Shown here piece by piece: positions 1-47,747 of a stretch of 47,747 nt of DNA; the stretch's first letter is position 1, and every line of letters starts with the position of its first letter. The notes under the pieces were generated by a model. That model had not been told where the DNA came from. It searched no databases and saw only the letters and a list, made by a program, of their open reading frames with translations. The position numbers and the translations under genes were made by a program. Location of the stretch: NCBI RefSeq assembly GCF_028278985.1, contig NZ_JANQTA010000023.1, positions 1 to 47,747 on the forward strand. Direction: 5' to 3'. Source of the stretch: Candidatus Nitrosopumilus sp. GTDB lineage: Archaea; Thermoproteota; Nitrososphaeria; Nitrososphaerales; Nitrosopumilaceae.

Positions 1-1
1 A

Positions 2-394
2 TCTGCAGCAACTGAGACATGGTTACTCGGTGGCTCACAAGGTATGATTGTAGATTTGGTATTTGATGAACCAGGTGCATATGCAGCAGTAAACCATGAT
101 TATGCAGCAATTTACACTGGCGCAGCTACAGTCTTTGTAGCAGGTGACCCATTCGGCTTGAACCCAGTTCTAGTTGAGAAAGGAGTTATTCCAGCACCAG
201 TAGCATCTTATGCATACGCTTTGGGTAACCCAAGCAGCGCTGTCCCACCAATGGGAGCAAACAGTATTGCACACCCAGCAATCAACATTCATGGTTTAAT
301 GACTGATGACGTAGCTTCTGAAATGCAAGCAAGTGGCGATTATGTCGCATTATGGGAAGTAATTCCTGTAGTAGCAGAAATCCTTACTTCTTGA
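2..394 (+). CDS. nirK: NirK-like multicopper oxidase, C-terminal fragment (5' end outside window)
   Basis: The reading frame is open from base 2 and ends at TGA 392-394, so only about 130 C-terminal residues are present. It reads like the last cupredoxin domain of a copper nitrite reductase or related multicopper oxidase: ETWLLGGSQG, then PGAYAAVNHDYAAIYTGAA. The His in VNHDY matches the C-terminal type 2/trinuclear copper His of NirK (LNH motif). Ammonia-oxidising archaea encode secreted NirK-like oxidases, whose role in NO/nitrite chemistry is debated. A conserved extension (about 75 residues) follows the domain. A generic two-domain multicopper oxidase cannot be excluded without the N-terminal half. 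A T-rich stretch follows the stop. Confidence 0.75.
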   Translation, partial: SAATETWLLGGSQGMIVDLVFDEPGAYAAVNHDYAAIYTGAATVFVAGDPFGLNPVLVEKGVIPAPVASYAYALGNPSSAVPPMGANSIAHPAINIHGLMTDDVASEMQASGDYVALWEVIPVVAEILTS

Positions 395-402
395 TCACTT
401 AA

Positions 403-420
403 CATCTTTTTCTTTTTATT
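403..420 (+). terminator. T-rich transcription terminator after the NirK-like gene
   Basis: A run of nearly pure T (two blocks of five T) begins about 8 bases after the stop codon, in the form expected for archaeal T-tract termination. There is no convincing hairpin. Confidence 0.4.
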
Positions 421-461
421 ATTCTGCATGAATTATATTCCGTAGCTCGTTTTGATATTTT

Positions 462-1394
462 ATGGGATTTGATGATTCTGTACTAATTTGTGATGAAGTA
501 GATCCAATTCTAAACAAAGTCTTAGAGGATAACGGTCTCAAAGTTTCCTATGAACCAGAAATCACAAAAGAGCAGATTCTTGAAAAAATTTCAAATTTCA
601 ATATTGTAATTGTTAGAAGTAGAACAACTATCACAAAGGAAATGATTGACAAAGCTGAAAATTGTAAAATTATTGCCAGAGTTGGTGTTGGTCTGGATAA
701 TGTAGATCAAGAAGCAGCTAAAGCAAAAAACATTCGTGTAATTAATGCAGTTGAAGGAGCTATGAATGCAGTTGCTGAATTAGTTTTAGGATTAATGCTC
801 TCTCTTGCAAGACAAACTGCAAGAGGTGATAGGGGAATTAGAAATGAACAATGGCTCAAAAAAGAGTTAAAGGGAACTGAACTTCGCGGAAAATATTTGG
901 GAATTATTGGATTGGGAAATATTGGTAAACGATTAGGACGATTAGCTCGTGCATTTAACATGAATATTATTGGTTATGATGTAGTTCCAATTGATGAGGA
1001 ATTTTCTAAAGAAGTTGGTTTGATGAAAGCTGATTTGAATACTTTATTGCAAAGCTCTGATTATATTTCCATTCATGTTCCACTATTAGATTCAACATAT
1101 CATTTACTTGATGCAGAAAAAATGTCAACAATGAAAAAGACTGCAAAAATCATCAATACCTCAAGAGGTGGAGTTGTTGATGAAGATGCATTATATGATG
1201 CATTGAAAAATGGAACACTTGGTGGTGCTGCATTAGATGTGTTTGAAAAAGAACCAGCTATTGGAACAAAACTTGCAGAACTTGATAATGTTATCTTGAC
1301 TCCTCACATTGGAGCTCAAACAAAAGAGGCTCAATCTCTTGCAGCAAATGTCATTGGTGAGAAAATTATTCAGATTCTACGAGGCGTAATCTAG
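462..1394 (+). CDS. serA: D-3-phosphoglycerate dehydrogenase, short form
   Basis: A 310-residue 2-hydroxyacid dehydrogenase, most likely oxidising 3-phosphoglycerate with NAD+ in the first step of serine synthesis. The NAD-binding motif GLGNIG lies near residue 150. The catalytic Arg is in NTSRGG, the Glu in the DVFEKEP region, and the His in LTPHIGAQT. The substrate-binding segment RVGVGLDNVD is also present. The chain ends right after the catalytic lid, so it lacks the C-terminal ACT regulatory domain of long SerA enzymes and is unlikely to be serine-inhibited through one. Related D-isomer dehydrogenases (glyoxylate or hydroxypyruvate reductase) are an alternative, but SerA is the usual assignment in this lineage. 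It stands alone, with no operon partner. Confidence 0.88.
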   Translation: MGFDDSVLICDEVDPILNKVLEDNGLKVSYEPEITKEQILEKISNFNIVIVRSRTTITKEMIDKAENCKIIARVGVGLDNVDQEAAKAKNIRVINAVEGAMNAVAELVLGLMLSLARQTARGDRGIRNEQWLKKELKGTELRGKYLGIIGLGNIGKRLGRLARAFNMNIIGYDVVPIDEEFSKEVGLMKADLNTLLQSSDYISIHVPLLDSTYHLLDAEKMSTMKKTAKIINTSRGGVVDEDALYDALKNGTLGGAALDVFEKEPAIGTKLAELDNVILTPHIGAQTKEAQSLAANVIGEKIIQILRGVI

Positions 1395-1422
1395 AATTTC
1401 ATTAGTAGAAATTCTGCCTGAA

Positions 1423-1433
1423 CTATAAAAATA
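1423..1433 (+). promoter_or_regulatory. TATA box for the 1456 gene
   Basis: CTATAAAAATA is centred about 28 bases before ATG 1456. This spacing predicts a leaderless or nearly leaderless transcript and supports that start over ATG 1510. Confidence 0.5.
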
Positions 1434-1455
1434 ACCAAAAAAGTTTGACACATAC

Positions 1456-2310
1456 ATGATTAATTATCGGCTCATGGATTTTAACGTCAATTTAGGAGAC
1501 AAAAATATCATGATTAGTGGTATTGCCAAGAGTAAGGCTTACTCTCAAAAAGTAAAGACTCCTAATGTTGATTCTCTTCTAAAATTATCTTTAGGCTTGG
1601 TACTGTTTACAGTCATTTCAACTGCACTAGTTTATGCAGAAACAATTTCTGTTGATGTAGATGGAACTTCTTATGATGTTGAATATGCAGCAACTGGAAT
1701 GAGTGTTTCTGGAATTGAAACTGATTTGGATTTTGTTTCTCTGATTTTATCTGTAGACGTTCCAGATGGTGATGGAACTTTAGATATTACTTTTGAAAGA
1801 TCTTTCTTTGATTCTGTTTATCAGAACGAAGATGATGACTTTATTATTTTAGCAGATGGTGATGAACCAAATTTTACTGAAACAAGTACTACATCTCAAA
1901 GTAGAACTCTAAGCATTACACTTCCTTCTGGAACTGAAGAAATTGAAATTATTGGTTCAGTCTTTGGCCAAGATGTAGAGGAAACCCCAGTTGAAGAAAC
2001 ACCTGTAGAGGAAACCCCAATTGAAGAAACACCTGTAGAGGAAACCCCAATTGAAGAAACACCACGAACCGAATGTGGTCCTAGAACTGTTCTCAAAGAT
2101 GGAGTTTGTACTTTAGATGAAACATGTGGTCCTGGAACTATTCTTGAAGATGGAGTATGTGTTCTTGATTCAACCCCCGCAGCATCCTCCGGCTTTATCA
2201 AAGGTTTTGGTAAGGAATTAGGTTATGGAGTTGTTGCAGCATTTGTTATTGCTGGAGCAGTTGGAATTATTTTGGCACTAATGTCAAAGGCTAGTAAAAG
2301 CAGCAACTAG
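1456..2310 (+). CDS. Membrane-anchored surface protein with Pro-Glu-Thr stalk
   Basis: A 284-residue protein of unknown function. A hydrophobic N-terminal segment ending VYAET (about residues 42-62) looks like a signal peptide with a long charged leader. Then come a beta-rich globular part, a low-complexity stalk of repeating VEETP/IEETP units, two copies of a C-G-P-x-T-x-L-x-D-G-x-C motif, and a C-terminal helix (about residues 255-275) before a short basic tail. The layout suggests an envelope protein held by its C-terminus with the domain outside. The TATA box at 1423 favours ATG 1456, but ATG 1510 with a GGAG motif is possible. Its stop overlaps the stop of the convergent gene within one CTAG. 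Confidence 0.75.
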   Translation: MINYRLMDFNVNLGDKNIMISGIAKSKAYSQKVKTPNVDSLLKLSLGLVLFTVISTALVYAETISVDVDGTSYDVEYAATGMSVSGIETDLDFVSLILSVDVPDGDGTLDITFERSFFDSVYQNEDDDFIILADGDEPNFTETSTTSQSRTLSITLPSGTEEIEIIGSVFGQDVEETPVEETPVEETPIEETPVEETPIEETPRTECGPRTVLKDGVCTLDETCGPGTILEDGVCVLDSTPAASSGFIKGFGKELGYGVVAAFVIAGAVGIILALMSKASKSSN

Positions 2311-2822
2311 TTACAAGACAAATCCAGAGATTTCATTTTATCATCAAAATCCACTATATCATATTGACTAGTTGTTGAATATGGAATCAATCCGAGAATA
2401 GGTGTTTCTGCACTTGTGATGATTATGAATTGATTAGGATCTAGCCTGATATCCCCTCCATCTAATTCAAAGTCCATTGTCATGAAAACATGTTGTGCTG
2501 CAGTAAGTTCTTGAGAAATGAAAACCCCGTTTTGAATAGTTGATGTAAACGGATTAACTGTTACTGGGTCTATTACAAGTGACCCTAGATGATTCCCTTC
2601 ATAAAATGTAGCCATCTCTAATTTCTGAAAACTTGTCCAAAAAGGCATTGGATTACAAAATTCAACTTCACCATGATTTAACATTGCAAATAATGAAAAA
2701 TTTACTGGATCATGCCATCTGTATTCTAGTTGCTGTACTCCGTAGATGCTTAATCCACTATGGATGAAAGGAATTACAATTATTGCAATTGCAATAGCAG
2801 TAATTATAGAATATTTGTTCAT
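2307..2822 (-). CDS. Secreted or membrane-anchored protein of unknown function
   Basis: 171 residues. The N-terminus is one strong hydrophobic helix (residues 5-27), a signal anchor or signal peptide. The rest is a beta-rich extracytoplasmic domain with two Cys (in EFCNPM and at the C-terminal LSCN) that could pair. I recognise no family. The ATG overlaps the stop of the upstream minus-strand gene (2819..3469) in an ATGA, so the two are probably translated together and may act together at the cell surface. Confidence 0.7.
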   Translation of the reverse strand: MNKYSIITAIAIAIIVIPFIHSGLSIYGVQQLEYRWHDPVNFSLFAMLNHGEVEFCNPMPFWTSFQKLEMATFYEGNHLGSLVIDPVTVNPFTSTIQNGVFISQELTAAQHVFMTMDFELDGGDIRLDPNQFIIITSAETPILGLIPYSTTSQYDIVDFDDKMKSLDLSCN

Positions 2823-3469
2823 ATTCCATTTCCTATTTTTACTTCATCAGAAATTATCTTATTCTCAACAAGATAGTTTATTGTATCTGCAAATTCATCA
2901 TTTGAGATATATCCTTGTAACCACCAATGAGCTGTATTTTTTACCCACTCTGGAACCCTAATGTTGTAAACGTTATCTTCATTAATTTCAAAAGGAATGT
3001 CAATTACTTCTTTGTCTACAAATTTATCAAAAGCATCAATTAAAAATCCATCAGATATGTTTCCTGAAAGCCAGTTAGCTACAATTGTATTCATGGTACT
3101 TGGAATGCATTTTTTCCCAAGATCAGCTAATTCAAATTCTGCAGTAGTCTTTTGTCCTGAATATTCTACATCAATGTAATACTTTCCTAATGGAAAAATT
3201 TCTTTTTCAAATGGAACTAGTGATGGAATGGGATTTTCTAATGCGACAATTGGAATTGGAATTGCACTACTGCCTTTTCCTGCATCATCTCTGATGTGAA
3301 TTATTGCAGGATCTCCTGTGACTTCTGAAACTTCAATAATGTAAAACAATTTTTCACAATAACCATAAACTGTTTTTTCTAATTTGATAGAAACAGTTGG
3401 CTCTGCATAAACTGCAGGCAAAAATGTAATGGATAATAGAATTCCTGCAAAGAGCATAATTTTCATCAT
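2819..3469 (-). CDS. Secreted protein with thaumarchaeal W-rich C-terminal repeat
   Basis: 216 residues with a clear signal peptide cleaved near VYAEP. The first part is an Ig-like beta domain. The C-terminal half has two related helical units (TIVANWLSGNISDGFLIDAF and VKNTAHWWLQGYISNDEFAD). The second matches the WVKNxAxWWxxGxIxDxxF type of repeat widespread in secreted proteins of ammonia-oxidising archaea; its function is unknown to me. It is translationally coupled to the downstream gene by a 4-base overlap. The start could be either of the two adjacent ATG codons. Confidence 0.75.
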   Translation of the reverse strand: MMKIMLFAGILLSITFLPAVYAEPTVSIKLEKTVYGYCEKLFYIIEVSEVTGDPAIIHIRDDAGKGSSAIPIPIVALENPIPSLVPFEKEIFPLGKYYIDVEYSGQKTTAEFELADLGKKCIPSTMNTIVANWLSGNISDGFLIDAFDKFVDKEVIDIPFEINEDNVYNIRVPEWVKNTAHWWLQGYISNDEFADTINYLVENKIISDEVKIGNGI

Positions 3470-3571
3470 TAAAGAAATCTAGGAATGACTCAATAAAAAT
3501 CTCAAAGCAATTCTGAGGAAGCCTTTTTAACAACTTTGACCGACTCTATACATCGAGTTTTCTGCGGAAGC

Positions 3572-3635
3572 AACTCTTGAGTATGAGAAAAGTCTCTCTG
3601 CTCAAGTCAGTTTTAATCACTTAGCGTTGCTGAGT
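3572..3635 (+). promoter_or_regulatory. Structured 5' leader or small RNA upstream of L15e
   Basis: The stretch before the L15e start folds into two hairpins by eye. The first pairs AACT (3572-3575) with AGTT (3609-3612) and CTTGAG (3576-3581) with CTCAAG (3601-3606), topped by GAGA/TCTC with an AAAG loop. The second is a 7-bp stem, ACTTAGC (3619-3625) with GCTGAGT (3629-3635), with one G-T pair. A TGC-GGAA-GCA mini-hairpin lies just upstream (3563-3572). Possible TATA boxes lie at 3522 and 3545, so this could be the L15e mRNA leader or a separate RNA. Confidence 0.4.
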
Positions 3636-3670
3636 AATGTCGATTTACAGTTATTAAAGGGGCTAAAATA

Positions 3671-4135
3671 ATGCCCGATATGCCTAGTCATCAAGACAAA
3701 ATATGGATCAGGTTATGGAAAGAGAATGCTCCAGAACTACGTGAACGTGTAGTTGGATGGCGTAAGCAAAATGCCGTTACTCGAATCGAGAAACCAAGTA
3801 GAATCGATAGAGCAAGAAGATTAGGCTACAAAGCAAAACAAGGAATCATTGTTGTTAGAATGAGAGTCGGCACTGGTGGTATGAGAAAACAAAGACCAAC
3901 TGGTGGTAGAAGACCAAAACACCTTGGTGTAACAAGAATCAAGGCCGATGATAATATGAAAACTGTTGCTGAGAGAAGAGTTTCAGAAAGATATCCAAAC
4001 ATGAAAATTTTAGGTTCTTACTTTATCTACAAAGACGGTAAACACTACTGGTTTGAAGTAATTTTAGCAGATCCTGTACATCCACGAGTTGTTCAAGATA
4101 AAGAATTGACCAAACGAATTCCTAGAACTGCATAA
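3671..4135 (+). CDS. rpl15e: 50S ribosomal protein L15e
   Basis: 154 residues, the usual length for archaeal eL15. Characteristic segments are the N-terminal IWIRLWKENAPE, RLGYKAKQGI, the basic GTGGMRKQRPTGGRRPKHLG and the C-terminal HYWFEVILADPVHP. It belongs to the large ribosomal subunit and contacts 23S rRNA. A purine-rich AAAGGGG ribosome-binding site lies about 9 bases before the ATG. A structured leader precedes it, which suggests post-transcriptional control but does not prove it. Confidence 0.97.
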   Translation: MPDMPSHQDKIWIRLWKENAPELRERVVGWRKQNAVTRIEKPSRIDRARRLGYKAKQGIIVVRMRVGTGGMRKQRPTGGRRPKHLGVTRIKADDNMKTVAERRVSERYPNMKILGSYFIYKDGKHYWFEVILADPVHPRVVQDKELTKRIPRTA

Positions 4136-4136
4136 G

Positions 4137-4973
4137 TTGAAAATAATTTTACTAACTTTAATTGCATTATCAGTAATTTTATCTCCTGCATACGGTCAGT
4201 TTTTGTCTGATGCTACAGGTCTAGTCAATAGATTGGATGTACAAAGTGCAGGCCATACTTTTGAAGTGAAAACTGTCTCAAATTTTGATATTTATGATTA
4301 TGATTTTAATCGTGATGAAAAATTACTAACACTTTACATTTCAAGTGGATTGGAGAATAATCTTGGTGAAGTGATTATTCCTACAAATTTACTTAGTGGA
4401 AATTTTACTCTTGTACTAAATGATCAAGAGTATATTTCAAAAATCAACTCTAATGAAAAAATTACTTTTATCACTTTGAACTTTACAGGTTCTGGAGATA
4501 ATCAACTCAAAATATTTGCAACAGAAGCATTATCAGGAGTTACAGAAAAGCCTCAAGATGAAATAGTAATCAATGTGCCTGAAAATGATTCAAATTCAAA
4601 TGGAGGAGGATGTCTAATTGCTACTGCTACATATGGAACTGAACTTGCTCCACAAGTACAACAATTACGAGAAATTAGAGACAATCAATTACTATCTACT
4701 GATTCAGGAACTAATTTTGTAAATTCATTTAATGAGTTCTATTATTCATTTTCTCCTACAATAGCAGATTTGGAAAGAGAGAATACTGTTTTCAAAGAAT
4801 TTGTCAAACTATCAATCACTCCGATGATCTCTTCATTATCAATTCTAAATTACGTTGAAATAAATTCAGAACTTGATGCTATTGCCCTTGGTTCAAGTCT
4901 GATTTTGCTAAATCTTGGAATGTATGTGGGAATTCCATTATCTGTGATTGTTTCTTTGCGAAAGAAACTCTAA
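4137..4973 (+). CDS. Secreted CFI-box-CTERM domain protein
   Basis: 278 residues starting at TTG 4137, one base after the L15e stop. A signal peptide (MKIILLTLIALSVILSPAYG) is followed by an Ig-like domain. About residue 160 begins a G-G-G-C-L-I-A-T-A-T-Y-G motif, then VQQLREIRD, FYYSFSP and IADLERE. This is the signature of the CFI-box-CTERM domain, a C-terminal module of secreted bacterial and archaeal proteins with unknown role, probably in surface sorting or anchoring. A C-terminal transmembrane helix (about residues 250-272) ends in a basic RKKL. The tight spacing suggests read-through from the L15e transcript. Confidence 0.8.
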   Translation: MKIILLTLIALSVILSPAYGQFLSDATGLVNRLDVQSAGHTFEVKTVSNFDIYDYDFNRDEKLLTLYISSGLENNLGEVIIPTNLLSGNFTLVLNDQEYISKINSNEKITFITLNFTGSGDNQLKIFATEALSGVTEKPQDEIVINVPENDSNSNGGGCLIATATYGTELAPQVQQLREIRDNQLLSTDSGTNFVNSFNEFYYSFSPTIADLERENTVFKEFVKLSITPMISSLSILNYVEINSELDAIALGSSLILLNLGMYVGIPLSVIVSLRKKL

Positions 4974-4974
4974 A

Positions 4975-5067
4975 TTATTTTCTAAACATCATCCAAATTC
5001 TACTTCCTACAAAAATTCCAACTGCTAACACAATTAATGCAGGAACAATAATTTCTCCCTCGCTCAT
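4975..5067 (-). CDS. 30-residue single-pass membrane microprotein
   Basis: A 31-codon frame reading MSEGEIIVPALIVLAVGIFV then GSRIWMMFRK. It has an acidic N-terminus, one 18-20 residue hydrophobic helix and a basic C-terminus, a textbook N-out/C-in small membrane protein. It fills the gap between two plus-strand genes almost completely and ends one base after the preceding gene. Start ATG is at 5067 on the minus strand. I recognise no family. Support is composition and fit only, so it could be a chance frame. Confidence 0.5.
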   Translation of the reverse strand: MSEGEIIVPALIVLAVGIFVGSRIWMMFRK

Positions 5068-5121
5068 GTAAATTATTACAACTCTTAGAATATATGGTAC
5101 GCCTTTGTAAAATTGTTGGGC

Positions 5122-5385
5122 ATGGGAGAGGATTATTGTGATTTGTGTAAAGGTGCAGGAGTGTTTGGCTCAAACATGTGTGTTTATTGTAATGGTACTG
5201 GTGAATGGAATCATGCTGCTCAAGCTTATGTAGAAAACCATATCTGTCAATGCATTACACTTGATAGAAAATTTTGTCCTGTATGCAACAAACCATGTCA
5301 TCATGATACAACTTTGAACCCAAAACAAAAAATTGATCCTGGCTTTGGCGGAACTCCTTCAAGAGTTATCGCAGTTTCCGAATAA
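5122..5385 (+). CDS. Small zinc-binding protein with DnaJ-type CxxCxGxG motifs
   Basis: 87 residues from ATG 5122; a TTG at 5113 is an in-frame alternative. It carries CDLCKGAG and CVYCNGTG, the CxxCxGxG units of DnaJ zinc fingers, followed by CQC, CPVCNKPCHH and further His residues. Two or more zinc sites are likely. There is no J domain, so this is an isolated zinc module, perhaps for protein or RNA interaction. Cytoplasmic, with no signal peptide. Confidence 0.7.
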   Translation: MGEDYCDLCKGAGVFGSNMCVYCNGTGEWNHAAQAYVENHICQCITLDRKFCPVCNKPCHHDTTLNPKQKIDPGFGGTPSRVIAVSE

Positions 5386-5423
5386 CTCTCAAAATTAGCA
5401 CTATTGAGAATTATGCATGTACA

Positions 5424-5429
5424 TTATAA
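5424..5429 (+). promoter_or_regulatory. TATA box for the 5459 gene
   Basis: TATAAG inside CATTATAAGTG lies about 30 bases before ATG 5459. It sits inside the longer possible frame starting at 5417, so the shorter start is favoured. Confidence 0.45.
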
Positions 5430-5458
5430 GTGAAAAACGCGTATTTACGGTGAGAAAC

Positions 5459-5779
5459 ATGCAACAAAAAATACAAACAGAAAAGAAATCACCAGTACTT
5501 CCAGTCATTGGTTTGATGGCCGGTGGGTTAGCTGTGGTACTAATTCTACTACTTACGCCATGGAATCTCGTACCAACACAAGTAACTGAAGACATTACCG
5601 TTCTTGCAGTTACAGAATACGGTTGTGTTGGAGAATCCCTATCGGGATATAGTGTTGTAGTTGAAGGATGTGCTGCTGATGTTGGTGACATAGTACCAGC
5701 AACATTTAATGTTCCAGCAATGGCACAAAATGGATACTATGATAGAATTGAAACAAAATTGGCTATGGTTCAACCATAG
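5459..5779 (+). CDS. Single-pass membrane protein of unknown function
   Basis: 106 residues starting MQQKIQTEKKSPVLP. A short basic cytoplasmic N-terminus leads into one transmembrane helix (about residues 17-37) and an outside domain of about 65 residues. That domain has two Cys (EYGCVGES, VEGCAADVG), possibly a disulfide. ATG 5459 is chosen because a GGTGAG motif sits just before it and the TATA box at 5424 would lie inside the longer frame. No family recognised. The stop codon lies in a palindrome that probably contributes to termination. Confidence 0.7.
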   Translation: MQQKIQTEKKSPVLPVIGLMAGGLAVVLILLLTPWNLVPTQVTEDITVLAVTEYGCVGESLSGYSVVVEGCAADVGDIVPATFNVPAMAQNGYYDRIETKLAMVQP

Positions 5780-5811
5780 TCTTCCTTTTTGAAAGGTTTC
5801 TTTTTATTTTG
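5763..5811 (+). terminator. Two-hairpin terminator with T-tract
   Basis: A palindrome overlapping the stop codon (CTATGG-TTCAA-CCATAG, 5763-5779) is followed by CCTTT-TTG-AAAGG (5784-5796) and then a T-rich tail to 5811. The form is like a bacterial intrinsic terminator. In archaea the T-tract alone may suffice. Confidence 0.55.
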
Positions 5812-5829
5812 TATTTTGAAAAATTAATT

Positions 5830-5910
5830 GTGGATAATGCAAAAATCGCATTAATTGGTGGATTTGTAATTGCAGTTGCTGTATCTATTGCTGTAGTGAT
5901 AATTCGTTAA
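5830..5910 (+). CDS. 26-residue membrane microprotein
   Basis: A GTG-started frame reading MDNAKIALIGGFVIAVAVSI then AVVIIR. It is essentially one transmembrane helix with a one-residue basic tail, ending at TAA 5908-5910 directly against the convergent stop of the redoxin gene. A T/A-rich stretch upstream could supply a promoter. A TTG at 5809 would extend it by seven residues. It resembles the microprotein at 4975-5067 in design but not in sequence. Support is modest. Confidence 0.4.
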   Translation: MDNAKIALIGGFVIAVAVSIAVVIIR

Positions 5911-6576
5911 CTAGTCTTCATTTAATAATTTTTGAATCATTGGCTCAATGTGATTTGTCTGTCCAAAAGAAACATCTCTAAGAATTCCTTTTCTATCTAC
6001 TATGATAGTTGATGGAGTCCCTTGTAAAGCAAATTTCTCGAATGTTTCAGCAGAGTATTCTTTTGATTTCATGTAGTCTTTTACTCTCTGAATTATTTGA
6101 TTTCTGTAATCTTCTGGTTGGGAATCAAATTCAGGAATTTGAGGATAGATAAATTGCATAATCTTTTCTTGACTGATTTCAGCAGTTGTTTTAGTTAGGT
6201 TATCCATTCCTAATGGAAATGGAATTTGATAAGATAATTTGCTACCTTCTTGGAGTTGACCATACATTGAAAGCGCACTTTTAGTCTCACCAATTACTTC
6301 TCCTGTCTCAACTAGCATTTTCAAATTATCCAAAGTATTTTTGTCAAAATCTTCAAAGGCTGTTGCAATTCCTAAAACTCTAACGCCCTCATCTTTGTAT
6401 TTGTTGTAAATGTTCACTGCCTCAGGTAAAGCATGCATAAAGCAACCAGGACAATTTACTTGAAAAACTTCTAAAATCACAATTTTGTCTTTTTCCTGAT
6501 CAAAGTTTGTAGGTGCTCCTTGTACCCATTCGGATACTCCAAAATTTGGTGCCTTTTCGCCTACTACTGCGCTCAT
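5911..6576 (-). CDS. TlpA/peroxiredoxin-like thioredoxin-fold protein
   Basis: 221 residues with a thioredoxin fold. The N-terminal GEKAPNF is typical of AhpC/TSA-TlpA proteins. A CPGC redox motif sits at Cys42-Cys45, and the cis-Pro loop is LQGTPSTIIVD. A helical insertion of about 90 residues between the halves is larger than in ordinary TlpA. There is no signal peptide, so it acts in the cytoplasm, probably as a thiol oxidoreductase or peroxide-reducing enzyme. The CxxC arrangement favours disulfide exchange over classical peroxiredoxin chemistry. It is a single gene facing convergent neighbours. Confidence 0.78.
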   Translation of the reverse strand: MSAVVGEKAPNFGVSEWVQGAPTNFDQEKDKIVILEVFQVNCPGCFMHALPEAVNIYNKYKDEGVRVLGIATAFEDFDKNTLDNLKMLVETGEVIGETKSALSMYGQLQEGSKLSYQIPFPLGMDNLTKTTAEISQEKIMQFIYPQIPEFDSQPEDYRNQIIQRVKDYMKSKEYSAETFEKFALQGTPSTIIVDRKGILRDVSFGQTNHIEPMIQKLLNED

Positions 6577-6674
6577 TATCCATGATCATATTTTTTCCAT
6601 TAAATACATACCTCTGCAAATTTGTTTGAATATCTGCGTAACCTAATATAGGACACTAGAAATTTCAAAACAAA

Positions 6675-7163
6675 TTGCAAGTAGTTACTGATGATCGATT
6701 GACATTGTTTGCTGAAATGGAATCAAAGTATGAGCAAAAAGATACTGAATATTTTGTAAAATTATTAGATCATCCAGATTATGTTGTTAGAACCAGAGCA
6801 ACTTGTATTTTGGTTGATTTTGGTGGTGAAGATAAAGTTCGACACATTGCCAAAGTTCTCAAAGATGATGATAATGAATTAGTTAGACATGAGGCTGCCT
6901 TTTCTCTTGGCCAAATGTGTTATTCAAGCTCAATTCCTCCATTAACTGATGCTACCCTAAACGATCCAAGTATGTTTGTTAGACATGAGGCTGCAATTGC
7001 TTTAGGTGTTGTTGGTTCAAAAGAAGCCAAAGACGCTCTGGAAAAGGCCTTAGACGATCCAGACAAACCAGTTGTTGAATCAGCAGTAGTAGCCCTATCA
7101 AATATTCAATTTATGGAAAAGTTAAGTAAGAACGAAAAGTTTGCAAAATTAACAGGTGGATGA
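6675..7163 (+). CDS. HEAT-repeat protein resembling half of deoxyhypusine hydroxylase
   Basis: 162 residues of about four HEAT/PBS-lyase-type helical repeats. Repeats two and three carry [12 protein letters not shown] (His72-Glu73) and [10 protein letters not shown] (His104-Glu105). The 32-residue spacing of the two HE pairs closely matches the iron-binding pairs in deoxyhypusine hydroxylase, which has four such pairs in two halves. A dimer could therefore build a diiron site. The alternative is a plain HEAT scaffold. It starts at TTG 6675 and its stop is one base before ATG 7165, so it is probably cotranscribed with the cupredoxin gene. Function is inferred and uncertain. Confidence 0.75.
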
Positions 7164-7164
7164 G

Positions 7165-8205
7165 ATGAACTTTTCTTATGGTGTTATTGCAGCAGTTGGA
7201 GTCTTAGTAGCAATCTCAATTGGATTGATTTCAATGTCTCCAGATCAAGTATTAGAACCTCGTGCTGTTTCTGAAGCAAAAGAAAAAATTTGTACTATGG
7301 AATATGTTCCAGTTTGTGGAATTGATGGAGAAACATATGGCAATATGTGTACCCTAGAAGCAGCTGGTGTGAAATTTGTTCACAAGGGTGAGTGTAGTAT
7401 TGATGATCCAATTGTCAAACCAAGAACCCCACTTGAGGCAGAACCAACACCAGAACCTGAACCAACACCAGAACCTGAACCAACACCAGAACCAGTTCCA
7501 GAACCAACTATGGAATCTAGTTCAGAATCTTATCCTACATCATTAACAATTTCACTTCCTGAAGGTTCTGGAATTCCAGGATGTGAGGAAACTAACGAAT
7601 GTTACATTCCTTATGAAGTTGACGTAGCAGTTGGAGCTTTGATTACATGGAGTAATGATGACACTGCAGCTCACACTGTAACAAGTGGAACCATTGCTGA
7701 TGGTCACGATGGCTTATTTGATTCAAGTTTGTTTATGGCTGGAGCCACTTATGAATACACTTTTGATACTGCAGGAACTTTCGATTATTTCTGTATGGTT
7801 CATCCTTGGATGACTGGCATTGTTAATGTTCATGATTCTGAAACTGTAATGGAACCAGAACCCGAACCAATTCCAGAACCAGAACCCGAATCAACAGCTG
7901 AAGTAACAACAACAATTGTATCACTACCTGTTGGTACTGCAATTCCTGGATGTGAGGAAACTAACGAATGTTACATTCCATACGAAGTTTCTATCTCTGT
8001 GGGAAGTACTGTTGCTTGGAGCAACGATGATTCAGCAGCACACACAGTAACAAGTGGAAATGTTGAAGCTGGCCCAACAGGAGTATTTGATTCTGGATTG
8101 TTTATGGCAGGTGGTTCTTTTGAGCATACTTTTGATACTGCAGGAACTTTCGATTATTTCTGTATGGTTCATCCTTGGATGACCGGCATGGTAATTGTTA
8201 ATTAA
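7165..8205 (+). CDS. Kazal domain plus two amicyanin-like blue-copper domains
   Basis: 346 residues from ATG 7165, preceded by GGTGGATGAG; a GTG at 7156 is in frame. A signal-anchor helix is followed by a Kazal-type module ([23 protein letters not shown]), a PEPTPEP stalk, a cupredoxin domain, a second PEP stalk and a second cupredoxin domain. Each copper domain has the complete type 1 site: His in AAHTVTSG and Cys, His, Met in CMVHPWM, the amicyanin spacing. It probably shuttles electrons on the outer face of the membrane. The two domains arose by a 369-bp tandem duplication with long identical DNA blocks. The role of the Kazal module is unknown. Confidence 0.9.
7579..8183 (+). repeat. Intragenic 369-bp tandem duplication of a cupredoxin domain
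   Basis: A 32-base block at 7579-7610 recurs at 7948-7979 and a 56-base block at 7759-7814 recurs at 8128-8183. Both are identical and offset by exactly 369 bases (123 codons). Confidence 0.85.
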
Positions 8206-10271
8206 AGTGCGATAACTTTACTTCCATTTTCACTTGATTCAAATTTGTAAATCCTTTCCACAGTTGAATCTTCAAAAATTTCTGCATCATGTGTGATGAT
8301 CAAAAATTGCATAGGCGATTCTGAATTTGAAATATTTGATAATTGTGAAAGCACTCCAACAAGGGATTTTTTTCTCTCGGCATCAAGATGTGTAGTTGGT
8401 TCGTCTAGAATCATTAAATTGAGATTTGAGGCTCCTAGGAGACTAGCCATGCCTAGCCTCAAGGCTAATGCCACACTAACTTGCTCTCCTCCACTAAGTG
8501 ATTCTAAATCCAAAGTCTCATTTTTTGAATAACATGTGATGGAAATGTCTCGAGTTTTTTCAGTTAGGTGAATTCTTTGAATTTTTGTATTTAGTAATGC
8601 TAGATATTCTGAAGCCTTTGCAGAAATTGTGTTCAATGCCCAAGATCTTAGGCTTGTTGCAACTGGACCGTCTCTGCTAAATACATTAGTTTGAATTTGT
8701 TCCAAACCTGACATATAGTCTTTAACAATCCAAAGTTCTTCTGATGCCTTTTTTATTTTAGAAATCTCTTCTTCATTTTTAGAAATTCTTTCAATAATTA
8801 CTCCTAATTGTTGATCTGTTTGAGAAAGGCTTCTTTGCTTAATCTCTACTGTGTTTTTTAGTTCTAAAAATTCTGATTCATCAAAACCTTCTGTGTCTTT
8901 CTCTAGTTTGATGATATTTTCAAAAATCATTTTTGCGTGAGAATCAATTTGTGCAATTTCGACTAAATTGCTATTGATAGTAAGGGGAATTTTTTGTTTT
9001 TTCAGTTTTACATCTTCTTGAATTTTTAATAATTCGTCTTTATTGCTAATTGAATGAGCTCTCAATGTTGCTTCAGCATCTCTTGCACTATGTAGTTTTT
9101 CTGAGAACTCTAATCTCTTTTTGTTATACATTTCTTTTTCTTTTCCTTTTGAGAAAATTTGATCTTGTAATGAGTTAATTTCTTCTTTAAGATGTTCTTC
9201 TTGGAAAAGTGGATTTAGCTTATCGACAATTGAATCACACACTGGACATTTGTTATCTTTTAATTGTAATTTTCCTGCAAGAATTAATTTTTCTTTTAAT
9301 GATGCAATCTGATTTGTCATCTCTTGAATTTTTTTAATTGTGTCCTCAATGGCTTCTTCAACTTTTTTGATTTTTGATTCTAGATCTTCTTTTTGCGTTG
9401 CATGCTCAAAGCAACCTTGACAATCCCTGATTTTACGCTCATTTTCTGATATTTCTTCTTGAATTTCTCGTATGGCCTCTTTAGCATACGAGCGCAATTC
9501 ATTTTTTCTTGATTCAAGCTGATTGATTTTATCAATCTTAGGTGCATCTCTCTCAATTCTATTTCTAATTTCTTCAACTTCTTTTTGAAGACTTTTTTGC
9601 TCTTCTTCTAGTTTTGATTTCATAGGAATTGACTGTTTGATTTCATTTTGATTTCTTTCCAAATCTCTGGCTAAAATATCAACATGTGTATCATCATATC
9701 CGATTTTTTCTTTAATCTTTTCACGAAACTCCTTGTTTACAATTTTCATAGATTCAATTGCAACATCTAGTTTGTTAATTCCAATAATTGCATTAAGTAA
9801 CTCTTTGAATTCTTTTGGTTTTGCTTTGATAATTGCATTTAATTCTCCCTGTTGAACAATTGAAGCAATTTTTAGTTTCTCAAAATCAAGACCAATAATT
9901 TTTTCTACTTCACTAGTCATAGATTCTCCAAATTGTTTTCTTTCTCCAGCTGCTAATTCAATTTGATCATTATCTCTCATTTCAGATAATTTAGCTGATA
10001 AACTTCCTTTAGTGTCTACTTTTCTAGCTGCTTCAAAATTTTTTCCATTCACTGAAAAATTTATTTTTGCAAATCCTTGATTTGCACCTCTTTTGATTAA
10101 TCCTTTATTGGATTTTCTAGTGTGCTGGCCAAAAAGTGAAAATGTAATGGCATCAATTATACTTGATTTTCCTGCTCCATTATGTCCAACAAAGACTGTT
10201 ACTCCGTTCTCAAATTCTAACCTTGTATTTGAATGCGCTAAAAAGTCTCCTAATTCAATTGATGTAATCAT
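8202..10271 (-). CDS. rad50: DNA double-strand break repair ATPase Rad50
   Basis: 689 residues. The N-terminal Walker A is [11 protein letters not shown], followed by the Q-loop IVQQGELN. A central coiled coil carries the zinc hook CPVC (Cys342-Cys345). Near the end are the ABC signature [15 protein letters not shown] and Walker [13 protein letters not shown]. It works with Mre11 to tether and process DNA ends. It is markedly shorter than Pyrococcus Rad50 (about 880 residues), so the coiled-coil arms are short. A second CxxC (Cys284-Cys287) lies in the ascending arm. Its ATG overlaps the mre11 stop by 4 bases, and it is last in nurA-herA-mre11-rad50. Confidence 0.96.
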
Positions 10272-11407
10272 TTTTTCTTCTCCTTAAATTTTTCAAAATT
10301 CTCGTAGATTAACTCTGTAGCATGTTCCGTTTCTCCAGTTGAAAGAGCTGGAAGTAATTCCTTTATTGCAAAATTAGCAGATTCTTCCGAACCCAGAGCA
10401 TCAGTTGCCAATCGCAACATTTCATCATCAATGACATTTGGCCTATCCAAAAATACTGAAGAATCTGAAACCTTTTTTGTACTAATTCTCCAAAAACACC
10501 TTAAAACTAATGCATTTAGGCGTGAAATTTGTGTCTGAATATGATCTGTTTCTATATTGTCTCCTTTAATTTTCACCTCTACGATAGGTTTTTTTGAAAA
10601 TTCTGAAATCTTTGCAGAAATCTCATTAATTGATTGAGACAGTTCATTGTAATCTGTTTCAAATGAGAATTGTGGCCTTGTGCCTAATTCTATCCAATCA
10701 GGTTTTGCTTCTTGAGTTGATATGTCAACTTCAAAAAATCCTTTCTTACTTTCTTTAATTCCTTCACTAGTTGTTAATTCAATTGAACCAGGATATACTA
10801 TTGGACCATTTAGGTGATTAAATTGTTTAATGTCTTTATCATGCAAGTGTCCCATTGCATAATATGAAAAATTTTTTGGAAGATCTGTTGATTGAATCTC
10901 TCCTGCAAACTTGTTAAATTCTGTAATTCCTTGATGTAAAACTAAAATTTTATGTCCATTGTGATTCTTTGCAGCATTATCTATTTCAGAAAATTTTTCT
11001 TCATATTGTGGAATCTCTGTTTTTCTTATCTTGTCAAAACCTCCAATCAATACTCCTTTGTATTCAAATGGTTTTCCTTGTCCAATGTATTTTGAAAATC
11101 CAAGATTGTGATATACATATGGAATTGGTGTAGTTCTAATCCTGCTGATATCGTGTTCCCCTAAAATAAAAAATGAATCAATATTGTTTTCTTTTAGTCT
11201 CTTTAATCCATTTGCCATTTGAACAATTGCTGTTCCGTTTGGATTTGGAACATGAAAAATATCTCCTGCAAAAATTACAAAATTGACATGATCTTTTATT
11301 GATGTATCTATGGCTTGATTAAAAACATCATACACATCTTGTGCTCTTTCTTCTGAGCCATATTGTACTAGCCCTAAATGCGTGTCTGAAATATGTGAAA
11401 ATAACAA
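10268..11407 (-). CDS. mre11: DNA repair nuclease Mre11
   Basis: 379 residues from a TTG start that gives the usual MLFSHISDTHLG opening. Metallophosphoesterase motifs follow in order: SDTHLG, AGDIFHVPNP, GEHD, VLHQG and GHLHD. The third motif has Glu where most Mre11 proteins have Asn (GNHD); Glu can also bind metal. A capping domain and a C-terminal Rad50-binding helical region complete the protein. Mn-dependent exo/endonuclease acting with Rad50 in end resection. The start is one base after the herA stop and the end overlaps rad50, so all four genes form one operon. Confidence 0.95.
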   Translation of the reverse strand: MLFSHISDTHLGLVQYGSEERAQDVYDVFNQAIDTSIKDHVNFVIFAGDIFHVPNPNGTAIVQMANGLKRLKENNIDSFFILGEHDISRIRTTPIPYVYHNLGFSKYIGQGKPFEYKGVLIGGFDKIRKTEIPQYEEKFSEIDNAAKNHNGHKILVLHQGITEFNKFAGEIQSTDLPKNFSYYAMGHLHDKDIKQFNHLNGPIVYPGSIELTTSEGIKESKKGFFEVDISTQEAKPDWIELGTRPQFSFETDYNELSQSINEISAKISEFSKKPIVEVKIKGDNIETDHIQTQISRLNALVLRCFWRISTKKVSDSSVFLDRPNVIDDEMLRLATDALGSEESANFAIKELLPALSTGETEHATELIYENFEKFKEKKK

Positions 11408-11408
11408 T

Positions 11409-12941
11409 TTAGTCTAATAACAAATCTTTCTGTACTAAGCCCTGTGTTGATTCTATAGCAACTTCATTCATTTTCTCAGCATTGGCCCATGCATTTACTG
11501 CACTTTGATCTGCTCCCATGATCTTCTCTTTTACTTCTTCAACATGCACTAAAGATGGCAGATTGGTCCATTGACCCACCAAAACTGCGTCTCCTACGTT
11601 CAAAGATGTCAATTGTGCTATCAATTCACGGCTAGTAGACTCTGTGGCTGAGGCGATTTGTCGCTGGTCGTCTTCTTGTATAATTTTCATGATTGCAAAG
11701 GAACCCATTTGGCTTAGTACGTTAAGGTCGACACTTCGAGGTCTTTGAGAAACTACTCCTAAACCGAGACCGAATTTTCTTCCCTCTCTGGCAATTTTTG
11801 CGGCCCAGTATTTTGCACTGGTGTCATGATCTTTTGGAATGAACACATGTGCTTCTTCAATAATAACAAAAATTGGTGAATTGAATCTGAAATTTCTTTG
11901 CCTCTTTGTTTTTCCATGTCTTGCAATACTAGCATCTTTTCTATCTTTGAGTAATTGTTGCAAATAGAAAGCAACAGCAACATTTGCTTGCTTTTCAGAT
12001 AATTCTGATATGTTTAAGACATTTGTTCTGCCTTCTTTGATAAAACTGATAGGATCACCCATATCTGGATCTAAAATATCTTCAAATCTTTTTTGTGCTT
12101 CTTCTATGATGTCTTGAACTCTATAAGCTGATGTTCTGATTTCTTTTAATTTTTTATCTTCAGAGTTTACGATAAAATCAATCTCTGTTTCTAATTTACT
12201 CCAAAACTCTTTTGATTCTTTTACATGCTTTGTAAATGCCATTCTTAGAACTCTTTGCTGAACATTTGCACCATCTCTAATTTCTAAAACTTCTGAAAGC
12301 TGATCTGCATCCAATAACCTTGGATTAATTTTTGCATCAATGACATTTACCCTTGGAATGTTAAGAGAAGTGTAATCGTTGTGATAATCAAAAATAATTA
12401 CTGTCCCTTTTAGTTTAGAAATTTGTTTTGTAACTAATGAAACTAAATTACTTTTACCCATTCCTGTCATGGCAAGAATTCCTAAATGTCTTGAAACAAT
12501 TTTGTCTAAATTTACACGTGCATCAATTGTTTTGTTTCTCAACAAATTTCCAATTTTTACCCAACCGTTCTCTTTAGGACTAAATATCTCATCAAGGTCT
12601 TGCTTTGTTGGTTGTGCTATTTCCGTGCCTGGAATAGGTGGAATTGCTGGAATTATTGACTGTCCTTTCTTCAAATTATTGAGAAATCCCAAAATCCCGA
12701 TATGAGCTGTAAATGTTTTATCGCGTTTGTTTAGTTCTGCAATTTCAGTACTTTCTGCAGCTTCATCAAAATTTCTTACATCAGTAAATGCTGCACTTGA
12801 AACAGAAGATCTTTCTACTAATCCTAGAATTTCTCCTTCATCTGAACCAATTTTGATGTATTCCCCAACAGATAATGCTCTGGATGTGATAGCAGTTACA
12901 AAAGTTGGTTTAGATTCCCCAATTACAAAACCAAGACTCAA
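11409..12941 (-). CDS. herA: Bipolar DNA translocase HerA
   Basis: 510 residues. An N-terminal HAS-type beta-barrel domain (about residues 1-130) precedes the FtsK/HerA ATPase core, with Walker A MTGMGKSNL near residue 160, Walker B FVIIEEAHVF, and the SQRP and GSFAIMKI segments conserved in HerA. A hexamer pumps DNA and partners NurA to make the long 3' overhangs needed for recombination. The nurA stop overlaps its ATG by 4 bases, and mre11 follows after one base. Confidence 0.96.
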   Translation of the reverse strand: MSLGFVIGESKPTFVTAITSRALSVGEYIKIGSDEGEILGLVERSSVSSAAFTDVRNFDEAAESTEIAELNKRDKTFTAHIGILGFLNNLKKGQSIIPAIPPIPGTEIAQPTKQDLDEIFSPKENGWVKIGNLLRNKTIDARVNLDKIVSRHLGILAMTGMGKSNLVSLVTKQISKLKGTVIIFDYHNDYTSLNIPRVNVIDAKINPRLLDADQLSEVLEIRDGANVQQRVLRMAFTKHVKESKEFWSKLETEIDFIVNSEDKKLKEIRTSAYRVQDIIEEAQKRFEDILDPDMGDPISFIKEGRTNVLNISELSEKQANVAVAFYLQQLLKDRKDASIARHGKTKRQRNFRFNSPIFVIIEEAHVFIPKDHDTSAKYWAAKIAREGRKFGLGLGVVSQRPRSVDLNVLSQMGSFAIMKIIQEDDQRQIASATESTSRELIAQLTSLNVGDAVLVGQWTNLPSLVHVEEVKEKIMGADQSAVNAWANAEKMNEVAIESTQGLVQKDLLLD

Positions 12942-13774
12942 CCTAATACCTCTCTTGAACCAATTTCATTACTTAATCCTAACAAGCTTACCATTTTTCC
13001 AAGTTCCTTGTCGGATATTTTACAGTTATTGTGTGCCAATTTGAGAGCATATGGATAACCCCCAATGCTTGTTTTGTATAATCTATTCATTACAGATTTA
13101 ATTTCTTTCTCATCAATTTGCTCCCCTAAAAATTCCAATTTGATAATTGGAGTGGAATTGCTTAATCTGACAAATGTTGAAGAAATTACTTTATCTCCAC
13201 CATATTTTTTCTCTACAAAGATTTTACTAAATCCTGGTTCATTTGTTACATGATTATAATAGAAAATATCTCCAGCAAGTGAACCTAATTTTTCAAATTG
13301 TTTTTTTGTGTTTGATGTTTTTGCAATAAATATTACATTGTTTCTTTTTTTCATTGTTTTAACAACCAGTGCATCAAGTGTTGATTGTCTTGTCATAAAC
13401 TGCGAGTGCAAAGAACCATCCATCAAAACTAAATCTACCATATCAACTGTTTTCTCACATGCTTCAATCTCCATTTTGCTTGCAATTCTAGACAAGTCTG
13501 TATCAGAACCTAATCCTGAATCATGTAAATCAACTAAAATTTCTCCATCTGCTTTGATGGATACAGCTGTAGTTGCCCAAAGCTCAATTCCTTGAAATTT
13601 TGTATTGTTAAAACTACTGTCAATGCCTGCAGTAACCACTTCCTCTTTTACAGGCGTAAATTCAACCCAATTTTCTCTTGCTTTTTGGATAATTTCCTCA
13701 AATTTTGGGCCTTTGAGAATTGAGAGCATTTTGTCTCTATTTACAATAGCATCCTTGTATACAGTATTGAGCAC
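12938..13774 (-). CDS. nurA: 5'-3' nuclease NurA
   Basis: 278 residues, GTG start. NurA-domain motifs are present: AGIDSSFN (catalytic Asp), LVLMDGSLHSQF (second Asp), IFIAKTSNTK, and the C-terminal GYPYALKLAHNNCKIS with the conserved His. A dimer binds the HerA hexamer and resects 5' strands. It is the first gene of the four-gene repair operon, whose promoter must lie in the 73 bases between it and the surface-protein gene downstream on the map or just upstream of 13774. Confidence 0.93.
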   Translation of the reverse strand: MLNTVYKDAIVNRDKMLSILKGPKFEEIIQKARENWVEFTPVKEEVVTAGIDSSFNNTKFQGIELWATTAVSIKADGEILVDLHDSGLGSDTDLSRIASKMEIEACEKTVDMVDLVLMDGSLHSQFMTRQSTLDALVVKTMKKRNNVIFIAKTSNTKKQFEKLGSLAGDIFYYNHVTNEPGFSKIFVEKKYGGDKVISSTFVRLSNSTPIIKLEFLGEQIDEKEIKSVMNRLYKTSIGGYPYALKLAHNNCKISDKELGKMVSLLGLSNEIGSREVLG

Positions 13775-13847
13775 ACAACTAGTTCGTTGTTTTGAATAAA
13801 ATCTTTAGGTTATACTGAATATTGACAAACCTGATCCATCAAAATCA

Positions 13848-14804
13848 TTATCCTATTCTGCCATTGAAAATGATTTTCTCATCGGTATTGGATGGAGTTG
13901 ATCTATCAATATACCTGATTTCATATTTATCCCCAATATGGATTGGTTTTCCATCCACTTCTCTGGGAATTTTTATTTTGACTTCAAACGTGTTTGAGTT
14001 GGGTCCTGTTTCCAATAAAAATGCAGAATTTGCATCAAATTTTGGATTTGCCAATGTTGTTCTTATTCCTCCTTCCCCTCTAAACTCAAACAAATTAAGA
14101 GAAATTCTATCAACTTCTTTTGAATCTCTGTTTGCATCTGGCTCATAGATTCGTAGAGTGAATTCATGGCCTATTCTAGATCCTCCTCCCGCTGTTTCGA
14201 CTTTGGCAAATGTTTTTGAAAGTTTTACAGATTTTACTAGAACTCTTTGTTCTCCTGCACTATCTGATTGATCTAAATACTTTACCAGGATAATGTCATC
14301 CTGACTGATTTGTTTGCCATTTACTGTGTCTGGTAATTCTAACTTTACATAAAATTGACCTGTGTTAGGACCCGTCTCAATCATTGTCTCCGGTCCTGGA
14401 ATTGTCTCTCCATTAATTGTAAATTCTAAAAGTCCATCTGTTTCAATTATTTCAACTCCACCATGTGCTAAATTCAAATCATGATCTGTTATGTAGAAAT
14501 TTACTATGGAATCACTTGATGCAGGAATTGACTTGATTTGATTTTCAGATTTTGAAGCGGGAGTTGGGTTAAAGGCAATTCCTAGCATTTTCATTTTCTC
14601 AGCAGTGTTCTCAATTACGCAGGCTGGATTTCCATTATTTCTAATGACTAATTCTAACCCCGTTTTGCATTGGATTTCTTCAAGGGCAATGCCTTGTTTG
14701 ACTTGCTTTTTTGGAGATTCTATCTGTGCATCGACTGGAATACTAGATGAAATTAACAAAATGGCAAATATTCCAAGAAAAATTCCTCTAGTTGCTGTAT
14801 TCAC
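13848..14804 (-). CDS. Secreted surface protein with S-layer-like Ig domains
   Basis: 318 residues with a signal peptide cleaved near VDAQ. A conserved thaumarchaeal segment follows (IQCKTGLELVIRNNGNPACV), a paired-Cys motif seen in many secreted proteins of these archaea. Two Ig-like repeats come next. Each contains an acidic D-x-D/N stretch (ITDHDLN, IYEPDANRD) and an ETGPNTGQF or ETGPNSNTF turn, as in Nitrosopumilus S-layer-type repeats, where acidic loops may bind calcium or ammonium. There is no C-terminal anchor, so it is probably bound to the envelope non-covalently. Exact role unknown. Confidence 0.78.
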   Translation of the reverse strand: MNTATRGIFLGIFAILLISSSIPVDAQIESPKKQVKQGIALEEIQCKTGLELVIRNNGNPACVIENTAEKMKMLGIAFNPTPASKSENQIKSIPASSDSIVNFYITDHDLNLAHGGVEIIETDGLLEFTINGETIPGPETMIETGPNTGQFYVKLELPDTVNGKQISQDDIILVKYLDQSDSAGEQRVLVKSVKLSKTFAKVETAGGGSRIGHEFTLRIYEPDANRDSKEVDRISLNLFEFRGEGGIRTTLANPKFDANSAFLLETGPNSNTFEVKIKIPREVDGKPIHIGDKYEIRYIDRSTPSNTDEKIIFNGRIG

Positions 14805-14897
14805 TACCTCAACATTGGTATTTTTTCTTAAAAGTATTCAGAATAAATTCTACTTTTAGACCTAGAATTAATTAATAGATAGATCTCATCATCACTA

Positions 14898-15716
14898 TTG
14901 AAAAAAATTGGTCTTCTGGGATGTGGTGCAATAGGAACTCAAATTGCAATGGCAATTGATTCAGGAAAAATTGATGGAACACTAACACATGTTTTTGACG
15001 AATCAAAAGAAGTAGCTCAAACTCTAGTTTCTAAATTAACCAATAAACCAGAGATTGTTGAAAACTCTCATCTACTATCTTCTCATCCAGTAAATATTGT
15101 TGTAGAAGCTGCGTCTCAAGATGCTGTAAAAGATGTAGGTTTGAGTGTTTTACAAAATAAACGTGATTTAATGATAATGAGTGTTGGTGCACTACTTGAT
15201 GAATCAATATATGATATTTTATCAGATGCATGCAAGGATTTCAAAAAAACTATCTATCTTCCCTCAGGTGCTATTGCAGGATTAGATGCAATCAAGTCAG
15301 TAAAAGATGAATTGGAATCTCTCTCAATTACCACTACAAAACATCCTCACTCTCTTAAAGGTGCAAAGTTTTTTGAAACTTCAGAAGTTAATTTAGAAGA
15401 AGTTTCTTCTCCAACCATTATTTTTGAAGGAACTGCAAAAGAGGCTGTATCGCTATTCCCAGCAAACATCAATGTTGCAGCTTTACTTTCTTTATCTGGA
15501 ATAGGCAGCGAAAAAACTAGAGTGAAAATTGTTGCAGACCCTGATACTGACAAAAATACTCATCATATAGAAGCATCCGGGAAATTTGGAAAAATGTCAT
15601 TTACAATAGAAAACTTTCCAGATCCAAACAACCCAAAAACAAGTAGGTTGGCAATTTTGTCAGCTATCGAAACTCTGAGAAAATATTGTACAGATGAGAT
15701 TCAAATTGGCACGTAA
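14898..15716 (+). CDS. nadX: L-aspartate dehydrogenase
   Basis: 272 residues, TTG start. The N-terminal Rossmann motif is GLLGCGAIGTQIA. Family segments are EAASQDAV, SVGALLD, YLPSGAIAGLDAIKS and TKHPHSLKGAKFFE, and the C-terminal HHIEASGKFG holds the conserved His. It oxidises aspartate to iminoaspartate with NAD(P)+, feeding quinolinate synthase, encoded 94 bases downstream. NadX replaces the oxygen-using NadB in many archaea. Together with nadA and nadC it gives a complete de novo route to nicotinate mononucleotide within 3 kb. Confidence 0.92.
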   Translation: MKKIGLLGCGAIGTQIAMAIDSGKIDGTLTHVFDESKEVAQTLVSKLTNKPEIVENSHLLSSHPVNIVVEAASQDAVKDVGLSVLQNKRDLMIMSVGALLDESIYDILSDACKDFKKTIYLPSGAIAGLDAIKSVKDELESLSITTTKHPHSLKGAKFFETSEVNLEEVSSPTIIFEGTAKEAVSLFPANINVAALLSLSGIGSEKTRVKIVADPDTDKNTHHIEASGKFGKMSFTIENFPDPNNPKTSRLAILSAIETLRKYCTDEIQIGT

Positions 15717-15809
15717 TATGGCAATTATTGCCACATTTGGTGGGATTTTTGAGAATTATAGGCGACTTCCCATTCTTTAAATTCCCTTGAAATCAATTTT
15801 CATAGGACT

Positions 15810-16766
15810 ATGTTAGTACAACAAGCCTCAAAACTCAAAGACGAGATTCTGAGACTCAAAAAGGAAAAAGACGTTGTAATTTTAGCTCATAATTATCAAA
15901 TTCCAGAAGTCCAAGACATTGCTGACTTTACGGGAGATTCTCTTGGTCTTTCAAGACAAGCAGCAAAGGTTCCTCAAAAAACAATTTTGTTTTGTGGAGT
16001 AAATTTCATGGCAGAGACTGCTGCAATAATCAGTCCTCAAAAAAAGGTACTGCTTCCAGATTTAGAAGCTGGCTGTTCATTATCTGATTCAATCACTGTG
16101 GATGAATTAAGAAATTGGAAAAAACAACATCCAGGTGCAATTGCAGTAGGTTATGTCAACACAACAGCTGAAATCAAAGCTGAACTTGATTACTGTTGTA
16201 CATCATCAAATGCTGTAAATGTTGTAAAGGCAATTCCAGAAGATAAGCAAATTTTATTTTTGCCTGACATGTTCTTGGGTTCTTATGTGGCAAAAATGAC
16301 TGGAAGAAAAAATATCCATATTTGGGCAGGTGAATGTCATGTTCATGCTGGAATTACTCCAGAAGATGTTACACAGAAATTAGAATCAATGAAAGATGCT
16401 GAATTTGTTATTCATCCTGAATGTAGTTGTACTACACCTATGATGCATGATGTAGCTGATGGCAGCTATGATGATCAGAAAGTTTCTATTCTTTCAACTG
16501 AAGGAATGCTTAACCATGTCAAAAAATCTTCTGCAAAAAATTTTGTTGTTGCAACTGAAACAGGAATTTTGTATAGGATGAGACAGCAAAATCCTGATAA
16601 AACATTTGTTCCAGCATCCGAAAAAGCTGAATGCCAATATATGAAAATGATTAACTTGGAAAATGTCTATGATACTTTAATCAATGAAAAGAATGTTGTT
16701 ACAGTTCCTAAAGATATTGCAGATAAAGCACGTTTAGCAATTGATAGAATGCTTGCAATAAGTTAA
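15810..16766 (+). CDS. nadA: Quinolinate synthase
   Basis: 318 residues, a typical NadA length. Conserved segments are VILAHNYQIPEVQDIADFTGDS, FCGVNFMAETA, PDLEAGCSLSDSI, GYVNTTAE, CTSSNAVNVV, PDMFLGSYV, GECHVHAGI, HPECSC and TETGILYRM. The Cys in FCGVNFM, in HPEC and in the C-terminal AECQYMKM are the expected [4Fe-4S] ligands. It condenses iminoaspartate with dihydroxyacetone phosphate to quinolinate. Likely expressed with nadX; the TPR gene follows after four bases. Confidence 0.97.
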   Translation: MLVQQASKLKDEILRLKKEKDVVILAHNYQIPEVQDIADFTGDSLGLSRQAAKVPQKTILFCGVNFMAETAAIISPQKKVLLPDLEAGCSLSDSITVDELRNWKKQHPGAIAVGYVNTTAEIKAELDYCCTSSNAVNVVKAIPEDKQILFLPDMFLGSYVAKMTGRKNIHIWAGECHVHAGITPEDVTQKLESMKDAEFVIHPECSCTTPMMHDVADGSYDDQKVSILSTEGMLNHVKKSSAKNFVVATETGILYRMRQQNPDKTFVPASEKAECQYMKMINLENVYDTLINEKNVVTVPKDIADKARLAIDRMLAIS

Positions 16767-16770
16767 TTGT

Positions 16771-17169
16771 GTGACTCTATTGGTTGGATTATTTAGTAGA
16801 GCTCCTAAAGATCCTCAACAAAAAAAGAATGTTGAAAAACTTAAAGAATTCAAAAAACTTGTTAAAGACAAAAAATATGAACAGGCCATAAAATCAGGCA
16901 CAGAATATCTCCATAAGGTGCCTAACAATCATGATGTGTTGTTTACTATGGGTGGAATTTACTATATGAAAAACAAGTACAAAACTGCACTCTCCTATTT
17001 TGATAAAGCACTTGAGATTGGCTCCTATGATGTTGATGTTTTACTACTAAAAGCATATTCTCATCAAAAACTAAGTGAAAAAAAGAAAGCCATTGAATGT
17101 TGTGAAAAAATTAAAGAAGTAGATCCCAAAAACAAATCTGTTACTGAATTGTTGTCTGAATTATCTTAA
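16771..17169 (+). CDS. Tetratricopeptide-repeat protein
   Basis: 132 residues, GTG start four bases after nadA. At least two clear TPR units appear (about residues 36-68 and 70-130: VLFTMGGIYYMKNKYKTALS, then VLLLKAYSHQKLSEKKKAIE). A basic N-terminal segment precedes them. There is no signal peptide, so it is a cytoplasmic protein-interaction module. The position between nadA and convergent nadC may be chance; I see no reason to assign it to NAD synthesis. Its stop overlaps the nadC stop by four bases. Confidence 0.8.
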   Translation: MTLLVGLFSRAPKDPQQKKNVEKLKEFKKLVKDKKYEQAIKSGTEYLHKVPNNHDVLFTMGGIYYMKNKYKTALSYFDKALEIGSYDVDVLLLKAYSHQKLSEKKKAIECCEKIKEVDPKNKSVTELLSELS

Positions 17170-17984
17170 ACTTCCAAACTTACGTCAATACCATTGACTG
17201 AATTTGTAATACTTCCAACTGAAATTATATCTACTCCTGTTTTTCCATATTTTGAAATATTTTTTGATGTAATTCCTCCAGAAGCTTCTAGTTGAACCTT
17301 TTTTCTCAATTTGTTTTTCTTTAATACTTGAATTGTTTTTGAAATTTGGCCAGGTGTGAAATTATCTAGCATGATAATTGTTGCACCTTCTCTTGCTGCA
17401 AGCAACGCATCTGACATATTTTCTACTTCAACTTCAAATTTCTTGTGTTTTTTCTTTGCTTTCTGAATTAAAGATAGCAGAGAGCTTTCTGCAGCAATAT
17501 GGTTGTCTTTGATCATGACCATTTCATCTAATCTTAGTCTGTGTTTTTTTCCTCCTCCAATTTCAACTGCTTCTTTGTCAAAGTAACGTAGACCAGGAGC
17601 AGTTTTTCTTGTAGCATATAGTTTTGTTCTACTAGGAATTTTTTTTACTAATTCATTTGTTTGTGTAGCGATTCCACTCATTCTTGTAAGTAAATTAAGA
17701 ACTGTTCTTTCACATGTGAGAATCTTTCCTGCATCTCCAGTTATTCTCATTATGGTTTGATTTGGTAAAATTTTACTTCCATCTTTTTTCTCAATAATGG
17801 CAGTACATCCTTTAATTTTGAAAATTTCTTTTGCGTATTTTGTGCCTGCAATGATAGCTTTTTCTCTTGAAATAATTTTTACAGAAATTTTTTTCTTTGT
17901 TAGTAATGCTGATGTGACATCACCTTTACCAATATCTTCAGCTAAAAATTGTAATAATTGTTTTTTAGAATTAAATGACAACAT
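17166..17984 (-). CDS. nadC: Nicotinate-nucleotide pyrophosphorylase (carboxylating)
   Basis: 272 residues. QAPRTase motifs: EDIGKGDVTSALL near the N-terminus, ERTVLNLLTRMSGIAT, YATRKTAPGLR, GGGKKHRLRLDEMVMIKDNH, FEVEVENM, IMLDNFTPGQI, LEASGGIT and GVDIISVGSITNS. It converts quinolinate and PRPP to nicotinate mononucleotide, completing the pathway begun by nadX and nadA on the opposite strand. It is convergent with the TPR gene. Confidence 0.96.
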   Translation of the reverse strand: MLSFNSKKQLLQFLAEDIGKGDVTSALLTKKKISVKIISREKAIIAGTKYAKEIFKIKGCTAIIEKKDGSKILPNQTIMRITGDAGKILTCERTVLNLLTRMSGIATQTNELVKKIPSRTKLYATRKTAPGLRYFDKEAVEIGGGKKHRLRLDEMVMIKDNHIAAESSLLSLIQKAKKKHKKFEVEVENMSDALLAAREGATIIMLDNFTPGQISKTIQVLKKNKLRKKVQLEASGGITSKNISKYGKTGVDIISVGSITNSVNGIDVSLEV

Positions 17985-18026
17985 TATGGGTAATTGTTAA
18001 TATGATTTTAAAGATTTAGAATTTTT

Positions 18027-18215
18027 TTATGTAACTTTGATTGCATACTTGCCTTTTTGAGTGATACCTAATGTTTTAGAAATTTCAGAATTTGTAGGAT
18101 CAACTACTAAAACAATACCATTCCAATCTGGTGTTAAATCTGCTGACTTGCAAACTGGGCAAACTTTTCCTGTTGTAACAAATTTACATTTTCTGCATGC
18201 CATTTCTCTTGCCAT
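18027..18215 (-). CDS. spt4: Transcription elongation factor Spt4 (RpoE'')
   Basis: 62 residues. It opens MAREMACRKC with a four-Cys zinc ribbon (CRKC...CPVC), then the SADLTPDWNGIVLVVDP segment that binds Spt5. The size and motifs are those of archaeal Spt4, which with Spt5 forms a processivity clamp on RNA polymerase. It starts one base after the rpo7 stop, the standard archaeal rpoE-spt4 operon. Confidence 0.95.
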   Translation of the reverse strand: MAREMACRKCKFVTTGKVCPVCKSADLTPDWNGIVLVVDPTNSEISKTLGITQKGKYAIKVT

Positions 18216-18216
18216 T

Positions 18217-18813
18217 TTAACTAGCCTCTACTTCTGCTTCTTTGGCTGGCTCTTCAGCACCGCCACCTGCTTTCTTTATTTCTTCTGCAATCCAATCGTC
18301 TGCACCAAGGAATGGTTGTCTACATGTAATTCCAATCTTACCCATTGCAGCTGCTTTTCCTAATGAAACTGCAGTAATTCTTGCACGTAGTGTTGAACCC
18401 ACTTTTAATGTTCTACCACTTTGATTAGCTAAAATCATTCCAGATTTTACATCACTCTTTAGATAATCATCCATTACTTGTGACAAGTGAAGTAGTGCAT
18501 CAGTTGGACCGATTCTTACAAATGCACCAAAGTCTGTAATGTCAACTATTTCTCCTTGAACAATTTCTTGTAATTTTGGATAAAATGTTAATGCTTCAAA
18601 TTCGACTTTATGGAATGTACCTCCATCTCCAGCAATCATTTTTCCCATTTCGTCAACTTTAGCATCTAAAATCATAATGATGTAACCCAAGTCTGCATTA
18701 ATCATACTCTCGTATTTTTCCTTGAGAATGTTTACTGCTGCCTTTTTGAGTGTGGTTCCAAACAAGCTTGGAGGAATCCTAACGACATCAACTAGGGTAG
18801 ATATAGAAAACAA
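18217..18813 (-). CDS. rpoE: RNA polymerase subunit Rpo7 (RpoE)
   Basis: 198 residues from a TTG start giving MFSISTLVDVVRIPPSLFG, the conserved Rpo7 opening. The N-terminal tip domain is followed by an S1-type OB fold (IVQGEIVDITDFGAFVRIGP, LLHLSQVMDDY). A C-terminal acidic/Ala tail (EEPAKEAEVEAS) extends beyond the typical end. Rpo7 pairs with Rpo4 as the polymerase stalk, aiding promoter opening and RNA exit. Expressed with spt4; its promoter lies in the gap shared with mrp. Confidence 0.95.
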   Translation of the reverse strand: MFSISTLVDVVRIPPSLFGTTLKKAAVNILKEKYESMINADLGYIIMILDAKVDEMGKMIAGDGGTFHKVEFEALTFYPKLQEIVQGEIVDITDFGAFVRIGPTDALLHLSQVMDDYLKSDVKSGMILANQSGRTLKVGSTLRARITAVSLGKAAAMGKIGITCRQPFLGADDWIAEEIKKAGGGAEEPAKEAEVEAS

Positions 18814-18942
18814 CTGTGCTGTTTTTCTTGAATTTCAATTTATGAATCTTTGGGTGTTTTACGCCTAATTTTCTAAAGAATTATGTAATTTTTTAAAAAA
18901 ATCCTAATTTCTTCCATATTGAAATTGCTCATTATTGCATCC

Positions 18943-19005
18943 TATGCAAAATCAATTTTCTATTCAGAAAAATCAAATTTTTATTTGAAAATTTAGTTTT
19001 GCATA
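18943..19005. repeat. Nested inverted repeat between rpoE and mrp
   Basis: The outer arms (18943-18960 and 18987-19005) begin and end TATGCAAAA/TTTTGCATA and match imperfectly over 18-19 bases. An inner AAAAAT-CAA-ATTTTT hairpin sits at 18968-18982. The element occupies the middle of a 250-base divergent control region. The rest of that region holds AT-rich promoter sequence and an ACGCCTAA direct repeat (18861-18868, 19014-19021). Confidence 0.7.
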
Positions 19006-19032
19006 GATAAGGTACGCCTAAGAATTTCTAGG

Positions 19033-19040
19033 TTTAAATA
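19033..19040 (+). promoter_or_regulatory. TATA box for mrp
   Basis: TTTAAATA lies 24-31 bases before ATG 19064, so transcription should begin very near that ATG and leave the GTG at 19043 upstream of the mRNA. Confidence 0.5.
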
Positions 19041-19063
19041 CTGTGAATGGACTTTTTGACGCA

Positions 19064-20203
19064 ATGGTTGGAGTAGATCAAGTTTTAGAAAAACTCGGTA
19101 CTGTGATTGATCCTGACTTGAAACAAGATATTGTTTCTATGGGAATGATCAAAGATTTAGAATTAAATGATAACAACCTGAAATTTACTTTAGAACTAAC
19201 CACTCCTGCATGTCCATTCAATGTGGAAATCGAAGATGATGTGAGAAAAGTAATTGGTGAACTGACTGAACTAAAGAGTTTTGATATGAATGTCACTGCC
19301 AAAGTAATGGAAGGTCGTTCCTTAGATGAAGACACTGGAATGGCCACTGTCAAGAACATCATTGGCGTTGCAAGTGGTAAAGGTGGTGTAGGAAAATCAA
19401 CTGTTTCACTTAACTTAGCAATAGCATTATCTCAATCTGGAGCTAAAGTCGGACTACTTGATGCAGATATCTATGGTCCAAGTATTCCATTAATGCTTGG
19501 AATGAAAGATGGTTACATGGAAGTTGAAGAAAATAAACTTCAACCAGCTGAATCAAACGGATTGAAAGTTGTTTCTTTTGGTTTCTTTGCTGAGCAATCC
19601 CATCAAGCAGCAATTTATCGTGGCCCAATTATCTCTGGAATCTTAAAACAATTTTTGGTAGATACTAACTGGTCTGATCTTGATTACTTGATAGTTGATT
19701 TACCTCCTGGTACAGGAGATATCCCATTAACACTTGCACAAACTATTCCTATCACTGGAATTCTTGTAGTTACTACTCCTCAAGATGTTGCAAGCAATGT
19801 TGCAGTAAAAGCAATTGGTATGTTTGAAAAGCTCAACGTTCCAATTATTGGTGTTGTAGAAAACATGAGTCACTTTGTATGTCCTGGCGGAGATGAGAAA
19901 CATTACATCTTTGGACAAGGAGGAGGAAAAAAGATTAGCGAACAATACAAAATGCCTTTCTTAGGTGAGATTCCATTAAACTCTGGAATTATGTCTGGTT
20001 CTGATTCAGGAAAACCAATTATGATGACAGATCCTGATTCTCCAAGTGCAATTGCATTTAGAGCATCTGCAAAAAATATTGCAGCACAATGTAGTATTCT
20101 TGCAGCAAAATTACAACAAGAAATGGAGTCAGAGGGAAATACTGATGACTCTACAAAAGAATCTTCCACTGAATCTACTCCTGAAACGCAAACTTCAAAC
20201 TAA
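19064..20203 (+). CDS. mrp: Mrp/ApbC-type Fe-S cluster carrier ATPase
   Basis: 379 residues from ATG 19064 (a GTG at 19043 gives seven more). An N-terminal MIP18/DUF59 domain with LTTPACPFN is followed by the P-loop ATPase: VASGKGGVGKSTVSLN, GLLDADIYGPS, DYLIVDLPPGTGD and VVTTPQDVA. Family members carry Fe-S clusters to apoproteins. The C-terminal CxxC that usually holds the bridging cluster is reduced to CPGG in HFVCPGGDEKHYIFG, so only one Cys remains. The end is a Ser/Thr/Glu-rich tail of about 30 residues. It is separated from the CoA kinase by 11 bases. Confidence 0.93.
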   Translation: MVGVDQVLEKLGTVIDPDLKQDIVSMGMIKDLELNDNNLKFTLELTTPACPFNVEIEDDVRKVIGELTELKSFDMNVTAKVMEGRSLDEDTGMATVKNIIGVASGKGGVGKSTVSLNLAIALSQSGAKVGLLDADIYGPSIPLMLGMKDGYMEVEENKLQPAESNGLKVVSFGFFAEQSHQAAIYRGPIISGILKQFLVDTNWSDLDYLIVDLPPGTGDIPLTLAQTIPITGILVVTTPQDVASNVAVKAIGMFEKLNVPIIGVVENMSHFVCPGGDEKHYIFGQGGGKKISEQYKMPFLGEIPLNSGIMSGSDSGKPIMMTDPDSPSAIAFRASAKNIAAQCSILAAKLQQEMESEGNTDDSTKESSTESTPETQTSN

Positions 20204-20214
20204 TTCTGATTTCT

Positions 20215-20712
20215 GTGAAACTTCCTGAATCATTAAGAGAACAAATGAAAATTCCTTTAGGAATACTTGTTCCTGAAGATAAGACTGACAAGCAAACTAT
20301 CTTAGAACATCTTGGAAGCGATTACTATCTAATCACAGTAGGGGATAGAACTACTGAAAAAATGATTGATTTTGGGTTAATTCCATCTTTACAAATTGTT
20401 GACGGTATTGAAAAACGTGAAAAAAGAATTCATCCAAAAATAACTTCTGAAACTACAGAGTTATCCGTTGATAATCCTCCAGCAGAAATTACAAATCAAA
20501 GTATTGAGGTTATTAAAAAATCCCTTTCTATGCCTTCTCCTGTACGACTGACAGTTAATGGTGAAGAGGATCTTTTAGTGCTTCCAGTATGTATTCATGC
20601 TCCTGACAATGCAATTGTAATGTATGGTCAGCCCAATGAAGGTCTAGTCATAGTCACGGTTACTCCAGAAATTAGAAATAAAACACAATCCTTACTTGAT
20701 CTAATGGAATAA
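20215..20712 (+). CDS. GTP-dependent dephospho-CoA kinase (DUF359 family)
   Basis: 165 residues, GTG start 11 bases after mrp. Family signatures are LGILVPED near the N-terminus, VGDRTTEKMIDFGLIPSLQIVDGIEKR, NPPAEIT, NGEEDLLVLPVCIHAP and YGQPNEGLVIV. Archaeal members of this family phosphorylate dephospho-CoA with GTP in the last step of CoA synthesis, replacing the unrelated bacterial CoaE. Likely expressed with mrp. Confidence 0.9.
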   Translation: MKLPESLREQMKIPLGILVPEDKTDKQTILEHLGSDYYLITVGDRTTEKMIDFGLIPSLQIVDGIEKREKRIHPKITSETTELSVDNPPAEITNQSIEVIKKSLSMPSPVRLTVNGEEDLLVLPVCIHAPDNAIVMYGQPNEGLVIVTVTPEIRNKTQSLLDLME

Positions 20713-20714
20713 TC

Positions 20715-20773
20715 GGGGTGTGATGAGACGGTGGCTGTATGATTAATGATTACACTACTAAAACCTCTGACCC
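20715..20773 (+). ncRNA. Probable C/D box guide sRNA
   Basis: Starts three bases after the preceding stop codon. A GGG...CCC terminal stem (20715-20717 with 20771-20773) encloses a C box GTGATGA (20720-20726) and a D box CTGA (20767-20770), the kink-turn arrangement of archaeal 2'-O-methylation guides. An internal CTGT (20735-20738) can be D', and ATGATTA (20739-20745 or 20746-20752) can be C'. The D guide would be the 14 bases at 20753-20766 (CACTACTAAAACCT). The 59-base length is typical. I could not identify the target. Confidence 0.65.
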
Positions 20774-20864
20774 TATTAATTCATAATTAGAAGAATCAAA
20801 ATAAACCAAAATTTGCACAAGAATTGACATTTCAAGATAAACACGGATTGAAAGATGTACTTAT

Positions 20865-21242
20865 GTGAAACTTGATCCTGATCTTAAATTACAAATTTTA
20901 GAAAAAGTTGGAATTTACTCAAACCGTTTTTCTATTCCTGAACCTACAATTTTACTTACAACAAAAGAGGTTCTTGACGCACCAAAGGAAATGACTGAAG
21001 GAAGACGAACTTCTGCATACAAATACTATGGTGTTGCTTACCTTCAGCATAATCTAGTCTTCATCAACGTGCGAAAAATTCCTGATGAGAAAACTCTTGA
21101 AAATACTATTGTACATGAACTAATCCATATGAGATTTCCATATCTTGCCCATGGAAAGAGATTCAACAAACTCGTTAGGCAAGGACTGAAAGGCAAATCA
21201 TTTTTGCCATATCGAAAAAGATCCAAAGTCCACGCTATTTGA
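20865..21242 (+). CDS. SprT-like zinc metalloprotease
   Basis: 125 residues, GTG start. The zinc site is HELIH (His84-Glu85, His88) with a third likely ligand His96 in AHGKRFNKLV, the SprT/WLM arrangement. The N-terminal part (IPEPTILLTTKEV, SAYKYYGVAYLQHNLVFINV) gives the strand scaffold. The eukaryotic relative Spartan cleaves DNA-protein crosslinks, but small archaeal members are uncharacterised. There is no C-terminal zinc ribbon as in E. coli SprT. The basic tail (KRSKVHAI) could bind nucleic acid. Confidence 0.8.
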   Translation: MKLDPDLKLQILEKVGIYSNRFSIPEPTILLTTKEVLDAPKEMTEGRRTSAYKYYGVAYLQHNLVFINVRKIPDEKTLENTIVHELIHMRFPYLAHGKRFNKLVRQGLKGKSFLPYRKRSKVHAI

Positions 21243-21277
21243 TTTATATTTCCCAGACTAGGGCAAGCTGATATAAC

Positions 21278-23317
21278 ATGGAAATCTCTGAGATTCTGCC
21301 ATTTATCGCAGGAATTGCATCATTTTTAGTAGCCGGAGGTTTGGTTGCATGGATTTCAAAACAACCTTCTGGAACAAAAGAGATGATGGATATCTCAAAT
21401 GCTGTCAAAGTTGGGGCTGCGGCATTTTTGAAAAGAGAAATGAAAATTATTGTCCCTGTTGCAATTGCATTAACTGTAATCATTGGAGCATTCCTTACTC
21501 CTTCAAACGGTCTTGCATTTGCAGTTGGTGCTGCATTATCTGCAGTAGCAGGAATTATCTCATTAAAAATTACAGTAAAAGCTGCAGTAAGAGCTGCACA
21601 TCTAAGTAATGACGGATTAGGAAAAACATTTGCTATGGCCTTTAGAGGCGGTGCAACAGTTGGTCTTGCAGTACCTGCAATGGCATTAATGGCAATTGCA
21701 GGATTGTACCTTGTTTATCCAGACCCAATCACAATTGCAGGTGTTGGAATTGGTGCAAGTCTCATTGCTTTATTCATTAGAATTGGTGGAGGTATCTTCA
21801 CAAAAGCAGCAGATATGGGTGCAGACTTGGTAGGAAAAGTTGAAGCAAATATTCCTGAAGATGATCCTAGAAACCCTGCAACAATTGCTGATAACGTAGG
21901 AGACAACGTTGGAGATGCAGCAGGAATGGGTTCTGATGTTTACGAATCATACATTGTTACAATTTTAGCAGCATTACTAATTGCAGCATTAATCGGTGCA
22001 CCAAACTATTTCCTTTATCCAATCTTAGTTGGCTCATCTGGAATGATTGCATCAATCATTGGTGTTGTTATTGTAGGTTCTAAAGGAGTTACGGATGTCA
22101 TGAAACCGCTTAATCGTTCATTTTATGTTTCAGCAGCAATTGCAATTGCATTAAACTATGTATTTATCACTCAATTCATTGAGCAAAACCAAGCAGCATA
22201 TGCTTTGTTTGGAACAACAGTCATTGGAGTTATTTTAGTTCCTGTAATTCAAAAGATTACTGACAGGTACACAAGTTATCAACATGGTCCTGTAAATGAG
22301 ATTGCAGACTCTGCAAAATGGGGTTATGCATCATTAACATTGATGGGAATTATCAAAGGCATGCAATCAACTGGACCATTTATGATTGCATTAGTTGTAG
22401 CAATTATCATATCTTATAGTATTGCAGCTGCAGCAGCTCCTGAAGGTGCAGACCCAGTATTGTATGGTATCTTTGGAACTTCTCTAACTGCTATGGCAAT
22501 GTTGAGTCTTGCAGGAATTGTTCTAAGTATCGATGCATTTGGTCCAATTGCAGATAATGCTGGTGGTATTGTTGAGATGACTGGAATGGGAGAAGAAAAT
22601 CGTAAAGTTACTGATGAGATTGATGCAGTTGGAAATACAACAAAAGCCGTAACCAAAGGATTTGCAATTGCTAGTGCCGCATTAGCTGCATTGGCAATGA
22701 TTCAAGCATTCCAATTTGAAGCAGCACACATCTTTGAAGGTGTATTAGAATTAGATTATAGTTTAACAAATCCTGCAATCATTGTTGGTCTTTTGGTAGG
22801 TGGATTAATTCCATTCATCATTACTGGTCAGCTCATTAACGGTGTATCTCGTGCTGCTGGCAAGATGGTAGATGAGGTAAGACGTCAATTCAAATCTGAT
22901 CCTGAAATTTTAACTGGTAAATCAAAACCTGATTATGCAAAGTGTGTAGATATTGCAACTGTAGCTTCTATCCGTGAACTTTGGAAACCAGCAATTGTTG
23001 CAATTATTGCTCCGATTATTCTTGGTATCATTTTAGGCCCAACTGCAGTGGCTGGATTACTTATGGGTTCAGTTGTAACTGGTATTCTACTTGCTTATCA
23101 CTTGGCTAACACTGGTGGTGCATGGGATAACGCAAAGAAATTAGTTGAGATGAAAGGTGAAAAAGGTTCAGAAGTTCACAAAGTTGCAGTTGTAGGTGAT
23201 ATCATTGGTGATCCTTACAAAGATACTGCAGGTCCTGCCCTAAACACAGTAATCAAGTTACTAAACACAATTGCAATCGTATTTGTATCTGCATTTGTTG
23301 CAATTCTTGCTATCTAA
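21278..23317 (+). CDS. hppA: Membrane-bound proton-pumping pyrophosphatase, K+-independent type
   Basis: 679 residues with about 16 transmembrane helices. Pyrophosphate/Mg-binding motifs include DMGADLVGKVEANIPEDDPR, ADNVGDNVGDAAGMGSDVYES, IADNAGGIVEM and GDIIGDPYKDTAGPALN. The sequence GNTTKAVTKG has Lys where K+-dependent enzymes have Ala (GNTTAA), the accepted mark of the K+-independent H+-pumping class. It recovers energy from PPi released in biosynthesis as a proton gradient, useful to a slow-growing autotroph. It stands alone with its own promoter and is convergent with a small minus-strand gene. Confidence 0.96.
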   Translation: MEISEILPFIAGIASFLVAGGLVAWISKQPSGTKEMMDISNAVKVGAAAFLKREMKIIVPVAIALTVIIGAFLTPSNGLAFAVGAALSAVAGIISLKITVKAAVRAAHLSNDGLGKTFAMAFRGGATVGLAVPAMALMAIAGLYLVYPDPITIAGVGIGASLIALFIRIGGGIFTKAADMGADLVGKVEANIPEDDPRNPATIADNVGDNVGDAAGMGSDVYESYIVTILAALLIAALIGAPNYFLYPILVGSSGMIASIIGVVIVGSKGVTDVMKPLNRSFYVSAAIAIALNYVFITQFIEQNQAAYALFGTTVIGVILVPVIQKITDRYTSYQHGPVNEIADSAKWGYASLTLMGIIKGMQSTGPFMIALVVAIIISYSIAAAAAPEGADPVLYGIFGTSLTAMAMLSLAGIVLSIDAFGPIADNAGGIVEMTGMGEENRKVTDEIDAVGNTTKAVTKGFAIASAALAALAMIQAFQFEAAHIFEGVLELDYSLTNPAIIVGLLVGGLIPFIITGQLINGVSRAAGKMVDEVRRQFKSDPEILTGKSKPDYAKCVDIATVASIRELWKPAIVAIIAPIILGIILGPTAVAGLLMGSVVTGILLAYHLANTGGAWDNAKKLVEMKGEKGSEVHKVAVVGDIIGDPYKDTAGPALNTVIKLLNTIAIVFVSAFVAILAI

Positions 23318-23502
23318 GATTTTTCTTCAACAACTTGTGTCATATCTAACTCGTCGACTTGTGCTTGAATAGCTTTTTTCAAAGTCTCTTCATGTTTATC
23401 ACAAAATTTAAAGAAATTATCTGCAGTTTGAAAGCATCCGCATATCCATTCAGTTTTTTTATCTCCTTCTACTGTCCATTTTGAATATTTGTGTTCAACC
23501 AT
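23314..23502 (-). CDS. Small Cys-containing protein of unknown function
   Basis: 62 residues. The pattern is EWICGCF near residue 20 and KFCDKHEE about 13 residues later, so CxC...CxxH could bind a metal. The rest is charged and helical. The N-terminal HKYSKWTVEGDKKTEW reads like a small beta hairpin. There is no signal peptide. Its stop overlaps the hppA stop by four bases. I do not recognise it. Confidence 0.65.
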   Translation of the reverse strand: MVEHKYSKWTVEGDKKTEWICGCFQTADNFFKFCDKHEETLKKAIQAQVDELDMTQVVEEKS

Positions 23503-23560
23503 ACAAAATCAAAAACTTGATAATAAAAAAACTAATTCTTTTGAAAAAGGAAAAAAATGT

Positions 23561-23818
23561 TTAAGGACAGCCTTCCATCTTTTGGATAAAGTAGCCTTTT
23601 TCCTTAATTGCCTGTTCTACAGGCTCTGGTGCACCTTGTGAGTGACAAAATTGACATTCATTTGTTGTCATTGTTGCGTCAGCTTCACCGATAGATGATA
23701 ACCATTCTTTACCATATGAAATGGCTTTGTCATGGTCTTTTTCACCAGTAATTACATCAAAGTGCATGGTATGACCATCTGCTGCTTTGACATAAGTGTC
23801 GTATACGTGAATTTCCAT
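23561..23818 (-). CDS. DUF2024 family protein
   Basis: 85 residues from ATG 23818, which gives the family opening MEIHVYDTYVKAADG; an ATG at 23830 is also in frame. The sequence continues HTMHFDVITGEKDHDKAI, YGKEWLSSIGE and the C-terminal TTNECQFCHSQ, matching small DUF2024 proteins with a conserved C-x-F-C-H motif. Function unknown; the CxxCH could bind a metal. The previous ORF end and next start leave room for an independent promoter. Confidence 0.75.
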   Translation of the reverse strand: MEIHVYDTYVKAADGHTMHFDVITGEKDHDKAISYGKEWLSSIGEADATMTTNECQFCHSQGAPEPVEQAIKEKGYFIQKMEGCP

Positions 23819-23842
23819 AATTGTAATCAAAAAAAGGGATAT

Positions 23843-25198
23843 TTAATTCAAAATGAAATTCTCTTGCTCTGTTTCCATCTGCTTCATTATTTTTGGATGA
23901 CACAGTAATGAACTATGGGCAGCAGAATCAGTACCAATTCCATAACTTACAGTGGAATCTCCCACAAAATACAATCCTTTGATATTTTTAATCTCATGTG
24001 GCATTTTTTGTTTCCAAACCATTCCTGGCTCTTTTACAACTGCTTCTACTAATTTCCAAGCCATTGGGCGTTCCCACAAGAGTGATTTCTCAAAGTTTGG
24101 ATAAATTTCTGCAATCTCTTCTCTCATTTTTTTGCTAATTTCTTTGATCTTTTCAGGATTTTCTGTGTACTCTGATGGAACAGGAGTTCCTGCCATTAGT
24201 AGATGTTCTCCTGGTGGTGAAACTTTGTCAGTCATATTAGAAATGAAAAAGATTCCTTTTGAAGTATATTTTTCACTCATTGGAAATACAATTTGTTTGT
24301 CATCAATTTTTTCTGATGTACAAAAGTGAGTTTCAACAACTGAAGTTGTTTTGTTTAATTTTTCAACTTTGCTCAAGAACTCTTGATCAAATACATTTTC
24401 GTCAAAAAGTTGTTTCACAGCAATGTATGCAGGATATGTTACAACTACACTGTCTGCTTTGATGAATTCCCCTTGATTGTTTAGAACACCCTTAACTTTG
24501 TTATCTTTAATAACAATTTTTTTAATTGATGAATTCAATTTGACTTGGTTATTTTTTTCAATAATGAAATCTGATAATTTTTCGCAAATTTTATCATATC
24601 CTCCTTCATCTGGATATGCAAATTCACTTGTTCCTCCTTTGAATGGATTTGCTCTAATCATGGTTCTCACAAATTCTCCTAATGACACATGCTCAGGTGT
24701 ATCCGCAAATGCTAACATACACACTGCATCAAAAAATGATTTTGTATTACTGTCTAACTTGTTTGTAATTTCCGTAAGTGATTTGTCATCTAGTTCTTCT
24801 GCTTTTTTCATTGATGAAAAAGCCATGGGAGCAAGTATTCGAAGAAGTTTGATCCTACTTGAGAAGGGAACTATTGATAGCTTTAGAATATCTGCTATTC
24901 CTTTTGGATATTTGAAGAATTTTTTGTCTTTAAAGAATGAAATATCGCTTACCAAAGCCAGTTTGAGCCTTGAAGTGATTCCTATTTTCTCAAGCACTTG
25001 GTATACAGCTGATGTTTTGTAAAATGGCATTATGTGAAAGCCATTATCCAAAATATGATTTCTATATGCCATTGATGTAGTTCTGCCTCCTACTTTGGAT
25101 GATTTTTCAAAAATCTTTACAGATATTCCTTCATTTGATAATAGTGCCCCTGTGGATAAACCACTAACTCCTGCCCCGATAATTACAACTTCTTTCAA
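23843..25198 (-). CDS. FAD-dependent amine oxidase/phytoene desaturase-like oxidoreductase
   Basis: 451 residues. The N-terminal dinucleotide-binding motif VVIIGAGVSGLSTGALLSNEG is followed by FEKSSKVGGRTTS, typical of NAD(P)/FAD oxidoreductases of the carotenoid desaturase and protoporphyrinogen oxidase superfamily. A C-terminal FAD motif GLYFVGDSTVSYGIGTDSA closes it. The substrate could be a carotenoid, retinoid or isoprenoid quinone; the sequence does not decide. There is no membrane helix. It stands alone on the minus strand. Confidence 0.82.
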   Translation of the reverse strand: MKEVVIIGAGVSGLSTGALLSNEGISVKIFEKSSKVGGRTTSMAYRNHILDNGFHIMPFYKTSAVYQVLEKIGITSRLKLALVSDISFFKDKKFFKYPKGIADILKLSIVPFSSRIKLLRILAPMAFSSMKKAEELDDKSLTEITNKLDSNTKSFFDAVCMLAFADTPEHVSLGEFVRTMIRANPFKGGTSEFAYPDEGGYDKICEKLSDFIIEKNNQVKLNSSIKKIVIKDNKVKGVLNNQGEFIKADSVVVTYPAYIAVKQLFDENVFDQEFLSKVEKLNKTTSVVETHFCTSEKIDDKQIVFPMSEKYTSKGIFFISNMTDKVSPPGEHLLMAGTPVPSEYTENPEKIKEISKKMREEIAEIYPNFEKSLLWERPMAWKLVEAVVKEPGMVWKQKMPHEIKNIKGLYFVGDSTVSYGIGTDSAAHSSLLCHPKIMKQMETEQENFILN

Positions 25199-25304
25199 AT
25201 TATCTAATTTTTTACTTCATTTGTTTTAAAGAAAGAGTAGTTGTAAGACAGTTAGCACTATAATTCAATTCAAAATTTTTATCCTCTATGCCTTTGATTA
25301 AATC

Positions 25305-25691
25305 GTGAAATACAGGGTAGAAATCAAATTACATGATTCTTCAATTGATATTGAACTAGATGATTCCAATTCCCCAAAAACTGTAAAAGAATTTGTTGAG
25401 AAACTTCCTTTTACTGTGGATCTAAATGTGTGGGGTGATGAAATCTATTCGTCTAAATCTCCCATAACTCAACCAGAAGAAAATGCACAGTCTCCAGTTG
25501 AACTAAATGATGTTGCATATTGGCCTACTGGAAAAGCAATCTGTTTGTTTTATGGTCCAACCCCAATAGGAAAACCTGGTGAAATTACTCCTGCATCACC
25601 TGTTAATATCATTGGGAAAATTGTTTTTCCTGACAAACAAATTCTAGAAAAAGCAGAAGGGGAAACTGCTACCTTTACATTGCAGAATTAG
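25305..25691 (+). CDS. Cyclophilin-like fold protein
   Basis: 128 residues, GTG start. Segments such as NSPKTVKEFVEKLPF, NVWGDEIYSS, ELNDVAYWPTGKAICLFYGP and SPVNIIGKIV match the small cyclophilin-like beta-barrel family typified by TM1367. It lacks the catalytic residues of true peptidyl-prolyl isomerases, and its function is unknown. Its stop overlaps that of the convergent JAMM protease gene. Confidence 0.75.
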   Translation: MKYRVEIKLHDSSIDIELDDSNSPKTVKEFVEKLPFTVDLNVWGDEIYSSKSPITQPEENAQSPVELNDVAYWPTGKAICLFYGPTPIGKPGEITPASPVNIIGKIVFPDKQILEKAEGETATFTLQN

Positions 25692-26080
25692 TTTTCTGAA
25701 ATTTCTATTTCTTTGATTTCTTGTTCCAAAACAAAAGCTCTGAAATCTTTGTTAACTCCTGAATAGATTATCCATACTACTGGGTTTGTCTCCATGAATT
25801 TTCTATCAGTATTTGATGGAAATGCTTCTGAGTTTGGATGTGAGTGAAAAATCCCTACTACTTCGAGACTTTTCTCTTCAGCCATTTTGTAGCCTTCAAT
25901 TAATTGTTCATTTGAAATTGTAAAATTTACAGGTGATTCTTCCACATTTTCTGTTAGAAACGTGTCTGAAACCGTGTTTTCTTTCCCAAATAGTATAGCA
26001 CAGGATTCATTTGGTTGTTCATTTTCTGCATGTTTTCTTAAATTTTCTAAAATTGATTGAGATAAAATTATCTTCTGCAA
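25688..26080 (-). CDS. JAMM/MPN+ zinc metalloprotease
   Basis: 130 residues, TTG start. It has the complete JAMM zinc site: Glu25 in NESCAILFG and H79-S-H81-x7-S89-x2-D92 in HSHPNSEAFPSNTD. Such small archaeal and bacterial enzymes cleave C-terminal tails or isopeptide bonds of ubiquitin-like sulfur carriers (as in HvJAMM1 on SAMPs). No ubiquitin-like or E1 gene is in this window. It starts two bases after the stop of the cupredoxin membrane-protein gene, so the two are probably cotranscribed. Confidence 0.88.
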   Translation of the reverse strand: MQKIILSQSILENLRKHAENEQPNESCAILFGKENTVSDTFLTENVEESPVNFTISNEQLIEGYKMAEEKSLEVVGIFHSHPNSEAFPSNTDRKFMETNPVVWIIYSGVNKDFRAFVLEQEIKEIEISEN

Positions 26081-26082
26081 AT

Positions 26083-27183
26083 CTATTCTACGTTAACAGT
26101 TCCAACCATCCATGGATGGAATACACAGAAGTAATCATAACTTCCTGCTTCAGTAAATGTAAATTCGAATTTGTCTCCTGCCATCATTGTTTCTGAATCA
26201 AATATCTCAGTTAATTCAGCTGGTGGTGCACCTGATGTTACGGTGTGTACCGTGTTATCAATATTGTCCCATACTACTGTTGTTCCAACTTGAACATCAA
26301 TGACTTCAGGATCATAGTAGATTTGTCCGTCTTCTGGTAGTGCTGCTCCTTCTGGAATTATAACTTCAGTAATTACTGGTTCTTTAGCTTCTTCAATGAT
26401 TAATGTTGAAACCATCCATGGATGAACAATACAAAAGTATTCGTATTCACCTGGAGCAATATCTGTTGTATCTAAAGAGTAAACTGCAGCTGCATCCATC
26501 AACCCTGAATCAAATGTTTCACCTTGATCTTCAAAACTTGTAACTGTATGTGCTACAGAATCTGCATTAGTCCATTCCACAATGTATCCTTGTGACACTG
26601 TCGCAACATCTGGATCATAGTCTGGATTGCCTTGAGTTGCAGAACCTTCTAGAATTTCAATTGCAAATACTGGTCCTTTTGGTGCAACATCTTCTTCAGA
26701 TGGTTCTTCTACTTCTGTAGATTGTGGTATCATGTATTGATCAGGACTTACAAATCCAAACGCAAACCACATGATAATTCCCGTTGCACCTGCCATTCCA
26801 ACAATTGAACCAACTGGCTTTAGTAATTTTGGATGTTTCATTGCCAAGTATGCAATGATAATTGATGGGAATGCAATTGCCATTAAAATTCCTGCTAATG
26901 TAATTGTGTAATCTGATGTATTCCAAGTAAGTGCAAACATACCAAATCCAAGTGAAATTGATGCAATTACCAAAACAGTTGCTTTGGCTCTGTTGCTTGT
27001 TGAGACTCCTCCATCAAGAATACCTGTTGCTAAGAAGATTAAACCTACAAACATGGTCAAACCTGTAAGAGCGTGCATACCATCGATGAATGTATGTGCT
27101 AAACCTGCATAAGATAAGGTCAATCCAGCCAAACCTATGGCTGTAAGTCCCATTCCTGGCATCATGAGGTCCCAATTACTCAT
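26083..27183 (-). CDS. Five-helix membrane protein with two C-terminal blue-copper domains
   Basis: 366 residues. About five transmembrane helices (residues 8-145) precede a Glu-rich linker and two cupredoxin domains outside the membrane. Both copper sites look complete: VAHTVTSF with FCIVHPWM, and VHTVTSG with FCVFHPWM (His, Cys, His, Met). Divergent ctaB lies about 100 bases away, which hints at work with the heme-copper oxidase or a quinol-to-copper electron step, replacing soluble cytochrome c as expected in ammonia-oxidising archaea. The specific partner is inference. Confidence 0.88.
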   Translation of the reverse strand: MSNWDLMMPGMGLTAIGLAGLTLSYAGLAHTFIDGMHALTGLTMFVGLIFLATGILDGGVSTSNRAKATVLVIASISLGFGMFALTWNTSDYTITLAGILMAIAFPSIIIAYLAMKHPKLLKPVGSIVGMAGATGIIMWFAFGFVSPDQYMIPQSTEVEEPSEEDVAPKGPVFAIEILEGSATQGNPDYDPDVATVSQGYIVEWTNADSVAHTVTSFEDQGETFDSGLMDAAAVYSLDTTDIAPGEYEYFCIVHPWMVSTLIIEEAKEPVITEVIIPEGAALPEDGQIYYDPEVIDVQVGTTVVWDNIDNTVHTVTSGAPPAELTEIFDSETMMAGDKFEFTFTEAGSYDYFCVFHPWMVGTVNVE

Positions 27184-27281
27184 TTAAGGTAGCTGGTAGG
27201 ACTGAGATACTTATTCCTTTTGAAATCTGATAGATCTGGCAGACGAAGAAATTAAATGGCTTTGGAAGAGGATACAGTGAG

Positions 27282-28169
27282 TTGGGATTTAATGAAGTAA
27301 TGGAGATATCCAAACCCCGAATTGTAGTTCTCTTAGTAATCACTGCTGTGACTTCGATGTTTGCAGCAAGTAAACTAGTTCCAGGGGCACCTGAGCTTGA
27401 TTATTGGGCATATTTGCACATTATTGTTGCCGGAGCTTTAGCATCAGCTGGTTCTAGTGCCTTGAATCATTATTATGATAAAGACATTGATCCAAAAATG
27501 ACCAGAACAAGTTCAAGACCTATTCCGTCTGGAAGAATGGCAGCATCACATGTCTTAATTTATGGATTAGTTGTTAGTTGTATTTCTGTAATCTATGGTT
27601 TCTTTTTGTTAAACCCAGTTTCTGCTTTCTTTATTGCAGTAGGTATATTCTCTTATGTCATCATCTACACTGTTTGGTTGAAGCGTCTTAACACTTCAAA
27701 CATTGTCATTGGTGGAATTGCTGGCAGTGCTGCTGCATGGGCTGGATGGGCAGCTGCAACTGGTAGTATGGATCTTTTAGGATTCTTAGTTGGCTTTTTG
27801 GTATTTGTTTGGACTCCATCACACTTTTGGTGTCTTGCAATGAAGATTAAAGATGAATATGCACAAGCTGAAGTTCCTATGCTACCTGTTGTTATTGGAA
27901 TGCAAAAAACTTCAAAGTATATTTTAGGTAATACCCTAATTTTACTTCCATATTCTTTGATTCTTTCATTTATTCCAGATGGAATGGGTGTTGTCTATAC
28001 TGCTATTGCAGCAGTTTCTGGAGGCTTAATGCTTGCATACCATTACAAGTTAACAAAGAATCCAACATCTGAATTTGCATGGAAGGCATACAAAGTTACT
28101 GCTCCTTATCTAACAATTATTTTCGTGGCTGTAGCATTAGATGCTGCCTTCCACATTCCTTTATTCTAA
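27282..28169 (+). CDS. ctaB: Protoheme IX farnesyltransferase (heme O synthase)
   Basis: 295 residues from TTG 27282 (ATG 27300 is an alternative). UbiA-type prenyltransferase with about nine helices. The first Asp-rich motif is NHYYDKDIDPKMTRTSSRP; the second region, WLKRLNTSNIVIGGIAGS and FVWTPSHFWCLAMKIKDEY, is characteristic of CtaB. It adds farnesyl to heme b, making heme O for a heme-copper terminal oxidase. A 14-codon frame (27256-27300) precedes it and ends in TAATG over the second possible start. Confidence 0.94.
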   Translation: MGFNEVMEISKPRIVVLLVITAVTSMFAASKLVPGAPELDYWAYLHIIVAGALASAGSSALNHYYDKDIDPKMTRTSSRPIPSGRMAASHVLIYGLVVSCISVIYGFFLLNPVSAFFIAVGIFSYVIIYTVWLKRLNTSNIVIGGIAGSAAAWAGWAAATGSMDLLGFLVGFLVFVWTPSHFWCLAMKIKDEYAQAEVPMLPVVIGMQKTSKYILGNTLILLPYSLILSFIPDGMGVVYTAIAAVSGGLMLAYHYKLTKNPTSEFAWKAYKVTAPYLTIIFVAVALDAAFHIPLF

Positions 28170-28466
28170 TTATTTGTCAAAACCAGGAAAACTTGCTTCG
28201 TAATCTTTTTCCATTACTTTCTTGTTTTCTTCATCCACAGCATCTTTTTCTTCTTTAACGACAAATACTTCTATTCTTTTTTCGTCTTTTGTAATCCAAG
28301 AGACTTTGATCAAACCAAGAATTTCTAAATCAAGAAGAATTTTGTTGAATCTATCTTCAGCTAAAGCCGTATCATCTTTTGTTAGACTTTTGTAAAGCTC
28401 AACATCTGTTAGCGAACCTGCTTCTTTTATCTTATCAAATACTCTATTTCTGATTGGAATTGCCAT
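28170..28466 (-). CDS. Small winged-helix-like protein downstream of cdc48
   Basis: 98 residues from ATG 28466, four bases after the cdc48 stop; the longer frame to 28511 would overlap cdc48. Residues 1-70 (NRVFDKIKEAGSLTDVELYK, FNKILLDLEILGLIKVSWI) read as a winged helix-turn-helix with the beta wing IEVFVV, then an acidic tail. Cytoplasmic. It might be a DNA-binding regulator or a Cdc48 partner; only the tight linkage suggests the latter. Confidence 0.7.
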   Translation of the reverse strand: MAIPIRNRVFDKIKEAGSLTDVELYKSLTKDDTALAEDRFNKILLDLEILGLIKVSWITKDEKRIEVFVVKEEKDAVDEENKKVMEKDYEASFPGFDK

Positions 28467-28470
28467 GATA

Positions 28471-30639
28471 TTATCCGTAAAACGTCTTATCTCCTGATTT
28501 TGGTACCACATTAGATATACTTTCCTTCACAGAATTATACCACTGATCAACTTCATTAGTAATTGATGGTCTTACTTGCTTCAAACTATTTGCAAAATCT
28601 TGACTAGTAATTTTTGCAGATTTATTTCTCATTGCATGAACTGCAGCCTCTCTACATAATGCTGCTAAATCTGCACCAGTATAGTTTTGTGTTGCAACAG
28701 CAATTTCTTGTAATTTTACATCTTTGCTTAATGGCATTTTTCTTGTAAGAATTTCAATAATTTCTAATCTTCCTTTCTCATCTGGTGGTGATACATACAG
28801 AACTAAATCTAAGCGACCAGTTCTAAGTAATGAGTTGTCTAGTACGTCTGGTCTATTTGTAATTCCAATTACTACGACTCTTGATGTAATTCCTTCTTCA
28901 ATTTCAGTAAGTAATTGACTAAGTATTGTTTCTCCAACCCCACTTTCTCCTGATTTACTTCTTGCAAGTGAGTCTAGTTCATCAAAGATTACAACACATG
29001 GTGATGAGGCCTTTGCTTTTCTGAAAATCTCTCTAATTGCTTTTTCAGATTCACCTATCCATTTTGAAAGAATTTCGGGACCTCTAACAAGAATCATGTT
29101 TGCACCTGTCTCTGTGGCCAAAGCTCTACCAAGGAGTGTTTTTCCACAGCCAGGAGGACCGTAAATCAATGCACCTCTTGGAGGTTTAATTCCCATCTTG
29201 GTAAATTTACTTGGTTCTTTCATTGCCATTATCAAATTATCTGTAAGTGCATTTTTGATCTCTTCAAGACCTCCAACATCTTGCCACCAAACTTTTGGTC
29301 TTTCTACGTAAAACTCTCTCATTGCAGTTGGAACGACTTCATGCATTGCATCGTAGAAGTCAATTAACTTGATTTGCATTGATTGCAATACCTCGGAAGG
29401 AATTTTTTCAGTTTCAAGATCAATTTCTGGTAAATATCTGCGAATTGATTTCATTGCAGCTTCTCTGCACAATGATTTGATATCTGCACCAGTATATCCG
29501 TGCAATTCTGAAGCTAAATCTTTCAAATCAATGTCATCACTAACTGGCATTCCTCTAGTATGGATTAACAGAATTTCCAGTCTTCCATCTTCATTTGGTA
29601 CTGAAATCTCAAACTCTCTATCGAATCTACCTGGCCTTCTTAATGCAGGATCAACACTATCTGGTCTGTTAGTTGCACCAAGAACAATGACGTTTCCTCT
29701 GTCATTTAATCCGTCCATCAAAGCAAGTAGTTGTGCAACAACTCTTTTTTCTACATCACCATATGCTTCTTCTCTTTTTGGAGCAATTGCATCAATTTCA
29801 TCAATGAAAATTATGCTAGGAGAATTATCTTTTGCTTCTTTGAAAATATCTCTAAGCTTAGCTTCTGTTTCACCGTAATACTTGTTCATAATTTCTGGTC
29901 CATTAATTGAAAACATGTTTGCTTCTGATTCACTTGCCATAACTTTTGCAAGCAATGTCTTTCCACAGCCAGGAGGACCATAAAGCAAAATTCCACTATG
30001 TGGTTCAATTCCCAATCTTGCAAATAATTCTGGATGTTTTAGTGGTAGTTCTACAATCTCTCTCATTGCTTTTACTTCGTGTCTGAGGCCACCAACTTCC
30101 TCATATGTTACTCTAACTTTTCTATCCACTGCAGTTTCAGTTGATATGTTCAAGTTTGTAGAGCGGTCAATCTTTACTACGCCCTTAGGAGTTGTTTTTG
30201 TAATTTTAAAGTCCATTGAATTTCCTAAAATCATCACAGAAATTTCATCACCGTGAGTAATTGGCAATCCTTTCAATCTGTTTTTTACAAAATCTGTAAA
30301 TTCTTTATCTACAGTTACTGAATCATTTACTGGAGTTAATGCAATTGTCTTTGCAATTTTAGAAGTTACTTTTCTAATCTTTACGATATCATTTAGTGAT
30401 GCTCCAACATTTTTTCTTGTTTGCCCATCAACTCTGATAATATCTGGAAACTTTTCATCTTCATCAACTGGCCATACTACTGCACAACTTGATCTTGAAC
30501 CCATCACTTCAATAATATCTCCAGGAGTTACTTTGAGAAAGTCCATTGCTTCTGGACCGATTCTAGCACGCTTTTTGCCTACGTCTCGTTGCTTTGCTTC
30601 TCCAATTCTCATTTGCAAAGGTTCTTCTTTGCGAGCCAA
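28471..30639 (-). CDS. cdc48: Cdc48/VAT-type AAA+ ATPase
   Basis: 722 residues. The N domain (about 1-180) has a double-psi barrel. D1 has Walker A GPPGCGKT at 221-228 and Walker [11 protein letters not shown]2 has Walker A at 494-501 and Walker [10 protein letters not shown]. Both have arginine-finger segments ([16 protein letters not shown]). It unfolds or extracts proteins. The chain ends TFYG, so its last three residues, Phe-Tyr-Gly, fit the HbYX motif that docks ATPases onto the 20S proteasome. Followed by the winged-helix gene and preceded by aEF-1beta at 8 bases, apparently one operon. Confidence 0.97.
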
Positions 30640-30647
30640 AAAACCAC

Positions 30648-31141
<494 letters not shown>

Positions 31142-31169
31142 TTATACCTTCCTTAGAAATTGGGCACGT

Positions 31170-32306
31170 TTAGTTTAGAAGTTTTTTTAATTCTCCACCT
31201 ATCAAAGTCTGAACGGTTTTGATAGATCCTTTAACTCCTAATAATTTAATGATGGAACCTGTATGAAAATCAAAATCATCTTTTTCAGAAATTTCATTTA
31301 TGATTTCTGGAGTAACAGATTCAAATAATTTGTTAATTGTATTGTTGTCTAATCTTTCAAGAATTTTTCTTGCAAGCAATTGTTTTTCAAATTCTTTTCC
31401 AAATCTTTCGTTCCATCTTTTCTGATATTGTTCCAAATCTTTTTCATTACCTGTTTTCAAAAACTTAGCAATTGCTTGTCCTGCAAAAACTCCTCCCATT
31501 CCACTTGTGTAAATTCCTCCTGCAGTAGTTGGTTTAGCTTGTCCTGCAGCATCTCCTATTATCACAGTTTTTCCTTCTACAAAATTTTCAATTGGACCCT
31601 TAATCCAAATTGGAGCAAAAATCTTTCTAATCACTGAAAAATCTCCCTTGTCCTTTAGTAATTCTTCCATCACTTGAGCAACATTGATTCCTTTACCTGC
31701 AATTCCAACTTTTCCTTTACTCTCCCCTGATGGAATAACCCATGCAAAAAATCCTGGATATTTCTCTTGATCAAAAAATACTTCTACTTTTCCTTTCTTT
31801 ATCCAATCTGCGTAAATCTCGTATTGAGCTGATGATAAAATTCCTGTTCTATCTTTATGAATTAGCGATGAAACTCCTCGTGCATCTACAAAAATCTTAC
31901 AATCAATTTGTTCATCATTAGTTCTTACTCCTTTATCATTGATTTCTTGAAAACTAGTTTTTACTTTGATTGTTGCGCCGTTTTTTTGAGCTTGAAATGC
32001 AATTTGCTTGTCTAATTCTCTTCTACTAATCTCAATTACTTTTTGCTTCTTTGAATCAATTGTAAAGTTATTTCCGTTAGGTGATTTGATATTTGCTGAT
32101 TCAATGAAATGATCAAAAGTATTTCTAAATGGAATTATTCCAAGTTCTTCTAAACCTGATAGACTAACTAACCCTCCGCAGTGTTCTGGTGTGCCAATTT
32201 CATAATCTTCTTCAATAACCGTTACCGAGTATCCTTTAGATGCAATTTCTCTTGCACAAAGTAATCCTGCTACACTTCCACCAGCTACGACAACATCAGA
32301 GTACAC
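31170..32306 (-). CDS. Geranylgeranyl reductase family FAD protein
   Basis: 378 residues, GTG start. N-terminal FAD motif VVVAGGSVAGLLCAREIASKG, then EEHCGG-like EIGTPEHCGGLVS, the ARGVSS segment, and GDAAGQAKPTTAGGIYTSGM, the signature of digeranylgeranylglycerophospholipid reductases. These saturate archaeal lipid isoprenoid chains or other geranylgeranyl groups. The substrate cannot be decided from sequence, and several paralogues are usual in this phylum. It lies 28 bases before the zinc-ribbon gene. Confidence 0.87.
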   Translation of the reverse strand: MYSDVVVAGGSVAGLLCAREIASKGYSVTVIEEDYEIGTPEHCGGLVSLSGLEELGIIPFRNTFDHFIESANIKSPNGNNFTIDSKKQKVIEISRRELDKQIAFQAQKNGATIKVKTSFQEINDKGVRTNDEQIDCKIFVDARGVSSLIHKDRTGILSSAQYEIYADWIKKGKVEVFFDQEKYPGFFAWVIPSGESKGKVGIAGKGINVAQVMEELLKDKGDFSVIRKIFAPIWIKGPIENFVEGKTVIIGDAAGQAKPTTAGGIYTSGMGGVFAGQAIAKFLKTGNEKDLEQYQKRWNERFGKEFEKQLLARKILERLDNNTINKLFESVTPEIINEISEKDDFDFHTGSIIKLLGVKGSIKTVQTLIGGELKKLLN

Positions 32307-32372
32307 AGATTTTGTTTCTTTGTCAATTATTTAATTCAAAAGTTTTTCATTAAGCCTTTGTTTGGTATTTTC

Positions 32373-32726
32373 ATGGGAGACATTAAGCAAGTCATTGTAG
32401 TTAGAACCGATCTTGAAATGGGCAAGGGGAAAATTGCTGCTCAGGTTGGTCATGCTTGTGTTCTAGGTGCAGAACATGTTAGAAAATCTCATCCTGAATG
32501 GTACGAGCAATGGTGGGGTGGACAAGAAAAAGTTGTTGTCAAAGTCTCCTCTATCAAAGATTTACAAGAAGTGAAAATACATGCAATTGATTTGAATTTA
32601 CCTTGGTCTGAAGTAACTGATGCTGGCCATACGCAAATTGCTCCTGGAACCACAACTTGTATCTCCATTGGACCTGCACCTGAAAATTTGATTGACAAAG
32701 TTACAGGCGACCTTAAACTATTGTAA
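32373..32726 (+). CDS. pth2: Peptidyl-tRNA hydrolase Pth2
   Basis: 117 residues from ATG 32373 (MGDIKQVIVVRTDLEMGKGK); an upstream TTG adds five. Pth2 motifs are KIAAQVGHACVLG, KVVVKV, PWSEVTDAGHTQIAPGT and CISIGPAP, with the catalytic Lys and Asp conserved. It releases tRNA from stalled peptidyl-tRNA. Divergent from the reductase gene, sharing a short promoter region. Confidence 0.96.
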   Translation: MGDIKQVIVVRTDLEMGKGKIAAQVGHACVLGAEHVRKSHPEWYEQWWGGQEKVVVKVSSIKDLQEVKIHAIDLNLPWSEVTDAGHTQIAPGTTTCISIGPAPENLIDKVTGDLKLL

Positions 32727-32770
32727 ATATTGGGAATAAAATATAACAAGGCATTACTGGTTTTTAATTT

Positions 32771-34378
32771 GTGAAAAAGAAAACAAAGGGAATTCTTGCT
32801 TTTGCATTTTTAGGCGGAATTATGGTTACTTCTGGAGTTACCATTGCTATTCCTGGAATTATTCCTGAAGAAGAAAGTGAAAGGATGACAATGACTGGAA
32901 CTCCTGCAGATAACTATCCTGATGTTGATCGTCCACAATTTTGCGGAATCAATGAACCAAAGTCAACAGCCTATGTTCGGGAATTTGAAATTCCTACTGA
33001 ATGTACGAATCCATTAGCTATTGTTACTGATTATGATGGCAATGTTTGGTTTACTGAAACAAATACTGGTGGTGTAGGAAAGTTTGATCCTACTACTGAA
33101 ACTTTTACTGAATATGATAATCCTGGATGGCCAGATGGTGCACGCTCTATGATGTGGGGAATAGATTATGCTCCTGATGGTTCAGTTTGGTTTACTGATG
33201 AAGCTCATGATTCTGTTTGGCGATTTTCCACTTTTGATGAAGAATACAATAGATTATCATATCCCTCTGAAGGAAATTCATTACCTCAAAAATTACTAAT
33301 TGATGGCTCTCAAATAATCATTAATGATTTTACTGGAAACAAAATTACCTTTTTAGATCCTAATCAATCTGGCGAAGATGTGAACTATGTCAGTTTACCT
33401 TCTCCTATTGAGAATTCAGTTACTGCCGACTTTGCAGTAGACAATAATGCAAATGTTTGGTATACTAATTGGCTCTTCCAACAAGGTGGTGTTTTAGTAA
33501 AATTTGATCACACTGGTTATCTTGAAAATGTTGCAACTGGTGGAGAACAATTTTTACCTTTAATGGACTACATTGAGATTTTTGAATTACCTCCTGAACT
33601 ATTAACTCCTAATGGAATTGAAATTGATAATGAAGGGAACATTTGGTTAGCAGATACCACTACTTCCTTCTTCTTTAGATTTGATCCTATGACTGAAACC
33701 TATACTCAATATGTTACTGCAGAACCTATGCTAAGCACATATGGAAATCAAACTGGAATTGTAAAGACACCTATTTCAAGACCATACTGGATGGCAGCAG
33801 ATGATACTGGAAAAATTGTCTTCAACTCTCAGACATCAAACAATATCTCTGTAATGGATCCTCGTTCTGATTCACTTGTAGAATATCATGTACCTTCAAA
33901 AAATCCATATTGGTCTGATTGTGATCCTGGAACTGGATTTATGCTTGCTGAATGTGGAATTGCACAAGTGTTTGACTTTACAATTGATGGCTCAAAAATT
34001 TGGTTTACTGAATGGGTAGAAAATAATATTGGAGTTGTTGATACTACAGTCCCATTACCTGCAGACATTGATTTAGAATCTACCTCTATTGTTTTGGAAC
34101 GCGGTGATTCAAAACATTTCAACTTTATAGTCACTCCTCAATTTCAACAAAATTTGATGGGTGTTGAGATACTTCTTTCACCAACTCATGATTTCATTGA
34201 TGTAGAATTGACTCATGATTCTCCCTCTGCTTTTCAGTTAGATAGCGATACTTCAAGACCAATCCATACAGATATCTCTGCCTCTGAAGATGCAATTCCT
34301 GGAACCTACAAGGTTCTGATTGGACTTCAAACAGCTGATGTTGCAATTAGTAAATTTGTTACAGTGACAATAGAGTGA
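32771..34378 (+). CDS. Secreted Vgb-like beta-propeller protein
   Basis: 535 residues, GTG start. A signal peptide or anchor (residues 8-28) is followed by a propeller of repeated blades with GNVWFTET, GSVWFTDE, ANVWYTNW, GNIWLADT and KIWFTEW, plus KFDPTTETFTEY-type strands. This is the virginiamycin B lyase/streptogramin lyase fold. About residue 425 onward is a separate Ig-like C-terminal domain. Such proteins are common in ammonia-oxidising archaea; true antibiotic lyase activity is unlikely from context. Its last codon overlaps the truD GTG by four bases. Confidence 0.83.
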   Translation: MKKKTKGILAFAFLGGIMVTSGVTIAIPGIIPEEESERMTMTGTPADNYPDVDRPQFCGINEPKSTAYVREFEIPTECTNPLAIVTDYDGNVWFTETNTGGVGKFDPTTETFTEYDNPGWPDGARSMMWGIDYAPDGSVWFTDEAHDSVWRFSTFDEEYNRLSYPSEGNSLPQKLLIDGSQIIINDFTGNKITFLDPNQSGEDVNYVSLPSPIENSVTADFAVDNNANVWYTNWLFQQGGVLVKFDHTGYLENVATGGEQFLPLMDYIEIFELPPELLTPNGIEIDNEGNIWLADTTTSFFFRFDPMTETYTQYVTAEPMLSTYGNQTGIVKTPISRPYWMAADDTGKIVFNSQTSNNISVMDPRSDSLVEYHVPSKNPYWSDCDPGTGFMLAECGIAQVFDFTIDGSKIWFTEWVENNIGVVDTTVPLPADIDLESTSIVLERGDSKHFNFIVTPQFQQNLMGVEILLSPTHDFIDVELTHDSPSAFQLDSDTSRPIHTDISASEDAIPGTYKVLIGLQTADVAISKFVTVTIE

Positions 34379-35571
34379 TACCTGACCTAGATTCTCAAAT
34401 TGGAATCAATGTTTACAGTACTAGTTTTGATGGGATAGGTGGAAAAATTAGAAATTCTCCAGAAGATTTTGAAGTATCTGAAGTAATTTCAGAAAAAATA
34501 AAAAATTCAATTAATTCTGAAGGCGATTATGCTGTTTACAAATTACAAAAAAGAAAAATTGACACTAATCATGCATTATCTGATATTTTTAGAAAAAAGG
34601 GTCTACGTGTAAAATCATTAGGCCTCAAAGATGCATCAGCAGTAACTCAGCAGTATGTTTGCGCAGGAAACAAAGGAAAACAGATTGAAGATTTTTCTTC
34701 TGAAAAATACTCATTATCTCACATTGGATTTGTCAAAAAACCTCTCTCAAAAAAAGATATGATAGGAAATCATTTCAAAATAGTTATTCAAAACTGCAAA
34801 GATGGTATATCCTCATTTACAGAGCATGACAAAATTTTGAATTTTTATGGATACCAAAGATTTGGCTCAAAAAGACCTGTAACACACCTAATTGGTAAGG
34901 CAATTGTTCAGAAAAATTTCAAAAAAGCAGTTGACTTGATTCTTTCATTTACTTCGATTTATGATTCTAAAGAAAATACTGAGATTAGAGAAAAACTAGC
35001 AGACAAGGCAAATTATTCAAAATATGTTGAAGATGTTCCATATCAGATGGATATTGAAAGAATTGTTCTAAAAGAAATGATCGAACATGATGATTATTTC
35101 AAAGCAGTAAAGTCAATTCCTTTATCATTGCGAAGATTCTATGTTCAAGCATACCAATCATATCTGTTTAATTGTTCTTTGAGTAGTGCATTTTCTGAAG
35201 GTGAAAATCTTTTTGAGGCTGAATCCGGGGATGTTTGTTTTGATTTTCATGGAAAAATTGGAAAATTTGTTAAAGGTTTGGATCAGAATCTTGCATTACC
35301 TTTTGTTGGATACTCTTACTACAAAAAAACTAGATTTGATTTTTACATTTCAAAAATATTGGCACAAGAAGAAATTTCTCCGAAAGATTTTTTCATTAAA
35401 GAAATGCAAGAAGTCAGCAGTGAAGGTGGATTTAGACAAGCAGCAATCCATTGTACTGATTATACCTCTCAAAATAATTCTGTTGAATTTACCTTATCTC
35501 GTGGTTCTTTTGCAACAATTTTGTTACGAGAGATCATGAAACCTTGTGATCCAATGTCTGCTGGTTTCTAA
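34375..35571 (+). CDS. truD: tRNA pseudouridine(13) synthase TruD
   Basis: 398 residues, GTG start overlapping the preceding stop. The N-terminal FEVSEVISEKI is followed by the catalytic Asp86 in SLGLKDASAVTQQ, then NFYGYQRFGSKRPVTHLIGKA, RRFYVQAYQSYLFN and a C-terminal FTLSRGSFATILLREIMK. These are standard TruD motifs. It makes pseudouridine 13 in tRNA. The coupling to a secreted propeller gene seems positional only. Confidence 0.96.
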   Translation: MIPDLDSQIGINVYSTSFDGIGGKIRNSPEDFEVSEVISEKIKNSINSEGDYAVYKLQKRKIDTNHALSDIFRKKGLRVKSLGLKDASAVTQQYVCAGNKGKQIEDFSSEKYSLSHIGFVKKPLSKKDMIGNHFKIVIQNCKDGISSFTEHDKILNFYGYQRFGSKRPVTHLIGKAIVQKNFKKAVDLILSFTSIYDSKENTEIREKLADKANYSKYVEDVPYQMDIERIVLKEMIEHDDYFKAVKSIPLSLRRFYVQAYQSYLFNCSLSSAFSEGENLFEAESGDVCFDFHGKIGKFVKGLDQNLALPFVGYSYYKKTRFDFYISKILAQEEISPKDFFIKEMQEVSSEGGFRQAAIHCTDYTSQNNSVEFTLSRGSFATILLREIMKPCDPMSAGF

Positions 35572-35624
35572 ATATTGAATCAGATGTCTTTAAGTTAGCC
35601 TCTCTTCTAAACAAATTGAATTTC

Positions 35625-35855
35625 ATGGAAAAAGCATTCATGCTAATCAGTTGTGAGATCGGAGAAGAACAAACCCTTTATTCTCAACTAAAAGAAATTC
35701 CTGAAATAAAAAATTGCTTGATTACCTATGGAAGTTACGATATTGTGGCTGAATTTGAAACTGAAAATTCTGGAGATATGAATCAGGTAATTACATCCAA
35801 GATTAGACATTTGTCAAATATTCGTAGCACAATTACTCTTCGAGCAATAAACTAA
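35625..35855 (+). CDS. Stand-alone RAM (Lrp/AsnC ligand-binding) domain protein
   Basis: 76 residues from ATG 35625 (MEKAFMLISCEIGEEQ); TTG 35616 is an alternative. The fold pattern (beta-alpha-beta-beta-alpha-beta: AFMLISCE, LKEIPEIKNCLITYGSYDIVAEFE, ITSKIRHLSNIRSTITL) is that of Lrp/AsnC effector-binding domains without the DNA-binding half. Such proteins sense amino acids or form mixed oligomers with full Lrp regulators. Its stop overlaps the convergent membrane-protein stop. Confidence 0.85.
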   Translation: MEKAFMLISCEIGEEQTLYSQLKEIPEIKNCLITYGSYDIVAEFETENSGDMNQVITSKIRHLSNIRSTITLRAIN

Positions 35856-36061
35856 TTTCGTTTTATCATTGCCATTGCAACCCCTGCACCAAAAATTACT
35901 CCACCAATAATTACAATCTGGATACCATATGTTATCCAATCTGGATTTGAATACATGAATGATGTCTCAGGTCCAATGACTGACTGTCCTTGAAAATTAA
36001 AGACATTTCCTAAAATCATCACGATAATTCCAACAATAATTGTCGGTTTTGCTCCTTTCAT
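35852..36061 (-). CDS. Small two-helix membrane protein
   Basis: 69 residues. Two hydrophobic helices (about 7-24 and 45-65) are joined by a loop with SFMYSNPDWITYG. Both ends carry Lys/Arg (MKGAK, MIKRN), which predicts both termini inside. No family recognised. It is convergent with the RAM-domain gene. Confidence 0.65.
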   Translation of the reverse strand: MKGAKPTIIVGIIVMILGNVFNFQGQSVIGPETSFMYSNPDWITYGIQIVIIGGVIFGAGVAMAMIKRN

Positions 36062-36164
36062 GTGTCTGATTGGGTGTTTCTATTAAAAAGGGTAACCAGA
36101 ATTGATTATTTGACCAAATGATTTTTCGATTTGTTCTTTAATGATTTTCTTATGAGCGTATAAA

Positions 36165-36851
36165 ATGTACAATTGGGATCAACTATCTGAGCCACAAGGC
36201 CACAGATACCTAGGCTTGATGCTATTTGGAGCCGCTGCATCCCTTGCTGTAATTTTATTCCTAGTTTTCCATCCTCAGATTGAGGAGATTAACAAAGAAT
36301 CTCCAATTTTGATTAACATCATGTTCATACCTGCTATGGCAGTAGGATTTCTTTATGGGGTTAGAATTACAGAGCGAGCTGTAAAACCATCAGAAATTCG
36401 AAGTCCTTTCAAACGTTCCATTGTGAAGATTTTCTTGTTCTTTTTTGTAATTGGTGGAATGTTTAGTGCAGTAAACTTTGCAATAAATGGTGGAAGTATA
36501 ATGCCAGAACTTACCATTCTTGATGATGGTTTAATTCCTTGGTTAACTTCCTTTGTAACTGCAAACGGCGGTGCAACATTTTTGATAATTACTAGTATTA
36601 CATTGATGGCAGCAGCCACCAAAAGAATCGTTGGAATGAATTCTGGATTTCTAAATAGAATGGTTACATTTGTTGGAACTTTTGTATTCTTCACAATGCT
36701 TGTTTTGAGTTTTACAAAATCAGATCCTACTTCATCAGGAGTCTTTTTGTACACATTTTATCAGGCAGGAATTGTTGGTGGTGCATTCTTTGCAATGAAT
36801 CGACTAACTAAAAACCAAAATATGCTTGAAGACTTTTCAAATGGATACTAA
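36165..36851 (+). CDS. Six-helix membrane protein of unknown function
   Basis: 228 residues with about six transmembrane helices (near 16-36, 50-66, 84-106, 123-150, 168-184, 194-212). The N-terminus (MYNWDQLSEPQGHRY) is soluble and so is the acidic end. No catalytic motif or transporter signature is visible. The Asn/Gly in the third helix region (VNFAINGG) and the paired Thr-Lys-Arg loop (ATKRIVG) may be functional. Nearby small membrane genes on the opposite strand are not obviously linked. Confidence 0.7.
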   Translation: MYNWDQLSEPQGHRYLGLMLFGAAASLAVILFLVFHPQIEEINKESPILINIMFIPAMAVGFLYGVRITERAVKPSEIRSPFKRSIVKIFLFFFVIGGMFSAVNFAINGGSIMPELTILDDGLIPWLTSFVTANGGATFLIITSITLMAAATKRIVGMNSGFLNRMVTFVGTFVFFTMLVLSFTKSDPTSSGVFLYTFYQAGIVGGAFFAMNRLTKNQNMLEDFSNGY

Positions 36852-36853
36852 CA

Positions 36854-37102
36854 CTATTCATCCAGGTCTACATAAATTCCTGAGATGTCATTGTTGATTC
36901 TATCCCAGTATTTTTCACAACCATCTAGTTTGAAATCATTTGCTTTACACTCGTTAAAGTGAATTGTTGCATCTCTTTGCAAGTTATCTGCATATAGCAC
37001 ATCGTCTGCTAAGAATATTGCAAGAATTCCAATTGCAGCAAGACTTCCTGCAACTACAATCATTGAATAACCTACTTGTGCATGATTGCGAGGGTCTTTC
37101 AT
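36854..37102 (-). CDS. Single-pass membrane protein of unknown function
   Basis: 82 residues. A short N-terminus (MKDPRNHAQVGYS) is followed by one helix (about 14-33) and an acidic outside domain with two Cys (NECKAND, DGCEKYWD) that could pair. The stop is three bases from the convergent 36851 stop. No homologue recognised. Confidence 0.65.
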   Translation of the reverse strand: MKDPRNHAQVGYSMIVVAGSLAAIGILAIFLADDVLYADNLQRDATIHFNECKANDFKLDGCEKYWDRINNDISGIYVDLDE

Positions 37103-37181
37103 TTACGTGGAATCCATTACCCTTGAATTTAATCTTTTCAAGTGAAAATACTGCGATCAAAAACTGGCACTAGGCCATTTT

Positions 37182-37715
37182 TTGAGAAAAAAAGAAAAGT
37201 CAGAGGCTGACAATAGTCCTATGAGCATTCAAATTCTTTCATACGAGTTCATGGGACCTATACCTTTGGATGAATGGGGTCCTCCTATGGAAAAACTAGT
37301 CTATTTGATTTTGGCACGAGAGAAGGACAAATTTAGTATTGTCTATGTTGGTGACTGCGAGAAAACTGAAGACAAGGCATACTTTGTTCAACATCCTCAG
37401 TTCAAATGCTGGGCAGATCAAACAGGCTCTGAAAAATCATTACATTTGGCAATATTGCCTATGTTTGAATCAACACCCGAATACAGAAAAAATGTTTTGC
37501 AAAAAATTATGACTCATTACAAACCAAAATGCAATGCATCAGAAATCAAAGAAGAAAAACCTAGCTATACTGTAAGAAAAACTGAGACTCCTGAAACTGA
37601 GAAATTTAATTGTCCTTGTTGCGGTGCAGAAATGCATCCTGAACAAATTTTAGAAAAATCTACAGTGTATAGATGTAAAAGTTGTGGAATGAGTGATACT
37701 CGACTTAATTCTTGA
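37182..37715 (+). CDS. Protein with C-terminal zinc ribbon
   Basis: 177 residues from TTG 37182; ATG 37221 (MSIQILSYEFMGP) is an equally plausible start. The N-terminal domain of about 110 residues (VYLILAREKDKFSIVYVGDC, FKCWADQTGSEKSLHLAILPM) is a mixed alpha/beta domain I do not recognise. The C-terminus is a rubredoxin-like ribbon, CPCC...CKSC. Cytoplasmic. It ends 11 bases into the convergent 77-residue gene. Confidence 0.7.
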   Translation: MRKKEKSEADNSPMSIQILSYEFMGPIPLDEWGPPMEKLVYLILAREKDKFSIVYVGDCEKTEDKAYFVQHPQFKCWADQTGSEKSLHLAILPMFESTPEYRKNVLQKIMTHYKPKCNASEIKEEKPSYTVRKTETPETEKFNCPCCGAEMHPEQILEKSTVYRCKSCGMSDTRLNS

Positions 37716-37938
37716 CTTTATTTTGAACATCAAACAATTGTAAAGTTAGCAAATCAATTGCTTTTTTCAAATGTTGGAATTCATTAATTGAGTGAATTTG
37801 TCCTTCTACCAATGCTCTCATAATTTTGATAGAATTTTTTTGAAAATCATCTGATGCAACAATTTCCATTGCATTGATTTTTGATAATAGATTATCAAGA
37901 TCTTTAATCATTTCATCAGAAGGCTTGTGCTTGTCCAT
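37705..37938 (-). CDS. Small helical protein of unknown function
   Basis: 77 residues, almost all helical and amphipathic (IKDLDNLLSKINAME, INEFQHLKKAIDLLTLQLFD). There is no Cys and no membrane segment. A coiled-coil dimer is likely. It starts 32 bases downstream of the 50-residue zinc-protein gene on the same strand, possibly one transcript. Confidence 0.6.
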   Translation of the reverse strand: MDKHKPSDEMIKDLDNLLSKINAMEIVASDDFQKNSIKIMRALVEGQIHSINEFQHLKKAIDLLTLQLFDVQNKVKN

Positions 37939-37970
37939 ATTTTTTAAAAACTATTTTGATATATGAATCG

Positions 37971-38123
37971 TTACAACAAATCCTCGTCAATTTCTTGAAT
38001 TGGGTCAAGAAATTGCTGACAAGTACATGTAGGAATTTGGCATTTTCCGACCTTGATTAACGAATTGCTTTCAGGATTTTTCATGTGTGCCTCATCCGTA
38101 TGGTGGCATCTTTTGCAATTCAT
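37971..38123 (-). CDS. 50-residue zinc-binding microprotein
   Basis: A 51-codon frame starting ATG 38123. It begins MNCKRCHHTDEAHMK, later has KVGKCQIPTCTCQQF and ends in an acidic tail. CxxCHH plus C-x4-C-x-C gives five Cys and three His, a convincing small zinc site. It lies between two same-strand genes with short gaps. No known family, but the residue pattern is not what chance would give. Confidence 0.6.
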   Translation of the reverse strand: MNCKRCHHTDEAHMKNPESNSLIKVGKCQIPTCTCQQFLDPIQEIDEDLL

Positions 38124-38158
38124 GTTTCAAACTTGCCTGTCTATTATTTAAGCCAAGA

Positions 38159-39193
38159 TTAAGGCATCAAAACTGCTCTAGCTTCAATTTCTGAATCTTT
38201 TAGTTTCTTTAGAACTTCGTTTGCTTGCTCTAATGGAAATGCTTGAGATACAACTTCGAGATTTTTCTCATCACAAATTTTGATTACTTGCTCCATGTCT
38301 TTTGTTGAACCAATCAACGTTCCTCTGATTGTTTTTTCTTCAAAAGCCATAAACTGTGGATTTTCTCCAACTGTCGCAATTACAATCAGTCCTCCTTTCT
38401 TTACTGATTTTACTGCAGTATCAGTCACAATGTCTGCTGGAGCAAATACAATTGCAGCATCTAACAACCCGTGCTTTTCTTTGAGTTGCTCTAGAAATTC
38501 CTCCTGATTTTCTGAAAATGTCATTGCATCAATTGCACCTAGTCTTTTTGCAACCTCTAGATGCTTTTGAGCTCTTGAAAACGCAATTACCTTGCAATCT
38601 TCTACTTTGGCAAACTGCACTGCCATATGTCCTACTCCTCCAATTCCAAAGATTCCAATTTTTTTTCCTGATTGAGGCTCAGCTGCTTTTACTGCCTTGT
38701 ATGCAGTGATTCCTGCACAAAATAATGGTGCTGCATATTCTGGTTTCATTGTATCGGGAACTTTGGTTGCAAAATCTTCAACAACAGTAATGTATTCTGT
38801 GTATCCTCCCTTGAAAGATTCTCCTGTGATTGTAGATGATTCACAAAGATACTCTTTTCCTTCTTTGCAATATTGACATTCTTTACATGCCTCCAATAGC
38901 GGAGTGATTCCTGCTCTGTCTCCTACTTTGAATTTAGTTACATTGTCTCCAACTTGTACTACTTTTCCAACTACTTCATGACCTGGGACAGTTGGTAATG
39001 ATGGGGGAATTCCAATATCTTTCCAATCTCCTTCTATTCCATGCAACTGTGAGTGACAAACACCACAAGCTTCTATCTGAATAAGAATTTCATTTGGTCT
39101 TTGAATTTCATGTTTATCAATTTCTGTAAGTTTAAGTGGATTTGATTCAATTGGAGCACAATTTCCAAGAACCATAGCTTTCATTTTCTCCAT
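38159..39193 (-). CDS. Zinc-dependent alcohol dehydrogenase
   Basis: 344 residues from ATG 39193 (then MKAMVLGN); the longer frame to 39295 has no promoter logic, while an AT-rich TATA-like box lies about 25-30 bases before 39193. Medium-chain ADH: catalytic zinc CGVCHSQLHG and GHEVVG, structural zinc loop CKECQYCKEGKEYLC, Rossmann GIFGIGGVGHMAVQFAK. It probably acts on primary alcohols or aldehydes with NAD(P). Its control region holds repeats described separately. Confidence 0.9.
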   Translation of the reverse strand: MEKMKAMVLGNCAPIESNPLKLTEIDKHEIQRPNEILIQIEACGVCHSQLHGIEGDWKDIGIPPSLPTVPGHEVVGKVVQVGDNVTKFKVGDRAGITPLLEACKECQYCKEGKEYLCESSTITGESFKGGYTEYITVVEDFATKVPDTMKPEYAAPLFCAGITAYKAVKAAEPQSGKKIGIFGIGGVGHMAVQFAKVEDCKVIAFSRAQKHLEVAKRLGAIDAMTFSENQEEFLEQLKEKHGLLDAAIVFAPADIVTDTAVKSVKKGGLIVIATVGENPQFMAFEEKTIRGTLIGSTKDMEQVIKICDEKNLEVVSQAFPLEQANEVLKKLKDSEIEARAVLMP

Positions 39194-39258
39194 AATATGG
39201 TAGAATTTGCAGGGAATTTTAAGATATGTTAAATGAATTTTAAAATCAACGAGATACA

Positions 39259-39361
39259 TGGAAAACACTTGAACTCTAGGACGCTCAACTAACATGACGT
39301 GTTTTCCAAACTAGTCATCTACTACGCAGAATGACTGCTTCTCGTCATACTATATACGTCA
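39259..39361. promoter_or_regulatory. Inverted repeat and TGAC-box cluster upstream of the alcohol dehydrogenase
   Basis: TGGAAAACAC (39259-39268) is matched by GTGTTTTCCA (39299-39308), a perfect 10-bp inverted repeat. Five TGAC/GTCA boxes follow: ATGACGT 39294, GTCAT 39314, ATGAC 39331, CGTCAT 39343 and ACGTCA 39356. The rest of this 254-base gap is AT-rich and holds only the promoters of the flanking genes, with AAAGGAG before ATG 39448. Confidence 0.5.
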
Positions 39362-39447
39362 AAATCATATTTAATTATGATCTTAATTTGCACCTAGTGA
39401 TAATTCCTACTCACTAGAAAAATAAAGGAGCATCTCTAATTCTAATC

Positions 39448-39681
39448 ATGACTAAAATCTCTGATGAAGATAAGGAACGTGTCAAACTGCTTACTCAGGT
39501 ATCCAGTTCAAAACATGAATTCAAAAAAATGACTGTTGCCCAACTCAAGCGTCTTCAAGAACTAGTTGAAAAGAAAGATTACAGTCACGACAAAAAAGCT
39601 CACAAATCCAAAGTAAAACTATTAGGAAAAATCAACGTTAGAATTTATGAACTAGAAGAAGGAAAAGGAATCTGGAATTAG
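39448..39681 (+). CDS. Small basic helical protein of unknown function
   Basis: 77 residues, Lys-rich and helical (VAQLKRLQELVEKKDYSHDKK, KLLGKINVRIYELEEGKG). AAAGGAG lies 15-20 bases before the ATG. No Cys and no membrane segment. Its stop is two bases before the Usp gene, so the two are likely one operon with the gene at 40123. Confidence 0.65.
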   Translation: MTKISDEDKERVKLLTQVSSSKHEFKKMTVAQLKRLQELVEKKDYSHDKKAHKSKVKLLGKINVRIYELEEGKGIWN

Positions 39682-39683
39682 AT

Positions 39684-40121
39684 ATGGCTAAAGTTTTTGA
39701 ACACATTTTGGTTCCTTATAATGGCACATCTGGTAGTGAAAAAGCATTCAAAAAAGCAATTTCTATGGCATCATCAACGAATTCCAAAATAACTGTTTTA
39801 ACATGCATTGAGGAACGTCAAACTTTTGGATTTTTCAAAACAAAAACAAGCAAGCAGGAATATGAAAAGGAACGTAAACTAGTTGAAAAACAGCATCTCA
39901 TACTAGAAAAAATTTGCAAAGACAAAGACATTCCATTTGGTTCTGCAATTACAAAAAATGGACTTGCTTCTGAAAGAATTGTTGATTATGCAAAAAAACA
40001 CAATATTGATCTAATCATTACAAAAAGAACCAAAATGACTTCTTCATATGAAAAACATTCCTACCATAGTACTGTAGAGAATATGTTTAGACTTGCCCCT
40101 TGTCCAATTCTAATTTTGTAG
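39684..40121 (+). CDS. Universal stress protein (UspA family)
   Basis: 145 residues. The N-terminal ILVPYNGTSGSEKAFKKAI and the C-terminal IDLIITKR...YHSTVENMFRLAPCPILIL match UspA. The ATP-binding G-x2-G-x9-G-S/T pattern is degenerate here (STVENM in place of GSV), so nucleotide binding is uncertain. It lies two bases after the upstream gene and one base before the next, as the middle gene of a three-gene cluster. Confidence 0.9.
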   Translation: MAKVFEHILVPYNGTSGSEKAFKKAISMASSTNSKITVLTCIEERQTFGFFKTKTSKQEYEKERKLVEKQHLILEKICKDKDIPFGSAITKNGLASERIVDYAKKHNIDLIITKRTKMTSSYEKHSYHSTVENMFRLAPCPILIL

Positions 40122-40122
40122 A

Positions 40123-40371
40123 ATGTCTGAATTCACTCAAAATGTGAAAATGCAATTTGCACAAAGAATTAGAGATGGTCAATGTGTTATTTGTGGTGAA
40201 AAACAACCTGTAGATGATTTAGAGATTCAAAATATCCAGATGCCAATTGAAGAACAAAAAGGTGGATTTTTTTATCACAAAAAATGTCTACCAAAAGTCA
40301 CTGTGGATTTTGCAAAATCAATGATTAATTCTAAAACACTAGATGACATTAACAATATGTTGAATTCTTAA
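40123..40371 (+). CDS. Small CxxC protein of unknown function
   Basis: 82 residues, starting one base after the Usp stop. One CxxC (GQCVICGEKQ) and a later HKKCLPK could form a Cys3His zinc site. The C-terminus is helical. Cytoplasmic. No family recognised; the tight linkage suggests a shared stress-related role with the Usp protein, but this is inference. Confidence 0.65.
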   Translation: MSEFTQNVKMQFAQRIRDGQCVICGEKQPVDDLEIQNIQMPIEEQKGGFFYHKKCLPKVTVDFAKSMINSKTLDDINNMLNS

Positions 40372-40476
40372 CTCTGTTTCTAACTCAAATCTCTTTGGGA
40401 TCGAATCTGAACCGTGTTGGCACTATGTTTTTCGTCATTCTACAGTAAAATATCTTAATTTTTTTAGACAAATGAT

Positions 40477-40806
40477 ATGAGAATCTGGGATATACCTCCA
40501 TCGAAACTTTGCAGGAACCATCTTTTAGGTGAACATAGAGAACTTCATGCCATGTGGGTAGTAATTACAGAAAACAAGAAAGGGTATTCTTTGCATCCTG
40601 AAACTTTACGATGGAAAGGAAAACTCAAAGCAATGTATCTAAGACATGAACAACTGGTATCTGAAATGACCATACGTGGGTATAATCACAAAAGCCCTCT
40701 AGATAAGAGAAAAGCAACAGGCAATGCAAAACAAAATGAATATGTTGATTCAATTAAACAACAAATTATCATCTTGAAGAAAAAAAGATGTTCCTGTGAT
40801 GTCTAA
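40477..40806 (+). CDS. Endonuclease V (T4 DenV)-like pyrimidine-dimer glycosylase family protein
   Basis: 109 residues. MRIWDIPPSKLCRNHLLGEHRELHAMW and YSLHPETLRWKGKLKAMYLRHEQLVSEMTIRGY match the small bacterial and archaeal members of the pyrimidine-dimer glycosylase family. The Arg-Glu pair (EHREL) corresponds to T4 Arg22-Glu23. The T4 nucleophile, the N-terminal Thr2 amino group, is not present (residue 2 is Arg). Repair activity is therefore uncertain. Confidence 0.75.
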   Translation: MRIWDIPPSKLCRNHLLGEHRELHAMWVVITENKKGYSLHPETLRWKGKLKAMYLRHEQLVSEMTIRGYNHKSPLDKRKATGNAKQNEYVDSIKQQIIILKKKRCSCDV

Positions 40807-40898
40807 TAGCGTCCATTTTGAAACCCAAAAGAGTAGATGAATCTTACTAGACTCATTATCTATTTATGGTATAATCGAATCATTTGAGATGAAATATT

Positions 40899-41135
40899 GT
40901 GAATCGACTTTTGATAATTGGAATTGCTGTTGCAGTAGCAATTGCAATAATTATTGGAATCATAGTATTTGTTGTAATTCCATTGTCTCAACCACATAAT
41001 CCTGAAACAATTGCATGGCTAAATCAGGCTGAATGTGACGAACTTTTAGAATGGATAAATGAGAGAAAAGGAACATTGGAGAAATACCAGACTACTGCAA
41101 AAGGAATCTATGATTTCAAAGAATGTGGAAAATAG
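40899..41135 (+). CDS. Single-pass membrane protein of unknown function
   Basis: 78 residues, GTG start. One long hydrophobic helix (residues 4-29) is followed by an outside domain of about 45 residues with two Cys (QAECDELLEW, FKECGK). The N-terminal Arg predicts N-in. No family recognised. Confidence 0.65.
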   Translation: MNRLLIIGIAVAVAIAIIIGIIVFVVIPLSQPHNPETIAWLNQAECDELLEWINERKGTLEKYQTTAKGIYDFKECGK

Positions 41136-41187
41136 GAATTACTTTTCTAATTGGTTCAAGCCTTAACAGAATCATTCTTTTTATTTA

Positions 41188-41202
41188 CTGATTATTAATC
41201 AG
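41188..41202. promoter_or_regulatory. Perfect inverted repeat before the 41210 gene
   Basis: CTGATTA-T-TAATCAG, two 7-base arms around one base, ends 8 bases before the start codon and just downstream of a T/A-rich TATA-like run (41177-41186). It is placed where a repressor would block initiation. Confidence 0.4.
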
Positions 41203-41209
41203 AACTAGA

Positions 41210-41440
41210 TTGGATTGGTCAAAATTCCATTTTTATGATTGGATCCCAATGATTGTAAGATTACAATCTGTGAAGGATGAAAATTGGCAAACAACTAGAA
41301 AATCAATGCTTAAAACAACTTTGGAATTCAAGTTTAATACTTTGGAAAAATGGTTAGCTCAAAACAACTATTCAAAAAAATCTAAAGTTCAGACCCAACA
41401 TTACGTACAAGCATTACGTAGAAGCGGAATAATTAATTAG
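41210..41440 (+). CDS. Small protein of unknown function
   Basis: 76 residues, TTG start. Rich in Trp, Lys and Gln, and mostly helical (MLKTTLEFKFNTLEKWLAQ, VQTQHYVQALRRSGIIN). The C-terminal half could be a degenerate helix-turn-helix. No Cys. No family recognised. A perfect palindrome sits right before the start. Confidence 0.6.
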   Translation: MDWSKFHFYDWIPMIVRLQSVKDENWQTTRKSMLKTTLEFKFNTLEKWLAQNNYSKKSKVQTQHYVQALRRSGIIN

Positions 41441-41464
41441 AAAAAAGAATTCAGCCCTCTGGAT

Positions 41465-41833
41465 TCAGTTTTCTTTAAGAATTTTGAAAATCTTTGGGAT
41501 TAATCCAGAGTAATTTGCATCTGCTTCTGTTGCAACATACAAGATGTCCTCATTTATGGGGAAACTCATATCGATTACAAATTTTCTGTGAGCCATGGCA
41601 AAATTCACTTTGCCCAACTGTTTATCAAACTCCCTTCTCATTTTGACACGTAATGCTAGTTCCATGAATATCATCTCTGAATCTCTTTGCTGCTCTAACG
41701 ATGAGATTCCTTCTCTCATTCCCCCTGCAACTAGTCTTCCTCTCTCATTGATTACTCCTGCAAATCGTATTTTGGAATCTAATTCTTGGATTTTTTTACA
41801 AATGTTAAGATAATTCATTATTTCATTACTCAT
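41465..41833 (-). CDS. DUF6659-like protein (paralogue 1)
   Basis: 122 residues. The core reads SKIRFAGVINERGRLVAGGMREGISSL, EMIFMELALRVKMRREFDKQLG, VNFAMAHRK and MSFPINEDILYVATE. This family, common in many copies in ammonia-oxidising archaea, looks like a roadblock/profilin-type sensor fold. I use the name DUF6659 from memory and it should be checked. It lies 15 bases after paralogue 2. Confidence 0.75.
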   Translation of the reverse strand: MSNEIMNYLNICKKIQELDSKIRFAGVINERGRLVAGGMREGISSLEQQRDSEMIFMELALRVKMRREFDKQLGKVNFAMAHRKFVIDMSFPINEDILYVATEADANYSGLIPKIFKILKEN

Positions 41834-41848
41834 AATTTTTGAATCACC

Positions 41849-42205
41849 TTAATTTTCATGATATAATTTTATGATTTCATCTGCAACTTTACTTGTATCA
41901 TTATCCTTTTCTGAACTTACCAATAGCAAGTGTTCTTGACCAAGATAAAATGAAAAACGTTTGACTTTTTCATATTCCGCCATTGTATAGCTGACAATTC
42001 CTAATGCTTTTGACATGTCTTTTCTTGCCTTCCAATCAAATACAGATAGATTAACTAACTCTTTTTCTTGTCTTTCAGGAAGAAGACTTTCTATTCCTTC
42101 TCTTAATCCTCCTGCAATTCTATTTGACCATTCATCGTATACAGCTGCAAATCTAATTTTAGAATCTGCCTCTAGGATTTTATTACAAAATTTTTCATAA
42201 TCCAT
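41849..42205 (-). CDS. DUF6659-like protein (paralogue 2)
   Basis: 118 residues. It matches its neighbour through SKIRFAAVYDEWSNRIAGGLREGIESL, VNLSVFDWKARKDMSKALG, VSYTMAEYEKVKRFSF and LLLVSSEKD, but is clearly diverged. It is first in a two-gene minus-strand unit. An imperfect inverted repeat lies upstream of its ATG. Function unknown; a small sensory or regulatory role would fit the roadblock-like pattern. Confidence 0.75.
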   Translation of the reverse strand: MDYEKFCNKILEADSKIRFAAVYDEWSNRIAGGLREGIESLLPERQEKELVNLSVFDWKARKDMSKALGIVSYTMAEYEKVKRFSFYLGQEHLLLVSSEKDNDTSKVADEIIKLYHEN

Positions 42206-42209
42206 GTAT

Positions 42210-42299
42210 AGTTTGGGATCTTCATGTATTAGAATTTTTTATGAAAGATTGATTCAGTAAATTCAACTCTGAGAATCAGACATGAAAATAATCCCAACT
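42210..42299. repeat. Imperfect 90-bp inverted repeat in a divergent intergenic region
   Basis: AGTTTGGGAT...TTCATGT (42210-42227) is mirrored by ACATGAAAATA then ATCCCAACT (42280-42299), with a weaker GATTCAG/CTGAGAATC pairing inside (42251-42277). It lies between the divergent starts of the DUF6659-like gene and the 50-residue zinc protein. Confidence 0.4.
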
Positions 42300-42349
42300 T
42301 TTGATAATTTTGGATTCTCTTTATTAGAAAATTTGTCATTTACTTGTTC

Positions 42350-42502
42350 ATGTCTGACAGATGCAAGGGTTGTGGAAAGAAGCTAATTGATTCTTCCATG
42401 ACTTATTGTTCGGATGCATGTCTTTTTGAGATTGTTTCTGAGGCAGAATCTTTGTCTGAAATCCCAATTTCATTTAGAATTGATGAAGAACCTTGGGTTT
42501 GA
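42350..42502 (+). CDS. 50-residue zinc-binding microprotein
   Basis: A 51-codon frame, ATG 42350 to TGA 42502, starting MSDRCKGCGKKLI with CxxC and then YCSDACLFEIV with CxxxC, followed by an acidic, Ser-rich helix. Four well-spaced Cys make one treble-clef-like zinc site plausible. It ends 12 bases before the convergent PPOX-type gene. No family recognised. The Cys pattern supports a real gene. Confidence 0.62.
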   Translation: MSDRCKGCGKKLIDSSMTYCSDACLFEIVSEAESLSEIPISFRIDEEPWV

Positions 42503-42514
42503 CTTCTTAAATTT

Positions 42515-42913
42515 TCAAGAATAGTCTTGATGATGAATTTTTTCTGCCTGAATTTTTATTAGAACACGCTTTTCATCTGCTGAACGTCTTGGATACTTGT
42601 CCATTCCGATATACCTCTTTGCCAATTTGTCAACGTGGTCTTCTGCCCCATCTGTAGTGATTTCAATTACTTTGCCTCGTATTGCCGCCATGTGGTATGG
42701 GTTCTCATTGTCATAAATTGAAAGAGCAACTCGTGGGTCGTTTCTAACATTTTTTTCTTTTAGTCTCCCAAGTGCAGTATTTACCAAAATGATGTCTCCA
42801 TGATCAATCCAAGTTGGTGCGGCATGAGGAGAGCCATCTTTTAACAGCGTTACAAACGATGCAAAATTTTTTCCTTCTAGCAATTTAATTAATCCTGCTT
42901 CAAACTTGCTCAT
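42515..42913 (-). CDS. Pyridoxamine 5'-phosphate oxidase-like flavin/F420-binding protein
   Basis: 132 residues with a split-barrel fold. Segments FASFVTLLKDGSPHAAPTWIDH, ILVNTALGRLKEKNVRNDPRVALSIYD and AAIRGKVIEITTDGAEDHVDKLAKRY match PPOX-class proteins of about this length. In archaea many of these bind F420 or FMN and reduce small substrates. The cofactor cannot be decided from sequence alone. Confidence 0.87.
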   Translation of the reverse strand: MSKFEAGLIKLLEGKNFASFVTLLKDGSPHAAPTWIDHGDIILVNTALGRLKEKNVRNDPRVALSIYDNENPYHMAAIRGKVIEITTDGAEDHVDKLAKRYIGMDKYPRRSADEKRVLIKIQAEKIHHQDYS

Positions 42914-43058
42914 GTTTTTATCTGGATGTTTTAATTAAAATCTGTTTCATACATCCATACGTTCGTTTCTGAATGTGATTACTGTAAAAAACCACTTTGA
43001 AGATATGTCAATTTCTTAGATTGATAAAGAAGAAATATCAAAGCGTTCTAGTATAGGT

Positions 43059-43355
43059 ATGGCATCCCCGTTAGTTATTCCAATTGTAATTGTTGTAATT
43101 GCAGGATTGACTGGATATTTGGTTTACAAATTTGTAATTTATGATATGATGTGTAAAAAAGCAGTAAATCAAGCATTAAAAAAATACAATATCAAAAAAT
43201 CTCCTGCTGAAATCATCAGAGAATATCATCAAAGTAAGGGTGAATCAATTTCTCATGATGAAGTAAAGAATCTAGAAAAAACATATCGACAAAATGGCCC
43301 AGATGAATTTCTTAGCATGTATGATGCAATACGTGATTCAGAACACAAAAACTAG
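43059..43355 (+). CDS. Single-pass membrane protein with helical cytoplasmic tail
   Basis: 98 residues. The N-terminal helix (residues 5-30) is followed by a soluble charged tail rich in helix (CKKAVNQALKKYNIKKSP, VKNLEKTYRQNGPDEF). The ATG is followed by nothing resembling a cleavage site, so it is probably an anchor. No family recognised. It is convergent with the prohibitin gene. Confidence 0.65.
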   Translation: MASPLVIPIVIVVIAGLTGYLVYKFVIYDMMCKKAVNQALKKYNIKKSPAEIIREYHQSKGESISHDEVKNLEKTYRQNGPDEFLSMYDAIRDSEHKN

Positions 43356-43356
43356 T

Positions 43357-44220
43357 CTATGGGTTTACTGGAATCTGAATAAATGGAGTTCCGCCTTCAC
43401 CAACTACTAGTGGAAGTTTTCCATCCCATGCTTGTGTCTTTAACCATTCAAGATAATTTGGATTCTCTGCAAGTGCTTGGTTAATGATGGCAATAGCTTC
43501 TGCCTCACCTTTTGCCTCAGCAATATTGGCATTAGCAACACCTATTGCATTTGCTTCTCTCTGTTTGGCTTCAACTTCAATTCTTAACAAGTCATTCTCT
43601 GCTTTGAGTGCCTTTTGCTCAGCCTCGACCTTGGACTCAATTGCTTGTGCAAACAATGGTGAGAATTCAAAATCCGTAATTGAAATTACTTCTGTTACTA
43701 CCTCAAATTGATTTAGTCTTTCACGAATTGATGATTCAATATCTTGTTTTACCAGTGGTCTTTTAGTGATGAGCTCTTCTGCGTTATAGTTTGCAGTAAC
43801 TTGTTTTACTGTCTCTTCAATTGCTGGTTGTATGACTCTGTTCTCATAATCTAAACCAAGATTCTTGTATAATCTGTGTACTGCTTCTTTATCCGGATGA
43901 TAGTTAACTGTCACAGTTGTCTCTACTGTTTGCAAGTCTTTAGATGCACTTCTAGTATTCTTTTCATATTTCAGAGTACGAACTTCAATGTCTACTACTT
44001 CATCCTGGAATGGCACTACAAAATGCAGACCCTCTTCAAGTGGAGGTTGAGACAAATCGACTGCATTCCAATGAAGCAACACACCTCTGTGACCTGAATC
44101 TACAATTTTTACAGATGCAAAGGCAACAACTCCTATGATGATTAAAATTATAATTCCTATTGCAACTCCTTTTGCTGCATTCATGTTTACGCTAACTTTA
44201 GGTGATTGATATTTTGACAA
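43357..44220 (-). CDS. Prohibitin/SPFH (band 7) family protein
   Basis: 287 residues, TTG start. One transmembrane helix near residues 17-38 precedes the SPFH domain (SGHRGVLLHWNAVD, GLHFVVPFQDEVVDIEVRTLKYE, IEETVKQVTANYNAEELITKR, VVTEVISITDFEFSPLFAQAIE). A coiled coil then follows (EAEQKALKAENDLLRIEVEA, QREANAIGVANANIAEAKGE). Prohibitin-like proteins form ring scaffolds on membranes and modulate proteases such as FtsH. No partner protease is in the window. Confidence 0.93.
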   Translation of the reverse strand: MSKYQSPKVSVNMNAAKGVAIGIIILIIIGVVAFASVKIVDSGHRGVLLHWNAVDLSQPPLEEGLHFVVPFQDEVVDIEVRTLKYEKNTRSASKDLQTVETTVTVNYHPDKEAVHRLYKNLGLDYENRVIQPAIEETVKQVTANYNAEELITKRPLVKQDIESSIRERLNQFEVVTEVISITDFEFSPLFAQAIESKVEAEQKALKAENDLLRIEVEAKQREANAIGVANANIAEAKGEAEAIAIINQALAENPNYLEWLKTQAWDGKLPLVVGEGGTPFIQIPVNP

Positions 44221-44322
44221 GTGTATCTATTTTACACTCATTACTATTATACCATGTGCAATGCTTAGGGATTAGCTTTTGATTTCCTGAAGAGATTTAT
44301 CTTGTGATGGCATACGTAATGT

Positions 44323-44733
44323 ATGGCAGATCCCAATTTTTCTTGGATTTATTTGGTAATCTTTCTTGCAATTCCATTAGCTAGAATAATTCCTAGACTT
44401 CTAGCAAAGTATAGGGGAGAACAGCCATCTTCAGATGAGTATACGAGACGTTTTGATGAATTTGGTCAACCTGAACCTGTTCGATCATTTACAAAAAAAG
44501 AGCCTTCACAGCCTCTCACAAGAGAGAAACAAGTTCTAGGAGAATTACATGGAGGAGTGAATTCCTTTGATAAACTTCAAAAAAACACGGGATTTGATAC
44601 TCCTATGTTAAATTCAATTTTGGAGGATTTGGAAAAAAAGGGTTTGATGAAAGTAGTAGAAAAACAGGGTATGTTTGGCCCCAAAGTAGAATTGTATTCA
44701 ACAGACAAGGGATTCAAAGAGTATTACTCTTAA
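44323..44733 (+). CDS. Membrane-tethered winged-helix protein
   Basis: 136 residues. An N-terminal helix (about residues 8-28) is followed by a disordered linker and a winged helix-turn-helix (about 68-136: TREKQVLGELHGGVNSFDKL, SILEDLEKKGLMKVVEK, the wing GPKVELYST). This gives a possible DNA-binding protein fixed to the membrane. It could instead be a protein-interaction wHTH. Single gene. Confidence 0.72.
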   Translation: MADPNFSWIYLVIFLAIPLARIIPRLLAKYRGEQPSSDEYTRRFDEFGQPEPVRSFTKKEPSQPLTREKQVLGELHGGVNSFDKLQKNTGFDTPMLNSILEDLEKKGLMKVVEKQGMFGPKVELYSTDKGFKEYYS

Positions 44734-44795
44734 TCGATGATCGTTCATTTTGAATAAAATCCTGCTTTTAATCCAAAACTCTGAATTTTCATTTG

Positions 44796-45023
44796 ATGAG
44801 TGAAGAAAAAGAACGATTTCTGGATGTAATGAAAAAGATCAAAGAGGACATTGATGTTTTTGATAAGATAGACCTGACTGGACTATATGATGTTGAAGAA
44901 AAAGAGTACTCCAAAGTAATCACTAGTCTTGAAAATATGCTGACTCGTTATGAGGAACATGAAAAAGAAATATCTGATATTTTCAATAAACCAAAAACAA
45001 AACTAATCATCAGAAATGATTAA
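44796..45023 (+). CDS. Small acidic coiled-coil protein
   Basis: 75 residues from ATG 44796; TTG 44793 is in frame. Highly charged and helical (EEKERFLDVMKKIKEDIDVF, VITSLENMLTRYEEHEKEIS). No Cys and no membrane segment. It is followed after 24 bases by the orphan receiver on the same strand, perhaps one transcript. No family recognised. Confidence 0.6.
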   Translation: MSEEKERFLDVMKKIKEDIDVFDKIDLTGLYDVEEKEYSKVITSLENMLTRYEEHEKEISDIFNKPKTKLIIRND

Positions 45024-45047
45024 AAGCAATTTTTTTCTAAACTTTAT

Positions 45048-45527
45048 GTGGTTACTGCAATTGTAGTTGATGATGATAGTGCAAATCTAAAAACACTATC
45101 TGAATTACTTGAACTTAATGGACTTGAAATTCTTGGAACTTGTGTAAATGGAAAAGAAGCTGTCTCAATGTATGAGGATAAGAAACCCGATTTTATCTTC
45201 TTAGATGTTATGATGCCTGAATTTGATGGACTCTTTGCATTAGAACAAATAAGAAAAATCGATCAAACTACAAAAATTATCATGGTGACTGCAGATACTA
45301 CTGGTGAAACAGAGAGTATTCTGAGAAAACTCAATGTTACTGATGTTATTCACAAACCATATGATATTACTTCGATTTTACATGCAATAGAAGATTCGCA
45401 AAAATCTACAAATGATTCTGCTCGTCTCTATAAGGATACAATGCAGGAAATTAATTTTGAATTAAAATTAAATGCTGATAAATTACTTAAAAAATGGGAA
45501 AAAGAAAACAAAAAAGTACGATTTTAG
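45048..45527 (+). CDS. Stand-alone response-regulator receiver protein
   Basis: 159 residues, GTG start. CheY-like receiver: acidic triad DDD (8-10), phospho-acceptor Asp53 in FLDVMMP, Thr81 and Lys103 in HKPYD. A C-terminal extension of about 40 residues is helical and charged (INFELKLNADKLLKKWEKEN). There is no output domain and no histidine kinase nearby. It could signal by protein binding. The upstream coiled-coil gene is the nearest candidate partner. Confidence 0.9.
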   Translation: MVTAIVVDDDSANLKTLSELLELNGLEILGTCVNGKEAVSMYEDKKPDFIFLDVMMPEFDGLFALEQIRKIDQTTKIIMVTADTTGETESILRKLNVTDVIHKPYDITSILHAIEDSQKSTNDSARLYKDTMQEINFELKLNADKLLKKWEKENKKVRF

Positions 45528-45600
45528 TACTATTGAAATTCTTTACCACTAGAAAAAAATTCATTCGTCCATTAAATACTACAAATGAGAATTTGCATTA

Positions 45601-45762
45601 ATGACAAATCTAAAATGTTCAGATTATGGATTTGAATGCGATTTTGTTGCATCCGGAGAACCCAAGAAAGCAGCAAAACAGTTTGGTCAACATTACGAAA
45701 GTGTACACGGTATTGAATATTCATTTGAAGCCATAGAACAAATCATTCTTAGAAAATCCTGA
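45601..45762 (+). CDS. DUF1059 family small protein
   Basis: 53 residues, ATG 45601 to TGA 45762: MTNLKCSDYGFECDFVASGE, then KKAAKQFGQHYESVHGIEYS. The C-x2-Y-G-x2-C-x-F-V pattern and later HG are those of DUF1059 proteins, small zinc-binding-like domains of unknown function. It stands alone between the receiver and a two-helix membrane protein. Confidence 0.82.
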   Translation: MTNLKCSDYGFECDFVASGEPKKAAKQFGQHYESVHGIEYSFEAIEQIILRKS

Positions 45763-45808
45763 ATTGGAGAATTTCCAATCTCGATTTCTTTTTGAATCTG
45801 ATTAGAGC

Positions 45809-46027
45809 ATGTTCCCAAAAAATGTCTTTACCGCATTTGCAGTAATTTTTTTCATTAGCGCTGCAATAATTCCAATTCAAAATCTAGTGGTTTGGGGACC
45901 TGATTTTGTTTATGGATTTTACATCTCAAATGAGATTACTGCTGAAAAACTATCAATTGGAGTAATTGGTTTTGGGTTTGTATTACTGTATGTTGGATAT
46001 CGAAAAAAGGATTCATCATACTTGTAA
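45809..46027 (+). CDS. Small two-helix membrane protein
   Basis: 72 residues. Two helices (about 7-28 and 48-65) are joined by an aromatic loop (VVWGPDFVYGFYISNE). The C-terminal tail is basic (YRKKDSSYL). No family recognised. The twin operator begins 9 bases after its stop. Confidence 0.65.
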   Translation: MFPKNVFTAFAVIFFISAAIIPIQNLVVWGPDFVYGFYISNEITAEKLSIGVIGFGFVLLYVGYRKKDSSYL

Positions 46028-46035
46028 AATCAGAA

Positions 46036-46088
46036 ATGTATGTTCATATGCACAAACATAGAAAATGTGTGTTCAAATGAACAAACAT
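46036..46088. promoter_or_regulatory. Tandem 24-bp palindromic operators upstream of a winged-helix regulator
   Basis: Two 24-base units (46036-46059 and 46065-46088) agree at 21 of 24 positions. Each has the dyad ATGT-N-TGTTCA...ACA-AACAT. The second holds the perfect arms TGTTCA/TGAACA around AA (46070-46083), and the first has CATATG at its centre. Unit starts are 29 bases apart. A further TGTTCA half-site lies at 46112-46117. The downstream regulator gene begins at 46166, suggesting autoregulation. Confidence 0.7.
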
Positions 46089-46165
46089 TTTTAGAATTTA
46101 TGCCTATTTTCTGTTCAAACCAGTACATTTCACAAATGGACCAGACATCTTTTCATTAGATTATT

Positions 46166-46630
46166 TTGATTTGGATTGTGAAAGATAGGGCATCTATGCT
46201 AGTTGATTTAGTCAATGAAAACCCTGGATTACATTTTAGTAAAATTTTGGAAATAACGGGGATGAAAAATGGGGTATTGGCACATTATGCAAAAAAATTA
46301 GAATCTGATGGAAAATTACGAATTCACAAAGAAAACAATCGTTCATATTTTTTTAGCCCAGAAATTAGCCTTGATTTTATTCCGATTGTAATCTACTTGA
46401 GAAAATCAACTCCTAAATCCATTTTACTGTCATTAAAAAATGAAAATGGACTGAATTTTAAGAAAATTGTAAAAATAGTTGGCAAATCCCCTCCTACTGT
46501 TTCTCAAAATCTTACAAAATTACTGAAATCTGGTCTAATAGAATTAAAGCTTGAAGACAATGAAAAAAAATATTTTCTAATAAAAAATCAATTAATGTTA
46601 GATTTAATTAAAAAATACAGTTTTCAATAA
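46166..46630 (+). CDS. Double winged-helix transcription regulator
   Basis: 154 residues, TTG start (GTG 46178 and ATG 46196 are in frame). Two wHTH domains are fused: residues about 10-70 (ENPGLHFSKILEITGMKNGV, LAHYAKKLESDGKLRIHKE) and about 78-150 (NENGLNFKKIVKIVGKSPPT, VSQNLTKLLKSGLIELKLED). The family resembles ArsR/MarR-like regulators seen in Nitrososphaerota. No ligand or metal site is evident. The twin operators upstream are its likely own binding sites. Confidence 0.82.
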   Translation: MIWIVKDRASMLVDLVNENPGLHFSKILEITGMKNGVLAHYAKKLESDGKLRIHKENNRSYFFSPEISLDFIPIVIYLRKSTPKSILLSLKNENGLNFKKIVKIVGKSPPTVSQNLTKLLKSGLIELKLEDNEKKYFLIKNQLMLDLIKKYSFQ

Positions 46631-46752
46631 TTTATTTAATAATTTTTATTTTTTTCAAAATTCTATAATTTGAAAACAACATCGATGTTCCTACCAGTAC
46701 AATTTTCTAATGTACCAATTTTGTTTTTAATAAATTCTCAAAATCATATTCA

Positions 46753-47424
46753 ATGACTTTTCTAAGACAAAACAAATTGTCTATGATCGCAGGTACAGCA
46801 ATTCTAACTATTGCTCTAACATTTGGCGGTTATTCATTTGCAAGTCACAGCTTTGAAGCTGGTGTAACAGGTGACAATATCCCTGATAACACACACATCA
46901 CCTTGAATGGCATTACATTGGGACCCGGTGAGGTCATGCCAGTGTATGATGCAAGTCCAAACTATGTATCAGGCCATTTCTTGCTAACTGATGAATGTGT
47001 ACTAGTTGACGGTGAAGCAGGTGACGACGCAGAAAATGACACTTACCAACCTAGAGTAGCAGTTATTGCCGGACATATTGATGAATTTAATGCAGCAACT
47101 CACATCGAGCCAATGCCATTATTCTACATCAATCTTGTATCAAACCAAGATAATAGATGCGTATGGCATGCACATATTCCAGACCCACTAAATGGTGGAG
47201 CACCAAGAGTCACTGATATTGCAATTGCAAATCTAGGTGAATCTGATGTTACATTCTCTGGTCAACATGTTATTGACATCAATATTCAAAGCGTACTAGG
47301 AAGCATTGGTGATGATCCTTATGAGGGTGGACCAGTTGTTATCTTGGACGAGAATCCAATCTTCGATCTAAATGATGACGACACTACAAACGATGGTTTA
47401 GGCCATAGCGGAGGTCACAGCTAA
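46753..47424 (+). CDS. Secreted protein with His-rich C-terminus
   Basis: 223 residues. A signal peptide (about 1-30, cleaved near SFASHS) is followed by a beta-rich domain with DNTHITLNGITLGPGEVMPV, two Cys (TDECVLV, NRCVWHAH) and many Asp residues. It ends GLGHSGGHS, so a metal site is possible. I do not recognise the family. The next gene starts two bases after its stop and is also secreted, so the two may be produced together. Confidence 0.75.
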   Translation: MTFLRQNKLSMIAGTAILTIALTFGGYSFASHSFEAGVTGDNIPDNTHITLNGITLGPGEVMPVYDASPNYVSGHFLLTDECVLVDGEAGDDAENDTYQPRVAVIAGHIDEFNAATHIEPMPLFYINLVSNQDNRCVWHAHIPDPLNGGAPRVTDIAIANLGESDVTFSGQHVIDINIQSVLGSIGDDPYEGGPVVILDENPIFDLNDDDTTNDGLGHSGGHS

Positions 47425-47425
47425 A

Positions 47426-47747
47426 ATGTTCTCAAAGAATATTTCAATGCTCATGATTGCTTCAGTTGCAACAGTAATGTTGCTTTCAGTTGGCTTATCT
47501 GAGCAAGCCTTTGCACACGGTGGACAAGTATTTTCATTTACTTTGCCAAACGGTGAACATCGTTTGATTACTGTCATCATGGGACATAGCAATGAACCAA
47601 CAAGAGCAGCAGAACAAGGAAAGTGGGATGGTGAACACAACATGGAGTTATTCATTCGTGACACTAGAACTGGCTTGAATCTTGCAGAAGCTGATTTGAA
47701 AGTTGACAAGTACTTTTACAAAAATGATAAAAAATACAACAAAGCAG
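47426..47747 (+). CDS. Secreted protein of unknown function (3' end outside window)
   Basis: Open from ATG 47426 to the window edge (107 codons seen). A signal peptide (MFSKNISMLMIASVATVMLL onward) is cleaved near AFAHGG. The mature part begins HGGQVFSFTLPNGEHRLITV, then GHSNEPTR, DGEHNMELFIRD and LNLAEADLKVDKYFY. Its His-Gly start recalls periplasmic metal-handling proteins, but no family is certain. It lies one base after the preceding stop, so the two form a unit. Confidence 0.7.
   Translation, partial: MFSKNISMLMIASVATVMLLSVGLSEQAFAHGGQVFSFTLPNGEHRLITVIMGHSNEPTRAAEQGKWDGEHNMELFIRDTRTGLNLAEADLKVDKYFYKNDKKYNKA

Follow-up and report, generated by a model that had tools for sequence, protein, structure and literature searches.

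Two conserved palindromes, motif A and motif B, lie upstream of a double winged-helix regulator gene in the window (the whole 47,747-nucleotide stretch analyzed, which is the entire contig C6 of a 1.69-Mb genome). We consider it likely that motif A is a paired operator of a dimeric factor other than the neighbouring gene product and that the regulator itself binds motif B, the two together making a two-step circuit. Motifs, positions and conservation are what we observed, and from them we infer binding, the direction of regulation and the assignment of proteins to motifs. The features of the locus are listed below; promoter distances at the regulator are counted from 46178, and G labels are the genome handles of the search tool.

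46036..46059, no strand: distal copy of motif A, 24-bp dyad ATGTATGTTCATATGCACAAACAT, starting 142 bp ahead of GTG 46178
46065..46088, no strand: proximal copy of motif A, 24-bp dyad ATGTGTGTTCAAATGAACAAACAT, starting 113 bp ahead of GTG 46178
46100..46110, + strand: ATGCCTATTTT, a possible but weak extra promoter element, sole exact copy in the window
46112..46117, + strand: TGTTCA, the former "half-site"
46121..46142, no strand: motif B copy 1, CAGTACA-N9-TGGACC, its end 35 bp ahead of GTG 46178, a position shared by G002, G101 and G123
46178..46630, + strand: double winged-helix regulator, 150 aa; Pfam HTH_24 twice and HTH_HVO_0163_N; start set by orthologue comparison
46695..46716, no strand: motif B copy 2, CAGTACA-N9-TGTACC, its end 36 bp ahead of ATG 46753, a distance also seen in G002, G101, G123, G049 and G038
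46753..47424, + strand: likely target gene, for a signal-peptide-like secreted protein outside any Pfam family; six genomes have orthologues of 64-84% identity
47426..47746, + strand: another secreted protein (HGG...), truncated at the contig end, likely in the same operon; full-length relative in L037

The preliminary description had reported twin 24-bp dyads, 21 of 24 bases identical and 29 bases apart, and this was confirmed. The copies start 29 bases apart with a gap of 5 bases between them, and each pairs at 10 of its 12 dyad positions; near-dyad pairs up to 60 bp apart were absent from all 60 shuffled versions of the window that preserved its dinucleotides. In the whole genome, the 24-bp pattern with 3 mismatches allowed occurred at this locus only (control 0). 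The genome search for a regulon was pattern-based, and the search with the dyad core that had been proposed for this purpose, run with one mismatch, returned 14 sites versus 5 in the control and was too noisy to define one. The hexamer TGTTCA at 46112, previously read as an additional half-site, is indeed present, but that role was not borne out. Because the hexamer occurs less often in the window than expected (41 versus 61 times) and is unconserved in the compared promoters, we give it little weight and reject it as a third site; it is probably there by chance. A sigma-70 promoter scan was set aside as inapplicable to archaea.

Motif A extends well beyond this locus. Its 22-bp core, TGTTTGTTCA-NN-TGAACAAACA, was found with up to 2 mismatches at 38 sites in 25 of 95 genomes of the same genus, and the reversed palindrome, a control matched to it in composition and symmetry, at none; the proximal copy in the window has 1 mismatch to this genus consensus. 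Two cores exactly 29 bp apart occurred in 10 genomes of the genus including the present one (control 0), and an additional degenerate pair in G112 brings the number with 29-bp pairing to 11, while the spacing is 24 bp in G007 and G010. The 29-bp pairs fall into six gene contexts, the commonest of which is a phasin-like gene, a name that is our own reading of a sequence with only a below-cut-off Pfam match (DUF4745):

G002, G033, G104, G120, G126: 137-aa phasin-like gene
G117: TrmB-family gene
G102, G114: HTH_45 gene region
G013: unrelated locus
G112: flanked by a TrmB-type gene and a FlaJ-type membrane-protein gene (by eye)
window: promoter of the 46178 regulator

Among 16 aligned phasin-like promoters, 11 carry a site when 3 mismatches are allowed; it stands some 55-60 bp above a TATA element that is itself conserved, and the two sites of G002 start at -145/-116, as compared with -142/-113 in the window. 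Dyad symmetry, genus-wide recurrence, the recurrent 29-bp pairing and the uncompensated base changes described below lend good support to the earlier claim of an operator for a dimeric regulator. It is very probable that the twin palindromes are genuine switches for a DNA-binding protein, used in genomes across the genus, and cooperative binding at them is plausible.

Some further observations concern the surroundings and distribution of these sites. Immediately 5' of the TATATA box, the phasin-like promoters (L108-L124) carry tandem CATTACCA repeats that are more strongly conserved than motif A. The ATGCCTATTTT element of the window lies downstream of motif A, and congeners have similar stretches (AYGCCTA) in several of their phasin-like and TrmB promoters (L171, L174, L178). 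Among records that carry a name, the palindrome comes mostly from Nitrosopumilus, Nitrosarchaeum and other thaumarchaeal MAGs, which suggests that the window belongs to a Nitrosopumilus-like ammonia oxidiser; a Ruminobacter MAG (RUG12170; L138, L144) contains two exact copies of the 22-bp palindrome. Pairs in other genera were 3-mismatch matches only, with one sequence shared by G224, G234 and G253, and were deemed noise.

The palindromes might instead work at the RNA level, forming a hairpin that terminates the small ORF 45809-46027, the end of which lies 9 bases before them. As RNA, the stretch shows strong folding (z=-4.9), a T-run lies 3' of the second copy, and exact copies of motif A with T-tracts are found at gene 3' ends in L057 and L058. 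However, the 34 motif A sites depart from consensus 44 times on one side of the dyad and only once in a compensatory manner, which favours DNA recognition over a conserved RNA stem and fits a protein dimer that would tolerate variation in one half-site. Moreover, the phasin-like sites lie upstream of promoters and have no T-run in the direction of the gene, and a terminator scan did not flag the twin dyads. We therefore regard a terminator function as very improbable. The exact palindromes near gene 3' ends in L054, L057 and L058, two of them with T-tracts, are terminator-like and were set aside.

The earlier reading of the downstream gene as a double winged-helix regulator was borne out by the two HTH_24 stretches and the HTH_HVO_0163_N match. 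The start proposed for it, TTG 46166, is less convincing: since the orthologues begin VTDR (G002, GTG), MSDR (G101, GTG) and MKDR (G123, ATG) and the window reads VKDR at 46178, GTG 46178 is more likely the start codon. AlphaFold modelling of the single regulator sequence was confident for the N-terminal winged helix alone (mean pLDDT 54.5), and a PDB sequence search gave one weak match, 1uly. The regulator does not qualify as an MsvR member in NCBIfam, scoring 39.4 bits where the cut-off is 220. In G010 (L039, C116), the corresponding locus looks degraded, with a truncated target, a fragment of the regulator and a transposase-like ORF nearby.

Motif B, a CAGTACA-N9-TGNACC dyad that had been missed before, offers this regulator a likely binding site of its own. 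A variable-gap search of the genome found two sites only, both at this locus; one free base added a single site, C2:12416, which has no inner symmetry. In six genomes, ten promoters have motif B 35 or 36 bp ahead of the start codon. In G102, G114 and G012 it also precedes further secreted-protein genes, by 36-37 bp. A point against its assignment to the regulator is that in G049 and G038 it precedes the target gene, with the regulator not beside it. Because the motif is conserved in the promoter of the regulator as well as in that of the neighbouring operon, a pattern typical of the operator of a local regulator, copy 1 is likely the regulator's operator at its own promoter and copy 2 that of the secreted-protein operon. 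On this adjacency and conservation, motif B is likelier than motif A to be the regulator's site. In G013 (C1:1226942-1227110), eight tandem copies of CAGTACATGAAACC(G/A)CTGAACC spaced by 21 bp fit the motif B pattern without inner symmetry.

Which protein binds motif A is a separate matter. The preliminary description had assigned the twin dyads to the product of the 46166 reading frame, to be checked in the promoters of its orthologues, and that comparison told against the assignment: the orthologous regulators of G002 and G123 have no motif A in their promoters, and G101 retains a half-site only, TGAACAAA at -105. Adjacency, the frequency of autoregulation and the presence of two winged-helix domains in the protein would all suit autoregulation through cooperative binding of the neighbour to the twin dyads. 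However, all the orthologous promoters that lack motif A have motif B instead, and the commonest motif A site belongs to an unrelated gene, the phasin-like one; the motif A twin of G002 lies before its phasin-like gene. In addition, no member of the regulator family (E<=1e-8) was found in G013 or G032, both of which have motif A, and G013 is one contig with 99% completeness. Binding of motif A by the neighbour is thus improbable, a caution that the nearest regulator gene need not bind the adjacent operator. Motif A accompanies this regulator in one genome only, since even G101, which has the closest target protein, keeps no more than the half-site, and its role here could therefore be recent or minor.

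Two other candidates fit parts of the distribution. A TrmB-family regulator (L061 clade; copy C3:126563 in G000) that binds motif A, autoregulates and controls other genes is possible, though we hold it to be unlikely. Motif A occurs in the own promoters of three TrmB genes (G012, G103 and G117, the last with a 29-bp twin), and the clade is present in 14 of 25 motif-A genomes versus 3 of 70 others (p=1e-7, or p=2e-4 when only genomes of at least 95% completeness are counted, both uncorrected for genome relatedness). On the other hand, the clade (E<=1e-60) is missing from the complete or near-complete motif-A genomes G013, G102, G112 and G036, most TrmB copies have no motif A upstream, and the known TrmB-family motifs TACTN3AGTA and TATCACN5GTGATA differ from motif A (PMC4158304). 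We rate as less probable than this an HTH-like protein (L109:2452-3033 type) whose gene lies in the vicinity of the phasin-like gene. It is found in 24 of the 25 motif-A genomes, including G000, and in several genomes the two genes stand close together, but it also occurs in 40 of the 70 genomes that lack a good motif A, a contrast that incomplete genomes inflate. It was not found in G010, which has a motif A site, and its DNA-binding nature is putative, its Pfam matches being below cut-off. The co-occurrence counts for both candidates are confounded by relatedness and assembly gaps, and each candidate misses some motif-A genomes.

We return to the two-step circuit, in which a dimeric factor of this Nitrosopumilus-like genus, distinct from the neighbouring product, would bind the motif A pair. 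The twin dyads lie 90-142 bp upstream of the regulator start codon. Because this is well above the likely core promoter, the factor would probably act from a distance to activate, or otherwise tune, transcription of the regulator gene. Motif B, with copies immediately ahead of the regulator's core promoter and of the secreted-protein operon, would in turn be bound by the regulator. The predicted cascade would thus run from the motif A factor to the regulator and on to the secreted proteins, with the regulator also controlling itself. In the Thermococcales TrmBL1/Tgr system, operators upstream of BRE/TATA are associated with activation and those downstream with repression (PMC4158304). By analogy, motif A may serve activation, given its remote upstream position, and motif B, which adjoins the core promoter on its upper side, could play either an activating or a repressing role. 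More tentatively, a single dimeric factor acting through 29-bp palindrome pairs might serve a genus-wide motif A regulon, controlling the phasin-like gene and several downstream regulators, among them the motif B regulator that would govern the secreted-protein operon.

The two conserved palindromes provide testable starting points, motif B with a likely regulator and target operon and motif A with its sites across the genus. Marine ammonia-oxidising archaea are abundant. Neither motif was reported in the literature searched, the coverage of which was incomplete.

In domain make-up, the 46178 product resembles archaeal ArsR/MarR-like double winged-helix regulators (Pfam HTH_HVO_0163_N and HTH_24), among which we found no characterised orthologue. 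The TGM operator of TrmBL1/Tgr, TATCAC-N5-GTGATA (PMC4158304), is likewise an archaeal palindromic operator common to several genes of a group. Motif A differs from it in sequence and spacer and in occurring in 29-bp pairs. Tandem palindromic operators can be bound by interacting dimers, as at OR of phage lambda. The motif A twin shares with that type two near-identical dyads at fixed spacing, but the spacing is 29 bp, or 24 bp in two genomes (a difference of about half a helical turn), and cooperativity here is putative. Tandem palindromic operators are already known as a kind, and the motif A twin is a new example.
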